Below are positions 1-64,000 of a stretch of 64,000 nt of DNA, one piece after another (positions within the stretch are counted from its first letter, which is position 1; every line of letters begins with the position of its first letter). A model generated the notes under the pieces. That model had not been told where the DNA came from, did no database searches, and saw only the letters and a program-made list of their open reading frames with translations. The translations under genes were made by a program, and so were the position numbers. The stretch is from Synechococcus sp. BIOS-U3-1 (GTDB lineage: Bacteria > Cyanobacteriota > Cyanobacteriia > PCC-6307 > Cyanobiaceae), in NCBI RefSeq assembly GCF_014279975.1, contig NZ_CP047936.1, positions 1,364,001 to 1,428,000 of the forward strand, given 5' to 3'.

Positions 1-297
1 ACGGGTCGGGGTCAAGACCAGTGATCTCACCTGACCACGACCGGAGCGTCGACCATGCCGAAGTCGTTCGAGCATTGGCAGAGTGAATCCACCGGTTTTT
101 CCAGTACCTGTCTGAGCAGCCGCCATAACGTCGCGACCACTGATCACCGCTGGAATCGCCTGTTCCTGAATCGGTGATGGGTGAATGTACCCCTTATCCC
201 TCAGCGCCTTAAGAAGGGGTTCTCCAAGTCCCAAGTCTTCGAAACCGACCTGTGAATTGACCGTGACAGAAGTCTCGCCGATCGTGTTGGAGCCCAA
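1..297 (-). CDS. DEAD-box ATP-dependent RNA helicase, N-terminal part (RhlE-like)
   Basis: Cut by the left edge of the window; only the first 99 codons are present. The reverse strand reads a Q motif region (F-E-D-L-G-L, then P-S-P-I-Q) followed by the Walker A motif AAQTGTGKT and then L-T-P-T-R, which is motif Ia of DEAD-box helicases. These enzymes unwind or remodel RNA with ATP. There is no ATG in the frame: a TAG stop lies 9 bases before a TTG, so TTG at 297 is the likely start. The family is clear; the exact subfamily is a guess. Confidence 0.85.
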
Positions 298-361
298 TTG
301 TTCACCCTAGGAGGCGGCCATTAAACCCCTCCTTGTTGCTGGCGGGACTTGAACAATAAAT

Positions 362-586
362 TCAGATGATCTTCCAAACGGCATCCTCAGGAATCTCAGG
401 AGCAGCGAATAGATCGGACGGTTCTTGCTGAGTCACCCGCCAAGCAGGAACTCTGGTGTCGCGATAAGTGCCGTGTTGAATCAGCACTCCTTCCTGCTCA
501 TCAGTGCTGGCATAAAACCCACCTTCCCAATGGGACTGTTGATTCAGGCCACCACGAAACCAAACCCAGCAGCGCACGCGTTTCAT
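362..586 (-). CDS. Small conserved hypothetical protein
   Basis: A 74-residue protein starting at ATG 586 (an in-frame TTG at 613 would overlap the upstream gene). It begins M-K-R-V-R-C-W-V-W-F-R-G-G and is rich in aromatic residues and Gln/Glu, with no membrane segment or signal peptide. It follows the DUF6464-like gene on the same strand with a 5-base gap, so the two are probably co-transcribed. I do not recognise a functional family. The opposite-strand frame over the same bases is less protein-like. Confidence 0.6.
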   Translation of the reverse strand: MKRVRCWVWFRGGLNQQSHWEGGFYASTDEQEGVLIQHGTYRDTRVPAWRVTQQEPSDLFAAPEIPEDAVWKII

Positions 587-591
587 GGATG

Positions 592-927
592 TCACGGCGA
601 CCAATGACTGCAACGCTCACATGGTCCTTCAGGAATCACGGCACAGCGCATCAGAGGACTTCGGGCATTAAAACGACACGCCGGATCACCAATGACCCAA
701 CCATGCTGAAACCAACGAGCATCTGAAGGTCGCTTCTGAGGCTTCACCATCAGCACGACAGAGCTCAACTGATATCGACCGGAATGGAGGCGGTAACGAT
801 GACGGCGCTGCATCACAAGAAAACTGTCGTCTTCGTGTAAAAACCAGCGGCCCGGGGAAGGTGGCTCATCGAGTTCAACACGATCAAGCAGTTGATCACT
901 GCCGGTCTGTCGGATTTCCACGAGCAT
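592..927 (-). CDS. Conserved cyanobacterial protein, DUF6464-like
   Basis: A 111-residue soluble protein. It opens with M-L-V-E-I-R and contains FLVMQRRHRYRL in the middle and a C-terminal block ending in C-A-V-I-P-E-G-P-C-E-R-C, whose Cys residues could bind metal. From memory this layout matches the cyanobacterial DUF6464 family, whose role is unknown. It sits 4 bases downstream of the TerC-type gene and just ahead of a small unknown gene, so the three probably form one unit. Function cannot be stated. Confidence 0.75.
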   Translation of the reverse strand: MLVEIRQTGSDQLLDRVELDEPPSPGRWFLHEDDSFLVMQRRHRYRLHSGRYQLSSVVLMVKPQKRPSDARWFQHGWVIGDPACRFNARSPLMRCAVIPEGPCERCSHWSP

Positions 928-931
928 GAAC

Positions 932-1651
932 TCAAGACTCCTTTGCTGCTGGCGATTCGCGGAGTGAGAACCCCCAAATCATCAATCCAACAACTGCAAC
1001 AAGAGTGACCAGTTCAGATGGATGCAAGGTCGGTAGAGCCATCATCGCCAGCAGTTTGAGACCAACAAAACCGACCGCAAGGAAACCTGCTGTTTCCAGT
1101 CGCGGATAAATCTGCAGCCACCGAATGAAAAGTCCTGAGGTGAAACGCAAAGCAACCACTCCGATCAGCGCACCCGTTAACACCAGAAGCAACTGATCAC
1201 TGATGGCAACCGCTGCAGCCACACTGTCGATTGAAAAGGCAAGGTCGGTAATGGCCAGAGTGAGCACCGTTCGACCGAAACGAATCGACTTAGACGCTGT
1301 TTCAACGGGTTGCTTATCGGCCTGCTCAGCAGAGGTATTCCAGTGGCTTAGGCAGAGCCAGACCAGGTAGCCACCTGCAATCAGCTGGATAGGCGGGAAA
1401 GCCAGAACATATTGCGCCATCAGGATGAGACCCACGCGCAAACCGAACGCCATCACAATGCCGAGATTCAACGCGCGGCGCTCAAGTTGGGGATCACGCT
1501 GTTCTCGCGCAATGGCTGCCAATGCAATTGCGTTGTCAGCCGAAAGAAGTAGCTCGAGAGTGACAAGTACCGGCAACAACGGCAACAGTTCACCCAGCTG
1601 GTCAACGCCGTCCAACCAGGCAGTGAGTGACGACAGTGCAGCTGTATCCAT
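932..1651 (-). CDS. TerC-family integral membrane protein
   Basis: 239 residues with about seven hydrophobic segments. The first reads LLPLLPVLVTLELLLSADNA; the acidic ELLLSADNA element in TM1 and the later DLAFSIDSV element are the paired Asp/Glu motifs of the TerC/YjbE family, thought to handle metal ions (Mn2+ export in several bacteria, a thylakoid role in plants). The start ATG at 1651 is divergent from the next gene by 37 bases. The substrate cannot be told from sequence; Mn2+ is a reasonable guess in a phototroph. Confidence 0.85.
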   Translation of the reverse strand: MDTAALSSLTAWLDGVDQLGELLPLLPVLVTLELLLSADNAIALAAIAREQRDPQLERRALNLGIVMAFGLRVGLILMAQYVLAFPPIQLIAGGYLVWLCLSHWNTSAEQADKQPVETASKSIRFGRTVLTLAITDLAFSIDSVAAAVAISDQLLLVLTGALIGVVALRFTSGLFIRWLQIYPRLETAGFLAVGFVGLKLLAMMALPTLHPSELVTLVAVVGLMIWGFSLRESPAAKES

Positions 1652-1688
1652 TTCTACAGCCTAGAAATAGAACACATTGAACAGTGGA

Positions 1689-2489
1689 ATGCGAACCCAC
1701 TCCCAGCTCTGCCATGTGAGTTCTGATCGATGCGTTGTACTCGTTGAGGCCTACGAGGGAAGCACTCCACTCGGCAGTGCTCTCGGTGAGGGACGCACCG
1801 CATCAGAGGCCGAGGATCAGGCTCTGCTCCGACTTCACGCAAGGTTCAACTCCTTCAACCTCAGCGAAGCTGAGGAGACAATGAACACGTCTGCTGAGGC
1901 AGGTATTGAGAGCTTGGACCAGGCTGGGGGCGTAAGGCCTACGCAGTTGATTAGGCGAATCACGCCTCCTGAAGTCACTGCATCTGAGGAACCCAAGCAG
2001 ACCGCTCAGCCCCTGCAGACATTGCCAGTTCCCCCTGGCAATGTTTCTGAAAGCATGGACAAGGGGCCTGATCCTGAACCACCCAGCGAATCTCCCGTCG
2101 ATCCCGAGGATTGGAGTGAGGAGCTCACCGCCATTGATCTCGAACTTCAGAGGGTCGGATGGGACCGCGACAGTGAGAAGATCTATCTCGAACGTGCATT
2201 TGGCCATGCCAGCCGCCATCGGCTCACTCGCTTCAGTGACCTTGTGGCATACCTCAAGCGTCTTCGTGATCTTGCGGCAGGAAGTGACCCACAGCACGCA
2301 GAGATTCCTTTACGACGATCCGATTTAGTCGCACAGGGCGACGAAATTCTCAAACGCTTGCAATGGAGTCAGCAACAGGCCAAGGACTTCCTGAATCAGC
2401 ACCTTGAAGTCAGTTCACGCCAACAACTCAGCGACGAGCAACTTTTGAATTTCAACATAATGCTTGAGGAGAAACTTCTAGCTTCTTAA
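1689..2489 (+). CDS. Conserved hypothetical protein with central disordered linker
   Basis: 266 residues from ATG 1689; an in-frame TTG lies 12 bases upstream. The N-terminal 50 residues (CVVLVEAYEGSTPLGSALGE...) form a small alpha/beta-looking domain. A Pro/Ser/Glu-rich linker follows (about residues 65-135), then a charged helical C-terminal domain with R-V-G-W-D-R-D-S-E-K-I-Y and A-S-R-H-R-L-T-R. I do not recognise a named family, but the two-domain layout and codon use look real. It is divergent from the TerC-type gene. Confidence 0.75.
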   Translation: MRTHSQLCHVSSDRCVVLVEAYEGSTPLGSALGEGRTASEAEDQALLRLHARFNSFNLSEAEETMNTSAEAGIESLDQAGGVRPTQLIRRITPPEVTASEEPKQTAQPLQTLPVPPGNVSESMDKGPDPEPPSESPVDPEDWSEELTAIDLELQRVGWDRDSEKIYLERAFGHASRHRLTRFSDLVAYLKRLRDLAAGSDPQHAEIPLRRSDLVAQGDEILKRLQWSQQQAKDFLNQHLEVSSRQQLSDEQLLNFNIMLEEKLLAS

Positions 2490-2558
2490 GTTCAAGATCC
2501 TAAAAGAATGATTAAACAATAGACTCATCACTTTTTATGACAAATTGAATCAATAAAT

Positions 2559-2879
2559 TTAATCAGACGTTGCGATTGCGTCAGGGATATCAACACTTGG
2601 TGCCTCAAATCGACCATCTAGAACAAACTCAAGGCGCAATTTCATGAACGTAATGAAATTCGAGTCAGTTGAGACCACGGCTGCTGCAGGCTGGGGGAGC
2701 TGCTCACGGATCGTCCTCATCTCCGCTGCGTTGAGAAAGGCCGGTTGACGCACCAGCCAGAAATCCACTTCCTTGCCGTGTTCTTTGTAATGACGCCGTC
2801 TTTCCTTGAGAACTTCTTCCAAGGGCTCCTCTTCTGTGAGGAAGCGATTGCTGGCTGCAACGAAGTAATAAGTGGTCAT
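2559..2879 (-). CDS. ycf54: Ycf54 protein, Mg-protoporphyrin IX monomethyl ester cyclase partner
   Basis: 106 residues starting [19 protein letters not shown], with R-R-R-H-Y-K-E and F-W-L-V-R-Q-P-A-F-L; this is the Ycf54 (DUF2488) pattern. In cyanobacteria and plastids Ycf54 binds and stabilises the aerobic cyclase AcsF/CycI that closes the fifth ring of chlorophyll. The ATG at 2879 overlaps the TGA stop of pdxJ by one base (TGATG), so translation is probably coupled with pdxJ. The cyclase gene itself is not in this window. Confidence 0.92.
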   Translation of the reverse strand: MTTYYFVAASNRFLTEEEPLEEVLKERRRHYKEHGKEVDFWLVRQPAFLNAAEMRTIREQLPQPAAAVVSTDSNFITFMKLRLEFVLDGRFEAPSVDIPDAIATSD

Positions 2880-3625
2880 CAACTTTGACTAGCGAACAAG
2901 GTCTCACGGCGTGGATTCTGAACCAGGGAGCGCATCTCGCTGACAGCAGTTTTCAAACCCACTGCCACTGCTCTGGCCACAATGGTGTGTCCAATATTCA
3001 ACTCCTCCATTCCCTCAATCGCAGCAACTGGTTCCACATTCTGGTATGTGAGTCCGTGGCCAGCGTTAACGCGTAGACCGATAGAGCGGGAAAAAGCAGT
3101 GGCCTCCGTCAAGCGAGCGAGTTCACGGGGCTGTTCAGTCCAAGCGGCTACCGCATAAGCGCCAGTGTGCAGTTCAACCCAGCGGGCTCCGGAATCCCGA
3201 CTAGCCCTCAGCTGTAACGGATCCGGATCCACGAAAAGGCTTACCGGAACCCCTGCATCGTGAAGCCGTTTCACCATTCCTTTCAGTTGCGGAAGCTGTC
3301 CTGCTATGTCCAGGCCCCCCTCAGTGGTGACTTCTTCGCGCCGTTCAGGCACCAACGTGACCATGTCTGGCCTCACACGCATCGCGATTTCGACCATCTC
3401 ATCAGTGGCAGCCATTTCCAGATTCAACCTGCTGCGAACGGTCTGCCTGAGGAGATCGACGTCGCGGTCCTGGATATGCCGACGGTCTTCACGCAGATGC
3501 ACTGTGATGCCATCAGCCCCTCCAAGTTCTGCCAAAAGAGCCATGGTCACGGGATCGGGCTCCAGCGTGCGCCTCGCTTCGCGCACATTGGCGATGTGAT
3601 CGATATTCACCCCGAGGCTGGCCAC
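2879..3625 (-). CDS. pdxJ: Pyridoxine 5'-phosphate synthase
   Basis: 248 residues, the usual size for PdxJ. It condenses 1-deoxyxylulose 5-phosphate with 3-amino-2-oxopropyl phosphate in the DXP-dependent vitamin B6 route. Visible family blocks are [15 protein letters not shown] at the N terminus, [16 protein letters not shown], the L-N-L-E-M-A region, and the C-terminal [10 protein letters not shown] and [11 protein letters not shown]. The start ATG at 3625 is divergent from the acyltransferase gene. It is followed by ycf54 with a one-base stop/start overlap. Confidence 0.97.
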
Positions 3626-3758
3626 GATATGTCGTTGGAAAGGAATGAATCCTATTCAGCATGTGGGCCGATACGGCCGAAGGATCAACTGCCCAGCGAA
3701 GTCTGTGGTGTTCGATCTTCCCAGGTAATTTCGCTTCAGTGGGTTTTAGTTCAAGGCG

Positions 3759-4454
3759 GTGTGCAGCAGCCTGACGACGCGTTCTTCTGCTCTCGACAGG
3801 GGGATCGATCCCTTTTGGGCACCTCTTGCCATGGTTCTGACCCAGGACATGGCTCTTCACTACCTTCGTGGCAGAACAGTTCTCGGTTCCGAGAACCTCC
3901 CTCAGAACGGTCCCGTTCTGTTGGCTCCAACGCATAGAGCTCGCTGGGATGCCCTAATGATCCCGATGGCTGCAGGCCGGAGGATCACAGGACGTGACTG
4001 CCGTTTCATGGTCACTCGAACAGAAATGTCTGGGTTGCAGGGATGGTTTCTGCAACGCCTCGGCTGTTTTGCGATCGACCAAGACAAGCCTTCGCTGACA
4101 ACCCTGCGATTCGCTCTAGACCTGCTGGAGAGCGGTCAGCAACTGGTGGTCTTTCCTGAGGGACGCATCAAAAGGATTGATGCACCGATTGTCTTGGAAC
4201 AAGGTTCCGTTCGGCTTGCACAACTCGCCCATCGCCGTGGCATCGATGTGCAGGTTGTTCCTGTTGGTCTTGCCTATGACCCCGCAGTGCCCGGTCCACG
4301 CAGTCGCTCAGCAATTTGTTTCGAGAAGCCGTTGATTGTTGACGGTAAGGGCAAGCAAGAAGCCCTTCGTTTTAATCAGCTCCTGGCCAAAGGGATGCAT
4401 ACGGCTGAACAAGCGGCCCGAGAGTCCATCGGACGATCGCTGAATTGCCCTTAA
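3759..4454 (+). CDS. 1-acyl-glycerol-3-phosphate acyltransferase family protein
   Basis: 231 residues from a GTG start. Motif I of the acyltransferase family is H59-R-A-R-W-D64 (HX4D), and motif III is the FPEGRIKR block near residue 134. PlsC-type enzymes add the second acyl chain to lysophosphatidic acid at the membrane. Motif I has R-A-R-W between His and Asp, as in some cyanobacterial paralogues, so the acceptor may differ from classical PlsC. It is divergent from pdxJ across 133 bases. Family membership is firm; calling it the main PlsC is not. Confidence 0.85.
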   Translation: MCSSLTTRSSALDRGIDPFWAPLAMVLTQDMALHYLRGRTVLGSENLPQNGPVLLAPTHRARWDALMIPMAAGRRITGRDCRFMVTRTEMSGLQGWFLQRLGCFAIDQDKPSLTTLRFALDLLESGQQLVVFPEGRIKRIDAPIVLEQGSVRLAQLAHRRGIDVQVVPVGLAYDPAVPGPRSRSAICFEKPLIVDGKGKQEALRFNQLLAKGMHTAEQAARESIGRSLNCP

Positions 4455-4479
4455 AGTCCGCGCATTCAAGATTGGTTCC

Positions 4480-5007
4480 ATGGGCACCCGCCTTCTTTGC
4501 TCAGCGATTGCACTGACTGCCGGCTTGTGCATGACTCCTGCATTGGCTCAGTCCGGACCAGATGCATCCGGCTCGACCACCAAAGTGCTCGCTTCAACTG
4601 GATCTGGCTTCAATGTTTCAGCTGTTGAGGCCTTGATTCAACGAGGTGATGCTGCCGTGGCATCAGGAAATCTGGTTCAGGCCAAAAAGGACTACGACAA
4701 CGCTCGAACCGCGTCCAAGCAACTTCTGGCGTTTTACCGCGATCTCTCCGGATCGTTCAGGGGTCTCGATGCCCGTATTCCGCGTGAAATGGACACCAAA
4801 GGTCGGGCTGCACTGGCGCTCCTCGCCCAATCAAATCTGCGTCTTGCGGCGCTCTTCCGTCGTCAAGGTCAGCCCGAAATTGCTGTGCCTGTCTTGGTTG
4901 AGGTCGTACGACTGATGACACCAGCCAAGCCAGAAGGACAAAAGGCTTACCAGAGCCTTTTAGAACTCGGTTTCGTGGACACCCCTTACCGCGGTGCTGG
5001 TGGGTGA
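4480..5007 (+). CDS. Secreted TPR-like hypothetical protein
   Basis: 175 residues with a clear signal peptide: Arg at position 4, a hydrophobic stretch (LLCSAIALTAGLCM) and an A-L-A-Q cleavage site near residue 24. The mature part is helical and Ala/Leu/Arg-rich, with GDAAVASGNLVQAKKDYDNA resembling a tetratricopeptide-type repeat. It is probably periplasmic or lumenal. It lies 25 bases after the acyltransferase gene and just before bolA on the same strand. No function can be assigned. Confidence 0.75.
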   Translation: MGTRLLCSAIALTAGLCMTPALAQSGPDASGSTTKVLASTGSGFNVSAVEALIQRGDAAVASGNLVQAKKDYDNARTASKQLLAFYRDLSGSFRGLDARIPREMDTKGRAALALLAQSNLRLAALFRRQGQPEIAVPVLVEVVRLMTPAKPEGQKAYQSLLELGFVDTPYRGAGG

Positions 5008-5064
5008 TCCAATTCACACGAGACATTCATCTGCCAGCATCACTTGAGTTCAAGCTCTGTTCCA

Positions 5065-5298
5065 ATGGTTCAGCCTGACGCCGTCTCCTCTGCCATCCGA
5101 CGCGCGATCCCAGATGCTCAGGTGAGCGTCGAAGATCTCACTGGTGGTGGTGATCATCTACAGGTGAGCGTGGTGTCGACTGCTTTCGATGGTCTCAACC
5201 GCATCCGTCAACATCAACTGGTTTACCGAGCCTTGAGGGAAGAGCTGGCCTCAGAAGCCATTCACGCCCTCGCTCTGAACACTTCCACACCCACCTGA
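5065..5298 (+). CDS. BolA family protein
   Basis: 77 residues from ATG 5065 (an in-frame TTG 21 bases upstream is less likely). The pattern [12 protein letters not shown], then [14 protein letters not shown], and a C-terminal I-H-A-L-A-L is that of BolA, with His available as an Fe-S ligand. BolA proteins form [2Fe-2S]-bridged heterodimers with monothiol glutaredoxins. The next gene, 27 bases downstream, is exactly such a glutaredoxin. Confidence 0.93.
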
Positions 5299-5325
5299 TA
5301 CGTCTTCTCTCATCGCCTGACTCCC

Positions 5326-5649
5326 ATGGACAGCCAAACCCAATCCCGCATCGAGAGCTTGATCCAGTCAAGCCCGATTTTCGTGTTCATGAAGGGCACC
5401 AAGCTGATGCCCCAGTGCGGCTTCTCCAACAATGTTGTCCAGATTCTCAATGCACTTGGCGTGAGCTTTGAGACTTTCGACGTGCTCTCAGATCCTGAGG
5501 TACGCCAGGGCATCAAGGAGTTTTCCGAATGGCCCACCATCCCTCAGGTTTATGTGAAAGGAGAATTTATGGGTGGTTCGGACATTCTCATCGAGATGTA
5601 CAACGACAGCACCCTGAAGGAGAAGCTAGAGATCGCTTTGGCCAGCTGA
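5326..5649 (+). CDS. grxD: Monothiol glutaredoxin, Grx4/GrxD type
   Basis: 107 residues, the usual size for a single-domain Grx4 protein. The active site is C31-G-F-S-N (CGFS type), preceded by PIFVFMKGTK and followed by F-S-E-W-P-T-I-P-Q-V-Y and GGSDIL, which bind glutathione. CGFS glutaredoxins carry and transfer [2Fe-2S] clusters and take part in iron regulation. It sits directly behind bolA. Its TGA abuts the stop of the convergent hydrolase gene with no spacer. Confidence 0.95.
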   Translation: MDSQTQSRIESLIQSSPIFVFMKGTKLMPQCGFSNNVVQILNALGVSFETFDVLSDPEVRQGIKEFSEWPTIPQVYVKGEFMGGSDILIEMYNDSTLKEKLEIALAS

Positions 5650-6516
5650 TCAGTCCAGCTGATTCAGAAAATCATTCACAACTGCGATCAACGCCTGATT
5701 GCGGTCGACGTAGGTCTTGTGTCCTGCGTCCTTGAGAACTTCCAATCGGGCATGATCACCGATCGCTGATCTTGCATCCTGCATGGTCTCAGGTGTTGCA
5801 GTGTCATGTTCTCCGCAGGTGAGCAACGTCGGCGTAGAGAGATCCCGAAAGTTGGGAAACAAGTCAAGGTCGTTGAGCATTCCGTGATGCTCGAATTCAC
5901 TTGGCCCCCACATCTGTTCGTAGAGCTTGGTGTTCCCACGTTGACGTTCACAACGCAATGCTTTTTGATCTGTATCTCGATCGGAACGGCAAAAGTGTCG
6001 ACGTTCGAATTCATTCTCCAGATTCACCGATTCCCCAAGCTCGAGTTGGATATTTTTGATCAGTTGATTGCAATCCGCAATCCATCGTTGAGTGGACAGC
6101 AGAGGAGAGGAAAGCAATAGGGCTGCTACTCGATCTGGGTGATCAAGGCAGAACTGCGTCATGACTGCACCGCCCCATGAGTGTCCAAAGACGTGGGCAC
6201 GGGAAATACTGAGCTGATCGAGAATGCAAAGGGGCTCTGTTGCGAAACGCTTCAGTGTCATCTGCTCTTGAAGCAGGTCAGCAGGTGATGCAAATGACCC
6301 CAGCTGGTCGTAAAACATTGTTGGTCGTTGGTCCGCCAGGGGGTGCAGAGCGTCATAGAGACCAACACTCGATCCACCTGGACCGCCGTGTGTAACGAGC
6401 AGAGGGATCCGTTCAGCAGCTTCGATGCAATGAGGTCGATAACAGCGAAGCTCAATACAACCTCCGTTTACTGAGATCGTTTTGACCGCCTCAAGAGAAT
6501 GGCGATTGATACCCAT
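5650..6516 (-). CDS. Alpha/beta hydrolase, proline iminopeptidase-like (S33)
   Basis: 288 residues. It has the oxyanion-hole HGGPG block (residues 43-47), the nucleophile elbow G-H-S113-W-G-G, a GEHD aspartate region and a C-terminal A-G-H-K histidine, so the catalytic triad is complete. This is the layout of peptidase family S33. The usual D-Q-R-G-C-G element is replaced by D-Q-L-G-S-F, so substrate preference may differ from true proline iminopeptidase. It is convergent with grxD and its stop is immediately next to that of grxD. Confidence 0.82.
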   Translation of the reverse strand: MGINRHSLEAVKTISVNGGCIELRCYRPHCIEAAERIPLLVTHGGPGGSSVGLYDALHPLADQRPTMFYDQLGSFASPADLLQEQMTLKRFATEPLCILDQLSISRAHVFGHSWGGAVMTQFCLDHPDRVAALLLSSPLLSTQRWIADCNQLIKNIQLELGESVNLENEFERRHFCRSDRDTDQKALRCERQRGNTKLYEQMWGPSEFEHHGMLNDLDLFPNFRDLSTPTLLTCGEHDTATPETMQDARSAIGDHARLEVLKDAGHKTYVDRNQALIAVVNDFLNQLD

Positions 6517-6528
6517 GACCCGGGAAGC

Positions 6529-6798
6529 TCAATACGGATTTGGATGCCTGTACAAAGCGCTCACATCCCCATCAGGACCGATAAAACTGGAAGGATCCAG
6601 GATCCAGCGTTCAATCAGAGTCTCCAGTTTGGACAATTCCCTTGGATCAAGATCACCGGTTCTGCGTAGAGCATGTAGGTAGCCATCGGCATAGAGGCGT
6701 AACTCAGACGGACCGTGGTAGCGAGATGTCAGTTCCTGACAGGCATCACACAGCGCCTGGAAGTGGCGAATGGCCTCCGGGTGCTGAAGAGATGTCAT
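6529..6798 (-). CDS. Small conserved cyanobacterial protein, DUF6761-like
   Basis: 89 residues, starting MTSLQHPEAIRHFQ, with C-D-A-C-Q-E-L and ELRLYADGYLHALR. It ends with ERWILDPSSFIGPDGD. From memory this matches a cyanobacterial family of unknown function (DUF6761). No signal peptide or membrane segment. It lies 12 bases upstream of the hydrolase on the same strand, so both may share a transcript. The C-x2-C pair could bind metal, but that is inference. Confidence 0.72.
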   Translation of the reverse strand: MTSLQHPEAIRHFQALCDACQELTSRYHGPSELRLYADGYLHALRRTGDLDPRELSKLETLIERWILDPSSFIGPDGDVSALYRHPNPY

Positions 6799-6875
6799 CT
6801 TTAGTGAGGACGGCAGCCCCTGTTACCGGCGTGCCTGAGGAATGGCATTAGCGTAAGACGGCTTTTGGATGCCCT

Positions 6876-7640
6876 GTGACCTCCTCCTCCCGCGATCTCC
6901 TCGCCCATGGAACCGGTCAGGCTCCTGTGCAGCAACTGACTGTTCCCGAAATTCCTTCACGAGAACCCTCACGGATTCTCGTCGTTGAACCACATCCGAC
7001 ACTGCGCACAGTCCTTGTTCAAAGGCTTCGCCAGGACGGACATCTGACTGCAGCTGTGTCATCGTCGCTGGAAGCCATTGAGCTCTGTCAGGAGCAATCT
7101 CCTGATTTGCTTGTGAGTGCTGAACTTCTTGAGCAAAGTTCTGCCCTGAGACTTGGTCAACAATTACGTTGTCCGGTGATTGTGCTGACAGCTCGCAGCG
7201 GTGCTGAACCTGTTGTGGGTTTGTTGGATGACGGTGCTGATGACGTTCTCCGCAAACCCTTTGGTTTGGAAGAATTGGCCGCCCGCTGTCGCACTCTGCT
7301 GAAGCGGGGTCGCAGTGGACTCCAGGAACGTGTTGCTGTTGGGCCCCTTGAGGTGCATCTGCTTCTGCGTCAAGTGACCCTGCGCGAGCAACCTGTTGAA
7401 CTCAGCCCTCGCGAATTTGCACTGTTGTGTGCGCTGTTGATGCCACCGGGGATGGTGCGTAGCCGACAGGAGCTTCTGAGAATGGCCTGGCCACCGTTCA
7501 GTGGTGGACCCCGCTCTGTGGACACACAGGTCTTGACTCTCCGCCGCAAACTTGAACAGGCAGGTCTAGGAGAGGGAGGTGGAATAACCACCGTTCGTCA
7601 ACAGGGATATCGCTTTAGCCTGGATAACCTTCCGGAATAA
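6876..7640 (+). CDS. OmpR/PhoB-type response regulator with atypical receiver
   Basis: 254 residues from GTG 6876. A receiver-like domain (about 32-140) is followed by a winged-helix DNA-binding domain (ELSPREFALLCALL... RSVDTQVLTLRRKLE... G-Y-R-F). The receiver keeps the Thr105 and Lys127 switch residues but has E38-P39 where the acidic pair should be, and reads D-L-L-V-S-A where the phosphorylated Asp normally sits. It therefore probably does not accept phosphate in the normal way. No sensor kinase gene is adjacent. The last 26 bases overlap the convergent membrane-protein gene. Confidence 0.88.
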   Translation: MTSSSRDLLAHGTGQAPVQQLTVPEIPSREPSRILVVEPHPTLRTVLVQRLRQDGHLTAAVSSSLEAIELCQEQSPDLLVSAELLEQSSALRLGQQLRCPVIVLTARSGAEPVVGLLDDGADDVLRKPFGLEELAARCRTLLKRGRSGLQERVAVGPLEVHLLLRQVTLREQPVELSPREFALLCALLMPPGMVRSRQELLRMAWPPFSGGPRSVDTQVLTLRRKLEQAGLGEGGGITTVRQQGYRFSLDNLPE

Positions 7641-8175
7641 CAATCAACCCCCATCTGATTCCCATAGCAACTACAGATTCAAGGGTCAGCATGCCAACCG
7701 CAAGACCACAAAGAAGCTGATAGGTCCAAGGTGGAGTTAATCGTTGAATTGTGCCGGTTTTCAGACCCGTTCTCTGTTCAAAAATAGATAGAAAACGATC
7801 GAACTTTTCGATGCGTTGTGGAAGCAACTGCAGCCCCTGGTTGATGGTGGTGAGGTAATAAACCGTTCCTCCCTGGCTTGTACCAACAGGAACCAACCGT
7901 TTGATCTCTTGCCACTGCAACTGCCAGCCACGACGAATCAACCAACTGCACCATGTGGGATGTCCCACACTGATACCTTTTTCATCGACGTTCACCTGCT
8001 CGCTGAGCATTGCGAGAACCAGTGCCAATCCAATCGGAGCGGCACTCCAGAGGACCAGCTTCAACTCTGGTGGTGCCATTAGCGGCAATGGCAGAACGAG
8101 AGCCAAATAGACACTGATCAGAGTCCACCTGATCAGCGGTGAAAGACAAAACCGCTCCTGTAGCGAGACAGACAT
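7615..8175 (-). CDS. Conserved hypothetical membrane protein
   Basis: 186 residues. Two hydrophobic segments near the N terminus (LISVYLALVLPLPLM and LVLWSAAPIGLALVLAML) are followed by a soluble domain with a W-Q-E-I-K-R-L block that resembles bacterial PH-like (bPH2) membrane domains, then a third hydrophobic segment near residue 155. It is 3 bases downstream of the next minus-strand gene, so the two are co-transcribed. Its 3' end overlaps the regulator gene on the other strand by 26 bases. Function unknown. Confidence 0.75.
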   Translation of the reverse strand: MSVSLQERFCLSPLIRWTLISVYLALVLPLPLMAPPELKLVLWSAAPIGLALVLAMLSEQVNVDEKGISVGHPTWCSWLIRRGWQLQWQEIKRLVPVGTSQGGTVYYLTTINQGLQLLPQRIEKFDRFLSIFEQRTGLKTGTIQRLTPPWTYQLLCGLAVGMLTLESVVAMGIRWGLIVIPEGYPG

Positions 8176-8178
8176 CGC

Positions 8179-8463
8179 TCAGCGATCCTCTGCTGAACCC
8201 GGCAGTGGCTCGATCACAGCGTTGGGGCGGTAATTGCCGTCGAATACTTCCTCCTCTCTGCCCTTCCAGAATTCACCCAGACGCATTAAGTCGTCATGGG
8301 CCTCCTGAATCGATTTCAGGTAGGTGTCAGGAGTCATCTGGTCGCGCGATTCCCTCAATTTGGAGAGCCGCAACATCTGAAGCATCCAGGGCTTCCCCAG
8401 TTCACCGCGTTGTTCGAGGTAGCGAGCAAGTTCTGCAGAACTGGGTTGAGGAGCCTGTGCCAT
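8179..8463 (-). CDS. Small conserved hypothetical protein
   Basis: 94 residues, hydrophilic and helical, with KPWMLQMLRLSKLRESRDQM near the middle and a C-terminal E-E-E-V-F-D-G-N-Y-R-P-N-A-V-I-E. Starts at ATG 8463 and ends 3 bases before the membrane-protein gene, pointing to a two-gene unit. I recognise the pattern as a short picocyanobacterial protein without a known role. Confidence 0.7.
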   Translation of the reverse strand: MAQAPQPSSAELARYLEQRGELGKPWMLQMLRLSKLRESRDQMTPDTYLKSIQEAHDDLMRLGEFWKGREEEVFDGNYRPNAVIEPLPGSAEDR

Positions 8464-8857
8464 GGAGGTGAAATCAACAGTGTGACCCTAAGAAGTCGAG
8501 CAACATTCATGTGAATATCTCCAAACTGAAACCCTCCAGGCGTCCCGACAAGAATCACCCCCGGTTTGATCTATGCGGCTGCAGCCGTTGTGACAGCCCA
8601 TTGAATACGAAGCGGTGGACACGCCTCGGCAACTGTTCTGACAGTGAAACAGCAGAAAATGGTGTAGTAATACATCCCAGCGAACCTCACAAGTTGTCGT
8701 TTTAAAGCTTTGAGAAGGCTCAGTAATTGCCATATGGCATACGTACTTCAGTTCGCCTGAGCTGAAAGGCAATGTCGTCAAAGCGCGGCTCGAGATTATT
8801 CCTTTGTTACTGCGGAGTTGCTAACAGTAAGAGTGTTGCCCTGGACATCCATACCGA
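8464..8857. other. 394-base region without a supported gene
   Basis: Divergent spacer between the small minus-strand gene and the glutamate decarboxylase gene. A 64-codon plus-strand frame from 8511 with four Cys residues is open, but it has no recognisable pattern and I do not call it. The right part presumably holds the promoter of gadB; no clear operator was found. Confidence 0.5.
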
Positions 8858-10252
8858 ATGGAGACTTCCCGCTCTGAACTTGATCTCGAAACTAACCTTG
8901 GCCACCGCCTCAATCAACGCGCTCAACCCGAGGCTGTGTTGCCTCGGAACCAATTAGCAGAGCATGGCTTACACGCTGATCTGGCTTATCAGCTCATTCA
9001 CGACCATTTGATGCTGGACGGCAATGCCATGCTCAATTTGGCCACGTTCGTCGGTACCTGGATGGAACCTGAGGCACTGCATCTGATGCGCGAATGTGCC
9101 GATAAGAACATGATCGACAAAGACGAATATCCCCAGACCGCCGAACTTGAAAATCGGTGCATCCAGATGTTGGCGCGTCTTTGGAATGCACCGGATCCCG
9201 AGGCTGCTGTTGGGACCTCCACCACAGGGTCCAGCGAAGCTTGCATGCTGGGCGGAATGGTGCTCCGTTGGCACTGGCGCCAGCGAAGGACAGCGCAAGG
9301 TCTTGATGATCGGCGCCCAAACCTGGTTATGGGCAGCAACACGCAGATCTGTTGGGACAAGTTCTGCGCCTACTTCGACGTTGAAGCACGCATGGTGCCG
9401 ATTTCGAGAGAACACCTCCAGTTGACAGCTGATGGTGCTGTTGCAGCATGCGATGAGAACACCATTGGGGTAGTTGGCGTACTCGGCAGCACATTTGATG
9501 GAAGCTACGAACCCATTGAAGCCATCCAACAAGGGCTTGATCAGCTGCAAAAGCGCACGGGGTTGGACATTCCCATGCACATAGATGGGGCGTCCGGTGC
9601 CTTTGTGGCGCCATTCAACTCCCCTGAGCTGCGTTGGGACTTCCGACTGCCCCGCGTTAAGTCAATCAACACCAGCGGCCACAAATACGGTGGCGTCCTT
9701 CCCGGCGTTGGATGGGTGTTGTGGCGGGAACAGGCTGATCTACCAGAGGAATTGCGCTTCAACGTCAACTATCTAGGCGGCCAGATGCCAACCATCGGCA
9801 TGAACTTCTCCCGCCCTGGAGCCCAGGTGGTGGCGCAGTATTTCAACTTTATCCATTTAGGTCATAGTGGCTATTGCCAGCGCATGGCATGTCTTGAAGC
9901 CACGGCCTCTTACCTGGCTGATTCGATTGCGGAGATGCCAACAATGAAGTTGTTGAGCCACCCCCGCGGGCAGCTCCCGGTGTTTGCTGTCAGCCTCGAG
10001 GATTCGGTTGATAACTGGACGGTGTTCCAGTTGTCAGAACGCTTGAGAGCTCGTGGCTGGCAAGTGCCGGCATACACAATGCCGGCAGCTTGTGAAGATC
10101 TCTCAGTGCTGCGCTTTGTGATCCGAGCCGGTTTCACACGTGATATGGCCGATTTGTTGCTGCGGGATCTGAAGAACGCGGTGGATTGGTTCCAACAACT
10201 CAGCAGCCCTATGCCTGATCCAAATCCTGAACATCAGCCCTTTCACCATTGA
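8858..10252 (+). CDS. gadB: Glutamate decarboxylase
   Basis: 464 residues from ATG 8858. It contains QLIHDHLMLDGNAMLNLATF and DKDEYPQTAELE, typical of the GAD family, then STTGSSEACMLGG. The PLP site is S-G-H-K276-Y-G-G, with D243 (H-I-D-G-A) positioned to hold the pyridine nitrogen. The enzyme makes GABA and CO2 from glutamate, consuming a proton; in cyanobacteria GABA can feed the GABA shunt around the TCA cycle. No antiporter (GadC) is adjacent, which speaks for a metabolic rather than an acid-resistance role. Confidence 0.93.
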   Translation: METSRSELDLETNLGHRLNQRAQPEAVLPRNQLAEHGLHADLAYQLIHDHLMLDGNAMLNLATFVGTWMEPEALHLMRECADKNMIDKDEYPQTAELENRCIQMLARLWNAPDPEAAVGTSTTGSSEACMLGGMVLRWHWRQRRTAQGLDDRRPNLVMGSNTQICWDKFCAYFDVEARMVPISREHLQLTADGAVAACDENTIGVVGVLGSTFDGSYEPIEAIQQGLDQLQKRTGLDIPMHIDGASGAFVAPFNSPELRWDFRLPRVKSINTSGHKYGGVLPGVGWVLWREQADLPEELRFNVNYLGGQMPTIGMNFSRPGAQVVAQYFNFIHLGHSGYCQRMACLEATASYLADSIAEMPTMKLLSHPRGQLPVFAVSLEDSVDNWTVFQLSERLRARGWQVPAYTMPAACEDLSVLRFVIRAGFTRDMADLLLRDLKNAVDWFQQLSSPMPDPNPEHQPFHH

Positions 10253-10569
10253 TCAAAACATATCAAATTTCTTTTGTTGAATTTGATTGATCAACGTGTG
10301 CGCAGACTTTATCGCCATGCCTCTACCACACAAAAGCGATAAACATCCTTTTAATAATTACATAATACATTGACTTCAAAGCATAATTCAACACTAGCGA
10401 TTGCTTATTAAGACCAAAAATTCTCCGACCCTATTCAAAAAGTATTCTGAATATATTGATTTTTGGACATAGAAATTAATCCAAGACTGCAAGCATCTTC
10501 CTGGCTAGGCTGAACTCGAGCGCATTATTCCTTGAACATTCAAGCACACAAGTTTCTGCTGTAATCCTT
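10253..10569. other. 317-base AT-rich region without a gene
   Basis: Spacer between gadB and the nitrilase-family gene, clearly more AT-rich than either the gadB gene or the crtH region. Just after the gadB stop an imperfect hairpin (arms ATCAAATT and AATTTGAT, 10-base loop, near 10272-10297) may end the gadB transcript. No open frame of note. Confidence 0.45.
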
Positions 10570-11538
10570 ATGTTTTTTCTGACCCGAATCAAGTCGGAAC
10601 CTCCAGAGTTTGGCAAGGGCATTCGACTAGCAATTTACCAAAACAATGGTGGTCCGGTTGGCACTCAAGAAGCAATAAGCCATTACCTTTCGACAATGAG
10701 CCTGGTGGCTGAGGAGGCCAAGAAATACAATGCTCAAGTTGTTAGTTTTCCTGAGCTTTACCTAACTGGTTATGCAGTATCTCCAGAGGAGGTCTGTTTG
10801 CTGGCACAAGAATTGAATGGCAGCCTTTTAAAAGAAGTAGCCCTTATTGCTGAGAGACATCAAATTGCGATAATTTGCCCCTATCCCGAGAAATCCATTA
10901 TTGATGAGAATACACACTATTTTGACTCGATAGCGCTGTTTAGTCCCGAAGGCACGCTTCTCAAGAACTACCGTAAAACACATTTATGGGGTCCTGATGA
11001 GTCAAAGATATATTCACCTGGTCATCAGTTCTGTGATGAGAATGGGCCTTATTCGATTCACGAGATTAATGGATTCAAGGTCGGCCTTCTGAACTGCTAT
11101 GAAGCCGAATTTGGGGAGCTTTCTCGCCTGATGGCTCTTAAAGGGGCGCAGTTAGTCGTTATTCCTACCGCAGCAGATATATGGACGCTCTTATCAACAG
11201 GAGAAAGGACAAAAATGCCATATCCCGATGTTTCTCATAACCTCATTCCAGCTCATGCATATGAAAACACTATGTTTATTTCCTATTGCAATCGTAGCGG
11301 TATAGAGACAAGACTGAATAGTGACGGCAAGGAAGTTGAGATTGGCTCATATCTTGGAAATAGCGTAATTGCTGGACCTCACGGAGATATTGTGCTGAGT
11401 CCTCGTAACGAAGAAACGTTAATGATCGCAGATTGTGTACCCGGTGATTACGGTCCAACCCACCCAGAAAATACAAATTATTTACGGGACCGTATTCCTA
11501 GTTTGTATGCAGGTTTGAGCACGGATGAGGGTGTATGA
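10570..11538 (+). CDS. Carbon-nitrogen hydrolase (nitrilase superfamily amidase)
   Basis: 322 residues. The catalytic Glu-Lys-Cys triad is visible: F-P-E62-L-Y-L-T-G-Y, Y-R-K136-T-H-L-W-G and L-L-N-C176-Y-E-A-E-F. Such enzymes split amides, carbamoyl amines or nitriles; the motif around Cys (N-C-Y-E rather than C-W-E) points to an amidase branch, substrate unknown. Base composition and codon choice (many AT-ending codons) differ from neighbouring genes, and the gene is flanked by AT-rich spacer, which suggests transfer. The ATG at 10570 is accepted, though a later start near residue 18 is possible. Confidence 0.85.
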   Translation: MFFLTRIKSEPPEFGKGIRLAIYQNNGGPVGTQEAISHYLSTMSLVAEEAKKYNAQVVSFPELYLTGYAVSPEEVCLLAQELNGSLLKEVALIAERHQIAIICPYPEKSIIDENTHYFDSIALFSPEGTLLKNYRKTHLWGPDESKIYSPGHQFCDENGPYSIHEINGFKVGLLNCYEAEFGELSRLMALKGAQLVVIPTAADIWTLLSTGERTKMPYPDVSHNLIPAHAYENTMFISYCNRSGIETRLNSDGKEVEIGSYLGNSVIAGPHGDIVLSPRNEETLMIADCVPGDYGPTHPENTNYLRDRIPSLYAGLSTDEGV

Positions 11539-11612
11539 GACGACATGTCTTATTAAGTCTCTATCCATCGGTTCAATGTCAATTCTTCGCAAAAGCATTT
11601 AGTTTATGAGCA

Positions 11613-11661
11613 GAGCAGACGTTTTCCTTACTATTTCTTTTTTTCGAAAAACAGTCTGCTC
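11613..11661. terminator. Bidirectional hairpin terminator between amidase and crtH
   Basis: Arms GAGCAGAC (11613-11620) and GTCTGCTC (11654-11661), extended inward by GTTTT/AAAAC with one bulged base. It lies in the short convergent gap after both stop codons, so it can end both transcripts. T-rich sequence lies inside the loop rather than after the stem on the plus strand. Confidence 0.6.
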
Positions 11662-11662
11662 A

Positions 11663-13213
11663 TCAACGGGGTAAAGCCCAGGAATTGATCCCAAGATCAG
11701 CCCCGATGCGATGGCTGCAGGCATAACCGCTGAACGCAACCGCGTTCAATCCCTGGCCAGGAAAGCAGGAATCTCCAACGCAATAAAGACCGTTTAAACC
11801 GGTTCGATTGAACGGCATCGGCAGAAGTCCTGGCAGTCGACCTGCTGGGATCGGCCCATAGGAACCACCCATTCGTCCAAGAAAGCGACGATGAGTACGG
11901 GGAGTTCCAACCTCCTGAAGTTCGATGGCCTGTGACAAACCCGGAAGAATGGACTCAAGCCGCTCAATCAGCCGAGAGGCGTCGTGCTGCTTTTTGGCTC
12001 TGTAGTCCTTGGGCGTGAGATCGTCCCAGTGCTGAATATCACTCATGGTGAAGGTATGAACGATATGCCGACCCTCGGGAGCCAGGGATGGATCCAGCAG
12101 CGTTGGAATTGACACAAAGATCACTCCTTGCTCGGCTTCCAGGTCATTCCAGTCCTCAAGCAGAAGGTGATGGCAGTGGAAGCCGTTGGGGACGACATCA
12201 GCTCTAACGCCGAGGTGAACTGAAAGAAACGAACTAGACGGTTGATAGCGACGGCGCCAGGTGGCTTCAGCGGACGGGGTGTGGTCCTCGGTCACCAAAG
12301 TGTGATCAGGTGAACCTTCCCCAGCGAATGTGTCCCAGCGAGTGGCGTTGCTCACAATTCGCCTACCTCTGAGCTCTTCACCATCGGAAAGCTCCACGCC
12401 AACTGCACGGCCTTGCTCAATCAGCACCTTCTTGACACGGGCTTTGTAGCGGATCGCTCCGCCATGGGCTTGAAGACCTGCCACCAGCTTTTCGGCAATC
12501 GTTCCGACACCACCCTTGGGGTAATTGATGCCGCCGGCATGGCGATCAGAGAAGACCATGCCGGCATTGATCATTGGTGTCCGATCAGCTGGCATTACCG
12601 ACCAGCAGAAACACTCCATGTCGATCAGACGGAGCAACTCCTGATCCCGGATGTGTTTTCGAGCCACATCCCCCACATTGAAAGGGAGCCAGCGAGCCAG
12701 TCCCAGGCAGGCAAGAGGTGCTCTGAAAAAAACTTTGGCTAGATAGGCCGGGTCTTCAAGAGAAAGGAGCGGCATGGCATCCAGACAGCGAAAGACCTGC
12801 CAACAGGTGTCATAAAAGGCTCTGATTCCTGCAGCCTCGTTGGGGAATCTGGCGCTCATGCGAGTGATGAAACCCTCGTAATCTCGATCCACTGCCATGT
12901 TCAGACCATCAGGCAGGTGGTACTCAAGCTGCACCGGATCAGGCACCGTTTCGCAGCGCTGCCCCACATCAGCCAGTGCCCTTGTGAGCAGGTTGGTATG
13001 GCCATGCTCGCCGAAACCGAAGATCATCGAGGCACCCACGTCAAAGGTGTATCCCCTGCGCTGGAAGCTGCCACCGGAGCCTCCGGGAATCCGATACTGC
13101 TCGAGTACAAGAGTTCTGGCCCCTTTGGCAGCCAGCTGAGATGCGGTGACCAGCCCTCCAATGCCGGAACCGATCACGATCACATCCCAGTCTGGATTTG
13201 AGCTCACGGCCAC
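11663..13213 (-). CDS. crtH: Carotenoid cis-trans isomerase CrtH (CrtISO)
   Basis: 516 residues from GTG 13213. The N terminus has the FAD-binding VIVIGSGIGGLVTASQLA and E-Q-Y-R-I-P-G-G-S-G-G-S-F; the C terminus has the GLYCVGDSCFPGQGLNAVAF flavin block. Overall pattern is that of CrtISO/CrtH, which turns poly-cis prolycopene into all-trans lycopene after CrtP and CrtQ. A plain CrtI desaturase is less likely given V-G-D-S-C-F-P-G-Q-G. It is 28 bases downstream of the CDF-type gene on the same strand. Confidence 0.9.
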   Translation of the reverse strand: MAVSSNPDWDVIVIGSGIGGLVTASQLAAKGARTLVLEQYRIPGGSGGSFQRRGYTFDVGASMIFGFGEHGHTNLLTRALADVGQRCETVPDPVQLEYHLPDGLNMAVDRDYEGFITRMSARFPNEAAGIRAFYDTCWQVFRCLDAMPLLSLEDPAYLAKVFFRAPLACLGLARWLPFNVGDVARKHIRDQELLRLIDMECFCWSVMPADRTPMINAGMVFSDRHAGGINYPKGGVGTIAEKLVAGLQAHGGAIRYKARVKKVLIEQGRAVGVELSDGEELRGRRIVSNATRWDTFAGEGSPDHTLVTEDHTPSAEATWRRRYQPSSSFLSVHLGVRADVVPNGFHCHHLLLEDWNDLEAEQGVIFVSIPTLLDPSLAPEGRHIVHTFTMSDIQHWDDLTPKDYRAKKQHDASRLIERLESILPGLSQAIELQEVGTPRTHRRFLGRMGGSYGPIPAGRLPGLLPMPFNRTGLNGLYCVGDSCFPGQGLNAVAFSGYACSHRIGADLGINSWALPR

Positions 13214-13241
13214 ACTTCAGAAATTGCTCGAGCCTTAGACC

Positions 13242-14195
13242 CTAGGAAACACTGGCGGCTGCAAAGGGTGGAGTTGCGGTCAGAATCACCTCAGTTCGGA
13301 CAGGGCATGCCAGTAGGGACTGGCATCGTTCTTGGATGCGATCACGGATCAGGTCAATGGCGCCGCCATCCATCGGTTGACTTGGATTCAAATAAACAAC
13401 AACAAAAGCCGTCCGACCGACCTGATACACCGTGAGATCAAGAAGCCAGCAGGACAGCCCTGCGAGCAGATCTTGAAGGGCGAGGCGGGTGTTGCTGATC
13501 ACATCGGTTTCCGCTGAGGCACCCGCTGCCTGACCCAGAGCGGTGAGAAAACCTTGCAACGGTTCTCGCAACACCAGAAGACTCACTACCAACACCAGTA
13601 GTGAGTCTGTGACAGGAATCAGTCCAGACAGCTTGGTTCCGTTGAGCAGCGGTGCACCAAGCAGAGCCAGTCCGGTTAGACCACTAATCAGACCATCCAA
13701 TCGAGCAGCCCGAGCTTCGGTGAGCAGGATCTGAGAGTGTCGGCCTGTGCTGCACCAGTCGTGATGATGGCGCCAGGCGAGTCCCCAACATGAGGCCACC
13801 ATGGCGATGGAATACCAGGCGACCGGACCGAGGCGAACTGAAGTGACGACACTGCCGTAGGCGTAATCAATCACGGTGCTGAGGGCTGAAATTGCAGCAA
13901 AAGAGAGCACCCCCATCAACAGCAAAGAACGGAAGAGCACGTACAACGCTTCCTGTCCGTCGTAGCCGTAGGGATAGGCACGATCTGGCGGTCGAACAAC
14001 GTTGCGACTGATCCTTGCTGCGACCAAGCCAGACCCGACCATCACCGCTGAGTAAAGACCATCCAGGAGGAGCGCATAGGAGCCTGAAATCAAATGAACA
14101 CAGAGCCCAGCAAGCGCCATCAGTGCGCTGGCATAAACACCGATTTTCAGGGAACGGAGCTCAATTAGGCGGTCTTTAGGCCGGACAGGCGACAT
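13242..14195 (-). CDS. Cation diffusion facilitator (CDF) family transporter, altered metal site
   Basis: 317 residues from ATG 14195 with about six membrane segments and a C-terminal cytoplasmic domain, the CDF layout. The first metal-site motif reads D46-G-L-Y-S50 where YiiP-type zinc exporters have D-x-x-x-D, and the second reads A164-A-R-L-D168 where they have H-x-x-x-D. The P-Y-G-Y-D-G-Q-E element after TM2 is kept. Half of the transport-site ligands are thus replaced, so the ion may not be zinc. Its start overlaps the end of trmFO by 20 bases, suggesting coupled expression. Confidence 0.82.
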
Positions 14196-15576
14196 CAACA
14201 GAGTCCTGCTTCTTTGTTGCTAGCAGCAAATCGTTCAGGGCTCTGTCCCGGTAGGCGCCGTAGCGAAGACGTTTATCTCGGATCTTTTCAGGCAGAACGG
14301 GTAACAATCCAAAATTGGGGGGCATCGGCTGAAATTTGCCGGATGGTGCCTCACTGATGAAGTGCGTTAATGCGCCGATCATGCAGGTGGGGGGCAAATC
14401 AAAAGTGGGTTGTCCTAAAACAAGACGGGCAGCATTCGTGCCCGCAAGCCAGCCGCCTGCCACTGCAGCTGCATAACCTTCAGTCCCCGTGATCTGACCT
14501 GCGGCGAGAAGACGATCACGGCCTCGGAACTGGAGAGTGGGCTGAAGCAGCTCAGGGGCCTTAAGAAAGGTGTTGCGATGCATGACACCGAAACGTACGA
14601 ATTCAGCCTGTTCAAGACCTGGGATCATGCGCAGAACTCGTTTCTGCTCTCCCCATTTGAGATTCGTCTGAAACCCAACCAGATTCCAGAGACGACCATC
14701 TCTGTCCTCTTGCCGAAGCTGAACCACTGCGTGGGCTCGGTTGGCACGTCTCACGTCGCGATCGTTGACATCTCCCCAGCGTGGATCCCAGAGACCAATT
14801 GGCTTCAGTGGTCCATAGCGCATGGTGTCTTCACCACGGCGGGCAAGTTCCTCGATCGGTAAGCAACCTTCAAAAAATGTGGCGCTGTCTTTTTCAAACT
14901 CCTTGAGCTCAGCCTGCTCAGCAGCGAGAAGAGCTGTCTGAAAATCTAAATACTGCCGCTGGTCCATCGGGCAATTGATGTAATCCGCGTCTCCTTTGTC
15001 GTAACGGCTGGCCCGAAAAGCCTTGTCCATATCAATGCTGTCACCATCGACGATTGGACTGGCCGCATCAAAAAAATGACAGTCATCACGGCCTGTGAAG
15101 TCACGAAGATCTTTGGCCAGTGAGTCGCTGGTTAGCGGGCCTGTGGCCAGAACAGTGACCTGATCTGCATCAGGAAGAGACATCTGTTCCCGACGTTCAA
15201 TCGTGACCAAAGGGTGTTGCTCGAGAATTGCAGTTAATGCAGCGCTGTAGCGACCGCGGTCAACAGCCAAAGCGCCACCCGCTGGCACCGCATGAGCATC
15301 AGCGGTACGGATCACCAATGATCCGAGACGACGAAGTTCTTCCTGTAGCAAGCCTGCAGCGCGATCACTGCTCAAAGCGCCAAAACTATTGCTGCAAACA
15401 AGTTCAGCGAACTCACTGCTGTGGTGGGCAGGAGAACGCCTCAGAGGCCGCATTTCGACCAAGCAAACAGGAACTCCTGCCTGAACAATCTGCCAGGCAG
15501 CTTCAGTGCCGGCTAAACCAGCACCAATGACAACGACGGTGCCGATTCCCAAGACTGTGCAATCAACCGACTTCAA
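14176..15576 (-). CDS. trmFO: Methylenetetrahydrofolate--tRNA-(uracil-5-)-methyltransferase TrmFO
   Basis: 466 residues. It carries [16 protein letters not shown] (FAD site), V-E-M-R-P, and the [17 protein letters not shown] block typical of TrmFO (Gid), which puts the methyl group on U54 of tRNA using folate and FADH2. The C-terminal part has [12 protein letters not shown] and P-P-N-F-G-L. No ATG is available at the 5' end; TTG at 15576 or TTG at 15552 are the options. psbY lies 34 bases upstream and the CDF gene overlaps downstream. Confidence 0.95.
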
Positions 15577-15610
15577 CCCTATCGATCGAGTCGGAAGAAA
15601 GCTTCATGAC

Positions 15611-15733
15611 TCAAGCTTCCCCGCGCTTAAGCATCATCTGCAATTGACCGATAGCGGCACGGCTGATGTTGTAACCAGCCCAGCCCAGGGCAATCAGAAT
15701 CGGAGCTGCCACAACGACGACGCGAAGATCCAT
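15611..15733 (-). CDS. psbY: Photosystem II protein Y
   Basis: A 40-residue single-span membrane protein: it starts [11 protein letters not shown], continues through a hydrophobic segment with L-G-W-A-G-Y-N-I, and ends in a basic tail with Q-L-Q-M-M-L-K-R-G. Length and pattern match cyanobacterial PsbY, a small peripheral subunit of photosystem II near cytochrome b559. It is easily missed because of its size. ATG at 15733, TGA at 15611-15613. It lies just upstream of trmFO on the same strand. Confidence 0.88.
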
Positions 15734-15793
15734 GGTTTCTAGGGATGGTCGGGCGATCTTAATGAATGTCGGAGCAAGAAAGGCTCTAAAGGG

Positions 15794-16327
15794 TCAGTCC
15801 GTTTGGTTTTGCAGCATTTCAGCCCAGCCCGCAGCCAGTTGCGCATAGTTGACCGCGTGGTGCTTCTGCGCCAGAACTGCCGATTCGCTTTGTTCCCGCT
15901 TCACCTGAGCAGGAACCCCCGCCACCAGGCTGCGTGGGGGGACATCACGGGTCACAACAGCACCTGCAGCTACGAGAGCTCCTGCACCAACGGTGACGCC
16001 ATTGAGGACGATCGCTCCGATTCCGATCAAACAACCGTCTTCGAGGATGGCTCCATGAACCACAGCACGGTGGCCGATGGTGACATCAGCTCCGATCAAC
16101 ACCGGCGATCCCGGATCGCCATGCAGAACAGCACCGTCCTGAACGTTGCTACGAGGGCCAATCACGATGGCCGACATGTCACCCCTGGCAACGGCAGTGG
16201 GCCAAAGACTGGCACCTGCTGCAATCTCAACATCGCCCATTACAACAGCGCTTTCAGCGACCCAGGCATGAGGATCAATCCGTGGGGAACCGATGTTCAA
16301 CGTCTCTGGAGAAGACGAACCATTCAT
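15794..16327 (-). CDS. Gamma-carbonic anhydrase family / hexapeptide-repeat protein
   Basis: 177 residues forming a left-handed beta-helix: repeated [LIV]-G-x-x-x-x units such as [15 protein letters not shown] and [18 protein letters not shown]. The histidines that bind metal between subunits of gamma-class enzymes are present (V-L-H-G-D, I-G-H, V-V-H-G). Members include true gamma-carbonic anhydrases and inactive relatives (YrdA, PaaY). Activity cannot be told from sequence, though the metal ligands speak for a bound zinc or iron. Confidence 0.88.
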
Positions 16328-16525
16328 CAGTTCACAGTCCTGAACTCGTTGTGCTGATTCAAGCCGGTGAAACGAAGGACTGGCCAGAACAGGTACTCAT
16401 GTTGATGTCAATTGAGGCGGACGTGGATTTGAGGTTGCTCGTAGACGCTGGTTCGTCAGGGTGATATTTTTCATAAGTGCTTGAAAGCACAGCCTGCTCC
16501 GGAACGTTTGCTCCGGCTTAAGGGA

Positions 16526-16597
16526 GGGTCGCTAGCTCAGCGGTAGAGCACTCGGCTTTTAACCGATTGGTCCTGAGTTCGAATCTCAGGCGACCCA
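16526..16597 (+). tRNA. tRNA-Lys (TTT anticodon)
   Basis: Acceptor GGGTCGC pairs with GCGACCC before the discriminator A. The D arm AGCTCAGCGGTAGAGC is followed by the anticodon loop CTTTTAA (anticodon TTT) and the T arm CTGAG-TTCGAAT-CTCAG. The CCA is not encoded. A response-regulator gene begins 56 bases downstream. Confidence 0.97.
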
Positions 16598-16653
16598 TTT
16601 CACCGATCACACAACGACCCATTCATGATGGGGGTCGCTGATCAAGGCTGACC

Positions 16654-17037
16654 ATGGATGACAAACCACGGGTCGCTTTCGTCGATGACGACCCTCGTCT
16701 TCGCACTCTGATCGCCGAAGAGTTGTTTGATGAAGGCGTTCACCCTCTCGCTTGCAGTACAGGTCAGGAACTACTGGATTGCTTGAATCTTGAAAAAATT
16801 GATCTGATCCTTCTCGATCTGATGATGCCTGTCATGGATGGACTGACTTGTCTACGACATTTAAAAGAGAAAAAAACGAATATTCCAATCCTCGTCGTCA
16901 CTGCCTTTAATGACGATGAGAAACGACAAGTATCGATGGAGAATGGCGCAGTTGACTACATCATCAAACCAGACCTATTTGAGCGACTGCCTGAGCTGCT
17001 GGATCGACATCTAAAAAAGCCACGGAATGTCAATTAG
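16654..17037 (+). CDS. Single-domain response regulator (receiver only)
   Basis: 127 residues, a complete CheY-like receiver: acidic pair D11-D12, phosphorylated Asp D55 in L-I-L-L-D-L-M-M-P, Thr83 and Lys105 in Y-I-I-K-P. There is no output domain, so it acts through protein contacts or a phosphorelay. It follows tRNA-Lys and has no histidine kinase beside it. In picocyanobacteria, which have few two-component proteins, such a stand-alone receiver is notable. Confidence 0.92.
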   Translation: MDDKPRVAFVDDDPRLRTLIAEELFDEGVHPLACSTGQELLDCLNLEKIDLILLDLMMPVMDGLTCLRHLKEKKTNIPILVVTAFNDDEKRQVSMENGAVDYIIKPDLFERLPELLDRHLKKPRNVN

Positions 17038-17373
17038 CAAGATTGAATCAGAGGAAAAGATATCGAGATTGCAAGTCCACATCTGAACTGAGAATTGTTA
17101 CCTGACTCGAGGTCTGCGTACAGAACCTCCCATTCCCTCCACAAGAGCTAAACCAAGACTTACTCCATCGCAGTGAGTTGGCTCACGATGCTCTTCAAGC
17201 CGAGTAAATCGATCGAAAAGAAGGGAAGCATCACCCTTGAACGCTAATGCTGCAATCCCCTTTCAAGAAGGTCCATGTTGAAATCACGATCTACTTCGTT
17301 CTCTAGAGCTCAATGTGCTCGCGGCGAAATGTACTGATGACCAGCAGTCATCGACTAAGTACTACCAATGAAA
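17038..17373. other. 336-base region without a gene
   Basis: Convergent spacer between the response regulator and the small minus-strand gene. Open frames on both strands are short and not protein-like. No clear terminator or repeat was seen. Confidence 0.45.
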
Positions 17374-17655
17374 CTAATCAGAGTTTTTGCTAGACACTGG
17401 TGGTGCATCAATCTCTTTGATATAGATGAGTAACTCATTGAACTCAAAAGATTCACAGCCATTAATCTCAGCTTGATCTTCGTCAGTCCAAATGAGTTGC
17501 TTTGCGCATACAAATCTACTGTTCAGCTCTTCCGATGTCGTGATTGAGTACTCCATGGAAAGGAGCTCTATCAACTGATCAAGGTCATCTGAATCGAACT
17601 GATCAACTTCAGGAATTCGTTTTCGCACTGCGTCCTGCAGATTCAGCGCGGTCAT
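17374..17655 (-). CDS. Small acidic hypothetical protein
   Basis: 93 residues from ATG 17655, strongly acidic (D-Q-F-D-S-D-D-L-D-Q and W-T-D-E-D-Q-A-E-I). No membrane segment or signal peptide. It lies just downstream of a minus-strand terminator at 17721-17750, so it has its own promoter in the short gap. I do not recognise the family. Composition is more AT-rich than the core genes. Confidence 0.55.
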   Translation of the reverse strand: MTALNLQDAVRKRIPEVDQFDSDDLDQLIELLSMEYSITTSEELNSRFVCAKQLIWTDEDQAEINGCESFEFNELLIYIKEIDAPPVSSKNSD

Positions 17656-17720
17656 CCTTTCAAGCGTCGTTTGGCTCTTCCAGCATGGCCAATTGCAATT
17701 GGTAGTGCCACCAAAAAGGA

Positions 17721-17750
17721 AGGCCGCCCTTCCGGATGGAAAGACGGCCT
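17721..17750 (-). terminator. Rho-independent terminator facing left
   Basis: Arms AGGCCG-CCC-TTCC and GGAA-AGA-CGGCCT around a GGAT loop (three mismatched bases in the middle). Read on the minus strand the stem is followed by TTCCTTTTTGG, a T-tract, so it stops transcription coming from higher coordinates. No confident gene lies directly upstream of it on that strand (see the unit at 17751-18240). Confidence 0.7.
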
Positions 17751-18240
17751 AACTCGCTCGTTTGTGCATTGTTCAACCCATCGCTTGTAGAGAAAGGAAG
17801 GGGTCGAAGCTTCTGGCTAGAGGCGCCCTGGGGCCATTGGCTCTAGGTGGGGGGTTGTGAACTCCTGGGGCACCTAGGGCGGTGCAAGCGGAGTGTCGAT
17901 TGGCGTGGCGCACAAGTCATGCCCGCCAAAGGACCAACCCAGGTCATGGATGAGACTGTTGGAGCAGGGGCCAGAAGTCAGTCTGCTTCTGAGATCTGCT
18001 CAGGTGGAGTATCGGCCGTCATGGGCTCCTCCGATTCGTGGACTTACTCTCCACCCGCAGTGGCGGTCTTGCCATCGGTCAAATGGCGCATTGCCTTCAT
18101 TGGCAAAACCTCCAATAGTGAGAACGGCGTGCCCAAGCTCAGTGATGTTGGCCGCACAAAGGATGTGGAGCGAAACCGGCTGGCCTGAACTGATTGTGCT
18201 GCGTTGAAGCTGAAAGGGGAAAACAGCCCAAGCGGGCATT
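17751..18240 (-). ncRNA. Possible non-coding RNA or short-ORF transcript (unassigned)
   Basis: A stretch more GC-rich than its surroundings, ending on the minus strand in the terminator at 17721-17750. It holds several possible stems, for example CCTGGGGCCA/TGGCTCTAGG with wobble pairs near 17828-17848 and AGGTG/CACCT with an inner GGGGTT/AACTCC pairing near 17845-17875. A 79-codon minus-strand frame (ATG 18239) and two plus-strand frames are open, but none has a recognisable pattern. I cannot match it to RNase P RNA, tmRNA or 6S RNA. Strand is inferred from the terminator. Confidence 0.3.
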
Positions 18241-18274
18241 GCAGAACGTCGGCTTATGAATGCTCTAAGAACCT

Positions 18275-18469
18275 ATGAACAACAGATCGACGCCCATCAA
18301 TTCGCTAGCCGTTGCACTTCTAGCGGTTGCTGTCATTGTTCTGGCGATGAATGAACCGCGTTGTGACTGCAAGAACGACATGCTGTCAACAGAAACACCA
18401 ACCAGTCAGAAGGAATCGTCGCTTGGCCCTTTAAGAGCTGGACGACAGCGCGAGCTCCGCAAGTTTTGA
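18275..18469 (+). CDS. Small putative membrane-anchored or secreted peptide
   Basis: 64 residues from ATG 18275. An N-terminal hydrophobic stretch (SLAVALLAVAVIVLAM) is followed by R-C-D-C-K-N-D and a Ser/Thr-rich, then basic, tail. It could be a one-span anchored peptide. No family recognised. Confidence 0.45.
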   Translation: MNNRSTPINSLAVALLAVAVIVLAMNEPRCDCKNDMLSTETPTSQKESSLGPLRAGRQRELRKF

Positions 18470-18581
18470 ACTCGTATGTTTGGCATTCATTCCCTGTGAT
18501 CGGCTGATTGTGCTGAAACTATGGACGTTTCACGGATCGAATGGATAGCTGCTATCAATTGGATACAAAAGCCTTGCTGGG

Positions 18582-18740
18582 ATGGCTGATTTCAAAATTC
18601 TTTTTCATCTTCGAGTTCAAGAACTAACTGCTGAAATTTCCGAGCAACATCCCTTTAAGGAGGGCTTAGATCCCAGAATCGGCGCTGCTATCGACAACCT
18701 CAAAAAGGCATCAGAGCAATTGCGACAAGCAAACATCTGA
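18582..18740 (+). CDS. Small hypothetical protein (52 residues)
   Basis: ATG 18582 to TGA 18740. The product begins MADFKILFHLRVQELTAEIS, contains G-L-D-P-R-I-G-A-A-I-D-N-L-K-K-A and ends helical and hydrophilic. The amphipathic pattern and codon use look like a real small protein. Function unknown. Confidence 0.55.
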   Translation: MADFKILFHLRVQELTAEISEQHPFKEGLDPRIGAAIDNLKKASEQLRQANI

Positions 18741-18801
18741 AGAGATTTCATTAACACCATCCGTGCTCACAAACCGACATACCTGGAACTCCCGAAAGCG
18801 G

Positions 18802-19116
18802 TCAGATTTTGCTCATTTGCTCGGCTTGATGTGGTGTAATTATCGGTCGAGTGAAAAGATCATCAAGGTAACGCTCAGTCACGGCTCTTTCGCTACATCC
18901 GTTCTGGTATAAAAATCCTGCCAATGCAGAACTCATCAGCTGACATTGATCCCAGCTGGGGTTTAGGCCAATGAACCCTTTCATCGCACTGAAAAGGACT
19001 TCAGGTATTTCAGACTCCATGCTCACCAATGGTGCCTGCTGTTCAGAGGGTGTTTGCAGTTCAGAGCCACCATCCAAAGATGGGTCTATGCAAAATTCCA
19101 TTTGGTTGCGATCCAT
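18802..19116 (-). CDS. DUF2811-like conserved cyanobacterial protein
   Basis: 104 residues. The region from about residue 34 (S-E-I-P-E-V-L-F-S-A-M-K-G-F-I) through N-P-S-W-D-Q to SALAGFLYQNG and AVTERYLDDLF matches what I know of the cyanobacterial DUF2811 family. The first 30 residues are a low-complexity extension. Role unknown. It lies among other orphan genes. Confidence 0.72.
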   Translation of the reverse strand: MDRNQMEFCIDPSLDGGSELQTPSEQQAPLVSMESEIPEVLFSAMKGFIGLNPSWDQCQLMSSALAGFLYQNGCSERAVTERYLDDLFTRPIITPHQAEQMSKI

Positions 19117-19429
19117 TCAGCCTTCGTACTACGGGCGTTCCACCACCACAAAGCCATGATTTCAGCCAAACGTCAAAGGACTCGCAGAATCAGCATAAAT
19201 ACTCAGTCTTAAACGAGACTCCTTGCCTGCTTTGCTTTTTGAGTTGCCACTTCGACTGAAGTACTTGTTTTTTTGGGAGAAGTGCTTTCTGTCAAGCAAC
19301 GAAGGGCACTTAGACCAAAAACCACAGACTTTCTTTTCTCATTAGGTTTCTGGCGTTTTTCCTGTGGAAAACTCCTGCGAACTGGTGGAAAACAGTTCAT
19401 TTTTTCCACAGGGAAGCAAGCCATTAGCA
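19117..19429. other. 313-base region without a supported gene
   Basis: AT-rich spacer. A 64-codon plus-strand frame (19273-19467) and an 84-codon minus-strand frame cover part of it, but both have basic, low-information products and I do not call them. Confidence 0.4.
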
Positions 19430-19582
19430 ATGGCTTATTCCAGAAGAGCCTCACTAGACCCAACTAGAGCAAAGACAATTGAGAAACGAATCAGGCTGGG
19501 AACAGTGGGGAATGAATGTGCGGCTCGCTACATCTTTGCTTTGTCTCTCGGTGCAGGGTCAATCATCAAATGGCTCCGTTAG
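19430..19582 (+). CDS. Small basic hypothetical protein (50 residues)
   Basis: ATG 19430 to TAG 19582. The product begins MAYSRRASLDPTRAKTIEKR, continues with I-R-L-G-T-V-G-N-E-C-A and has a hydrophobic C-terminal part (ARYIFALSLGAGSIIKWL) that may touch a membrane. Composition looks protein-like but no family is recognised. Confidence 0.35.
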   Translation: MAYSRRASLDPTRAKTIEKRIRLGTVGNECAARYIFALSLGAGSIIKWLR

Positions 19583-19756
19583 ACCACTAATCCAGTGAGG
19601 TCACGGAGACTGACCGGCAGATCACAATTGTCAGTCATTCATATTTCTGAGCATTTTTGCTTTGACGATGAAGCTGCATGTGCAGATCTGAGTTCCTTTG
19701 TGATCGACGCGGATCCGTAAAACGTGCATTCGGTCACCAAGTCGATATTCCGTTAC

Positions 19757-20485
19757 ATGCTCTACGCGCGTCGTGTTCTGTTAATTTGTACAGGTTGTGC
19801 CTGTTACAACCCATTGGGGCTCTACGTCACCTACCTCCGTCTCAGCAAGCACAACCGCAGTAACAGGAATTACGGCCTCGAAGCACAGAGGCGTGATCTG
19901 GATATTTTTCTGGGAGCTTGCTGCCCTGATACCGCTGGTTGCGATGAAGTCGGAAGCTATTTAGAAATTCAATCAGAAGCAGACGATGATCGGCCTGAAC
20001 TTAAAAAAGCCATCGTCCACTGCAGACATAAGGGGGCAACACTGCTTGTTGCCAAGCTGGATCGCTTAAGCCGCCGCGTCTCCTTCATTGCAGAACTGCT
20101 CGAGGTGAAGGGCCTCGAGTTCAAGGTCGCTTGTATGCCAAACGCAGATAAATTTCAGTTGCACATCTATGCGGGCCTGGCTGAGCAAGAACGTGAGTTC
20201 ATCAGCCAACGCACCAAGGCCGGCCTTCAACGAGCAAAAGAGCGCGGCGTCTTGCTTGGAGGTATCAGGCCAGGTATCGAAAAGGCCAATGCTGCGCGGC
20301 GTTCTCAAGCAACTGAAGCGGCGGAAAAGCTGCGCGGCTTGCTTGCTCCGATGGTTGAACGTCGTGAGACCCTTCGGGCCATGGGAGAAGCCCTAGAGCA
20401 AGCGAAGATCCTGACCTCTAGCGGCAACAGCAAGTGGAACCCCGCGCAGGTCAGCAGGGTCGTCAAACGGCTTCAGCTTCCCTAA
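19757..20485 (+). CDS. Serine recombinase (resolvase/invertase family)
   Basis: Catalytic domain with Y-L-R-L-S-K (the serine nucleophile follows the usual Y-x-R-x-S pattern), K-L-D-R-L-S-R-R, and AGLAEQEREFISQRTKAGL, all typical of resolvases. The C-terminal 60 residues end S-K-W-N-P-A-Q-V-S-R-V-V-K-R-L, the helix-turn-helix tail of this family. Length of about 240 residues fits a small resolvase, not a large phage integrase. Start is uncertain: GTG 19724, ATG 19757 or TTG 19814; the last gives the most family-like N terminus. It marks a likely mobile or island segment next to tRNA-Pro. Confidence 0.85.
   Translation: MLYARRVLLICTGCACYNPLGLYVTYLRLSKHNRSNRNYGLEAQRRDLDIFLGACCPDTAGCDEVGSYLEIQSEADDDRPELKKAIVHCRHKGATLLVAKLDRLSRRVSFIAELLEVKGLEFKVACMPNADKFQLHIYAGLAEQEREFISQRTKAGLQRAKERGVLLGGIRPGIEKANAARRSQATEAAEKLRGLLAPMVERRETLRAMGEALEQAKILTSSGNSKWNPAQVSRVVKRLQLP
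19786..19809. repeat. Inverted repeat at the start of the recombinase gene
   Basis: Arms TTGTACAGG and CCTGTTACAA (one bulged base) around TTGTG. It ends 4 bases before a TTG (19814) that could be the true start codon. It could be an operator or a recombinase binding site. Confidence 0.4.
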
Positions 20486-20604
20486 CAAGCTTTCATCACA
20501 ACAACTTGATGAGCTGCCCCGTTGATCAATGAAATGATGAAGCAGGTTAAGCACTCAATTATGTATCAGCTTGATCAATATTGATCAAACATTGAATGAA
20601 TTAA

Positions 20605-20922
20605 TCTCAAGTAAACTACACTCATCAATCTATTTATAGGCATTTAAATGTTATCGAAAAGCTTGATGTCCGAAGAGCAATTTCAATTGCATTGCTGAAT
20701 AGAGATTACCCGCTGGACAGGAAAAGCGAGTGCTACATCAGATGGGACGATAAGTGGATGGCAGTGGGTAAAGGTTGCGCTAAGCGACCTCAAAGCACAC
20801 CTGACTCAAAACCTGAAAGCCACTACAGCCTTCGCTTTATGCCAGATCCCCGTGAGCTACTACTATGTTCAGGTAACGGGGCGTGGCGCAGTTTGGTAGC
20901 GCGGGTGCTTTGGGAGCACTAG
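20605..20922 (+). pseudogene. Start-less coding remnant running into tRNA-Pro
   Basis: An open frame with protein-like sequence (V-I-E-K-L-D-V-R-R-A-I-S-I-A-L-L-N-R-D-Y-P-L, then E-C-Y-I-R-W-D-D-K-W) has no ATG or GTG at its 5' end; the first usable codon is TTG 20692. The frame continues straight into the tRNA-Pro gene, where it stops at 20920-20922. It is most simply the remains of a gene cut at both ends. No family recognised. Confidence 0.35.
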
Positions 20923-20950
20923 GTCGCAGGTTCGAATCCTGTCGCCCCGA
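20877..20950 (+). tRNA. tRNA-Pro (TGG anticodon)
   Basis: Acceptor CGGGGCG pairs with CGCCCCG before discriminator A. D arm TGGCGCAGTTTGGTAGCGC, anticodon loop TTTGGGA (anticodon TGG) on a GGTGC/GCACT stem, T arm with GGTTCGAATCC. The CCA is not encoded. Confidence 0.97.
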
Positions 20951-20974
20951 TTGATTAACAGGCCTCGAGCGCCA

Positions 20975-21232
20975 ATGCCTTGGCATAAGTTTGAAGTACT
21001 CGGAGGGAGAGGCTTGGATAAGTTGCTGAAAATCATTGCCGTGCTTTGTGCACTTTCAGTGACTTTGGTTACAGGATCTTTGTATGTTCGGGGCATCCGA
21101 GATGACATGCGCGAACAGAAACAACTAAACCAGCGACTCAGAGGGATTTGCGGTCAAGCACAACAATCAGATTGGACTGAACCTCAGCGTTCTGAATTTC
21201 TCAAGAGACACTGTGGAGATCAATCGCTCTAA
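20975..21232 (+). CDS. Small membrane-anchored hypothetical protein
   Basis: 85 residues from ATG 20975 (a TTG at 20951, directly after the tRNA, is less likely). One membrane segment (IIAVLCALSVTLVTGSLYV) is followed by a charged helical part with two Cys (R-G-I-C-G-Q and R-H-C-G-D). It lies 24 bases behind tRNA-Pro. Function unknown. Confidence 0.6.
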   Translation: MPWHKFEVLGGRGLDKLLKIIAVLCALSVTLVTGSLYVRGIRDDMREQKQLNQRLRGICGQAQQSDWTEPQRSEFLKRHCGDQSL

Positions 21233-21595
21233 GAGCCTTTGCGACAATAAAAATCTGAACCTCTAAAACAGACGATCAACCTAGCAACTCATTCAATGAA
21301 TTATATTTTCCATTGCATTCATCCTACGTGCAATATTATTCAGTAAATCTCAGGCGGAATAACATTAGCCAGAGAATTAATATAAAACTATTTCTTTGTC
21401 CAGGGCTTCGCACAAGCCAATCACTCATTTTCAAGTCCAGAATTTCGACTTTACTCTAGAATAATTTACTAGTAAGTTATTCGCACCCTCGAGTTCATGC
21501 AAGCCTCGACTTGCATCATAAATTGTCAGCGGCAATTAGCACCGTTGAAAAGTTGAGTTTTCATGCATAGAATGTTGTTAATAGATAGACTATGA
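21233..21595. other. 363-base AT-rich region without a gene
   Basis: Strongly AT-rich spacer ahead of the glucokinase gene, presumably holding its promoter. No open frame of note and no clear hairpin. Confidence 0.45.
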
Positions 21596-22300
21596 ATGGA
21601 GTCATCACCCAGCACCCTCTGCGTCGACATCGGAGGAACTGGGGTCAAGTTGATTGTTCTTGACTCCAAGGGATCGGAATTGTGTGACCGACAGCGTCAA
21701 GAAACCCCCCAACCAGCGACGCCAGAATCAATTCTCGAAGTCATCGAAGAGTTGACGAGCAAAGTGCCCCAATTTGAGCGTATTGCTGTTGGATTTCCTG
21801 GAGTTGTTCGCAATGGAATCATCGAAACCGCCGCAAACTTAGGCACTGACTGGCCAGGCATCAATCTTGCTGTTCAGCTTGAACAACGCTTTAACAAGCC
21901 AACTCGTGTTGCCAATGATGCCGATGTTCAGGGCTACGGATGTGTTTCTGGTGAGGGTGTTGAAATGGTGTTGACACTCGGCACAGGCATGGGATCAGCA
22001 CTATTTGTTGATGGATGCTTAGTGCCAAATCTGGAACTTGCTCATCATCTATTTAAAAAAAGTAAGACCTATGAAGATTATGTTGGCAGAGCAGCCCTTG
22101 AAACTATTGGGAAAGCAAAATGGGTTAAGCGAGTTGAAAGGGTGATATCTACAACAAAACTTATCTGGAACTGGGATTTTTTACACTTAGGTGGTGGCAA
22201 CAGCAAGCTCTTGAAAGATTCACAATTGTCCAGTGATGTGATTTTACACTCAAACAAAGCAGGTGTTTTAGGTGGATATTTCTTGTGGGAAAGCAATTGA
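21596..22300 (+). CDS. ppgK: Polyphosphate glucokinase (ROK family)
   Basis: 234 residues. The N-terminal LCVDIGGTGVKL is the ROK-family phosphate-binding loop. A-V-G-F-P-G-V-V, A-N-D-A-D-V-Q-G-Y-G and T-L-G-T-G-M-G-S-A complete the sugar-kinase core, with the catalytic Asp in A-N-D-A-D. The K-T-Y-E-D-Y-V-G-R-A and L-H-L-G-G-G-N-S-K blocks are those of polyphosphate glucokinase. It would phosphorylate glucose with polyphosphate (and often ATP). Both flanks are AT-rich spacers of more than 350 bases. Confidence 0.85.
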   Translation: MESSPSTLCVDIGGTGVKLIVLDSKGSELCDRQRQETPQPATPESILEVIEELTSKVPQFERIAVGFPGVVRNGIIETAANLGTDWPGINLAVQLEQRFNKPTRVANDADVQGYGCVSGEGVEMVLTLGTGMGSALFVDGCLVPNLELAHHLFKKSKTYEDYVGRAALETIGKAKWVKRVERVISTTKLIWNWDFLHLGGGNSKLLKDSQLSSDVILHSNKAGVLGGYFLWESN

Positions 22301-22738
22301 CTTTAAAATCATGATACAACATTAGATCTAATTTCTCTCCTCGCGGACTGTCACATTCATTCCAAAAGCGTTAATAGAAAAAATATATGATGCAAAACTT
22401 TCTGCGTATCAACGATTCGCTTCGATAATAATTACTTAGAACCACCTCATTGATATAGGTCAGTTCTCATTTTGTTCATCATCTCGAAGCTTTCTGCATC
22501 CAGTCGACGCTGATGGATCGTCACGTCTAACAGAGTGACAGCGCCACTTGGTTGTCGTTGCGGTGATGCCTATGGAAAGCTCGGCAGAGCTTTACATAGC
22601 GCAAAGTTCTTATTCATCCAATCTCGACGCTGAACTCAGCCACAACCACTGCAGTTGCGCCTTTCTCGCCAATGAAGTCGTTGAAGCAAGAGAAGCAAAG
22701 CAGGATCAACGCCAAAGCGTGGCTTCAGAAACAGATCC
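22301..22738. other. 438-base region, one doubtful small frame
   Basis: AT-rich in its first half. A plus-strand frame from ATG 22566 runs to 22826 and would overlap the next gene by almost 90 bases in another frame; its product is Cys-rich at the C-terminal end and not convincing. Otherwise nothing recognisable. Confidence 0.35.
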
Positions 22739-23134
22739 ATGGCTATGCCTGACGAAACGGGCTCGGTTATGCGCTGGTTGCTGGTTTTTTCTGGACTCGT
22801 CATGTCCGGGATGTGGTTTGATCTGAAAGCGGAGCAACGGCCACCTGATCTTCAGGCAGGTCAATCGATTCTCGTTGTCGATCAGACACTGACATCCACA
22901 GGCTGGAATCCTGCGCCTGTGGGACGGGTGCGCACCTTTGAACAGAAGCAGGCGGGCAATCAGCTTTTGTCACTTGCGTCCTGCTCAGGAACAGGTGTCG
23001 GTTACTGCAGATATGACTACCAGCGGAGCGATAAACGGCTGGTGGTCGTGACGGTGCCAGCCAGTCAACCCGATCAGGCAGGACGCGTTGCCCGGTGGTG
23101 GTTGGAATCTTTGACCTTCAACCCAGAACATTGA
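22739..23134 (+). CDS. Hypothetical protein with N-terminal signal or anchor
   Basis: 131 residues. A hydrophobic stretch (RWLLVFSGLVMSGMWF, about 12-27) is followed by a soluble domain with V-G-R-V-R-T-F and two or three Cys (S-C-S-G-T-G-V-G-Y-C). It would face the periplasm. The end overlaps the convergent small membrane-protein gene by 17 bases. No family recognised. Confidence 0.6.
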   Translation: MAMPDETGSVMRWLLVFSGLVMSGMWFDLKAEQRPPDLQAGQSILVVDQTLTSTGWNPAPVGRVRTFEQKQAGNQLLSLASCSGTGVGYCRYDYQRSDKRLVVVTVPASQPDQAGRVARWWLESLTFNPEH

Positions 23135-23372
23135 TCAGTCTCAGGGTTCCCCAGAGGTCAAACACACAAAAAATCAGACCAATCACGATTAGGTCCCAGG
23201 CACGATGACGCAGTGCCCAAGGGGCCAAAAAAACTTCGGCAACGCCGTGAAGTGCGGTTCCGAGCGCAATGTGCTCAAGCACCAGCAGGCCGTGGGCAAG
23301 CAGGAAAAGGCCGCTCGCAAAGAAGCGCATTAGCACCGTCCAGGAGACCGACACTCTTTTCAGCGAACGCAA
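23118..23372 (-). CDS. Small conserved membrane protein
   Basis: 84 residues if started at TTG 23372, 70 if at ATG 23330. Two or three hydrophobic segments (FFASGLFLLAHGLLVLEH and DLIVIGLIFCVFDLWGTL) with little else. It lies convergent to the previous gene and divergent from the Fur-family gene. Role unknown. Confidence 0.6.
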   Translation of the reverse strand: MRSLKRVSVSWTVLMRFFASGLFLLAHGLLVLEHIALGTALHGVAEVFLAPWALRHRAWDLIVIGLIFCVFDLWGTLRLINVLG

Positions 23373-23586
23373 AACAGCCTATAGGGTTTGCATGCCTGAT
23401 CTTCAGCAAGCTGTTGAGGGTTGTTAAGGCCCATGTCAGATCAATTTCGCTGAATCGCTGCAGAGAACGCTGGGAAACACGCCCAATGTCCATTGATGTC
23501 CCAGCTGGACTGGATCTTCGTATCAGAGATCACGCTCACGACCAGCTAAAGGAGAAAACAACTCGTCAACGAGCACTGGTGATGAG

Positions 23587-23610
23587 TCTCAATAGTGCGT
23601 ACTATTGAGA
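23587..23610. promoter_or_regulatory. Palindromic operator ahead of the Fur-family gene
   Basis: Perfect inverted repeat: arms TCTCAATAGT and ACTATTGAGA (10 bases each) around GCGT, ending 19 bases before the ATG of the Fur-family regulator. Size and place fit autoregulation by a dimeric regulator. A 40-codon open frame (ATG 23486) runs through it, which I do not believe to be a gene. Confidence 0.6.
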
Positions 23611-23629
23611 AACACTGCATTCCGTTTGC

Positions 23630-24082
23630 ATGTCGCCTGCAACTACTTCTGCTGAAGCGACCGGAACTCTGAAGAAGGGTCTTCACCAGGATGGGCGACG
23701 TATGACGCCACAGAGGCGCCTGGTGCTTGACCTGTTCGAACAGATTGGCAGCGGAAGTCACCTCAGTGCAGAAGAGGTCCATCGTCAGCTTGTGGACAAT
23801 CAATCCAAGGTTTCGCTTGCAACCATCTACCGCACCCTGCGTTTGTTAGTGGAGATGGACTTTTTGCAGGAGCTGGAGCTTAGAGATGGTGGCAGTCGGT
23901 TCGAGCTTGCAGATGCCGAACATATCCACCACCATCACCTCGTTTGCGTGCGCTGCGGACGAACCGAGGAATTTGAAAATGAGCCGGTTCTCCAGGCAGG
24001 TCGAGATGCCTGCAAACAGTTTGAATTTGAACTGATCGATTCCAGCCTGAACGTTCGTGGAATCTGTCCAGAGTGCCGCTGA
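23630..24082 (+). CDS. Fur-family transcriptional regulator (Fur/PerR type)
   Basis: 150 residues. The N-terminal winged helix carries R-M-T-P-Q-R-R-L-V-L and V-S-L-A-T-I-Y-R-T-L, the DNA-reading helix of the family. The metal region is A-E-H-I-H-H-H-H-L-V-C106-V-R-C109, with a second pair C146-P-E-C149; the two pairs form the structural zinc site. Whether it senses iron, zinc or peroxide cannot be decided. A perfect palindrome stands just upstream, and the convergent neighbour is a His/Cys-rich protein, which hints at a metal-linked role. Confidence 0.92.
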   Translation: MSPATTSAEATGTLKKGLHQDGRRMTPQRRLVLDLFEQIGSGSHLSAEEVHRQLVDNQSKVSLATIYRTLRLLVEMDFLQELELRDGGSRFELADAEHIHHHHLVCVRCGRTEEFENEPVLQAGRDACKQFEFELIDSSLNVRGICPECR

Positions 24083-24092
24083 CTTGGTCTAT

Positions 24093-24581
24093 CTAGTGAT
24101 GGTCCATTGAATGCTCAGTGCAAGGCATCCAGTGACTTCCCATCGGATGAACTCCCTCACAGCCGATCAACCTGGCCTGTGCTTCAGCTTCAGCTTTGGT
24201 TGGAAAGGCCAGAAAGCGTGGATCATCCTTTGACTCAGCTCGGCTGTTGTGTTGATGGCTGTTGTGGTGATCGCTGGTGTGGTCCTGACTACCGCTACCG
24301 CCAATTTTGACCAAACCCATGCTCATCGGGCCAACGGTCCAGACCCCCATGGTGTTGGCTCCAATCGCCAGCAGACCCATTCCCACAATCGACAGATTGA
24401 TGACGCCCATGGCGACGACACCGATGGACACCACACCCATCGGAACGATGCCAATACAGATCACACCCATCGGGACGATCCCAATTGACACGGTACCGAG
24501 CGGGGCGATTCCAATGGCCAAACGTTTGGGCTTACTGCCGCAGTGCGCTGGCGTCGAATTGGGTGGGGAGGATTTGGTCAT
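24093..24581 (-). CDS. Decapeptide-repeat protein with DUF3721-like metal-binding C terminus
   Basis: 162 residues in three parts. Residues about 20-92 are seven tandem ten-residue repeats of the form x-x-[SAC]-I-G-I-V-P-M-G, hydrophobic and glycine-rich, predicting a short beta-solenoid or membrane-associated stack. A His/Asp/Ser-rich linker follows (H-T-S-D-H-H-N-S-H-Q-H). The end has A-E-A-Q-A-R-L-I-G-C-E-G-V-H-P-M-G and H-W-M-P-C, the DUF3721 pattern of small putative metal-binding proteins. It is convergent with the Fur-family gene, 10 bases apart. A link to metal handling is inference. Confidence 0.75.
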   Translation of the reverse strand: MTKSSPPNSTPAHCGSKPKRLAIGIAPLGTVSIGIVPMGVICIGIVPMGVVSIGVVAMGVINLSIVGMGLLAIGANTMGVWTVGPMSMGLVKIGGSGSQDHTSDHHNSHQHNSRAESKDDPRFLAFPTKAEAEAQARLIGCEGVHPMGSHWMPCTEHSMDHH

Positions 24582-24636
24582 CTCTGCATGGTGACGGTTG
24601 CTGCGCCTTTCCTCCAGCCTCGCCAGGCTGAGAGTA

Positions 24637-24897
24637 ATGAATCAATTCACTCGAGAGCTAACACAGGAGCTGCTGGTGATCCGTGCGCGAGACGTCACAG
24701 AAGGGATCGCAGCTGTTTTGGCTGTTCGCAGTCACAAAACAGTGGTACTCGATCTCACCTCCATGGATAACGCCCAGGCGCAACGCACCGCTGATTTCGT
24801 CTCCGGTGGAGTGCAGGCCGTCGACGGTGAGGAACATCGCATTGGAGAACACGTGTTCTTGTTCACACCAGCGGGTGTTCAGGTGACTCTCAACTGA
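24637..24897 (+). CDS. SepF-like cell division domain protein, short form
   Basis: 86 residues from ATG 24637 (a longer start at 24598 is possible). The sequence from L-L-V-I-R-A-R-D through K-T-V-V-L-D-L-T-S-M and AQRTADFVSGGVQAVDGEEH to FLFTPAGVQV is the whole SepF beta domain, which binds FtsZ and polymerises. The membrane-binding amphipathic helix and linker of normal SepF (about 150-200 residues) are missing. It may be a second, regulatory copy. The stop overlaps arsS by 8 bases, convergent. Confidence 0.85.
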   Translation: MNQFTRELTQELLVIRARDVTEGIAAVLAVRSHKTVVLDLTSMDNAQAQRTADFVSGGVQAVDGEEHRIGEHVFLFTPAGVQVTLN

Positions 24898-25930
24898 GCG
24901 AACCACCACAGCTAGACCCATTGCCAGCCGTACACCCAAAACAGTGCTCAGCCACAGCAATCGGCTGATCTATCAAACCATTCGCTGCGCTGAGTAGATC
25001 TGCAAGCTTTCGAGGTCCGTTGTTGGTTGCAAGATTGAGCTGTTGGTTGAAATCGCAGTCATAGAGATCACCGGTCCAGCTCACACTGATCAGACTTCGA
25101 CACATGACCGCATGAATGTTTTCCGGCCGATGGGCTTCTCGCAGGGTTTGCTGGTAAGGCTCAAGCTGACCTTGATGCTGCAAATCTCTCGCAAAGCGCT
25201 GGATCGGCATGTTGGTGATCGTCAGCAAGTGGGAGAACGAAATTCCGTGCGTTGATGACAAGGCCTGCCGATATTGAGCTTCAAGTGGCTCCTGAGCCGG
25301 AGGAAGAGAAGGACCTGATGGGTTGAACACCAGATCAAGTTGCAATGGCGAACCGGGTTGGGCATACCCCAGCTGATTCAACTGCTTTAGACCTGCAATG
25401 CTGCGCTCGTAGACACCCTGGCCTCGCTGTAGATCCACCGTCTCCTTCTGGTAGCAGGGAAGAGAAGCAACCACCCTCACACCCATTGCTGCAAGGAATT
25501 CAGCTAGGTCCTCGTATCCGGGTTCGCTGAGGATCGTGAGGTTGCAGCGATCAATCACTTCCACACCAAGAGCTCTGGCCGCCGCAACAAGCTCACGAAA
25601 CTGAGGATGCAGTTCTGGTGCACCGCCAGTGAGATCCAGACAGCGAAGATCAAGACAGGCGAGCACCTCTGGAATGAGATCAATCAGCTCCCCGTCCATC
25701 ATTTCCTTCCTCCAGGGGCCAGCGTTCACATGACAGTGGCTGCAGGTCTGATTGCAGCGATAGCCGAGATTGACCTGCAGAGTGGTCAATTTGCTTCGGC
25801 GAACGGGGGGGAACCTCAGCGTTTCGGGAAAGGTTGATGTCAACGTCTTGGAGCGATCTGAAGCAATGGCCTGATTGGATTCTGACGAAACACACTCCGA
25901 TCTAGGACAACACTGTTCAACCAACAACAC
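24890..25930 (-). CDS. arsS: Radical SAM protein, ArsS-like (arsenosugar biosynthesis)
   Basis: 346 residues. The radical-SAM cluster motif is C-N-Q-T-C-S-H-C (CxxxCxxC), then L-T-G-G-A-P-E-L. The C-terminal part (C-R-S-L-I-S-V-S-W-T-G-D-L-Y-D-C-D-F-N-Q) and the end C-F-G-C-T-A-G-N-G-S-S-C-G-G-S are the DUF3641 pattern of ArsS, which joins an adenosyl group to methylated arsenic on the way to arsenosugars. The usual partner methyltransferase ArsM is not next to it. The gene follows stpA by 9 bases. Start is GTG 25930 or further in. Confidence 0.87.
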   Translation of the reverse strand: MLLVEQCCPRSECVSSESNQAIASDRSKTLTSTFPETLRFPPVRRSKLTTLQVNLGYRCNQTCSHCHVNAGPWRKEMMDGELIDLIPEVLACLDLRCLDLTGGAPELHPQFRELVAAARALGVEVIDRCNLTILSEPGYEDLAEFLAAMGVRVVASLPCYQKETVDLQRGQGVYERSIAGLKQLNQLGYAQPGSPLQLDLVFNPSGPSLPPAQEPLEAQYRQALSSTHGISFSHLLTITNMPIQRFARDLQHQGQLEPYQQTLREAHRPENIHAVMCRSLISVSWTGDLYDCDFNQQLNLATNNGPRKLADLLSAANGLIDQPIAVAEHCFGCTAGNGSSCGGSLS

Positions 25931-25939
25931 ACACCGCGA

Positions 25940-27172
25940 TCAATCCGGCAGGGAGATTGATGGTGTCAGCTCGGTCCGAGCTTCCGACAAATTTATAAAC
26001 CAGTTCACATAGCTATCAGGACCGCCAGGAATGCAAACGTCAAAATGCAGAGGGTCCTCAGGGTCACTGATCCCGGCTAGAGAGCCATCGGCTAACGACG
26101 GGCGGTCGACCTCTCCACCACTGCTGTCGACCAAGACAACCCGATTTGGACGTCCAAAACTGGATCCGAGATCCTGAAGGAGAGTGAGAAAGCCACGATC
26201 ACTGCCTCCTCTCAGCCAGCCATCGCCAGACGGGTTGATTGTTGAAGTGACCGTGTCACCAACGCCGACAAGATGAGGCATCTGTTCACGCGGTATCCGT
26301 CGCTTGCAGAGAGAAAGCAGAGATGCGTTGTCTTGGGGTGCGGTTCTGACGTTGAATTCTTCACCGAGAGGTGCCGTGCCTGTGCGTGCTGCGATGTGGC
26401 GATTGATCAACACAAGCAGACCCGCTTCCTTGATCGCTCCTCGCAACATGAACTGGATATCTGTGCTGCCGACGTCTCCATTAACGGCTGGTTTGAGCCG
26501 TTCACAGCCAAGGGAGTCACGCCCGAGATTCGGCGCGACGTGCAGAAAAAAGGAGTCCTGAAGACCTTCTTCCACTGCTATCGCCATGAGTTGCTGCATC
26601 AGCGACTCCAGCATTGACTGCAATTGACGCTGACGGGCGACATCGTCGGGAATCCAACTGAACAGGCTGTTGAGATTGATGGTTGGTGACACCTGAGTAT
26701 CGAGAACGGCCCGCTCGACCTCCACAGCAAGCTCCTCTTCGCCCAGTTCCGGCATTACAACAGGAAGCATGGAACACATCAGTACCTTCATCCGCCCCGG
26801 AACCGATGCCAGGAAGGTCATTTCAGCCTCACTCACTCCAGGATGTGTGAGGTTCCCAAGTTCGTCTTGCAGTTGCACTCCACCAGCAGCAAGCCCAGGG
26901 AGATAGAGCCCTTTTTTACGGGCTTTTGCGCTGTCACCGAGTGCTTTCTCAACAAGCCGATTCACGCCGCGATGACCTTCGTGTTCGCCATTGGTCAAAA
27001 CCACAAAACTGCCTCGCATTCGCCCCGCGGCGCGGACATAACTCTCAGGAAGAATCCGAGTGAGTGGATCTTTGACAAGAGGCATGCAAACCCCGTCAAG
27101 GTCCTGCACGATCAGCAGATCAGGGCTAACGACCAGTTCCTGATGCAGTGAATCAAGGTCCATCCGAACCAT
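25940..27172 (-). CDS. stpA: Glucosylglycerol 3-phosphatase
   Basis: 410 residues from ATG 27172 (an ATG at 27223 would add 17 residues unlike the family). The N-terminal LLIVQDLDGVCMPLVKDPLT holds the HAD-type D-x-D nucleophile. Blocks SFVVLTNGEHEGHRGVNRL and L-V-G-V-G-D-T-V-T-S-T-I-N-P fit StpA/GgpP. The enzyme removes phosphate from glucosylglycerol 3-phosphate, the last step in making the main compatible solute of marine Synechococcus. The synthase gene ggpS is not in the window. arsS follows 9 bases downstream. Confidence 0.9.
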   Translation of the reverse strand: MVRMDLDSLHQELVVSPDLLIVQDLDGVCMPLVKDPLTRILPESYVRAAGRMRGSFVVLTNGEHEGHRGVNRLVEKALGDSAKARKKGLYLPGLAAGGVQLQDELGNLTHPGVSEAEMTFLASVPGRMKVLMCSMLPVVMPELGEEELAVEVERAVLDTQVSPTINLNSLFSWIPDDVARQRQLQSMLESLMQQLMAIAVEEGLQDSFFLHVAPNLGRDSLGCERLKPAVNGDVGSTDIQFMLRGAIKEAGLLVLINRHIAARTGTAPLGEEFNVRTAPQDNASLLSLCKRRIPREQMPHLVGVGDTVTSTINPSGDGWLRGGSDRGFLTLLQDLGSSFGRPNRVVLVDSSGGEVDRPSLADGSLAGISDPEDPLHFDVCIPGGPDSYVNWFINLSEARTELTPSISLPD

Positions 27173-27862
27173 GGTTGTCGCAATCTTGGTTCTCACCCTC
27201 CCATGCAGAGAAGGAATCGCCAATCAGTTGATAAAGAGACGTTGATCAACCTTCAGAAAGACCCACGACCAGCCTGAGCGGCGGCTAGCTGCTGCTGTGC
27301 TCAGCTCACAGCCAGAATCACAGAATTGTTGTTCTGGTTGAACTCAGGAACAGTTAATCTCAGAAAGGCGGTGGGAGGTCACTGAGATGAACTCTTAGAG
27401 CGCATTAAGCAACAGCCGAGCAAGGGAACAAACAAGCAGTAAAAAAATTGTGTGCTGTTTTCTTTTTGTCGCTTTCATTCTCGGCAAGACGAAGAAGAAA
27501 TGCACCAGTTTCAAACAACTTTAGGGGAGTTCGAACATCAAGCACAACATCAATGTCGACCTATACAGAAAGCTTTCCACATGAATTGATTCCAAGTAAG
27601 TCCGCATGTCGATGCTACCCACAGAGAAGGCTTAGATTTACCAGATTGTCGTTGATCGCCTTCTCTTCGACGAACCAACTGGACATGCTCGCCCTTGTTC
27701 TTGTGAATAAACAAAATTCAAGGTGGTCTAAATGCCGAGATCATTTTTGAAAATGACATCCCAAAACACCAGTCTTTGATTCCTTGTGCCAGCTACACGT
27801 TCAGTCGGTCGGACTATCAAGCTATCCTTGAAGGCGAACATTGATCTATTCACATCCGCCAA
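27173..27862. other. 690-base region with a coding remnant, no intact gene called
   Basis: Spacer between stpA and the SemiSWEET gene. A plus-strand frame 27448-27750 is open but its product is not convincing. From 27707 to the TGA at 27844 another frame reads protein-like (G-G-L-N-A-E-I-I-F-E-N-D-I-P-K-H-Q, ending D-Y-Q-A-I-L-E-G-E-H) but has no usable start and a stop directly before it. It may be the end of a broken gene. Confidence 0.4.
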
Positions 27863-28165
27863 ATGACACTGGAATTGAGCTCTTCGGAAATATTTGGCTT
27901 TTCAGCAGCAACACTCTCCACAATTGCATTCCTGCCACAAGTGCTAAAGACCTGGAGGACACAGTCTGCAAAGGATGTTTCCTACGCTTTGTTGTTGACA
28001 TTCAGTACAGGATGCCTCTGCTGGGTGATCTATGGATACCAGGTAGCCGCCAAACCTGTAATGATCGCAAATGCATTCACATTAACCTTAAATTTGATCA
28101 TCTTGGCGATGAAAATCACCTTCGAGAACAACTTAAAACCCGCATCAAGACAGGATCAGCAGTAA
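27863..28165 (+). CDS. SemiSWEET-type sugar transporter (PQ-loop)
   Basis: 100 residues with three membrane helices, the size of a SemiSWEET, which works as a dimer for passive sugar transport. The first helix carries F-L-P25-Q26-V-L-K-T-W-R-T-Q-S-A-K-D-V-S (the PQ motif), helix two has L-L-L-T-F-S-T-G-C-L-C-W-V-I-Y-G, helix three A-N-A-F-T-L-T-L-N-L. Substrate unknown. The stop overlaps the convergent small gene by 10 bases. Confidence 0.88.
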   Translation: MTLELSSSEIFGFSAATLSTIAFLPQVLKTWRTQSAKDVSYALLLTFSTGCLCWVIYGYQVAAKPVMIANAFTLTLNLIILAMKITFENNLKPASRQDQQ

Positions 28166-28413
28166 CCTCTTAAAATCTGAACCATATCTACAAGTTCATC
28201 AATTTGAATAGAGTCTCGCTTCTGATCATCAAGCAAAATCATTTCAAATCCATCCCAATTTTTAATTAGGTCAACTTCTACAAATTGACCATTCAATGTC
28301 ATCCTGACATTCACTCCCCAATCGGCAGCATCCACCAAAAGACCTTCCAAAGCACCGATATCAGCACTTTCTAGAAGGGCACGAATCTCGCTCTCCATTT
28401 CAAGACTATTCAT
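28156..28413 (-). CDS. Small acidic hypothetical protein
   Basis: 85 residues from ATG 28413, acidic and soluble, with W-G-V-N-V-R-M-T-L-N-G-Q-F-V-E-V-D-L-I-K-N-W and D-S-I-Q-I-D-E-L-V-D-M. Pattern suggests a small alpha/beta fold. Convergent with the SemiSWEET gene. No family recognised. Confidence 0.55.
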   Translation of the reverse strand: MNSLEMESEIRALLESADIGALEGLLVDAADWGVNVRMTLNGQFVEVDLIKNWDGFEMILLDDQKRDSIQIDELVDMVQILRGYC

Positions 28414-28505
28414 TAGCCAAAATTAAATTTAGAAAGTAGGCGTAGCAGCAAAGATAAACCATCTGTACCGCGATCTATCGAACAAAAGCAACAGTCTCTG
28501 AAACT

Positions 28506-28682
28506 ATGGATGCCGCAGCAGCAATTGGCAACTTATGTTCAGTCTCCAAGGATGAATCACTCAACAGATTGATTGATCCATTCGAAGCCATTCCAATCAG
28601 CCGAAGTGTCAGGCATGAGATTGTCCGATTTGACAGCGAACGGCTTCGGGTCTGGCCATCAGAGATGCCCCCTCTGAGCTGA
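28506..28682 (+). CDS. Small hypothetical protein (58 residues), doubtful
   Basis: ATG 28506 to TGA 28682. The product starts MDAAAAIGNLCSVSKDESLN and includes S-V-R-H-E-I-V-R-F-D-S-E-R-L-R-V-W. A 106-codon frame on the other strand covers the same bases; the plus-strand product looks better in composition, but neither has support beyond that. Confidence 0.35.
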   Translation: MDAAAAIGNLCSVSKDESLNRLIDPFEAIPISRSVRHEIVRFDSERLRVWPSEMPPLS

Positions 28683-28827
28683 CAGCAGATAATGGAACAT
28701 GGCTGGAATTGAACAGGTTGATCCAACGGTTTGCTCAGACCTCTTGAACCTGCCAAAAACAGCGCTGTAACTCGGCTGCCATCCGAAGCCACCATCTTTC
28801 AATCACCTAGCCTTCTCTGTCATTGCA

Positions 28828-30369
28828 ATGAGTCTCAGCACTGCAACATTGTTGAACTCAAACGGATTCTTTCCTCCCAGCCTGGATAAAGATCAGGTGC
28901 GTCAGCGGATCTGGGAGTTGGAGACAGGAAAGGTCGGCTTCTACAGCGTGGGGCTTTATCCCGCGTCCCTTGCCTACAACTGTGCCATGCAGCAGAAGGA
29001 CGAGGACAATCTGCTGCTGGCACCCCGAGCCGAACGCGAGCTTCTCGGTGCGTTCACGCAGTCAGCCCTAGATGGCATGGACCCGAAGCATGTAGCCGTC
29101 ATGGAACGGATGGGCAGCCACCAAGTTGAAGGTGATCGTCAACCCAACACCTTGGCTGACCTGCTCAGACGCTGTGAGCTGGTGGTACTCAGTGCCAACA
29201 GCAACCATGTTGAGGAAGACCTGATCAAAGCGATTGAACTCCGAGAACAATTGGGTCGGCAACATGTCGTCTTGGCCTGTTTGGCTGGATCATTCAGTCA
29301 CGACAACCTGATCAATGAGTCTTATGTGCTTTGCGAGAAAGTCCCAAGCCTGGGCTTTTTCTCCGGTTTTCATCGCCATGGCGCCCTGCGTAATCCACTC
29401 GACAGTTTCACGGCAAACTTCTGCCATCCGAATGCACTGACTGCGCTCCTGGGAGCGCGAATGCTGGATCGACTGTCTCCGAACATCCAGGTTTCAGCTG
29501 GGGTTCACAACATCGAGGGGCAGTACATCAAGGCAGCGAAAAACATGTCGTCGGTCTTCGCTGGCTTTGGATACACCTATCACCAGGACAACCCTGGAGT
29601 TCTTCCGACTCTACTGACGCTTTTGTTGGACCAGTGCTTGGACCAAGCGGCAACCGTTTCCATGGCACGACGCAATCGCCAGAGGCTTTACAACCGTCAG
29701 CCCTTTGCACTGACGGAGCTCGGTTATGGCGTTCAGAGGATCGAAGCGGCTCTAGTCCGCGGGGGAGACATGGAGAAAGTGCGTGATCACACCTTTGCCC
29801 AACTCACAGCCATGGTGGCTGATGTACGCGGCAGCATGATGTTGCCGGTTTCCGGCACACCCACCCGTAATTTTCAGGTCGGACAGGTGTTGGCAGAGCA
29901 CATGAGGGCTGAAAAGCGCTGCCCACAATCGATGGAAGAGCTAGAGAACTGGTGCGAACAAGCAGGTCTGCGCAAGGGAGGACTGGAAGGTCTCAAGTCA
30001 TTGCGCTACTGGCCACAGATTGTGCGCAAATACGCCATTCCCGTACATGACGCATCAATGGTGAACTTGCTCTATATGGCCATCTATGGAAACGCAACGA
30101 CCAAGAATGTGGCGTTTTCGGTGATGACCGAAAGCCGCGAGTTGTCCAATTACTGCCAGGAATCGGTGCGACCCACCCATAGCCGACGGTACGCAGAAGC
30201 ACTCCAGAACCTCGATCAGCCTGAGGCGATGGACTTAATGGTGAATGCTGTGATTGCTGATAATGCTCGCCGCTTGATTCGGGATGACAATGGCATTGAG
30301 GAACAAGAGACAAGCGATGAACCCCCGGCCTATCTCAAAGCCATGAACGTGATCGAAAACGCACTCTGA
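28828..30369 (+). CDS. GpsA-like conserved cyanobacterial protein (513 residues)
   Basis: Long conserved protein. The region 34-70 (K-V-G-F-Y-S-V-G-L-Y-P-A-S-L-A) lines up with the Rossmann loop of glycerol-3-phosphate dehydrogenase but lacks the G-x-G-x-x-G glycines. CELVVLSANSNHVEEDL and HVVLACLAGSF follow in the places of the GpsA beta strands. I-K-A-A-K-N-M-S near residue 235 corresponds to the catalytic Lys-Asn block. An extra C-terminal 150 residues have no match I know. It may be a dehydrogenase-fold protein with a changed cofactor or none. This reading is by pattern only. Confidence 0.6.
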   Translation: MSLSTATLLNSNGFFPPSLDKDQVRQRIWELETGKVGFYSVGLYPASLAYNCAMQQKDEDNLLLAPRAERELLGAFTQSALDGMDPKHVAVMERMGSHQVEGDRQPNTLADLLRRCELVVLSANSNHVEEDLIKAIELREQLGRQHVVLACLAGSFSHDNLINESYVLCEKVPSLGFFSGFHRHGALRNPLDSFTANFCHPNALTALLGARMLDRLSPNIQVSAGVHNIEGQYIKAAKNMSSVFAGFGYTYHQDNPGVLPTLLTLLLDQCLDQAATVSMARRNRQRLYNRQPFALTELGYGVQRIEAALVRGGDMEKVRDHTFAQLTAMVADVRGSMMLPVSGTPTRNFQVGQVLAEHMRAEKRCPQSMEELENWCEQAGLRKGGLEGLKSLRYWPQIVRKYAIPVHDASMVNLLYMAIYGNATTKNVAFSVMTESRELSNYCQESVRPTHSRRYAEALQNLDQPEAMDLMVNAVIADNARRLIRDDNGIEEQETSDEPPAYLKAMNVIENAL

Positions 30370-30393
30370 AAATGGCCAACTGAATTTGGATGA

Positions 30394-33057
30394 TCAGTGA
30401 TGATCGAGATCGATCACTGAATCGGCAATCTCACGGTAGGGATCTGGGTCACAACTCAGCACAACGACTTGAAGGCCTAGATCAACGGCCTGCCGAAGCA
30501 TGCTCCCAACAGCTTCAAGTCGAGAGGGATCGCTGTTCGTAAAAGCGTCATCGAATAACAAAGGCAGACAGCCGTCGTGGCCATCGCGTAAGGCCTCGGC
30601 GATCGCCAAACGAACAGCTGCGTTCAACTGCTCCTTGAGTCCTCCACTGAGTTGTGAGAACTCAAGACTTTGACCAGATCGCTGAAGCCGCAGATCCTTC
30701 AGGCCTTGGCTCGCGTCAAAGAGAAGCTCAGAGCTATCGCCAGGTTGCTGCAGAAACGGAGCAATGAAACGGTTGATGCTGGACCTCAGTGGTGATGAGT
30801 AGCGACGTGAAAGGTCAGCACGCGCGTCCTGAAATCGCTTGAGAAGCAGAACCCGTGACTCAACCAGCTGTTTTTCCTGTTCTTCTGCCTGCTGAGCGAC
30901 ATTAAGACGATTCGACGCTTCCTCCAGTTCGGCATGCAGTTCTCGACTGCCGAGGCGTTCGCAGCGCTCCAGCAATGAACCACGTTCACGGTTCAGATCC
31001 GTACGCTGACGATTGAACTTCAGCTCACGATCATCCAGTTCGACCAGGGAGGTTTCAACATCAGCACCAGCGGCGAGACCACAATCGCCACTTAGCTCGA
31101 GCAGTTGTTTCTGTAACAGCTCACATTGATGCGACAGCTTCTTGAAATCAGCGTCGATTGATGTCGCTGAACCGTGCCGTGACTCAATCTCGTGTTGTTG
31201 TTGAACCTGCTGGGCATGCCGTGCCTCATGTCGCTCCAGTCGAATCCGTAGTTCTTGAAGCTTCCTGGAAAGACTGGTCTGTTGCCCCTCGGCAAGCTCA
31301 TAGTTAGCTCTCAGAGAGCGGACCCGTTCCTGGACCAATTGATAGGCCTGACGGCAGTCGTCCAATGCCTGCTCGAGATCATCTACCGCGGCAATCTCCG
31401 GATCATTTTGATGTTGTCGCAATGCGGCGAGTTGCTGATCGAGCTGTTCGAGGTCTTGATTCCCCTTCAGGTTGCCCTGCTGCTGTTCGTTGAGCTGGCG
31501 AAGACGTGCATCAAGAACGGCACGCTGCTGCTCAAGCTCTATGCGCTTCTGCAACAGGGCCTCTGCAGCTTCAATGCTGCTGACTCCCCACAGTTTGAGG
31601 CTTTGCTCCAACCTGGACTGACACAGCCTTCGATCTGCCAAAAGTGATGAAAGACCGGTCCCCTCACCGGGGCTGACCAGCAAATTGACTCCCTCACCCA
31701 CCTCCAGTCGGAAGGCACCAGTCCTTTGAGCAACGTCGCCAGTCCCAAGCTGTTCACCATCCAGGCGCACAGTCATGTCGGAGGACTGCAGTTCAATCTT
31801 TGATGCCATGCTTTGCAGACGGATGTCCAGCTCACGAAGCTGTGATTGCTGAGCCTGCAGTGCAGCCAGAGCATTGGCATCACACCCCGGCAGACCCATC
31901 AGCTCTTGATTGAGCACAGATTGCTGATGTTCGAACTTGGCGCGTTGGTCTTTTTGACGACGAATGTCCTGGATGCGTTGTTGAAGCCGTTCCTGATCTT
32001 GACGACGTCGAAGAGCATGGCCGCGCTCTTCAAGCGCCTGACGCTTACGGTCGGAGTGTTCAAAAGCACGTCGTTGTTCAACGAGATTGCTGGATATTGT
32101 TTCGGCAGACTCGCTCATAACATTCAACTCCTGTCGATGCGCTTTCATCGCCGTTTCGACACTCTGTATCTCCTGAGTCAGACGGCTCAGAACACCGAGT
32201 TGCTGTTGCCATTGGGTCTGCTGAAGACGTAGTGGAGCGAGCCGTTGTTGCAAATCCTTGAGTGCCAGAAGCTGTCGACGTCGCTTCTGCACTTGCGGTG
32301 CAGTGCTCTCCAGCTGATCAAGAGCCTGCTCATTGGCATCAAGATCGATGCAAGCTGCTTCATAGCTGAGCAGTCGCTCCTGCGCCTCGGCTTGTTGCTC
32401 TGAAGCTTGTTGAAGATCCTGACGGCGTTTCCAGAGTTCACTGTTCTGTTTAACGCCCCGACTAGTGAGGCTTGAGGCCACAAGTTGTTCCAGCTGGTTG
32501 TAGACCTGCTGATCCATCGGCGACTGAAGTGACTGCTCAGCCTGTCCCTCCAGAGCAGTGATCAATCCCTTGAGGTCGTAGTGCTCGCCGCTGAGATCCA
32601 GCAGGTTTCGACCAGCTAGCCCTTGCATCACCCAGAGGTGAGCCCAGCGGGTAGGAAGAACACGGTTCACCTGACGGCTACCGATGATCTCATCGACACC
32701 TAAAAGAACGGCCAGTTGATCTTCAGCATCACCACCAAGCAAAGCCTCCTGACCAGCTCGGCTGAGGCGGCTTGTCCCACCGGATCCACTGAAGCATTTC
32801 AACAGCGACCAACTGTGCCCAGCGGCCTCAAAATCGATCTCCACCTGGGGATGGCCTGCATGGGTGGCAGAGCGGAGATCACGAATTGCGGCTCCCGTGG
32901 CCGAAGCACGCAGAAACAACGTCCTGTGCATCGCCTCCACAAGCGAGCTTTTACCGGATTCATTGGCACCTCCAATCAAGGTCAATCCAGGAGCGAACGA
33001 CAGCTCGAGAGTTCGATGCCGGCGAACGCTTTCCAGTCGGCAACGAATTAGGCGCAT
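30394..33057 (-). CDS. YhaN/SbcC-like AAA ATPase with long coiled coil
   Basis: 887 residues from ATG 33057. The N terminus has the Walker A loop G-G-A-N-E-S-G-K-S-S, then about 550 residues of Gln/Leu/Arg-rich coiled coil. The C terminus has S-Q-L-S-G-G-L-K-E-Q-L-N (ABC signature) and P-L-L-F-D-D-A-F-T-N-S-D (Walker B). There is no obvious CxxC zinc hook as in SbcC/Rad50, which places it nearer to YhaN. It is translated with the nuclease gene upstream through a 10-base overlap. The pair probably works on DNA ends or damaged replication forks. Confidence 0.85.
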   Translation of the reverse strand: MRLIRCRLESVRRHRTLELSFAPGLTLIGGANESGKSSLVEAMHRTLFLRASATGAAIRDLRSATHAGHPQVEIDFEAAGHSWSLLKCFSGSGGTSRLSRAGQEALLGGDAEDQLAVLLGVDEIIGSRQVNRVLPTRWAHLWVMQGLAGRNLLDLSGEHYDLKGLITALEGQAEQSLQSPMDQQVYNQLEQLVASSLTSRGVKQNSELWKRRQDLQQASEQQAEAQERLLSYEAACIDLDANEQALDQLESTAPQVQKRRRQLLALKDLQQRLAPLRLQQTQWQQQLGVLSRLTQEIQSVETAMKAHRQELNVMSESAETISSNLVEQRRAFEHSDRKRQALEERGHALRRRQDQERLQQRIQDIRRQKDQRAKFEHQQSVLNQELMGLPGCDANALAALQAQQSQLRELDIRLQSMASKIELQSSDMTVRLDGEQLGTGDVAQRTGAFRLEVGEGVNLLVSPGEGTGLSSLLADRRLCQSRLEQSLKLWGVSSIEAAEALLQKRIELEQQRAVLDARLRQLNEQQQGNLKGNQDLEQLDQQLAALRQHQNDPEIAAVDDLEQALDDCRQAYQLVQERVRSLRANYELAEGQQTSLSRKLQELRIRLERHEARHAQQVQQQHEIESRHGSATSIDADFKKLSHQCELLQKQLLELSGDCGLAAGADVETSLVELDDRELKFNRQRTDLNRERGSLLERCERLGSRELHAELEEASNRLNVAQQAEEQEKQLVESRVLLLKRFQDARADLSRRYSSPLRSSINRFIAPFLQQPGDSSELLFDASQGLKDLRLQRSGQSLEFSQLSGGLKEQLNAAVRLAIAEALRDGHDGCLPLLFDDAFTNSDPSRLEAVGSMLRQAVDLGLQVVVLSCDPDPYREIADSVIDLDHH

Positions 33058-34217
33058 GAATCCGTTGCAGATGAATCCGTTGCGCAAAGACGATGTAACT
33101 CGATCAAAGCCTGCTCAACCAGAGGATCAGCACTGCTCCGAAGCTCGTCCTGAAGACCTGCAGCAATTGTGCTGACCAGAGGGCTATCCATCCGAAGCAG
33201 TAGCTCATCCCTCTCCTGAGCTGTTGGTTGACGGTGCAACTTGCCTCGCAGCCGCAGGTGGAGAAGCTGTTGTCCGAGCAACGCCAAACGATCTTCCAGA
33301 TGAAGGTGCCCCTGGAGACCCAGTTGTCCATTGAGTTCAAGCCGCATCAAATCGCGCCCCACGCGACTGCCGACCGCCTCAACAAGCTGTTGCTCGAGAC
33401 GGGCCAGATCGGCATCGCCGTTCAGCGTCATGGTGATCCGATGCCAGTGCAGGCGACCGGTAGGTTTCACCCTGACCATCGGCGGCTGAGCCCTCTCCAC
33501 ATCAATCACAAGAACCTGAGACCTCATGTCATCGGTCCCAGTCGGGAAACGATCGGGTTCTGGTGTCCCGCTGTACCAGGTTCTGCGGTCAATCTCCATA
33601 AGCGCATGCCAGTCGCCAAGAGCGATGTAATCGATTTGATCGCGGGGAAGGGGATCAAGGCATAGCTGATTGACCTGGCCATCACCACCGAAACCTTGCA
33701 CGGAGCCATGGGCCAGAACAACTCGAGGGTTCACCGGATCAAGGTCCGTCCAGTTGAGCTGATCAAGCCAGCGCGACGGACTCTGGCTGTCCCGCTGTCG
33801 TTGCAAGGGGCATGGCAGCAGTGTGATCCCCGCAACAACGACCGGTTCCGGCTTAAGCAGCAATTGAAGATTGCCAGCACGCTGCTGCATCTGCCGGCGA
33901 AGATCTTCTCGCCTCCAGATTCCACCGGCTCCTCCGTGATCATGATTGCCAGGAATCACGACGACAGGTGATGGGATCGATCCAACCGCTTCCAGCACCT
34001 CCATGACCATCGCGGCAGCCACGGTGCTCGAGTCGAATAGGTCTCCCGCCACAAGTACAACGTCCACTTGTTCCTGGCGGGCCACCTCAGCAATCCTCAG
34101 AACCGCATCGACACGCTCCTGCTGCAGCCGTGACTGTTTTTGGGAATTTTCAATCCAGCGATAGGGCTTACCGATCTGCCAGTCAGCTGTGTGAAGGATG
34201 CGTGGCACTAGTGCCAT
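33048..34217 (-). CDS. YhaO/SbcD-like calcineurin-type DNA nuclease
   Basis: 389 residues. The metallophosphoesterase motifs are complete: L-H-T-A-D-W-Q, V-A-G-D-L-F-D, I-P-G-N-H-D-H, a later V-L-A-H-G and A-L-G-D-W-H. This is the Mre11/SbcD fold, here of the YhaO kind (W-R-R-E-D, then a C-terminal partner-binding part). The last residues A-T-D-S-S-A-T-D-S come from a 15-base tandem duplication at the overlap with the ATPase gene. Start ATG 34217, divergent from the kinase gene. Confidence 0.87.
   Translation of the reverse strand: MALVPRILHTADWQIGKPYRWIENSQKQSRLQQERVDAVLRIAEVARQEQVDVVLVAGDLFDSSTVAAAMVMEVLEAVGSIPSPVVVIPGNHDHGGAGGIWRREDLRRQMQQRAGNLQLLLKPEPVVVAGITLLPCPLQRQRDSQSPSRWLDQLNWTDLDPVNPRVVLAHGSVQGFGGDGQVNQLCLDPLPRDQIDYIALGDWHALMEIDRRTWYSGTPEPDRFPTGTDDMRSQVLVIDVERAQPPMVRVKPTGRLHWHRITMTLNGDADLARLEQQLVEAVGSRVGRDLMRLELNGQLGLQGHLHLEDRLALLGQQLLHLRLRGKLHRQPTAQERDELLLRMDSPLVSTIAAGLQDELRSSADPLVEQALIELHRLCATDSSATDSCA
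33056..33085. repeat. 15-base tandem duplication across the nuclease/ATPase gene overlap
   Basis: Two copies of ATGAATCCGTTGC plus two bases (33056-33070 and 33071-33085), differing only at the last two bases. The repeat lengthens the C terminus of the nuclease and offers a second upstream start in the ATPase frame. Confidence 0.85.
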
Positions 34218-34307
34218 TCAGATAACGAACTCCATGCTGCCGCCTTCCCGCCTGATTTTCCGCACACTCATTGCTGGCAAAGGGTCAGGAAGACGGCATG
34301 TTGCGCC

Positions 34308-35459
34308 ATGAGACCCATGCGATTCAACGTGTCCACCCCGTTCTCCAGTTCCAATTCGATCCTGGGGACTATTGCAGGCTTGTTCCATCCCCGGGAACAG
34401 ATCGACAGGATTAGCCAGCTTGGGTCAGGAAATGTCAATGACACGTTTTTAGTCACACTGAATCGGAGTTCATCACGATCAGCTTTCGTGATGCAGCGTT
34501 TGAACACTGAAGTGTTTGAACAACCTGAATTGGTAATGAGCAATCTGCTGAAACTGGGCAACCACGTAGAACAGCGTCTAGCGCAACAACCACCGGAACT
34601 CTTGGGTCGACGCTGGGAGGTCCCCAAAGTTCTGCCAACACTGGATGCCGATGGCCATTGGGTAGAACATCAAGGTGAGTTCTGGCGGTCCATCACCCAT
34701 ATCGGCGCAGCCACCACTACCGACGTCATCCAAGACGATATGCATGCCCGTGAGCTTGGTTACGGCTTGGGCATGTTTCATCATCTGATTAGTGATCTAG
34801 CCACTGAGGAATTGGCAGACACGATTGAAAACTTCCACATCGCGCCGGCCTACCTAGCTGAATTTGACCTGGTGTTCTCTAGATCGAATGGTCAAAACAG
34901 CCACCGAATTACTGAGGCCGCCTCCTTCATCGAAGAACGAAGGAATGGGATTGATGTACTTGAACGGGCCTGTGCAAGAGGTGAGCTGAAACGACGACCG
35001 ATCCATGGAGATCCGAAGATCAATAACGTGATGATGGATAACGTCTCCGGACAGGCCGTCGGCCTGATCGATCTTGATACGGTGAAACCAGGACTGGTTC
35101 ATTACGACATCGGCGACTGTCTGCGTTCCTGCTGCAACAGATTGGGCGAAGAGACTGTCGATGCCCAAAAGGTCAGCTTTGATCTCAAACTTTGCCGCGC
35201 GATCCTTGAGGGATATCTGTCCATCGGCCGATCATTCCTCTCGCCAGAGGATTTCCGCTACCTGCCTGACTGCATTCGCCTGATTCCTCTTGAGCTTGGA
35301 ATCCGCTTTCTCACAGATCATCTGTCGGGAGACCGCTACTTCCGGACATCAAGGCCGCAGCACAATCTCGACCGCGCTGAGGTTCAGTTTGCGCTCACCC
35401 GCTCGATCGAAAATCAGTGGAAAGACCTAAAAGGCCTGGTCGAAGAGCTGTCGTCATAA
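34308..35459 (+). CDS. Aminoglycoside-phosphotransferase-fold kinase, NahK-like
   Basis: 383 residues. N-lobe with L-G-S-G-N-V-N-D-T-F and V-M-Q-R-L-N (ATP-binding Lys replaced by Gln/Arg context as in NahK). Catalytic loop R-P-I-H233-G-D235-P-K-I-N-N and metal-binding V-G-L-I-D-L-D255-T. The phrase H-G-D-x-K-x-N-N ... I-D-L-D-T-V-x-P-G-L is that of N-acetylhexosamine 1-kinase and relatives, which phosphorylate sugars at C1. The substrate here is not known. Divergent from the nuclease gene. Confidence 0.82.
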   Translation: MRPMRFNVSTPFSSSNSILGTIAGLFHPREQIDRISQLGSGNVNDTFLVTLNRSSSRSAFVMQRLNTEVFEQPELVMSNLLKLGNHVEQRLAQQPPELLGRRWEVPKVLPTLDADGHWVEHQGEFWRSITHIGAATTTDVIQDDMHARELGYGLGMFHHLISDLATEELADTIENFHIAPAYLAEFDLVFSRSNGQNSHRITEAASFIEERRNGIDVLERACARGELKRRPIHGDPKINNVMMDNVSGQAVGLIDLDTVKPGLVHYDIGDCLRSCCNRLGEETVDAQKVSFDLKLCRAILEGYLSIGRSFLSPEDFRYLPDCIRLIPLELGIRFLTDHLSGDRYFRTSRPQHNLDRAEVQFALTRSIENQWKDLKGLVEELSS

Positions 35460-35565
35460 CGCTAATTAACAAGAACATGTACTGAGTGACTGAAGAGATA
35501 CGACATTTGCCATCCCCTCCCAGAATGAAAACACGTGATATAAGAGTGACCTAGAAAAATAAGCG

Positions 35566-35880
35566 TCAGACACAGACATCAGGCTTCGGGATACTGATGT
35601 TGTATTGCTTGGAAATTTGCATAGAGATTGTGGCGATCGCTTGCTGAGCAATAAGATCCGCATATTGAGTGATTTCATTATTGAATTCAGGAATAAAAAC
35701 TTCAGAATCCTGAGGGGCTGAGGATGACATCAGCTTGAGTCGCTCGCGATCTTCCTCTGAACAATGATTAAGCACAATCTCTACAGCTGCTGAAATCAAC
35801 CCCTCCCTGGCTTGTCTGTAGCGAGGCGCACGATCGTTCTGACCAGCATCCTTTGGCATTTTGTGATCCTTGATTGACAT
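35566..35880 (-). CDS. Hypothetical protein, 104 residues
   Basis: Starts at ATG 35880; longer in-frame starts up to 35970 give an unlikely hydrophobic extension. The product is soluble and helical with R-Y-R-Q-A-R-E-G-L-I-S-A-A-V-E and a C-terminal Y-A-D-L-I-A-Q-Q-A-I-A-T-I-S. No family recognised. Confidence 0.55.
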   Translation of the reverse strand: MSIKDHKMPKDAGQNDRAPRYRQAREGLISAAVEIVLNHCSEEDRERLKLMSSSAPQDSEVFIPEFNNEITQYADLIAQQAIATISMQISKQYNISIPKPDVCV

Positions 35881-35970
35881 TAGCTTGACAGTCTCAAAAC
35901 GCAGATTGGCAGTGAAGCTCAGGGATATTATGAAGAGTTTTATATGCTCAAAATATTCGCTCTGATCCAC

Positions 35971-36152
35971 CAGCCCCCCGTGCCAATCGGGTTGGCGGTG
36001 GCAATGAACATTAGACCGCTGTCAGATTAGTCATCCGCATTGATAAGCGACCGCGGAGCACTACAAGGGCGACTGCCGCCAAGCTTAGTCATGGCTCTAC
36101 CCTTCTAAGTCACGCGCCTGTGAAAACTAAGTTACACAGAAGATGCCCATGA
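35971..36152. other. Spacer without a recognised gene
   Basis: Between two minus-strand genes; together with the doubtful small frame that follows it makes a gap of about 300 bases. Nothing recognisable was seen. Confidence 0.35.
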
Positions 36153-36308
36153 ATGGCGGATCGACTGATGATGCAGAAGAATGAGATCGCCCGCATTTGC
36201 GAACCTGCAGCGAAAGGAATTGCGAGCCAAGACTTCCACCATGCCTTTGCCGATGCCTTCAATTCAATTCGATCAAACTTGAGGGTCTGGTTCTTGTTCG
36301 TCATTTAA
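36153..36308 (+). CDS. Doubtful small protein (51 residues)
   Basis: ATG 36153 to TAA 36308. The product starts MADRLMMQKNEIARICEPAA and ends in a hydrophobic L-R-V-W-F-L-F-V-I. Its 3' end overlaps the convergent gene by 36 bases. Composition is plausible but evidence is thin. Confidence 0.25.
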   Translation: MADRLMMQKNEIARICEPAAKGIASQDFHHAFADAFNSIRSNLRVWFLFVI

Positions 36309-36896
36309 TTCTTGTTCATCATCGTCGTCCTGAGGGTTGGCTAGTTCCAACTGATGGCGCGTGAGCTCAACGGAACAGGATTCGATCAGATCAGCGGCAA
36401 GGTCTTGCTCTTCTCCCTCAAGCCGCAGGTCCTGAGAGATCGGCGCTTCTGGGCAACTGATGGCGGCAACCTGCTGCAAAGCGTTGGTGATGGCAGACAG
36501 GTCGTTTTGCCAGGTGACGGCTAAACCTTCGATCTCCGCGAGCACTTCAGGGCTGGCAGCTTTGATGCCAGAAGCAGCATTAATTCGCGCAGCAATGCGC
36601 CGCTCATCCCAGACGGAAGCACCGACAAGGTGAGCGGCATGAAGCGTGGCCAGAGAGCTGATGGCTTCGGCCTTGAGGGTTTTGACCGAACGGCTAATGA
36701 CACGTTGATCAAGCGATAGCGGTTCAACCGAAGGCAGATCCGCAGCATCTGCCGAAGCCGCAACGGTGAGGTGGTCACCTTTCTCTAATGGCTTCAAAAC
36801 CTCTGGCAACTCATCGAATTCATCGGGATTCACAGGTGGCGCGATGCGGCAGGCAGCTCGAATCAGCAGATCGGCAAAACGTTCTCTCAGGCTCAT
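36273..36896 (-). CDS. Conserved hypothetical acidic protein
   Basis: 207 residues from ATG 36896. Helical, Ala/Glu/Asp-rich, with VISRSVKTLKAEAISSLATL in the middle and a very acidic C-terminal tail (D-D-D-D-E-Q-E-L-N-D-E-Q-E). It is probably soluble. I do not know the family. Confidence 0.65.
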   Translation of the reverse strand: MSLRERFADLLIRAACRIAPPVNPDEFDELPEVLKPLEKGDHLTVAASADAADLPSVEPLSLDQRVISRSVKTLKAEAISSLATLHAAHLVGASVWDERRIAARINAASGIKAASPEVLAEIEGLAVTWQNDLSAITNALQQVAAISCPEAPISQDLRLEGEEQDLAADLIESCSVELTRHQLELANPQDDDDEQELNDEQEPDPQV

Positions 36897-37043
36897 GTCT
36901 TGTCAGCTCCACCTGGTTCCATTCTGATTCTGCTCCTAGTCTGCAAATCTCAACAGGCCGGACTTCACCACTCAACAGTGACGACGAGGCAAGCCATCAG
37001 GCACAGAGCTCAGGGCAAAACAGCCTGGACTGGGATCTAAGCA

Positions 37044-37631
37044 ATGGGACGACACCCTGTGATGGTGAGGCAAGTCTGCCCACTGATTCCCTTTGAGCGT
37101 GATCAGTCTCCAGCGGTGCTCGCCATGGCGGAGTTTGTTTGGAACGAAAACGCCCCCTTTGAACTGAGTTTCAGTCTTTGCCCGGAGAAGTTCGAAAGCT
37201 CTGTCGAAAGCTCGATGGATTGCCTCACCTTCAACAGCGGCACGCCAAAGAACTCAGCGCAGAGATTGGACAACCTCTGGAGGCATACTTGCTTCGAAGC
37301 CTTTCTTGCTTGTCCTGGCGCAGAAGAGTACTGGGAGCTGAATGTTGCGCCAAACGGAGACTGGAATCTCTATCAATTCAGCAGTTACCGCACGGGTGGC
37401 ATGGCAGAACCGCTGGCGGAGCCCCCTGAAGTGAACTTCAGCCTCGATCATGTTGGTTGCCGCTGCACGATTCAGATCCCACTCAAGCCTTGGTGGAAGC
37501 ACACGGAGCTTCCTGAAATTGCACTGACAATGGTTTTGGAAGACCAAAGTGGTTGCCTGAGTTATTGGGCGATGACCCACCCGGAAGACAAGCCAGACTT
37601 CCATGACCGAAGGGGTTTTCTGCAGTGGTGA
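37044..37631 (+). CDS. DOMON-like domain protein
   Basis: 195 residues. The pattern L-W-R-H-T-C-F-E-A-F-L, E-Y-W-E-L-N-V-A-P-N-G-D-W-N-L-Y-Q-F and the end P-D-F-H-D-R-R-G-F-L matches the DOMON-like family found in cyanobacteria and proteobacteria, a beta-sandwich thought to bind heme or sugar. It lacks a signal peptide. Its TGA overlaps the GTG start of the lytic transglycosylase, so the two genes are translated together. Confidence 0.78.
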   Translation: MGRHPVMVRQVCPLIPFERDQSPAVLAMAEFVWNENAPFELSFSLCPEKFESSVESSMDCLTFNSGTPKNSAQRLDNLWRHTCFEAFLACPGAEEYWELNVAPNGDWNLYQFSSYRTGGMAEPLAEPPEVNFSLDHVGCRCTIQIPLKPWWKHTELPEIALTMVLEDQSGCLSYWAMTHPEDKPDFHDRRGFLQW

Positions 37632-38617
37632 TCGATCGTTTACCGATCTCCAGGGTTTGGATTCGGTGTCTCTTAAGCATCCCTGTACTGCTCAGTCCGA
37701 TCACGGTGGCCTGCAAGACGGTGGAAACCGTCGAGACAGCTGGAGAAGAGGTGCAGACCAACGCTGCAACCCCGGAGCTGCCAAACCAAGCAGGCCTGCC
37801 CGTTGCTCCAAATGGTCGGAGCTATCCGTTGGTGCCAAACGAACCCAGTGACATCGCCGCGCTCATTGATGGCATCGAGGCTGCTTTGGTCACTCCGCAG
37901 TTGGCTGAACGAGAACTCACAACGCTGGCCCATCAGCAACAGGTGATCTACAGAGTTCTCTCCAAACGCCCACTACTAAGTCAAGACGTTCGCTCGCGAT
38001 TGGATCCCCGCTGGCGCTGGGTCTTTGATCAACACATCGCAGCCCGCAGAGAATTCCTGGCGATGCACCGAGGGCCTGCTTCGTCCACATTGCCTGCCTG
38101 GAGAATCATCACTCCGGCACCAGCAGATCAATTACTCGAGGCTTATCGCAGTGCTTCCGCAGCGACAGGGATTGACTGGACCGTTTTGGCCGCAGTGAAT
38201 CTCGTGGAAACGGGGATGGGGAGAATCGATGGCGTCTCTATTGCCAATGCGCAAGGGCCGATGCAATTTCTACCCACCACCTGGAGCGAGCCTGGTATCG
38301 GGAATGGCGGCAATATCCGTGACCCATGGGATTCGATCCATGCTGCTGCGCGCTATCTGGTGAGACGAGGAGGTCTTGAGGACATCCGCAGTGGCTTGTG
38401 GGGTTACAACAACAGCGACCACTACGGGAGAGCCGTGCTGCATTACGCGGCATTACTGAAGAAAGAACCACTGACCTATCGGGCTTTTCACCAATGGCAG
38501 ATTCATTACGCCTCCTCTGCTGGTGACCTCTGGTTGCATGAGGGGTATGCGCAACAACAATCCATTGCGGTCGACAGTTATCTACGACAAAACCGCCACA
38601 GCGTTCCGCCGATATGA
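37625..38617 (+). CDS. Lytic transglycosylase (SLT domain), secreted
   Basis: 330 residues from GTG 37625 (or GTG 37628). An N-terminal hydrophobic segment ends at V-A-C30-K, a possible but non-canonical lipobox (T-V-A-C). The SLT-type domain has V-L-A-A-V-N-L-V-E-T-G-M-G-R with catalytic Glu, then ANAQGPMQFLPTTW and W-G-Y-N-N-S-D. It would cleave peptidoglycan glycan strands, making anhydro ends, in the periplasm. Confidence 0.86.
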   Translation: MVIDRLPISRVWIRCLLSIPVLLSPITVACKTVETVETAGEEVQTNAATPELPNQAGLPVAPNGRSYPLVPNEPSDIAALIDGIEAALVTPQLAERELTTLAHQQQVIYRVLSKRPLLSQDVRSRLDPRWRWVFDQHIAARREFLAMHRGPASSTLPAWRIITPAPADQLLEAYRSASAATGIDWTVLAAVNLVETGMGRIDGVSIANAQGPMQFLPTTWSEPGIGNGGNIRDPWDSIHAAARYLVRRGGLEDIRSGLWGYNNSDHYGRAVLHYAALLKKEPLTYRAFHQWQIHYASSAGDLWLHEGYAQQQSIAVDSYLRQNRHSVPPI

Positions 38618-38736
38618 GGGCATCAGCCGCGAAACAGAACGCAAATCTTGGTTGAAGAGGATGCAGCAGTGGCCATCACCCCTGGTCTTTCTTCGTCCGG
38701 CATCTACGCTTCAGAGATCAGGACTTATCAAGCTGC

Positions 38737-39414
38737 GTGGCAAAAGAACTCACCCATCGCGCCGATGAACTGGCTGGTCTCGGCTGGTCTGCTGACGACG
38801 TGAATCGCTACGCCGAACTATGGGAGTACCGGCAGCGCTGGGGAGCCATGAATCTGGAGCGGGAAGATCGTCTTTTTCTTCGCAAAGCCGAAGCTGCGCT
38901 GCCTGTATTGGCAACCGGCAAAGCAACTATCAAAAAGAGCACACAAGACAAGTCTTATTACCGCTGGCTGCGCTTTCACCTGGATGCCATGAATACGGCC
39001 CAGGCGCAGATGGAACTAGCTGAAGGATCCCAGGGGGCGTGGGCGATTCTTCTAGAAGAAGAGCTGCGACTTCTTGATCACTATCAGCCGGTTCTAGGTC
39101 TTCCAGACACGATTAAAGCCAAGAAGTTTGATGCCTTCCGAGAGCAGATGGCTGAACAAGCCGCTTCACTGGCGAGCGAAGACATGCAGCTTCGCAGCCA
39201 TGATTTTCAGGCCGCATTGGCGGAACTGAAAGAGAAGGAGAACAGCAAGTGGCGCCATCTGCGTGAAACCAGTGGTGAACAGCCCTATCCGGTGTTGCTT
39301 AGCGGAACGGTCGACAGCTTTCGCAACGAGGTTCGCAGCAGTTTCACACCACTGCTTCGTCAGACCCTTCCCTCGCTTGCGGAGACTGACAGGCCTGATC
39401 CAGACGATGTCTGA
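38737..39414 (+). CDS. Conserved hypothetical protein, helical
   Basis: 225 residues from GTG 38737. Highly charged helices throughout (R-Y-A-E-L-W-E-Y-R-Q-R-W, later F-R-E-Q-M-A-E-Q-A-A-S-L). No membrane segment. It lies 51 bases ahead of metY on the same strand. I recognise it only as a picocyanobacterial protein type without a known role. Confidence 0.7.
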   Translation: MAKELTHRADELAGLGWSADDVNRYAELWEYRQRWGAMNLEREDRLFLRKAEAALPVLATGKATIKKSTQDKSYYRWLRFHLDAMNTAQAQMELAEGSQGAWAILLEEELRLLDHYQPVLGLPDTIKAKKFDAFREQMAEQAASLASEDMQLRSHDFQAALAELKEKENSKWRHLRETSGEQPYPVLLSGTVDSFRNEVRSSFTPLLRQTLPSLAETDRPDPDDV

Positions 39415-40794
<1,380 letters not shown>

Positions 40795-40809
40795 CCGGAG
40801 GGTTGTGAC

Positions 40810-41703
40810 ATGGCTCTGATCCTCCCGGCCAACTATCACAAGATCACAGCCGTAGAGCGCAATCGAATTTCCTGGATCAAACCAGAACAGGCAGAGCGTC
40901 AAGATATCCGGCCTTTAAGGATCGGAATTCTGAACATCATGCCGCTGGGTAAACAGTACGAATTCAACCTCTTGCATCCTCTGGGACTGTCAGTACTTCA
41001 AATCGAACCAATCTGGATTCGATTGAAAACACATGCCTACAAAAGCTGGGACCAATCTCACCTCGACGGCCTTTACAAGAGCTGGGAGGAGGCGAATGCC
41101 AAAGGGCCTCTGGATGGACTGATTATCACCGGCGCACCTGTTGAACATCTCGATTTTGAGGAGGTTACATACTGGTCAGAATTCGTGAAACTGGTTGATG
41201 AAGCACGCATCAGCTGTGCCAGCACCCTTGGCTTGTGTTGGGCCGGATTTGCCTTGGCCTATTTGGCTGGGGTGAAGAAAGTGGCGCTACAGCAAAAACT
41301 GTTCGGCGTCTTTCCGATGCGAAGCCTCGTACCAGGCCATTCATTGATGGGAACACAGAACGATCAGTTCCTCTGCCCCCAGAGTCGCTACGCCACACTT
41401 CCGGACACATCCATGGAGGCAGCTCAACGACAGGGACGTCTGCGATTGCTGGCGCATGGAGAGTCGGTCGGCTACACCATTTTCGAAACACCAGATCAAC
41501 GACAGCTGATGCATCTCGGACACCCCGAGTACAACGTTGACAGAATTCTGGCCGAAATGGAACGAGATAAAGCCCGCGGAGATGTTCCCCCTCCACAAAA
41601 CTTTGATGCCGACCATCCCCAAACTCTCTGGAGATCTCACCGAAATCTTCTTTTTCAACAATGGCTGTGGTTCTGTTATCAGCGCGTAAGTTTTCAGGCG
41701 TGA
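40810..41703 (+). CDS. metA: Homoserine O-acetyltransferase, MetA family
   Basis: 297 residues. N-terminal R-P-L-R-I-G-I-L-N-I-M-P and the active-site C143 in L-G-L-C-W-A-G identify the MetA family, with H238 and E240 in H-L-G-H-P-E-Y-N completing the triad. The residue after G-A-P-V is Glu112; in this family Glu at this spot goes with acetyl-CoA and Gly with succinyl-CoA. Together with the metY neighbour this makes acetylation the likely reaction, although such genes are often labelled succinyltransferase. Confidence 0.93.
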   Translation: MALILPANYHKITAVERNRISWIKPEQAERQDIRPLRIGILNIMPLGKQYEFNLLHPLGLSVLQIEPIWIRLKTHAYKSWDQSHLDGLYKSWEEANAKGPLDGLIITGAPVEHLDFEEVTYWSEFVKLVDEARISCASTLGLCWAGFALAYLAGVKKVALQQKLFGVFPMRSLVPGHSLMGTQNDQFLCPQSRYATLPDTSMEAAQRQGRLRLLAHGESVGYTIFETPDQRQLMHLGHPEYNVDRILAEMERDKARGDVPPPQNFDADHPQTLWRSHRNLLFQQWLWFCYQRVSFQA

Positions 41704-41721
41704 GCAAAGCCAAAAACCTGC

Positions 41722-41964
41722 ATGCATCCTCTCGAAATCATTGGTGAATGGCGAAGACGTTGGTTCGGATGGCTTCCGATCCAAAAGCGATGGGAGCGCT
41801 CAGCGAAGGATGTAGCACCTCAGCAACAAGACGATTGGTTACTAGAGCCCATCAATCAACGAGAAGCATCAGCGCTGTTCCCGCATCTCAGCAAGGAACG
41901 AGCCATCCTTCAATACCAGAAAATGCGACTTCACATGCGTGAACAAACCGATCGAGGTTTCTGA
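41722..41964 (+). CDS. Small basic hypothetical protein
   Basis: 80 residues from ATG 41722, 18 bases behind metA. Rich in Trp, Arg and Gln (E-W-R-R-R-W-F-G-W-L-P-I-Q-K-R-W). No membrane segment or known family. It may share the metY-metA transcript. Confidence 0.55.
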   Translation: MHPLEIIGEWRRRWFGWLPIQKRWERSAKDVAPQQQDDWLLEPINQREASALFPHLSKERAILQYQKMRLHMREQTDRGF

Positions 41965-42299
41965 TCAGATTCAGAAGTGCCTCAGGACTACATCCGCATT
42001 CCAACCAATATTGTTTTAATTCATCAAATCACCGTCAATTATAGATTGGTTCATCAGTGCAAAAACATAATTTAAAACCATCAAACAAAATAGACTTGAA
42101 AGTTGCAGCAAGGACAAGACCACCTCTTGAGTCACAGAATGAAGCTCAGATTGATTATTTTGATACATAAAGAGGCTCAAGATCAAACACAAAGCAAAAT
42201 TTGCACAGGCATGAGGCGCCTGCTGGATCAAGATAAAAATGGACACACTCCCAATCAAACCAACTCACGTCAGCCGGACTGGTTCGCCATAATCATTCA
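41965..42299. other. 335-base AT-rich region, doubtful minus-strand frame
   Basis: An 80-codon minus-strand frame (42016-42258, TTG start) has two hydrophobic stretches and might be a small membrane protein, but there is no good start and no family. Otherwise only spacer. Confidence 0.35.
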
Positions 42300-42836
42300 A
42301 TGAAAAATTTGTTGTTCAAATTCCTTGGCCCTCTGCTCGCAATCGCAGGTGTACTGGGATTAACAGGCTCATCGATTCTTTGGAACTTTCAAGGTCGCTC
42401 CCTAGGACTCCCTGCCATAGTGCTGTCCTTATTGATTCTTGCTGTGGGTGTTGTACTGCTGCGTCCCCTTCAACCAGCGGCTACGTCAGAGGCCAACGAA
42501 ATCACCAAAACCAAAAATACACAAGCTCAGACAACAGTTCCGAAGGGAAACAGACTTGAAACTGATGAGATTCCGAGTGAAAATCCAATTGAAATTAATT
42601 CAGAAGTTAGCCAGTTAGATAATCTACTTGAAACTCAAAAGCCATCGCTGACAACAGCTGAAGCGATCGCAGCAGAACTTGCTGCCGCAGAAGCAGAGAA
42701 ACCAAAACTTGTCTTGATGAATTTTGCTCCAGACGCACTTCGTCCGGGCAATTCAATCCGCTTCAATAAGCGAGTACCTGGCCGAAATTTATCGGGTTTT
42801 CGGGACATGGCATCCGATCTCTTTAAAACGTCCTAA
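42300..42836 (+). CDS. Two-helix membrane protein with cytoplasmic or periplasmic tail
   Basis: 178 residues. Two hydrophobic helices (about 4-25 and 37-55) are followed by a Thr/Glu/Asn-rich linker and a short Ala/Glu-rich part ending N-S-I-R-F-N-K-R-V-P-G-R-N. No family recognised; more AT-rich than the core genes. Confidence 0.65.
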   Translation: MKNLLFKFLGPLLAIAGVLGLTGSSILWNFQGRSLGLPAIVLSLLILAVGVVLLRPLQPAATSEANEITKTKNTQAQTTVPKGNRLETDEIPSENPIEINSEVSQLDNLLETQKPSLTTAEAIAAELAAAEAEKPKLVLMNFAPDALRPGNSIRFNKRVPGRNLSGFRDMASDLFKTS

Positions 42837-42922
42837 CTAATCATTTTCTTATGTATCTTTATATTCGTTTTATTCATACATTAGTTTACGGCATTATCAA
42901 TTGATTATTCACAGAAAAAGAA

Positions 42923-43465
42923 TTATTGACAATATTTTCGCGAAAAGGCTATTGCTTGCTGATTGCCTAGCTCGGTAGCTTTATCCCAGTCTGAACAAGC
43001 CTTTTTAAGATTATTCGCCATTTCCATTGCCATTCCATGGTTGAAAAAAGCAGTGCCGTCAGCAGGATTAATCTGAATAGCAACATCAAAATCCAGGATC
43101 GCTCCAGCTAAATCTCCTAACCGAGCCTTGGCGATGCCACGACTCCCGAAGGATTCGGCACTACTTGAATCAAGCTCAATAGACTTATTGTAATCTAAAA
43201 TTGAGCCCTCAAATTCGCCATATTTTGCTTTAGCAACACCTCGGTATTGATAAGCAGCTGCATTGGTTGGATCAAGTTCAATTGCCTTATTGATTTCAAT
43301 TAATGCGCCACGGTAATCACCAGCCTCGGATTTTTTTGCCCCATCCATGAGATAAGAATCCACATCAATAGCAATGACTGATGAGACAAAAGAGAGCTGA
43401 CATAGCAATAACGACACCAAAAGAATTCTTAAGGGCATTTGTTGGCATGACATACTCATCCCCAT
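42923..43465 (-). CDS. Secreted tetratricopeptide-repeat protein
   Basis: About 180 residues with a signal peptide (LRILLVSLLLCQLSFVSSVIA). Three to four TPR units follow, for example GDYRGALIEINKAIELDPTN and GDLAGAILDFDVAIQINPAD. The exact start is unclear: several ATGs lie between 43438 and 43465. TPR proteins scaffold complexes; the partner is unknown. Confidence 0.78.
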   Translation of the reverse strand: MGMSMSCQQMPLRILLVSLLLCQLSFVSSVIAIDVDSYLMDGAKKSEAGDYRGALIEINKAIELDPTNAAAYQYRGVAKAKYGEFEGSILDYNKSIELDSSSAESFGSRGIAKARLGDLAGAILDFDVAIQINPADGTAFFNHGMAMEMANNLKKACSDWDKATELGNQQAIAFSRKYCQ

Positions 43466-43607
43466 CGTAGGCAAGAGTCTAAAAGAGTAAACTAACAGAG
43501 CTGTGGTGTGGACAAAACAAAGCAGCGATGGAACACCGCGTAGAAGAGATGGCTGCTTAAAGCCTCAGTCACGACTCATCCAGGAACCAAAGATGACAAA
43601 TGTCTCT

Positions 43608-44039
43608 TCAACCTTGCGTAATCGGCTCATGATCAATCAACACTAACTTCCAATTATTCGGATCATACTCACCATCGCTAAACATGATGTTAGAGGCTTC
43701 ATCGAGGCTTGATGCTTCGACCTCAACCGTTTGTTCGAGTTTCGGGTTTACGAATGAATAGATATGACCTTCTTCGTAGTAAGCAAATGGCATGGATGGC
43801 ATCTTTGAGTCAGGAAGCCATTCATCACGCTCAATAATATTTTTTGTGATCTCCTCAATCATTTTCAAGGTATCAAGATCACCGTCCTCAAAATAGCCTT
43901 GCCAATTCATCTCTGCCCATTTGCCGTTATCTTCCATATAAAGTGCATAAGACTTGTCATGGGTTGACTCTCTCATTAAACAGAAATTTTCCCCGCAGTA
44001 TTTGTATTCGGCCGACTGAAGCTTCGTATTCGTTGACAT
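43608..44039 (-). CDS. Hypothetical acidic protein
   Basis: 143 residues from ATG 44039, rich in acidic and aromatic residues (A-L-Y-M-E-D-N-G-K-W-A-E-M-N-W-Q-G-Y). It has the look of a small alpha/beta immunity- or SUKH-like fold, but that is a weak impression. AT-rich compared with core genes. No family assigned. Confidence 0.55.
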   Translation of the reverse strand: MSTNTKLQSAEYKYCGENFCLMRESTHDKSYALYMEDNGKWAEMNWQGYFEDGDLDTLKMIEEITKNIIERDEWLPDSKMPSMPFAYYEEGHIYSFVNPKLEQTVEVEASSLDEASNIMFSDGEYDPNNWKLVLIDHEPITQG

Positions 44040-44579
44040 CAAAGGTGATTGGATTAGTTTGCAGATGAATTCACAAATATTATTTGATCATGAAAAGACA
44101 GAATTTAACAGTTGAGTCGTCTGACCGCTTCTAACCATGGGGAGCAAATTGGGAGCAGAGAGTTATAAAGTTTACCGACAAATAAACTAAATTGAGGGCA
44201 AGCAAAGCCTAAAACAGCAATTTTTCAACGATTCTTTGACACCAATAGCCTCATAACTCATTGCGATTAAGTCAATTATATACTCAGTTGTAGTAACGGC
44301 GGCCCATATGATCTCTCTATTATTGGGCGAGAGCCCTTAGGGTTGGTTACCGAAGCTCCAAAAGACTTCAGGAGAAGGACAAGGGGAGACGTCAAGGGTA
44401 AGTTGATCGAATCGAACCAAGCTCTAGGAGTCATGCCTCAGAGCAACACCTGTGCCTTAATCAAAGAATCAGAAAACTTTGTACTTGTTGATTGGCACAA
44501 ACATAGCAACGACAATACTTAAATTCTTCTAGCGTGTGAAGCCTTTCCCATCTATCAACATCACAAACCAGATGAGACC
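44040..44579. other. 540-base AT-rich region without a supported gene
   Basis: Spacer between two orphan genes. A 29-codon frame (ATG 44433) is open but too short to call. A near-repeat GGGAGCAAATTGGGAGCAG lies at about 44151-44169; its meaning is unclear. No recognisable regulatory element. Confidence 0.4.
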
Positions 44580-44807
44580 ATGCCAGAATCAATACTGAAA
44601 GGTGCTTGCTACATTGTCAACATCAATGACGGCCATTTCCTGATAGAGATCAACTCATTCGACAATTACGCTGATGCTTTAGAACAATTCAATCAAACAA
44701 TTAAACTAGGATCTTTCGGAAGGTGGAAGGAAGTATATCTAGAAGGAAAAGATAGAGCAGGCCAGTTCGTTGATGTTTATTGCATTCATTACTTTGGCCG
44801 ACACTAA
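44580..44807 (+). CDS. Small hypothetical protein
   Basis: 75 residues from ATG 44580. The product (G-A-C-Y-I-V-N-I-N-D-G-H-F-L, then F-D-N-Y-A-D-A-L-E-Q-F-N-Q-T-I, ending V-Y-C-I-H-Y-F-G) looks like a compact alpha/beta protein. No family known. Lies in the AT-rich orphan stretch. Confidence 0.5.
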   Translation: MPESILKGACYIVNINDGHFLIEINSFDNYADALEQFNQTIKLGSFGRWKEVYLEGKDRAGQFVDVYCIHYFGRH

Positions 44808-44957
44808 TGTACATTATGACTAGCCTATGGCAACAACTGCTAAAATGAGATACCGGAAAAATTGATAGAGATACAAAGCACTTTCATTTTCTGCCAAAAA
44901 CAGTACGTAAAACTTTAGTTCATAGGTGCCTTATCAGAAAAAACTATTACTTACGAG

Positions 44958-45914
44958 TCACTCAAAGAACCAGCCATAGCTGTGTAAGCCAATGCCTAAA
45001 AGGTTGACTCCGATGTAACACACAACGATTACCACTAAGCCTGAAGCCGCAACAAGCGCTGGACGCCGACCCTGCCATCCCCTACTGAGACGTGTGTGCA
45101 GATAGGCGGCATATACCAACCAGCAAATCAACGCCCAAGTTTCCTTCGGATCCCAACTCCACCAACTTCCCCAGGCTTCATTAGCCCAAACGGCACCGCT
45201 GATGATGCCCACGGTGAGCAACAAGAATCCCACCGTGATCGTGCGGTAACTCAGGCTGTCGAGCTGCTCTGTACGGCTGAAATGAATGGATGAAAGCTGA
45301 ACTTCAGGTGGGTTCTGAACGGCAACACCTCCTTCTATGGATAGCACTTTCGGTCTTCGATAGGCACCGGTTCCAATAGAGCTGCTGCGAAGTTCCAGCT
45401 CTTCATCACGGTCGGTCAGCAAAACGGCAACTGACAGCAGAGACCCCACCATGAGGGCCGCATAGCTCACCATGATCACACTGACATGCATCACTAACCA
45501 GCTGCTACGCAGGGCGGGCACGAGCGGTGATGCCTGCTGGAGCTGATCAGGGAGTGCAAAGCTCGCAAAAGCAATGCAGCCAAGCCCCATGGGTGTTGCG
45601 GCAGCTGCAACAAGAGGTGATGACCAATTGCGTTCAACCAGCAGCTGAGTGAGCGTGCATGCCCAGGCCAGAAAGCAAAGCGATTCGTAGAGATTGCTGA
45701 TCGGAAAATGTCCGGATTGCCACCAGCGCAGAACGAGCTGAGCTGTCAGTAACAAGTTGGAGAGTGCGATCAGTGACCGCACCCCACTGGAGCTCCGACC
45801 ATTGGACAGTGCCCAAAAACTCCAGGGCAAAGCAATCAAGAGAAAGCCAAAGGCCAACAGACCCAGAAACAGAACGGGTTCCGAGACGATCACTTGCAGA
45901 CCGGAAAACCCCAT
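44958..45914 (-). CDS. ccsA: Cytochrome c biogenesis protein CcsA/CcsB-type (heme handling)
   Basis: 318 residues, about eight membrane helices. The [20 protein letters not shown] block is the heme-handling WWD motif of the system II cytochrome c maturation protein called CcsA in plastids (often labelled ccsB in cyanobacteria). Histidines H293 region ([10 protein letters not shown]) close the protein. It delivers heme to apocytochromes on the lumen side. It is last in the lpt gene series, 49 bases after lptF. Confidence 0.92.
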
Positions 45915-45963
45915 TAAGTACCTCGGACGACAGACTCATTGACGTTGATTCTGACGGTCTGGC

Positions 45964-47127
45964 TCATCGACTGGCCTGTCGTAGTAAGAAACCGCCACCC
46001 CCGAGGCAGATGATGATCGGGCTCCAGGCCGCGAGTATTGGTGTGAGAGTCCCTTGAACACCTAGGGCACTGAAGCTTGAAGCGAGCAAGTAATACGTCA
46101 ATATCATCACGATACTGAGCGCAAAACCCTGTCCACGATTGGTTCGATTATTGGGTTTGGCACCCAGGCTTGCTCCAATCAATCCGAAAACAAGGCACGC
46201 CATCGGAAAAGTAAATTTCTCCTGAATCCGAACCTGTAATTTCCTGGCTCCCTTCAAATCACCAGAGTTTTGAAGGAGCTGCTCAGCCTGCAGCGCCTCA
46301 GACACAGTCATATTGCGTGCATCCTTGGGAAGTTTGGCGATCCTGATCGGTGCTGCACTAAGGGGATACATGTATCGATCGAAATCTGCAGAAGTGGTGC
46401 TCCCTGAAGGCGTGAGCGTCAGGATCTGGCCATTCATAAATTCCCACTTAGCTTCCTGTTGGTTCCATTCAGCGCTCTCCGCCTGCAACATCTGTGTAAA
46501 ACCAACCCGTGAAAAATCAAGGAGGGTGACCTTGATCATCGTGCCATCTCGAAATTTGCCCGCATAAAAAAGCTGGACCAACCCCTTTTTCGAGGAACCA
46601 TCGGGCTGCTCTAGCCGTCCAAATCGAGAATAAATAATGTCATCCCCCCCCGATGCAATGGCAGAGCCAAGAGCACTACTCAGGGTTAACTCCGCCGATC
46701 GATTACTACGAGGCACCAAGACATCGTTGAACAGAAAGGTGAGGTTCGTCATCACAAAAGCCAGCACCAGTGCAGGAACAATCATGCGAGTGGACGTCAC
46801 ACCAACACTGCGAAGTGCTGTGAGTTCGCTGTTGCTAGAGAGACGGCCATACGCCAGCAACGTCGCGAACAAAGTCGCCATCGGAAAAGAAAGGACAAGA
46901 AAGCTCGGCAGACGCTGTAAGAGCACCTGCATGGCAATCAACACAGGCAGATTTTTTTCAGAAATCAAACGAACCAGCTCGAAGAGAGCCCCCACAGTGA
47001 TGGCGAGCACCGTGAACATCGCAATGGCGAACAGAAGAGGTCCTATCAACTCACCGAACAGCCAGCGATCAAGGAGCGGAATCCTGCGCAACTGCGTTTG
47101 GATTCTTCGAATCAAAACCTCGATCAC
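45964..47127 (-). CDS. LptF/LptG-family lipopolysaccharide export permease
   Basis: 387 residues with three helices near each end and a periplasmic domain between, as in YjgP/YjgQ. The start R-I-P-L-L-D-R-W-L-F-G-E-L-I-G-P-L-L-F and the R-R-I-Q block fit the family. Cyanobacteria often have one such permease where E. coli has two. The ATG overlaps the stop of lptB by 4 bases (ATGA), so translation is coupled. Confidence 0.92.
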   Translation of the reverse strand: MIEVLIRRIQTQLRRIPLLDRWLFGELIGPLLFAIAMFTVLAITVGALFELVRLISEKNLPVLIAMQVLLQRLPSFLVLSFPMATLFATLLAYGRLSSNSELTALRSVGVTSTRMIVPALVLAFVMTNLTFLFNDVLVPRSNRSAELTLSSALGSAIASGGDDIIYSRFGRLEQPDGSSKKGLVQLFYAGKFRDGTMIKVTLLDFSRVGFTQMLQAESAEWNQQEAKWEFMNGQILTLTPSGSTTSADFDRYMYPLSAAPIRIAKLPKDARNMTVSEALQAEQLLQNSGDLKGARKLQVRIQEKFTFPMACLVFGLIGASLGAKPNNRTNRGQGFALSIVMILTYYLLASSFSALGVQGTLTPILAAWSPIIICLGGGGFLLRQASR

Positions 47128-47852
47128 AGTTGAAATCCCTCACCGAGGTAATGACGACGAACCAGTGGGTCTGAGGCCACCTGATCCGATAAACCTGAGG
47201 CCAAAACGCTTCCATCCGTGAGGATGTAAGCCCGGTCCGTGATGGCCAGAGTTTCCCTCACGTTGTGATCGGTGATCAGAATTCCCATCCCGCGTTGGCG
47301 CAGTGCCTGAATCAGTTGCTGCAGATCAGCAACCGCAAGGGGATCGACCCCGGCGAAGGGCTCATCCAGCAGCAGATAACGTGGTCCTTCAAGGCCGACC
47401 GCCAAGGCACGGGCTACCTCGCAACGGCGACGTTCACCGCCGGATAGCTGAAAACCCTTGCGAGTAAGAAACGGCTGAAGATGAAAATCCTCGATCAGTT
47501 GATGTAGCCGCTCGCGCGCCTGAGGCTTAGCTAATCCGGATTGAGACAGAACGAGTTCAAGATTTTCGCGAACTGTTAACTGCCGAAAAACACTCGGCTC
47601 CTGCGGCAGATAACCGATCCCAAGACGTGCACGCTGAGGCATAGGAAGACTGGCCACAGGATGACCATCCATTAACACCTCTCCCTGATCAGGCTTGAGC
47701 AAACCGATAACGAGATTAAAACTGGTGGTTTTACCAGCACCGTTTGGGCCCAGCAGACCAATCACTTCACCCGGCTCCAGGGTCAGCGTGAGGTCTTTCA
47801 CCAAAGGCCGACCTCCCAAGGAGAGAGAGACCCGATTGAGACTGAGACTCAT
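47124..47852 (-). CDS. lptB: Lipopolysaccharide export ATP-binding protein LptB
   Basis: 242 residues. Walker A G-P-N-G-A-G-K41-T-T-S, ABC signature L-S-G-G-E-R-R-R-C-E, Walker B Y-L-L-L-D-E-P-F-A-G-V-D-P and the switch His in I-T-D-H-N-V-R-E-T-L. The R-A-R-L-G-I-G-Y-L-P-Q-E-P-S-V-F block is typical of LptB. It drives extraction of lipopolysaccharide from the inner membrane. It has 4-base overlaps with lptA upstream and with the permease gene downstream. Confidence 0.95.
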   Translation of the reverse strand: MSLSLNRVSLSLGGRPLVKDLTLTLEPGEVIGLLGPNGAGKTTSFNLVIGLLKPDQGEVLMDGHPVASLPMPQRARLGIGYLPQEPSVFRQLTVRENLELVLSQSGLAKPQARERLHQLIEDFHLQPFLTRKGFQLSGGERRRCEVARALAVGLEGPRYLLLDEPFAGVDPLAVADLQQLIQALRQRGMGILITDHNVRETLAITDRAYILTDGSVLASGLSDQVASDPLVRRHYLGEGFQL

Positions 47853-48289
47853 GGCGTCAGCGGGGTCTGCGCAGGCTGAGAAGGTCGCAGGATCATGGTG
47901 GCGCGCACCTGCCCGCCACTCAGTGGTACCGCTACAGCCCGTTCATCCTCAAGGTCGTAGGTCACACGTTCAGCCCTGAGTTCGCTGCCATCTTCCTGCA
48001 CGACGTCGACATCACCACTCAGCACCAGACGTCCCTCACGGCTGAAGTACTGAGCCTGACGTGACGTCGACACCATTCCGCGGGAAGGGTAAACAATGCG
48101 GACATTCCCGATAGCAGTGACCACACCCGAAACGTTGTCAGCCGTCTGTCTGTCGGATTCGATGGTGATTAAGCCATCGTCGGCCGGCGGACCCTTTAAG
48201 GGTGCAATCGACTCCTGTGCCATGGAAGGTCTGGCCAAGGCAAGAACCAGGCCCACGCAACAGATCACGGAACCACGAAGCACAGTCAT
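47849..48289 (-). CDS. lptA: LptA-like periplasmic lipopolysaccharide transport protein
   Basis: 146 residues from ATG 48289. Signal peptide (VICCVGLVLALARPSMA), then the OstA/LptA beta-jellyroll with I-E-S-D-R-Q-T-A-D-N, GNVRIVYPSRGMVSTSRQAQ and L-S-G-D-V-D-V-V-Q-E-D-G. These proteins bridge inner and outer membrane. The stop overlaps the start of lptB (ATGA). Confidence 0.9.
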   Translation of the reverse strand: MTVLRGSVICCVGLVLALARPSMAQESIAPLKGPPADDGLITIESDRQTADNVSGVVTAIGNVRIVYPSRGMVSTSRQAQYFSREGRLVLSGDVDVVQEDGSELRAERVTYDLEDERAVAVPLSGGQVRATMILRPSQPAQTPLTP

Positions 48290-48358
48290 CGATCGCTGAA
48301 ACGGTGGAAACACGATCGGTCTACGTGCTTAGAAATTGATGGGTCATAGTCTCACGAA

Positions 48359-48718
48359 TCACTCCGCTGCAAGCAGTCGGGGTGGCGGTAGGACCTCCGG
48401 GTCTGCATCAGACTGAAGAGCGTTCAAGCGATCAGCAACGGCCGTGTACAACGCCGTGAGATCAAGCCCCAGAGCACTGGGCAATGAAGGCTTGAGACGC
48501 CCAATGCCCTCGCCAAGAAGAATGGTTGCTCCGCGCGTATTACCCCGCTCGAGGTGAACATGAGCAACAGCGATCTGCACGATCGCCTGAATCAACTTGC
48601 GGTCTGGATCCATCTGCTCGTGCCAGATTTCCTCAAAGGCATCGTGAGCTTCGTACCAGGCTCCGGAGTTGAACAGTTCCAGAGCCTGAGGGAATCGGGG
48701 ATCATCGGCAAGGTTCAA
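48359..48718 (-). CDS. DUF309 domain protein
   Basis: 119 residues. The helical block F-N-S-G-A-W-Y-E-A-H-D-A-F-E-E-I-W, with Q-A-I-V-Q-I-A-V-A-H-V-H-L-E-R-G-N-T-R-G-A, is the DUF309 pattern of unknown role. Its ATG overlaps the typA stop by 4 bases (ATGA); lptA starts 69 bases further on. Confidence 0.88.
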   Translation of the reverse strand: MNLADDPRFPQALELFNSGAWYEAHDAFEEIWHEQMDPDRKLIQAIVQIAVAHVHLERGNTRGATILLGEGIGRLKPSLPSALGLDLTALYTAVADRLNALQSDADPEVLPPPRLLAAE

Positions 48719-50517
48719 CGCTTGGCCATCTTCTTCGCAGGAAGTTTGCGTAGACGAATCGATTCAGGAGTGACCTCAAGCATTTCGCCGGGCCCGATGT
48801 ATTCCAGGGCACGCTCCAGAGTCATCTGAACGGGAGATTGCAGGGTGTCGAGTTCTTCAGCACCAGCTGACCGCATGTTGGTGAGCTGCTTCGACTTACA
48901 AACATTGAGCTCAAGATCCTGAGGGCGATTGTTTTCGCCAATAATCATTCCTTTGTAGACCTTGGTTCCAGGTGTAATGAAGAACTGACCACGATCTTCG
49001 GCATTTTTGAGAGCGTAGAAGGTGGCAGTACCCTCCTCAAAAGCGATCAACACACCGTTACGGCGGGTGTCGAAATCACCTGTCATCGGACGATATTCAA
49101 AGAAGGAATGGCTCATGATCCCTTCACCGCGCGTTGCACGGATGAATTCACCGCGGAAACCGATCAAGCCACGGGAAGGAACAACGAACTCCAGCTGGGT
49201 TCGGCCATCAGAACTGGTCTCCATGTTCTGCATCTCGGCCTTGCGGGTTCCCAGCTTTTCGATGCAACTGCCCACAGCTGCTTCAGGAACGTCCATGACT
49301 AGGGTCTCAACAGGCTCGCAGGGAGTGCCGTCGATGGTTCTGAAGATCACTTGCGGCTGAGAGACCTGGAATTCATAACCCTCGCGTCGCATGGTTTCAA
49401 TCAGGATCCCGAGGTGCAGTTCACCGCGACCACTTACTGCAAAACGATCAGGTGAGTCCGTGTCTTCTACGCGCAGTGCAACGTTGGTCAGCAGCTCTCG
49501 CTGAAGACGGTCGCGCACCTGACGACTGGTCACAAACTTGCCTTCTTTGCCTGCGAAGGGTGAGTCATTGACCACAAAGGTCATCTGCAAGGTTGGCTCA
49601 TCCACCTTGATCAGAGGTAGAGCCTTGGGTTCATCCGGACAGGCGATCGTTTCGCCAATGTTGACTTCATCGAAACCAGCGACAGCCACCAAATCTCCGG
49701 CGCAAGCTTCAGAGATTTCAACGCGCTGCAAGCCTTCGAAACCAAGCAGTTTGCTGATACGGCCCTTTTTTAGGTTGCCGTCATCCTTGATCAGGACAGC
49801 ATTCTGACCCTGTTTGATCACACCGTTATGCACTCGGCCAATGATGATCCGACCAAGAAAATCGGAGTAATCGAGCGTGGTGATTTGCAGCTGTAGGGGC
49901 TTGGTGGCATCGCCCACCGGAGGCGGAACATGGCGGAGGATCGCATCGAAGAGCGGACGCATGTTGTCGCTCTCGGTTTTCATGTCCGGCTTGGCGAAGC
50001 CACCCAGGCCACTTCCGAATAAGTAGGGGAAATCGCACTGATCGTCGTCGGCCCCGAGCTCTAAAAACAGATCAAGAACTTTGTCGACAGCGGTCTCAGG
50101 ATCAACCCGAGCACGATCAATCTTGTTGACAAACACGATCGGACGTAGACCCTGTTCAAGAGCTTTTTTCAAGACAAAGCGGGTCTGAGGCATCGGGCCT
50201 TCATTGGCATCAACGATCAGAAGGCAACCGTCCACCATGCCGAGCACACGCTCCACTTCACCGCCGAAATCAGCGTGTCCAGGGGTGTCAACAATGTTGA
50301 TGCGGGTGTCGTTGTAGGTGACAGCCGTGTTTTTGGACAGAATCGTGATTCCGCGCTCGCGCTCTAGATCATTGGAATCCATGACGCAGGTAGGAACTGC
50401 TTCGTTATCACGGAAAATGCCTGACTGAGCCAGCAATGAGTCGACCAGGGTCGTCTTTCCGTGGTCAACGTGGGCGATGATCGCGATATTGCGAATCGCC
50501 TTTTGCTGGGCGCTCAT
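48715..50517 (-). CDS. typA: Translational GTPase TypA (BipA)
   Basis: 600 residues from ATG 50517 (the longer frame to 50544 adds 9 residues unlike the family). G1 A-H-V-D-H-G-K-T-T, the E-R-E-R-G-I-T-I switch region, D-T-P-G-H-A-D-F and N-K-I-D are all present, and the C-terminal TypA domain has [10 protein letters not shown] and R-G-L-I-G-F-R. TypA binds ribosomes and is needed for growth under cold or other stress. It is probably the first gene of the series down to ccsA. Confidence 0.97.
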
Positions 50518-50700
50518 AAGGGTCTTTAGGGGGCGGAATGTCACTTAGCGCCCGAAGGCGCAGTCGACGCACCATATCTCAACGTGAGATCGTTTCGGGT
50601 CGATGTGGACGGTCTGGCTGAAGGTTGACTCAGATCAGAGCCCCGGATCACAGCGAAATCGTCTGAACTGATCGATCCTGATCAAGGCCAGCGACAACCA

Positions 50701-51459
50701 TCAACCCCCGTTGGCCAGGCGGCGGGCTGGTTCGAACCTTCGCAATGCATCCGCTGAACCTTCGAAACGCCAGTGCCACGGCTCATAGCTGACACCCTGC
50801 GAATTCACGGCAGGAAATGAAAGCGTGAAGTGATAACTGGCTGCATGGTCCTGAAGCCAACTGAAGGCAGAAGTCTGTTCAAACGTGGCGGACAGATTCG
50901 TGGCCGGGTCGGCCCCATCCCCGAGATCAACCGCATAACCGGTGCTGTGTTCGGAATAACCAGGAGGTGCCGACACCTGAGCGCGCTCCGCAGCCGTTTG
51001 ATTGCGCTCGGATTTGACATCGAAGAAAATACTTTTCTGCAGTTTCTGGGACCGATAACCGCTCAGCAACCTCAGATCAACTCCATCGGCTGCTGCCGCT
51101 CGACGCATGGCATCGAGAGACATGGCGGCATCTCGATGCAATTCAATGCCGGCCTCCACTGGTACCAGTTGATCAACGACGGCTTCCGGGTAAGGGAAAT
51201 GACCCAGCAAGCGACCATCACGACCTGGCTGTTCATCAATGCCTTCAACGACCTCTGGCTTGGAGCCGAAGGGCAACAGTTCCGGAAGGAACAGAACGGT
51301 GGCCAGCGACAGTGAGAAAACAACTCCACAGGCCAGCAGTAGGCCTAGACCACCCCCCCGTTTCGGTTGAGAGGAACGACTGCGGCGAGCGATGGGGATG
51401 TCATCGCGGCTGCTCTCTCGCTTCCTGCTGCGGGTGGCGACAGCCCGAGACAAATGCAC
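50701..51459 (-). CDS. D-alanyl-D-alanine carboxypeptidase, VanY type (M15B)
   Basis: 252 residues. A basic N terminus and one membrane segment (LGLLLACGVVFSLSLATVLFL) anchor it, leaving the enzyme domain in the periplasm. Zinc and catalytic residues are seen: S-E-H171-S-T-G-Y-A-V-D178-L-G and E226-P-W-H229-W-R, with R-L-L-S-G-Y-R-S before. It trims the last D-Ala of peptidoglycan stems. Divergent from chlP. Confidence 0.9.
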   Translation of the reverse strand: MHLSRAVATRSRKRESSRDDIPIARRSRSSQPKRGGGLGLLLACGVVFSLSLATVLFLPELLPFGSKPEVVEGIDEQPGRDGRLLGHFPYPEAVVDQLVPVEAGIELHRDAAMSLDAMRRAAAADGVDLRLLSGYRSQKLQKSIFFDVKSERNQTAAERAQVSAPPGYSEHSTGYAVDLGDGADPATNLSATFEQTSAFSWLQDHAASYHFTLSFPAVNSQGVSYEPWHWRFEGSADALRRFEPARRLANGG

Positions 51460-51561
51460 ACTTCAATGTTGTTTCGATCGTAAGGGGGTGCGCCAGCCCC
51501 GGGCTGCCGAAAAACAGTTTGAGGTGTAGCTTCAAATCAGAGTCCAGCGGAGTGTGCTGAG

Positions 51562-52935
51562 ATGCTGAGAGTTGCCGTCATCGGTGGAGGTCCGAGCGGA
51601 TCCTGCGCGGCCGAAGTCCTTGCAAAAGCTGGCATCAGCACTTGGCTGTTCGAGCGCAAACTCGACAACGCCAAACCCTGCGGAGGCGCGATTCCACTTT
51701 GCATGGTCGAGGAATTTGAACTTCCCGAATCGATCATCGATCGAAAAGTCCGCAATATGAAGATGATTTCCCCCTCCAACAAGGAGGTGGACATCAGACT
51801 TGACCCATTGGGCTACGACAACGATGCCTACATCGGCATGTGTCGTCGTGAGGTTTTTGACGCTTTTCTGCGTAACCGTTCCGCCGATCTCGGAGCGACC
51901 CTCGTGAATGCCCTCGTTCAGAAAATCGACACCGGAACTAACCGACAGGGCCCGTACACCCTGCATTACGCCGATTTCAGCAATGGTGGTCCTACCGGTG
52001 AGCTGAAGACACTCGAGGTGGATGTGATCATTGGCGCCGACGGCGCCAATTCCCGTGTCGCCAAGGCCATGGATGCCGGCGATTACAACGTGGCCATCGC
52101 TTTCCAGGAACGCATCAAGCTGCCTGCTGAGGAGATGACGTACTACGAGGATCTCGCCGAGATGTACGTCGGCACCGATGTTTCCCCAGACTTTTATGCC
52201 TGGGTGTTTCCCAAGTTCGACCACGTGGCTGTGGGAACAGGAACAATGCAGCAAAACCAGTCGCTTATCAAAGGCCTTCAGAAAGGGATTCGAGAACGTG
52301 CGCGCAAGCGTCTTTTCAAGGGTGAGGTGATCAAGGTCGAAGCCCATCCCATCCCCGAACATCCACGTCCAAGACGTGTCGTGGGTCGAATGGCCCTGGT
52401 GGGTGATGCCGCTGGCTATGTCACCAAGAGCTCAGGCGAAGGGATTTACTTCGCTGCCAAAAGCGGGCGAATGTGTGCGGAAGCCATTGTTGAGATCTCA
52501 GCGAATGGAAGCCTCATCCCTACGGAAAAGCAGATCAAGTCGACCTACCTAAAACGCTGGGACCGTAAGTACGGCGCCACCTATGCAGTGCTTGACATTC
52601 TCCAGAAGATTTTCTACCGGAACGATGCCGCCAGGGAAGCCTTCGTGGAGATGTGCGATGACCGCGATGTTCAGAAGCTCACTTTTGACAGTTACCTGTA
52701 CAAGCGGGTTGTGATGATGAACCCCTGGCAGCAGATCAAACTCACGCTTCGCACGTTTGGAAGCTTGTTGCGCGGTCAGGCCCTTGCACCGTCTAACTAC
52801 GGGTCTGTTCCCTCCGCTGTTGGACGGACAGACGGTGATTTCCTGGCAGAGGAAGCGGCCCAAGCGATCAAATCGCAGGCCAGCGAAGACTCAGGTTCGA
52901 GCAGTGAAGAGCGTTCAAAAGTCACCACCAGTTGA
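51562..52935 (+). CDS. chlP: Geranylgeranyl reductase ChlP
   Basis: 457 residues. FAD site M-L-R-V-A-V-I-G-G-G-P-S-G-S-C-A-A-E, then A-K-P-C-G-G-A-I-P-L-C-M, C-R-R-E-V-F-D-A-F-L and R-M-A-L-V-G-D-A-A-G-Y-V-T. This is ChlP, which reduces the geranylgeranyl tail of chlorophyll a (and of tocopherol precursors) to phytyl in three NADPH steps. The last 40 residues are a Ser/Glu-rich tail. Ends at a strong bidirectional terminator. Confidence 0.96.
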   Translation: MLRVAVIGGGPSGSCAAEVLAKAGISTWLFERKLDNAKPCGGAIPLCMVEEFELPESIIDRKVRNMKMISPSNKEVDIRLDPLGYDNDAYIGMCRREVFDAFLRNRSADLGATLVNALVQKIDTGTNRQGPYTLHYADFSNGGPTGELKTLEVDVIIGADGANSRVAKAMDAGDYNVAIAFQERIKLPAEEMTYYEDLAEMYVGTDVSPDFYAWVFPKFDHVAVGTGTMQQNQSLIKGLQKGIRERARKRLFKGEVIKVEAHPIPEHPRPRRVVGRMALVGDAAGYVTKSSGEGIYFAAKSGRMCAEAIVEISANGSLIPTEKQIKSTYLKRWDRKYGATYAVLDILQKIFYRNDAAREAFVEMCDDRDVQKLTFDSYLYKRVVMMNPWQQIKLTLRTFGSLLRGQALAPSNYGSVPSAVGRTDGDFLAEEAAQAIKSQASEDSGSSSEERSKVTTS

Positions 52936-52942
52936 AGCCATC

Positions 52943-52978
52943 GTCTGTTGAGCCCAGCAACAGCAGGGCTCAACAGAC
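52943..52978. terminator. Strong bidirectional hairpin between chlP and glyS
   Basis: Perfect 13-base stem, GTCTGTTGAGCCC with GGGCTCAACAGAC, around a 10-base loop. It lies between the two convergent stop codons, so it can end both transcripts. Confidence 0.85.
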
Positions 52979-52980
52979 TT

Positions 52981-55140
52981 TCACGACTGGATGTTGTCGA
53001 AACGCGCCAGAACTGAGGCCTGATTGCGCAGTACGCCAAGCAGGTTCAGACGATTGCGTCTAACAGCATCATCCTCAGCCATCACCATCACGCTGTTCTC
53101 ACCGTCGAAGAAGGCTTCGAGAGCTCGGGCAGCACCCTGCAGCTCTGAAGCCAGGCCTCGGTAATCACAGGCCTCAGCCAGGGGACTAAGGGTTTGCAAC
53201 TGCTTCAACAGATCAGACTCACTGGTGGAATTGAACAATGAGGCTTCGATCACTGGCCCCGGGATCAGTTGAGAGCTGTCTAGATCGCCTTTCTCGGCGA
53301 GTTTCGATGCACGTTGAACCACTGCTTGAACAGCCTGAAGGCGACCGCTAGTCCGTAGATCCTGCAGCAACAGCAGCCTTTCACGCGCATCAACCGGATC
53401 CTGAAGCAGGCGTGCGCTGCTCACACCCTCACCACTCACCGCCTGCACAAGATCGAGGGGAAAACCATCTTCCTCGAATTGAGACACCATGCGTTGCCGT
53501 AACAACTGGCCCAAATCATTGGCAAGAGACCCAGCATCGAACTGAAACGCTGGGAATAGACCTGCCCAGTGGTCTGCCGCTGTGCGCAGGAGAGTTTGCA
53601 GCGGCAGGCGCCAGCCGCGGTCCCAGAGAATCTGAACAATCCCGTTGCCGGCACGGCGGAGCGCGTAAGGGTCAGAGGATCCAGTTGGGCGTTGACCTTT
53701 GGCGAAAATGCTGAACAGAAGCTCCAGGCGCTCGGCCAACGCCAGCAAAGCTCCGGCGTCGCTGGAGGGAGGTGCGTCCCCCGCACCCGCAGGTTGATAG
53801 TGCTCAGCCACTGCCAGTGCAACCTCGCGGGGCTCCCCTTCCTCAAGCAAATATTTGCCCCCCATCAGGCCCTGAAGTTCAGGGAATTCACCCACCATCT
53901 GGCTGACAAGATCGTTCTTGCAAAGATGGGCCGCACGGCGTCCATGGTCTGCCAGTGAGTCGCAGGTTGCGAAGGCCTCAACCAACCGGTCCATCACCCA
54001 GCTGATCCGATCGGTGCGATCAAGCAGGCTGCCTAGCCCTTCGGCAAACGTGACGCGATCGAGCTCCTGACGTCGCTGCTCGCTGCGCTGACGGCGGTCA
54101 ACATTGAGAAAAAACTCTGCATCCGCGAGTCGGGCGCTGAGAACTCGCTGATTACCGCTGACAATGGTGTTGGAGGCATCAGCCAATCCATTGCCTACCA
54201 GCAGAAAATCGGACCGCAACACGTCGCGAGCCTCAAGCTGCAGCGGATCGGCAGTCGCGTTTGGTTGCCGGAGGGGGACATAGCGCTGATGCGACTGCAT
54301 CACTGTGACAATGACTTCCGGCGGCAAATCCAGATACTGATCTGCGATTTCACCCTTCAGTACGAGCGGGGCTTCCACCAAATCCACCAGCTCCTGAAAC
54401 AGACTCTCCGGACAATCCGCCTCACCACCGCATAACGCTGCTTCGGCAGCAATGGAACGGCGGATGGTTTCGGCACGCTGATCGCGATCCACCATCACAC
54501 CGGCTGCAGCAAGACGCTTGGGAAGTTCATCCGCAGACTGCAACTCAGCAAGCTCGTCGTAAAGACGATGACCGCGACTGTGACGACCACTGCGCACGAG
54601 GGGGTCGGAGGCATCGAGAGTCACAGGAATCAGGGCCTCACCCAACAGAGCGACAAGCCAACGAACAGGTCGGCTGAATCGCTGCTCTCCACTCCCCCAG
54701 CGCATGAACCGACGACCTTGAAGGCTGTCGATCCACTGGGGGATGAAGTCCTGCAACAGAACGGAGCTCTCCCGACCAGGTGTGCGGACACGCGCAAACA
54801 GACAGGGACCCTTGGGCGTGTCTCGGGTTTCCAGCTGCGAGGGGTCCACTCCGCAACGCTTGGCAAAACCGATGGCAGCCGGTCCTGGCTGACCGTCAAC
54901 CAGTGCCTGGGCCACAGGAGGGCCCTTGCGATCTTCCTCCAGATCAGGCTGTGAATCGATGAGATCGCTGATCTGAACAAGCAAACGACGTGGTGTTCCC
55001 GTCACCGAGAGCTGTCCATGGTCGAGCCGCAGCTCCTTCAGATCAGTGCGGACTCGCCGCTCCAACTGCTGAAGGGCTGAGCGCACAAAATCGGCTGGTA
55101 GTTCCTCGGTGCCGATCTCCAGCAAAAACGTGTTTGCCAC
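52981..55140 (-). CDS. glyS: Glycyl-tRNA synthetase beta subunit
   Basis: 719 residues from GTG 55140, where the family begins (V-A-N-T-F-L-L-E-I-G-T-E-E-L-P-A-D-F). The open frame continues upstream to 55308 but that part has no family match and would cross the sir promoter. The C-terminal part has the R-R-A-G-N-G-I-V and K-G-Q-R-P-T-G-S-S-D-P-Y-A-L-R blocks. It pairs with the alpha subunit GlyQ, encoded elsewhere, as in other cyanobacteria. Divergent from sir. Confidence 0.95.
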   Translation of the reverse strand: MANTFLLEIGTEELPADFVRSALQQLERRVRTDLKELRLDHGQLSVTGTPRRLLVQISDLIDSQPDLEEDRKGPPVAQALVDGQPGPAAIGFAKRCGVDPSQLETRDTPKGPCLFARVRTPGRESSVLLQDFIPQWIDSLQGRRFMRWGSGEQRFSRPVRWLVALLGEALIPVTLDASDPLVRSGRHSRGHRLYDELAELQSADELPKRLAAAGVMVDRDQRAETIRRSIAAEAALCGGEADCPESLFQELVDLVEAPLVLKGEIADQYLDLPPEVIVTVMQSHQRYVPLRQPNATADPLQLEARDVLRSDFLLVGNGLADASNTIVSGNQRVLSARLADAEFFLNVDRRQRSEQRRQELDRVTFAEGLGSLLDRTDRISWVMDRLVEAFATCDSLADHGRRAAHLCKNDLVSQMVGEFPELQGLMGGKYLLEEGEPREVALAVAEHYQPAGAGDAPPSSDAGALLALAERLELLFSIFAKGQRPTGSSDPYALRRAGNGIVQILWDRGWRLPLQTLLRTAADHWAGLFPAFQFDAGSLANDLGQLLRQRMVSQFEEDGFPLDLVQAVSGEGVSSARLLQDPVDARERLLLLQDLRTSGRLQAVQAVVQRASKLAEKGDLDSSQLIPGPVIEASLFNSTSESDLLKQLQTLSPLAEACDYRGLASELQGAARALEAFFDGENSVMVMAEDDAVRRNRLNLLGVLRNQASVLARFDNIQS

Positions 55141-55213
55141 TCCACGTGCCAATGCAGGTGGCGACTTTATGAGACGCCGCTTCGCTAGTTTCAAATGCAA
55201 CAACGGTGTCCAT

Positions 55214-57025
55214 GTGAGCGACGGACTGACAGCCACATCTAATGCGCATGAGGCCGTTGTGTCTTCTGTGCTGGATGCGCCTGCAGCGCGCACAGAGTCA
55301 ATCGACACAGCACTGTCAAAAGCTGAGAAAAGGAAGCTTTACAGCGGCCATCTACGGGAGCCCCTGCAGTCGGAACTGCTGAACGACGAGATCCGTTTCA
55401 GTGAAGATGCCATTCAACTTCTGAAGTTCCACGGCAGCTATCAGCAAAACCATCGCGAACTGCGCAAAACCGACAAGGTGCGCTGCTGGCAGATGATGCT
55501 GCGTCTACGCAATCCAGGTGGTCGGGTACCGGCTGATCTGTTTGTCGCTCTGGATGACCTCTCCGACCGCTACGGCGACGGCACACTTCGCGCAACCACC
55601 CGCCAAGCCTTTCAGATGCACGGGGTGCCGAAAGGTGACCTAAAGACCGTGATCGGCACAATCATCACCAATCTCGGCTCAACCCTTGCCGCCTGTGGTG
55701 ATATCAACCGCAACGTGATGGCGCCACCTGCGCCGTTCGAGAAGGGTGCTTATCCCGCCGCGAGGGTACTTGCCGATCAAATCGCTGATCTGCTTAGTCC
55801 TGAGGCGGCTGAGGGGTCTTACCTGGACATGTGGATCGACGGAGACCACAGCTACCGATTTCAGCCAGCCACAAGGGTGCGCAAGGCCCGCGACCGCCAG
55901 CAGAAGGGAGGTGTCTTTTCCGGCAGCGGGGCTGAACCTCTCTACGGCGACACCTACCTGCCTCGCAAATTCAAGGTTGCCGTCACCGTGCCTGGTGACA
56001 ATTCTGTAGATCTGCTGACTCAGGACATCGGTCTTGTGGCATTTGCCGATGCCTCAGGCGCCCTGAAAGGCTGCAATGTCTATGTGGGCGGCGGCATGGG
56101 CCGAACCCACAACCAGGAAGACACGTTTGCAAGAACCGCTGACGTGCTGGGCTACGTAAAAGCGGAGGACATCTTCGATCTGCTTCAGGCGATTATGGCT
56201 TTGCAGAGGGACCACGGAGATCGGGAAGTCCGCAAGCACGCCCGCATGAAATATCTCCTGCATCAGCGTGGAATCACCTGGTTCAAATCAACACTGCGAA
56301 AGCATTACTTCAGAGGTGAACTGAAGGGCATGCGCCAAGAACCGGTTGCGAAGCTTCAGGACTACCTCGGTTGGCACCGTCAGAAAAAAGGGCTCTGGTT
56401 CGTCGGTCTTCCGATGATGTGCGGACGGCTGGAAGGTGCGGTGAAGAAAGGACTGCGCAACATTGTGCAGACCTATCAGTTGGAAATCCGCCTGACCGCC
56501 AATCAGGACCTCCTGCTCTGCAACATCGGAGCTGCACAAAAAACATCAATCAAGCGAGCACTCGCCGAACTGGGCTTTGAGCTTCCAGGAGAACCAGCCC
56601 CACTGGCACGCCACGCCATTGCCTGTCCAGCCCTGCCGACATGTGGCCTGGCGATTACAGAGGCCGAGCGAATTCTCCCCGATGTGCTCGATCGTCTGGA
56701 TGCGTTATTGCAAAAACTGGGTATCGACCAGTCACTGCTAGTGCGCATGACCGGATGCCCCAATGGCTGCGCCCGGCCGTACATGGCCGAACTTGCTTTA
56801 GTGGGCAGTGGCCTAAATCAATATCAGCTCTGGTTGGGTGGCACGCCGAATCTTCAGGTGCTCGCCAGGCCGTTCCTTCAGAAGATGCCCCTCGATCAAC
56901 TGGAAACAACGCTGGAGCCCTTGCTGATCAACTGGAAACAGTGCGGAGTCAGGCGCAGTTTCGGAGCTCATGTCAACCGACTCGGAGACGAGTTGGTTCA
57001 ACAATTACTGGCAACGGAGGCATAG
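55214..57025 (+). CDS. sir: Ferredoxin-sulfite reductase
   Basis: About 603 residues from GTG 55214; longer in-frame starts reach back to 55109 but would overlap glyS. Two ferredoxin-like halves; A-T-T-R-Q-A-F-Q-M-H and G-D-I-N-R-N-V-M-A-P-P in the first. The siroheme and 4Fe-4S ligands lie in C-P-A-L-P-T-C-G-L-A and T-G-C-P-N-G-C-A-R-P-Y. The enzyme reduces sulfite to sulfide with ferredoxin electrons, feeding cysteine and MetY. Its end overlaps the convergent dipeptidase gene by 28 bases. Confidence 0.95.
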   Translation: MSDGLTATSNAHEAVVSSVLDAPAARTESIDTALSKAEKRKLYSGHLREPLQSELLNDEIRFSEDAIQLLKFHGSYQQNHRELRKTDKVRCWQMMLRLRNPGGRVPADLFVALDDLSDRYGDGTLRATTRQAFQMHGVPKGDLKTVIGTIITNLGSTLAACGDINRNVMAPPAPFEKGAYPAARVLADQIADLLSPEAAEGSYLDMWIDGDHSYRFQPATRVRKARDRQQKGGVFSGSGAEPLYGDTYLPRKFKVAVTVPGDNSVDLLTQDIGLVAFADASGALKGCNVYVGGGMGRTHNQEDTFARTADVLGYVKAEDIFDLLQAIMALQRDHGDREVRKHARMKYLLHQRGITWFKSTLRKHYFRGELKGMRQEPVAKLQDYLGWHRQKKGLWFVGLPMMCGRLEGAVKKGLRNIVQTYQLEIRLTANQDLLLCNIGAAQKTSIKRALAELGFELPGEPAPLARHAIACPALPTCGLAITEAERILPDVLDRLDALLQKLGIDQSLLVRMTGCPNGCARPYMAELALVGSGLNQYQLWLGGTPNLQVLARPFLQKMPLDQLETTLEPLLINWKQCGVRRSFGAHVNRLGDELVQQLLATEA

Positions 57026-57726
57026 ATAGCCCCAGGATTGTTTTGTTGCCAGGCCCAAAGCTGATCCCCATGACTGAAGTGCCACCACTCATTGGGATGC
57101 CTAGCAAAGCCAGCTCTGGTCATCACCTCATTCAGCAGACAACGACGGCGGTGCCACCGAGCCGCCTCACCGTGAGGATTCGCTTCAGCCTCCTGCGCAT
57201 GGTGATCGGGAATGGACTGATCGCCGATGGCATCGATGTCACCACCCATCTCCAGAGGTTCTCCAGAACTGTCTGCAAGGGTGAGATCCACCGCGGCACC
57301 GGTGCTGTGAGGAGGTGGTGTGCAGGGATCTGGACTCGGAGGAGCCCAGAAACGCGCCACATCGGTCTGCACCTGTTCAAGAGCTGCAGCCATCAACGGG
57401 TCTGAAGGATCAAAGCCCTGAATACGGCATTGCTCCTGAACCGCGTACTCCACCATGAAGGCCTGCACACGGATCGGCCTCCACGCATCGAAGATCGCCA
57501 GCTGCACAGTGCCAACCTCAGGATCACTGCTCAGCAACAAATGGTTCTGCGCAGCAACCAGACGCTCCAGAACGCCAGAACGAAGTCGGTAGGGATCGGC
57601 ATCCACGCCATAAGGAGCACCCACAGAGGCATAGGGATGGGGCTCAAGACAAAGGAAGCGAGGCTTGAGCGATACAAGCGTTTCACCGCAGTCATCGATC
57701 ACCACATCGCTCCAGGGACGACGCAT
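56998..57726 (-). CDS. D-alanyl-D-alanine dipeptidase, VanX/DdpX type (M15D)
   Basis: 242 residues. D-A-W-R83-P, P-H140-S-T-G-A-A-V-D147-L and N-E213-W-W-H216-F-S-H-G-D carry the catalytic Arg, zinc ligands and Glu of M15D peptidases. It has no signal peptide, so it would act in the cytoplasm on D-Ala-D-Ala, which fits cell-wall turnover and not vancomycin resistance; no vanH/vanA genes are near. It follows recG by 60 bases. Confidence 0.92.
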   Translation of the reverse strand: MRRPWSDVVIDDCGETLVSLKPRFLCLEPHPYASVGAPYGVDADPYRLRSGVLERLVAAQNHLLLSSDPEVGTVQLAIFDAWRPIRVQAFMVEYAVQEQCRIQGFDPSDPLMAAALEQVQTDVARFWAPPSPDPCTPPPHSTGAAVDLTLADSSGEPLEMGGDIDAIGDQSIPDHHAQEAEANPHGEAARWHRRRCLLNEVMTRAGFARHPNEWWHFSHGDQLWAWQQNNPGAIYASVASNC

Positions 57727-57786
57727 CCGATCTCAGAACGCAGGCAGCCATCGTATGGGGAGACCATCCACAACGAGCTGATGGGT

Positions 57787-60321
57787 TCAGTTCAGTTGAG
57801 CAGCCGATGTGACACGACTGCGCTGCTCATCTAAAAGGCGCCTAAGCACCACGTAATCCCTGAGCTCTGGATCCTCACGCAAAATGTCTGCTGCTTCTTC
57901 ACGCGCTTCCTCAAGAACAGATCCATCATCAGCAAGGCTTGCGAGCGCCAGATCCGGCAGGCCCGATTGACGAGTTCCTAGAACCTGACCTGGTCCCCGA
58001 AGTCGCAGATCCATTTCAGCGATCTCGAAGCCGTCGGTGGAGCGCACCAGCACCTCCAGTCGCTGGCGGGCGAGGGGGTTACGACTGTCATTGATCAGCA
58101 AGCAGTGGGAGGCGGCCGCGCCTCGACCGACACGACCACGCAGCTGATGCAGCTGCGCGAGTCCAAAACGGTCGGCATGGTCGATCACCATCACACTGGC
58201 CTCCGGCACATCTACGCCGACCTCCACAACCGTGGTCGAGACCAAAACCTTGGTCTCCCCTGAAGCGAAGGATCTGATCACAGACTGCTTGTCTGCACTG
58301 GCAAGACGTCCGTGCAGGAGTCCCACCGGAAGATCAGGGAACACCTCATCGGCCAGCTGCCGATGTACGTCCACAGCTGAACGCAAATCCATCTTTTCGG
58401 ACTCCTCCACCAGAGGCAGCACGACATAAGCCCTCTGGCCCTTATCCACCTCGTCTCGGATCAAGGAATAGGCCTCGTCGCGATTCGAACCGGTGATCAT
58501 CGCGGTACGGATCGGCGTACGGCCTGGGGGTAATTCATCGATCTGACTGACATCCAGATCACCGTGCAGAGAGAGCGCCAAGGTGCGGGGAATCGGCGTT
58601 GCCGTCATGGTCAGCAGATGAGGCTGCAGACCCTTTCCGAGCAAACGGTTACGTTGACGCACGCCGAAACGGTGCTGTTCGTCTACGACCACGAGGCCAA
58701 GACGAGCGAAGGCCACCGGATCCTCGAGGAGGGCGTGTGTACCGACCAGAATTTTGCATGCTCCAGAAGCAACGTCAGCAAGGATCCTGCGCCGTTGCTT
58801 CTGGGGAGTCGAACCTGTGAGTAGCTCAACAGTGACATGCAGAGCTGGCATCCAGCCGCAGAGACTGCGGTAGTGCTGCTCAGCGAGTACCTCGGTAGGA
58901 GCCATCATTGCCCCCTGCCAACCGGCCTGAATAGCTCTCAAAAGTGCTGCCACAGCAACGACCGTCTTGCCGCTGCCCACATCCCCTTGAACCAGTCGAG
59001 CCATTGGTTCCTGCCGATTTAAATCCGCTTCGATCTCCGCCAGCACCCGCTGCTGTGCAGCAGTGAATTCGAACGGCAGCATGTTGAGAAACTGACCCAG
59101 CAACCCATCGCGATCTGTAGCGCTGCTGCTCAGAGAGGGAGCGGAGCGCTGCTTCAGTGCCGCGCGGCGTTGCATCAAGCCGAGCTGAAGCAGCAAAAAT
59201 TCATCAAAGACCAGGCGATGCCTGGCCTGCTGAAGTTGATCGGATGACTCAGGGCGGTGAATCGCCACCAAGGCTCGATCTCGACTGAGCAGCTGCCGTG
59301 CATCCCGCCGGACCCTGGGAAGTGGCTCCGGCCATAGACGCACCGATGGCAGGACACGTTCGATCAGGGATCGAAAGCGGTCCGCTGTCAGCCCCTCCGT
59401 TAGCGGATACACTGGCAAAAGCCTGCCAATACGGCTGGAACGAAGTGGTGCCTGAGCACTTTCCATCACTTCGATCAGTGGATCCTGAAAACTGATTCCA
59501 TAGGGCCCACTTTTGACAAGACCACTAACAGCCACCGTGGCTCCATTGGGGTATTGACGGGTTTGACCATGCAAATAAGAGGGATTGCTGAACCGCTTGC
59601 CCGCTAGGAAACGGGTCACCTTGATCCGTGCTGTCGGATCCTGAAGCTGCAGCTCAATGATCGACAGATTGGGATTACGGGGACTGGTGAAGCCATGGCA
59701 GCGGCGCACCGTTGCCACGATCGTCGCTGTTTCACCAGGCACAAGGGCATCGATGCGTCGCAGTGCGGAATAGTCGACGTAATCCCTGGGGTAGTGGAGG
59801 ATCAGATCACGCACCAGCAACAGCCCCAAGCTGGCCAGCCGTTCCGCAAGTTTCGGACCGATCCCTTTCACCTGGGCGAGTGGACTGTCGAGACCGGGAG
59901 CGGCGGACGTGGATGCAGCAGAGGACGACGATCGTTGGGCAACCTTCAAACGTGGAGGAGCCATAGGTGCTGATGGCTCAAGCCGCTGGCGCAGAGCATG
60001 AAGCCATTGCCTGACGACAGTGACCTGTCGGCGGCGGGCTGCATCGTCCAGGGATGCATAGTCGGCGAATCCCTCCGCCAAAGCCTGAAGCCGAGGCGGA
60101 ACATCGCCTGGCAAAGGAATCTGCGGAGGAGTTGCCAACTCGCGCAGCATGAAGCTGTGAAAGCGTTCATGGCGGCCTTGAAGATTGCTGAAACCCCGGT
60201 CGACCTCGAGTGACAACGCTTGCTGCAGAGGTCGGATCCACACCAGGAATCTCTCAAGAGCCTGGAAGTCCAGGCCGGCATTCAACTGAGTTGAGGAGTC
60301 TCCGGCTGGTTGGGCCACCAA
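57787..60321 (-). CDS. recG: ATP-dependent DNA helicase RecG
   Basis: 844 residues from GTG 60321, longer than E. coli RecG because of an N-terminal extension of about 150 residues (as in other cyanobacteria). Wedge domain V-K-G-I-G-P-K-L-A-E-R-L, Walker A V-Q-G-D-V-G-S-G-K-T, box D-E-Q-H-R-F-G, and motif VI with Q-L-R-G-R-V-G-R-G. RecG reverses stalled forks. The gene start overlaps the end of the unknown gene upstream by 40 bases. Confidence 0.96.
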   Translation of the reverse strand: MVAQPAGDSSTQLNAGLDFQALERFLVWIRPLQQALSLEVDRGFSNLQGRHERFHSFMLRELATPPQIPLPGDVPPRLQALAEGFADYASLDDAARRRQVTVVRQWLHALRQRLEPSAPMAPPRLKVAQRSSSSAASTSAAPGLDSPLAQVKGIGPKLAERLASLGLLLVRDLILHYPRDYVDYSALRRIDALVPGETATIVATVRRCHGFTSPRNPNLSIIELQLQDPTARIKVTRFLAGKRFSNPSYLHGQTRQYPNGATVAVSGLVKSGPYGISFQDPLIEVMESAQAPLRSSRIGRLLPVYPLTEGLTADRFRSLIERVLPSVRLWPEPLPRVRRDARQLLSRDRALVAIHRPESSDQLQQARHRLVFDEFLLLQLGLMQRRAALKQRSAPSLSSSATDRDGLLGQFLNMLPFEFTAAQQRVLAEIEADLNRQEPMARLVQGDVGSGKTVVAVAALLRAIQAGWQGAMMAPTEVLAEQHYRSLCGWMPALHVTVELLTGSTPQKQRRRILADVASGACKILVGTHALLEDPVAFARLGLVVVDEQHRFGVRQRNRLLGKGLQPHLLTMTATPIPRTLALSLHGDLDVSQIDELPPGRTPIRTAMITGSNRDEAYSLIRDEVDKGQRAYVVLPLVEESEKMDLRSAVDVHRQLADEVFPDLPVGLLHGRLASADKQSVIRSFASGETKVLVSTTVVEVGVDVPEASVMVIDHADRFGLAQLHQLRGRVGRGAAASHCLLINDSRNPLARQRLEVLVRSTDGFEIAEMDLRLRGPGQVLGTRQSGLPDLALASLADDGSVLEEAREEAADILREDPELRDYVVLRRLLDEQRSRVTSAAQLN

Positions 60322-61436
60322 TCGTTCTGAACCTCTCGGACACTGGCGCGACGCAGCCAGTGTCGCTCTTTCAGCAGCAAAGTGCTTAGATCACGACGTT
60401 GCAAACGAAGCTGGCTGCGGCTGCGTCTCAGAGCGTGATCATCGAACTCAAGCTCAGACGGTCTCATCAAGACGCAAGCGGTGTCCATCCCCTGGTCATC
60501 ACCGGCCAACGACAGAGGCAGCGTCAGCCTCAGCACATTGGAGGGTGCCGATTGCGATGGCAGCTGACCACTGTTGACGGCATCTAGAAGCTGAATGGGA
60601 AGCAGACTGCGCGTCACCCCCGCACGCATCAGCTCAACATTCACAGCGTGGGACACATTGCGCAGCCTGCGAATCAAGGCGGAATCCACAGAATCCATCC
60701 AACTCAACAGGCCGCTTGCTGTCGACGGCATGAGTTGATCGCTCAACTGAGCCATGGGTTCCTGATTGGAGTCGCCTGATTCAAGGCCGCTCTGAGACTC
60801 CTGGGAGGACTCGACCTGATCCAGTGATTCACCGGCCATAACGAACAGCGAGCGCAGAATCTCCAGCTCAGACAGCTCAGACCCTGAATCAGGTGGGGTC
60901 AGTGACTGAGGGTCCGTCGCTTCGGAACGATCAAGCTGATCCTCTGCGGCAGAGGGCGGATCATTCGGCAGCAGACCCTCCAGAAGATCGGGACGTTCCA
61001 GCGGCAAATCGAGTCCCAGCTCAATACCCGGAGACGGTGCGTCGACAACTGGTGTCTCGACGCTGCTGGAGGCGCGATCCGCAAGATTTCGGAATTGCTG
61101 CACTCGTGACCGTCGCTCTTCGTCCTGAAGACGTACGGCCAGTACGAGCAGCTGTTCAATCGTGATCATCGATGAAGCACGCTGAACGAGCGCATCAATG
61201 CGTTGCTGCAACACCTTCTGGTGGTCGGAGAGTGATGCGCGATGCAGAGGAGAAAGAGAGCAGAGAAGGTGGCGAATCGCCGCTTTGACGGCGGTGGGAA
61301 GGATCCAACGCACCAGTTCCAGATACCGGGCCTGCTCTCTGTAGAGATGCGGAGCTAGAGAATGACAGCGCTCTTCCAGACGTGCGAGCTGCACGCCTGG
61401 ATCATGTGCGTGACGACTCCCAGGCGATCCTGTCAA
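60282..61436 (-). CDS. Conserved hypothetical protein between tsf and recG
   Basis: 384 residues. Helical N-terminal 120 residues (Y-L-E-L-V-R-W-I-L-P-T-A-V-K-A-A-I), a long acidic low-complexity middle (Ser/Glu/Gln/Pro-rich, about 130-245) and a C-terminal part rich in Arg and Leu (R-R-S-R-S-Q-L-R-L-Q-R-R-D-L). No known domain. It starts 2 bases after the tsf stop and overlaps recG by 40 bases, so it is tightly coupled with both. The same place in other picocyanobacteria probably holds its relatives; the role is not known. Confidence 0.75.
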   Translation of the reverse strand: MTGSPGSRHAHDPGVQLARLEERCHSLAPHLYREQARYLELVRWILPTAVKAAIRHLLCSLSPLHRASLSDHQKVLQQRIDALVQRASSMITIEQLLVLAVRLQDEERRSRVQQFRNLADRASSSVETPVVDAPSPGIELGLDLPLERPDLLEGLLPNDPPSAAEDQLDRSEATDPQSLTPPDSGSELSELEILRSLFVMAGESLDQVESSQESQSGLESGDSNQEPMAQLSDQLMPSTASGLLSWMDSVDSALIRRLRNVSHAVNVELMRAGVTRSLLPIQLLDAVNSGQLPSQSAPSNVLRLTLPLSLAGDDQGMDTACVLMRPSELEFDDHALRRSRSQLRLQRRDLSTLLLKERHWLRRASVREVQNDWWPNQPETPQLS

Positions 61437-61438
61437 GA

Positions 61439-62098
61439 TCAGCCTTTCGACATTGAGGCGACTTCTGCAGCGAAGTCGGACTCCTCGATCTCAATGCCCT
61501 CACCAAGGGTGTAGCGGGTGAAGCGACGCACCTTGACGTTTTCACCAATCTTGCCTGCCGTCTGTTTCACGAGCTCCGCCACAGTGAGGGAGCTGTCCTT
61601 GATGAAGGGCTGTTCCATCAGGGCGAGTTCCTTGAGGCGCTTATTGATGCGACCCTCAACGATTTTCTCCTTCATCTGCTCGGGCTTGCCTTCAAGGTCA
61701 TCACGACCCATTTCGATCGATTTCTCGCGCTCGCGGATCTCCGCAGGAATCTCATCCGTGGTGACGTATTCCACACCAGGACAGGCAGCGACCTGCATAG
61801 AGACGTCGCGCAGTAATTCCTGGAACATGTCCCCGCGTGCAACGAAATCGGTTTCGCAGTTGATTTCGATCAGCACACCGACACGGGCACCCGTGTGGAT
61901 ATAGCTGCCGATAGCACCCTCAGCGGCAGTGCGACCAGATTTCTTTTCAGCGCTGGCGATCCCTTTCTGACGCAGCCACTCAACGGCTTTGTCGGCATCA
62001 CCATCGGTTGCTGCAAGAGCTTTCTTGCAATCCATCATTCCCGCGCCGGTCTTGTCGCGGAGTTCCTTAACGAGCTTGGCGGATACGGCAACAGCCAT
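61439..62098 (-). CDS. tsf: Translation elongation factor Ts
   Basis: 219 residues from ATG 62098. The start [22 protein letters not shown] and the [12 protein letters not shown] and C-E-T-D-F-V-A-R-G blocks are those of EF-Ts, which reloads EF-Tu with GTP. An in-frame start at 62128 would add ten residues without family support. It lies behind rpsB, separated by a terminator hairpin. Confidence 0.97.
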
Positions 62099-62134
62099 CG
62101 GATGTGTTGGTGGAGGACGTTGGGACAAAAAGAT

Positions 62135-62162
62135 CCGCCTTCCCGCTCAGGCGGGAGGGCGG
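62135..62162 (-). terminator. Hairpin terminator/attenuator between rpsB and tsf
   Basis: On the minus strand CCGCCCTCCCGC pairs with GCGGGAAGGCGG (one G-T pair) around CTGA, followed by ATCTTTTTGTC. This is a typical intrinsic terminator, placed 36 bases ahead of the tsf start and 24 bases after the rpsB stop. Confidence 0.8.
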
Positions 62163-62186
62163 CGTGAACTTAGCGGCTAAAGCGAC

Positions 62187-62900
62187 TCAACCTTGGTCGG
62201 CGCCACGCTGCTCGTTGGAACCATGACGACCTTCGTTGATGGCATCAGCAAGGCGGCTCAACACCAGCTGCACGGAACGCACAGCATCGTCATTGCAAGG
62301 AATCGGCACCTCGCAGAGATCGGGGTCGCAGTTGGTGTCAAGCATCGACACCAAAGGAATATCAAGTTTGCGAGCCTCAAGCACAGCATTGGTCTCGCGA
62401 CGCTGGTCCACAAGGATCACCACATCGGGAAGTCGGCGCATGTTCTTCAGACCACCGAGGTACTTCTGAAGACGATCAAGCTCCCGGCGAAGTACAGCGG
62501 CTTCCTTCTTGGGGCGCATGGCGATCGCACCGCTGGACTCCATGCGCTCCAGATCTTTAAGGCGGTCGATCCGGGCCTTCATCGTGGTCCAGTTGGTGAG
62601 CATTCCACCCAGCCAACGCTGGTTGACGTAAGAAGCGCCACAACGAGCAGCTTCAAGTGCGATCACCTCGGAAGCCTGTTTCTTGGTTCCAACGAAGAGA
62701 AAACGTTTGCCGCTCCTAGCCGCAGTGCGTGTCCATTTGTAAGCGTTGTTCATGCAGACAGCGGTCTGCACGAGGTCGATGATGTGAACTCCGTTACGCG
62801 CGCAATAGATGTAGCGCGACATTTTGGGGTTCCAGCGACGGGTCTGGTGTCCGAAATGGGCACCAGCTTCCATCATCTCGGAGAGAGTGACGACTGCCAT
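62187..62900 (-). CDS. rpsB: 30S ribosomal protein S2
   Basis: 237 residues. It opens [27 protein letters not shown] and contains [22 protein letters not shown] and [12 protein letters not shown], all typical of S2. It starts the rpsB-tsf series. The opposite strand shows a 238-codon frame that is only a shadow. Confidence 0.98.
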
Positions 62901-63035
62901 GGTTGTTAAGGGGTTTCGGGTTCGCCTCCACCTGTCAGGGATGGTGTGGTGAACCGTGGTTCAGATCACATCCAGCACCCGAAACAGACAGGTGTGCGGT
63001 TTGAAAGGACCCGCCAAACTTAACAAAGCACCGGC

Positions 63036-63968
63036 TCAGGACAGCCCTGCCTGACGCGCTTCTCGATACAAAGCCTCTACGCCGATACGGTTGAGCGGAA
63101 GTCTGAGCAGCTCAAGTGCCAGGGATGGTTGACCTAGGTGGATCAACCAGGCCAGCAAAGGTCGCAATGTGCGTTCGTTAAGTAGGCCCCCCAAGGTCAG
63201 CAGACCCCAGAGCAGGCGATGCATCCAGGTGAACTGGATGATCATTCGCACCCTGCGACTCGGATGCTTTCGATAGAACACAAGTCCCATTCGGGCGCGC
63301 TCACGCTCGACCCTGATGAGGTCGGGAATCTGAGCAAGGCGAAACGCGGGATGCCAGTGATAACCAACGGCTTCAGGACAGCGAACCAGCTCCACTCCCA
63401 TCTGGCGGAGTCGTTCACCCAGTTCGAGGTCCTCCCAGCCATACAACCTGAATCCTGTGTCAAAAAGACCAGACCGTTCGAGAACCTGTCGATCGATCGC
63501 GACATTTCCAGTTGCGAAATAAGCCCAGGAGAGATCACGCAGCTTGTGACGCTCTCCTGTTGGATTCTCGAAATCAGCGGTGTTGATCACAGCGCCGTAG
63601 GTGAAGCAGAGACGATTGCCAGAACGCTGCCATTGCCTCCTCAGTGCTCGCGCATGACTGGCCAGGAAGGTCGGCGTCACGACGAGATCACTGTCGATGA
63701 AGACGATCACATCACCGCGAGCGTGATCCACACCCCGGTTGCGTCCCTCGGCAGGTCCGCCATGGCTTTGCTCAATCAAGCGAACCCTTGAAAAAGTCTC
63801 CGCAGACGATCGAAGCCAGTCAGGGGTGCCATCGGTGGATCCGTCATCCACCACAACAACCTCATAGTTTTCAATCTCGGAGCAGGCGTTCTGACATTCC
63901 AGAGAACGCAGACACTTCTCAAGGATGTCGCGTCGGTTGTAAGTAGGAATGACGACGCTGATGAACAT
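63036..63968 (-). CDS. Glycosyltransferase family 2 protein
   Basis: 310 residues. GT-A fold: V-V-I-P-T-Y-N-R-R, V-V-V-D-D-G-S-T-D-G-T and the metal-binding D-S-D in V-F-I-D-S-D-L-V-V. F-D-T-G-F-R-L-Y-G-W-E-D-L-E-L-G is the acceptor-side ED box. No membrane segments apart from a hydrophobic patch near residue 250, so it is probably cytoplasmic or membrane-associated. Acceptor unknown; the genes that would show a surface polysaccharide locus lie outside the window. Confidence 0.9.
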   Translation of the reverse strand: MFISVVIPTYNRRDILEKCLRSLECQNACSEIENYEVVVVDDGSTDGTPDWLRSSAETFSRVRLIEQSHGGPAEGRNRGVDHARGDVIVFIDSDLVVTPTFLASHARALRRQWQRSGNRLCFTYGAVINTADFENPTGERHKLRDLSWAYFATGNVAIDRQVLERSGLFDTGFRLYGWEDLELGERLRQMGVELVRCPEAVGYHWHPAFRLAQIPDLIRVERERARMGLVFYRKHPSRRVRMIIQFTWMHRLLWGLLTLGGLLNERTLRPLLAWLIHLGQPSLALELLRLPLNRIGVEALYREARQAGLS

Positions 63969-64000
63969 CCGCCCGCATGGTGAGCCTTATTCAGTCAGCC

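Follow-up and report, generated by a model that had tools for sequence, protein, structure and literature searches.

What might be the role of a small protein that joins a hydrophobic decapeptide repeat to a DUF3721-like end? The question is raised by a gene of Synechococcus sp. BIOS-U3-1 lying within a 64,000-nucleotide stretch (contig NZ_CP047936.1, positions 1,364,001 to 1,428,000), the whole of which is referred to here as the window. Its open reading frame runs on the minus strand from an ATG at 24581 to a stop codon ending at 24093, and it is real, since 42 loci encode a relative in which the repeat is conserved column by column. The gene, the parts of its product and the convergent neighbour are the following:

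24093..24581, minus strand: GLTT-repeat / DUF3721 fusion protein of 162 aa (open reading frame, Pfam, relatives in 42 loci)
24525..24548, minus strand: N-terminal motif AHCGSKPK, residues 12-19 (alignment of 41 sequences)
24303..24521, minus strand: seven decapeptides, residues 21-93 (Pfam, alignment, self-similarity)
24207..24302, minus strand: His/Asp-rich linker, residues 94-125 (variable; His absent from 26 of 42 loci)
24108..24206, minus strand: DUF3721 unit, residues 126-158 (Pfam, 41-sequence alignment, AlphaFold2)
23630..24082, plus strand: Fur-family regulator, convergent with the fusion gene (Fur proteins are the nearest solved chains)

The Pfam GLTT model (PF01744) recognizes the repeat in four stretches (E = 1.3e-13; 50.7 bits, above the gathering cut-off of 21 bits), and residues 126-158 cover all 33 positions of the DUF3721 model (PF12518; E = 1.3e-16; 60.4 bits, cut-off 27 bits), which bears out the DUF3721-like end proposed in the initial annotation of this gene. 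No NCBIfam model was found for the fusion protein. The DUF3721 unit contains Cys141, His145, Met147, a WMPC motif at 151-154, which we take to be typical of DUF3721, and His157. Across 41 aligned sequences Cys141 and Cys154 are invariant and His145, Met147, Met152 and His157 nearly so, and His13, Cys14, Gly15, Lys17, Pro18 and Lys19 of the N-terminal motif are invariant as well. A few near-identical rows were omitted from alignments A1 and A3, and the L008 sequence, which contains X, was kept out of A1 and of the structure predictions. While the repeat and the AHCGSKPK motif are nearly fixed in the 41 sequences, the linker is not conserved: it has five His in the window protein but lacks His in 23 of 29 Prochlorococcus loci and in three of the 13 remaining loci (L019, L020, L047). 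The His/Asp-rich linker described earlier is thus present but not essential, and a His-rich linker as a defining part of the protein is ruled out.

The repeat consists, as first annotated, of seven decapeptides, of the type S-I-G-I-V-P-M-G-V-V, whose closing motif recurs at residues 28, 38, 48, 58, 68, 78 and 88. At these positions, which form the ladder discussed below, the window protein has Leu at 28 and Met at 38, 48, 58, 68, 78 and 88. Self-similarity peaks at offset 10 (z = 9.1) and is also high at offsets 5 and 15 (z = 7.1 and 6.1), all three values exceeding those of all 2000 shuffles; the repeat unit is therefore a pentapeptide x-h-G-h-h alternating in pairs. Residues 21-91 include no charged residue (GRAVY 1.78), and Gly occurs every five residues. 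On the solenoid initially foreseen, the AlphaFold2 models speak neither for nor against: in both, strands recur about every ten residues along the repeat, the ladder residue falls between them and helices are absent, but the mean pLDDT is only 47 (41 sequences) and 45 (trimmed repeat, 42 sequences). Adding five divergent paralogues to the trimmed repeat did not raise this confidence. In the DUF3721 part (pLDDT about 60-75 by blocks), a helix (129-139) and a hairpin (143-147/150-154) are predicted, with Cys141 and Cys154 at or next to the hairpin ends. Among solved structures, profile searches found no relative and no PDB match was significant; Foldseek, run on a low-confidence model, gave nothing below E = 1.3, the value of its top match, the R2 pyocin spike, which was not used.

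The 42 loci found by a genome-contig scan belong to Synechococcus and Prochlorococcus, and the one metagenome bin that contains two of them is labelled gammaproteobacterium; some share a contig (L075 with L040, L074 with L038). Among 151 sampled genomes of this picocyanobacterial family, 135 gave some match and 112 a match spanning both halves, defined as a listed row reaching from model position 20 or lower to 140 or higher; a few of these contain an in-frame stop. The combination of parts, initially thought new, is thus a true fusion but not a one-off. Other family genomes (L064-L068, L070-L072) encode a repeat-only protein with a His-rich tail instead of the fusion, and in one Prochlorococcus-type genome an in-frame stop within the repeat splits the fusion gene (L073:2133-2576, plus strand). 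In 29 of the 42 loci the same strand also carries, at a distance of no more than 200 bases, a stand-alone DUF3721 gene; by eye, a signal peptide or lipobox stands at the start of these proteins. Directly after the fusion gene, five Prochlorococcus loci encode an extra small protein of about 65-85 aa that consists of the repeat, without DUF3721:

L033:4209-4442, extra repeat-only protein
L038:5431-5682, extra repeat-only protein
L040:5456-5689, extra repeat-only protein
L046:5458-5691, extra repeat-only protein
L048:1334-1567, extra repeat-only protein

A search of the phylum yielded matches in 93 of 386 genomes, including repeat-only proteins outside the family, and a search of the class with a broader alignment in 118 of 388. 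Relatives that consist of the repeat alone thus occur throughout the cyanobacterial class. From the loci of both searches, 54 distant loci were chosen, which are not all those found. Left out were the same-genus rows G247, G368 and G472, and also G486, G203 and G485; second copies in G444, G610, G562 and G733; and the weak class matches G512, G224, G521, G570, G567, G502, G700 and G646. The 54 proteins range from 60 to 223 aa, 43 of them being 100-130 aa long. None has the WM-x-C or GC-x-G-x-H motif of DUF3721, so that in this sample the fusion is seen only in the picocyanobacterial family. GLTT scored above its gathering threshold in seven of seven repeat-bearing relatives scanned. No viral relative was confirmed in IMG/VR with alignments A1 and A2; 17 phage records match the repeat, some also part of the linker, at 27-31% identity, and the DUF3721 half had no phage match at E 1. 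The matching phages are those of Acinetobacter, Salmonella, Edwardsiella and Enterobacteria, and some of the proteins are annotated as pentapeptide repeat. For one repeat-only relative, plasmids gave no match at E 1e-8.

When the 54 distant and 42 family proteins were aligned (n = 96), two ladder columns proved to be restricted to Met and His. Column 38 holds His in 39 and Met in 15 distant proteins, column 48 His in 38 and Met in 16; both hold Met in all 42 family proteins, and neither has a third residue. Met occupies position 58 in 96/96 proteins, position 68 in 95/96 (one Ser) and position 78 in all 94 that have a residue there, while column 88 is less fixed (Met in 38/54 distant and 16/42 family proteins). 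At column 28 the family has Leu in 42/42, and the distant proteins have His (34), Thr (12), Ser (3), a single Ile, Arg and Ala, and two gaps. The most frequent distant pattern is His-His-His-Met-Met-Met-Met (31/54). Of the 112 His found within residues 20-83 of the distant relatives, 111 are on columns 28, 38 and 48, and 48 of the 54 carry a C-terminal tail with at least three His. Between the ladder positions, Ile, Val, Leu and Phe replace one another in the hydrophobic columns. When columns 28, 38 and 48 were excluded from tree building, only about two changes of state at 38/48 were counted; the case thus rests on constraint, that is, on the lack of a third residue, and not on many independent exchanges.

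The genes around the distant relatives give this ladder a context. In Synechocystis the switch between plastocyanin and cytochrome c6 is operated by the copper-sensing pair PetR and PetP, with a regulon of four proteins, two of unknown function, according to the accessible text of two reports (PMC7896320, PMC13421787). Slr0601 and Slr0602 of this regulon are candidates for the Synechocystis homologue of the repeat protein; the accessible part of a third report describes Slr0601 only as a small protein of unknown function (PMC12382314). Copper genes seen in the first 20 distant loci were confirmed with Pfam and then served as queries against all 54 distant loci and against 40 control loci, which were drawn from 14 of these genomes. 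The Pfam-confirmed set comprised two BlaI/CopY-type repressors with BlaR1/M48-type proteases (M56 scores being below the cut-off), two c-type cytochromes, CopC-CopD, and a multicopper oxidase with DUF411. By NCBIfam, the three repressors scanned were nearest to CopY_TcrY, below its cut-off, and the two cytochromes were nearest to PetJ, one above and one below the cut-off.

Homologues of petR/petP or petJ were found within about 4 kb in 14 of 54 distant loci and in 0 of 40 control loci (Fisher p = 2e-4). The link is weaker at the genus level (p = 0.03), where it holds for 8 of 26 genera and for none of the 14 control genomes, and among loci fetched after the queries had been fixed 10 of 34 were linked; six of these belong to genera from which queries had come and four to new ones. 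With multicopper oxidase/DUF411, CusBA and metal P-type ATPase included, the count rose to 18 of 54 against 1 of 40 controls; the matches in control loci were one distant CusA-type gene and one Fur gene. The petR/petP/petJ gene is adjacent in 10 of the 14 loci and 1.5-3.5 kb away in L137, L146, L152 and L160. In six loci of one genus the stop codon of the petJ-like gene overlaps by one base (TAGTG or TGATG) the first possible start of the repeat gene, taken mechanically as the first start codon, which is the arrangement of translational coupling; in L099, one of these six, the PetJ model of NCBIfam scores 117 against a cut-off of 135. In L103, L140 and L106 the repeat gene, petR and petP follow one another on one strand, with 29-45 bases between the repeat gene and petR. 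CopC/CopD occur in three petJ loci, and other distant loci contain a multicopper oxidase with DUF411 (two), a CusBA-like pump (one) or a heavy-metal P-type ATPase (one); this last, in L163, scores better as a cadmium/zinc than as a copper type, and the repeat protein there is short (60 aa). The accessible portion of a genomic-context study of petR lists comB and petJ as further neighbours and makes no mention of the repeat gene (PMC9252766). His is present at 38 and 48 in 18/18 distant loci with a copper or heavy-metal neighbour, while 0/16 distant loci with Met at 48, the type of the window protein, have such a neighbour.

Because Met recurs every ten residues in fusion with a Cys/His unit, and because distant relatives often lie beside copper-controlled photosynthesis genes, the protein is probably metal-binding, perhaps with copper as a candidate metal. 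The metal role proposed in the initial annotation thus draws support from the Met/His-only columns and the relatives' neighbourhoods; its 'sensor' part draws none, and a 'sink' is conceivable. Our preferred reading, held tentatively, is that of a small, membrane-associated Met/His-ladder protein that handles metal, most likely Cu(I). As the copper-linked loci are all of the His type, none of the 16 Met-type loci is linked, and no PetR-type (PF03965) gene was found in the window's genome, copper reaches the window protein by homology only. No petR, petP or petJ homologue was found in the family loci searched, nor beside the window gene. Moreover, within flanks of at most 5 kb, 19 of 42 family loci show none of the sought genes except for one generic ABC ATPase match, which, together with the His type of the copper-linked loci, limits confidence in the ladder readings.

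Metal genes do recur around the family's fusion gene, where the neighbours point to iron or zinc, or to nothing. The convergent Fur-family regulator noted initially is indeed there in the window (its best NCBIfam match is a Fur model, below the cut-off), but such a gene is found in only 16 of 42 loci and is absent from the other 26; the 16 are presumably all of Synechococcus or low-light Prochlorococcus type. In the same 16 loci a radical SAM gene resembling ArsS lies upstream of the fusion; that of the window (24890-25930, minus strand) scores above the cut-off of an arsenosugar biosynthesis model. A short stand-alone protein of SepF type is encoded divergently from the fusion gene, 55 bases away (24637-24897, plus strand), and a gene of this type occupies that place in 12 of the 16 loci. 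Further off, translations read by eye resemble a serine recombinase (19724-20485, plus strand) and a ROK-type sugar kinase (21596-22300, plus strand). In Prochlorococcus-type loci L022, L029, L036, L213 and L216, a porin gene is divergent from the DUF3721/fusion pair; the porin has a His-rich start (L213), and its match to the iron uptake porin is weak and falls short of the cut-off. The neighbours of the fusion and of a DUF3721 paralogue in L222 are ZnuA, ABC-3, ABC ATPase and ArsP_1/TIGR03943-type genes; in L216 the porin flanks one side and an ABC-3/ATPase/ZnuA group the other, and L040 has a ZnuA-like gene (L075 being the same contig). The window's genome carries one stand-alone DUF3721 gene between two ZnuA/ABC-3 clusters, in an island like that of L222, and a third DUF3721 gene (L211:8738-8974, plus strand) divergent from a CusB/CusA (CusA/CzcA-type) efflux pump. 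Both settings speak for a metal-handling role. Compared with the other DUF3721 proteins, the product of the third gene is missing the core Met and the final His. From upstream regions read by eye, we claim no shared Fur- or Zur-like box.

Zinc or iron handling in the window's family is the main rival, although we regard it as doubtful: the DUF3721 end, with the His linker where present, would do the work and the repeat would be an anchor. The ZnuA/ABC-3-type genes of L222, L216 and L040 and the 16 convergent Fur genes speak for it, as do the uncharacterised genes that the Zur-repressed znu cluster of WH8102 contains according to the accessible text of one study (PMC9337993). Against it, the repeat is far better conserved than the linker, and the distant relatives have the ladder without DUF3721, some of them beside copper genes. 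Thioethers are, besides, not usual zinc ligands, and the family's zinc and iron neighbours were counted without control loci, which covered the distant set.

The uncharged, strongly hydrophobic stretch 21-91 with its regular Gly would suit a structural, membrane-embedded beta stack, in which Met and His serve packing or oxidant scavenging and metal genes are neighbours for regulatory reasons only. Met is readily oxidised, and the tie to petJ is one to photosynthetic electron transport. Such a stack seems improbable, since columns 38 and 48 take His and not Leu, Ile or Val, while neighbouring columns swap Ile, Val, Leu and Phe, and since the His-rich tail goes with the repeat in 48 of 54 distant relatives. 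Least likely is a redox protein with Cys141 and Cys154 as a switchable disulfide and the repeat as an anchor: both Cys are invariant and at or next to the predicted hairpin ends, but the nearly invariant His145, Met147, Met152 and His157 around them suit metal binding better.

On the preferred metal-handling reading, every decapeptide would contribute a single soft ligand, which is Met in the window protein and His or Met in relatives, always at the same position of a beta-type repeat. The evenly spaced thioether and imidazole ligands would form a ladder within a stack that is hydrophobic and probably associated with the membrane. The N-terminal His-Cys motif, with its Lys/Arg-rich flank, may lie on the cytoplasmic side, and the Cys/His/Met hairpin of DUF3721 across the membrane, as in the stand-alone DUF3721 proteins, which by eye look secreted or lipid-anchored. 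A second binding unit would then lie outside the cytoplasm, namely the His tail in relatives and DUF3721 in picocyanobacteria. The ladder could hold metal or pass it between both ends, which would allow the protein to buffer or allocate metal as the supply varies; this topology and any direction of transfer are what we infer. In relatives, copper might be buffered or passed during the exchange of plastocyanin and cytochrome c6, which would fit their operon partners. A bolder proposal, which we consider unlikely as a whole, would see here a copper protein of a new kind. Within its hydrophobic beta stack a linear Met/His ladder, its ligands one strand apart, would hold or relay Cu(I); the ancestral protein would have been produced together with cytochrome c6, controlled by the PetRP copper switch, and Synechococcus and Prochlorococcus would have remodelled it by fusion to an extracytoplasmic Cys/His/Met unit.

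Picocyanobacteria perform a large part of ocean photosynthesis under metal scarcity, and the fusion occurs, with no function assigned, in 112 of 151 sampled family genomes. Where, in other cyanobacteria, a relative overlaps the gene of cytochrome c6 or comes before the copper-sensing PetRP pair, that relative can be put to the test as a candidate for an unknown step in switching between plastocyanin and cytochrome c6; if the copper proposal is true, holding copper on a Met/His ladder within a repeat fold would be novel. A literature search, mostly without subscription papers, found none for DUF3721 or 'GLTT repeat', searches combining pentapeptide repeats or ladders with copper, and Synechococcus with copper, returned no title or opening of an abstract on this family, and a word search of a zinc-toxicity paper (PMC8374608) had no match.

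Among known systems, the pentapeptide repeats of PF01469 share the five-residue period, and match weakly (E = 0.18 for the window protein, 0.003 for L157, below the gathering score), the window protein reaching 12.1 bits against a cut-off of 26.4. Their consensus has Leu or Phe at the unit centre, where the window protein has Gly. Small Met/His-rich copper proteins such as CopC/PcoC, likened here by description, have clustered Met and His, and copper genes lie near some relatives of the window protein; the latter, however, would carry its ligands in a ten-residue ladder of a hydrophobic repeat with no significant match to solved proteins. The stand-alone PF12518 proteins read here have, by eye, a signal peptide or lipobox and no repeat, whereas in the window protein DUF3721 is fused to the repeat. 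By profile, the repeat is the same as that of PF01744 (GLTT), for which the library gives no function, and whose Met/His ladder and copper neighbourhood are observations of the present analysis.
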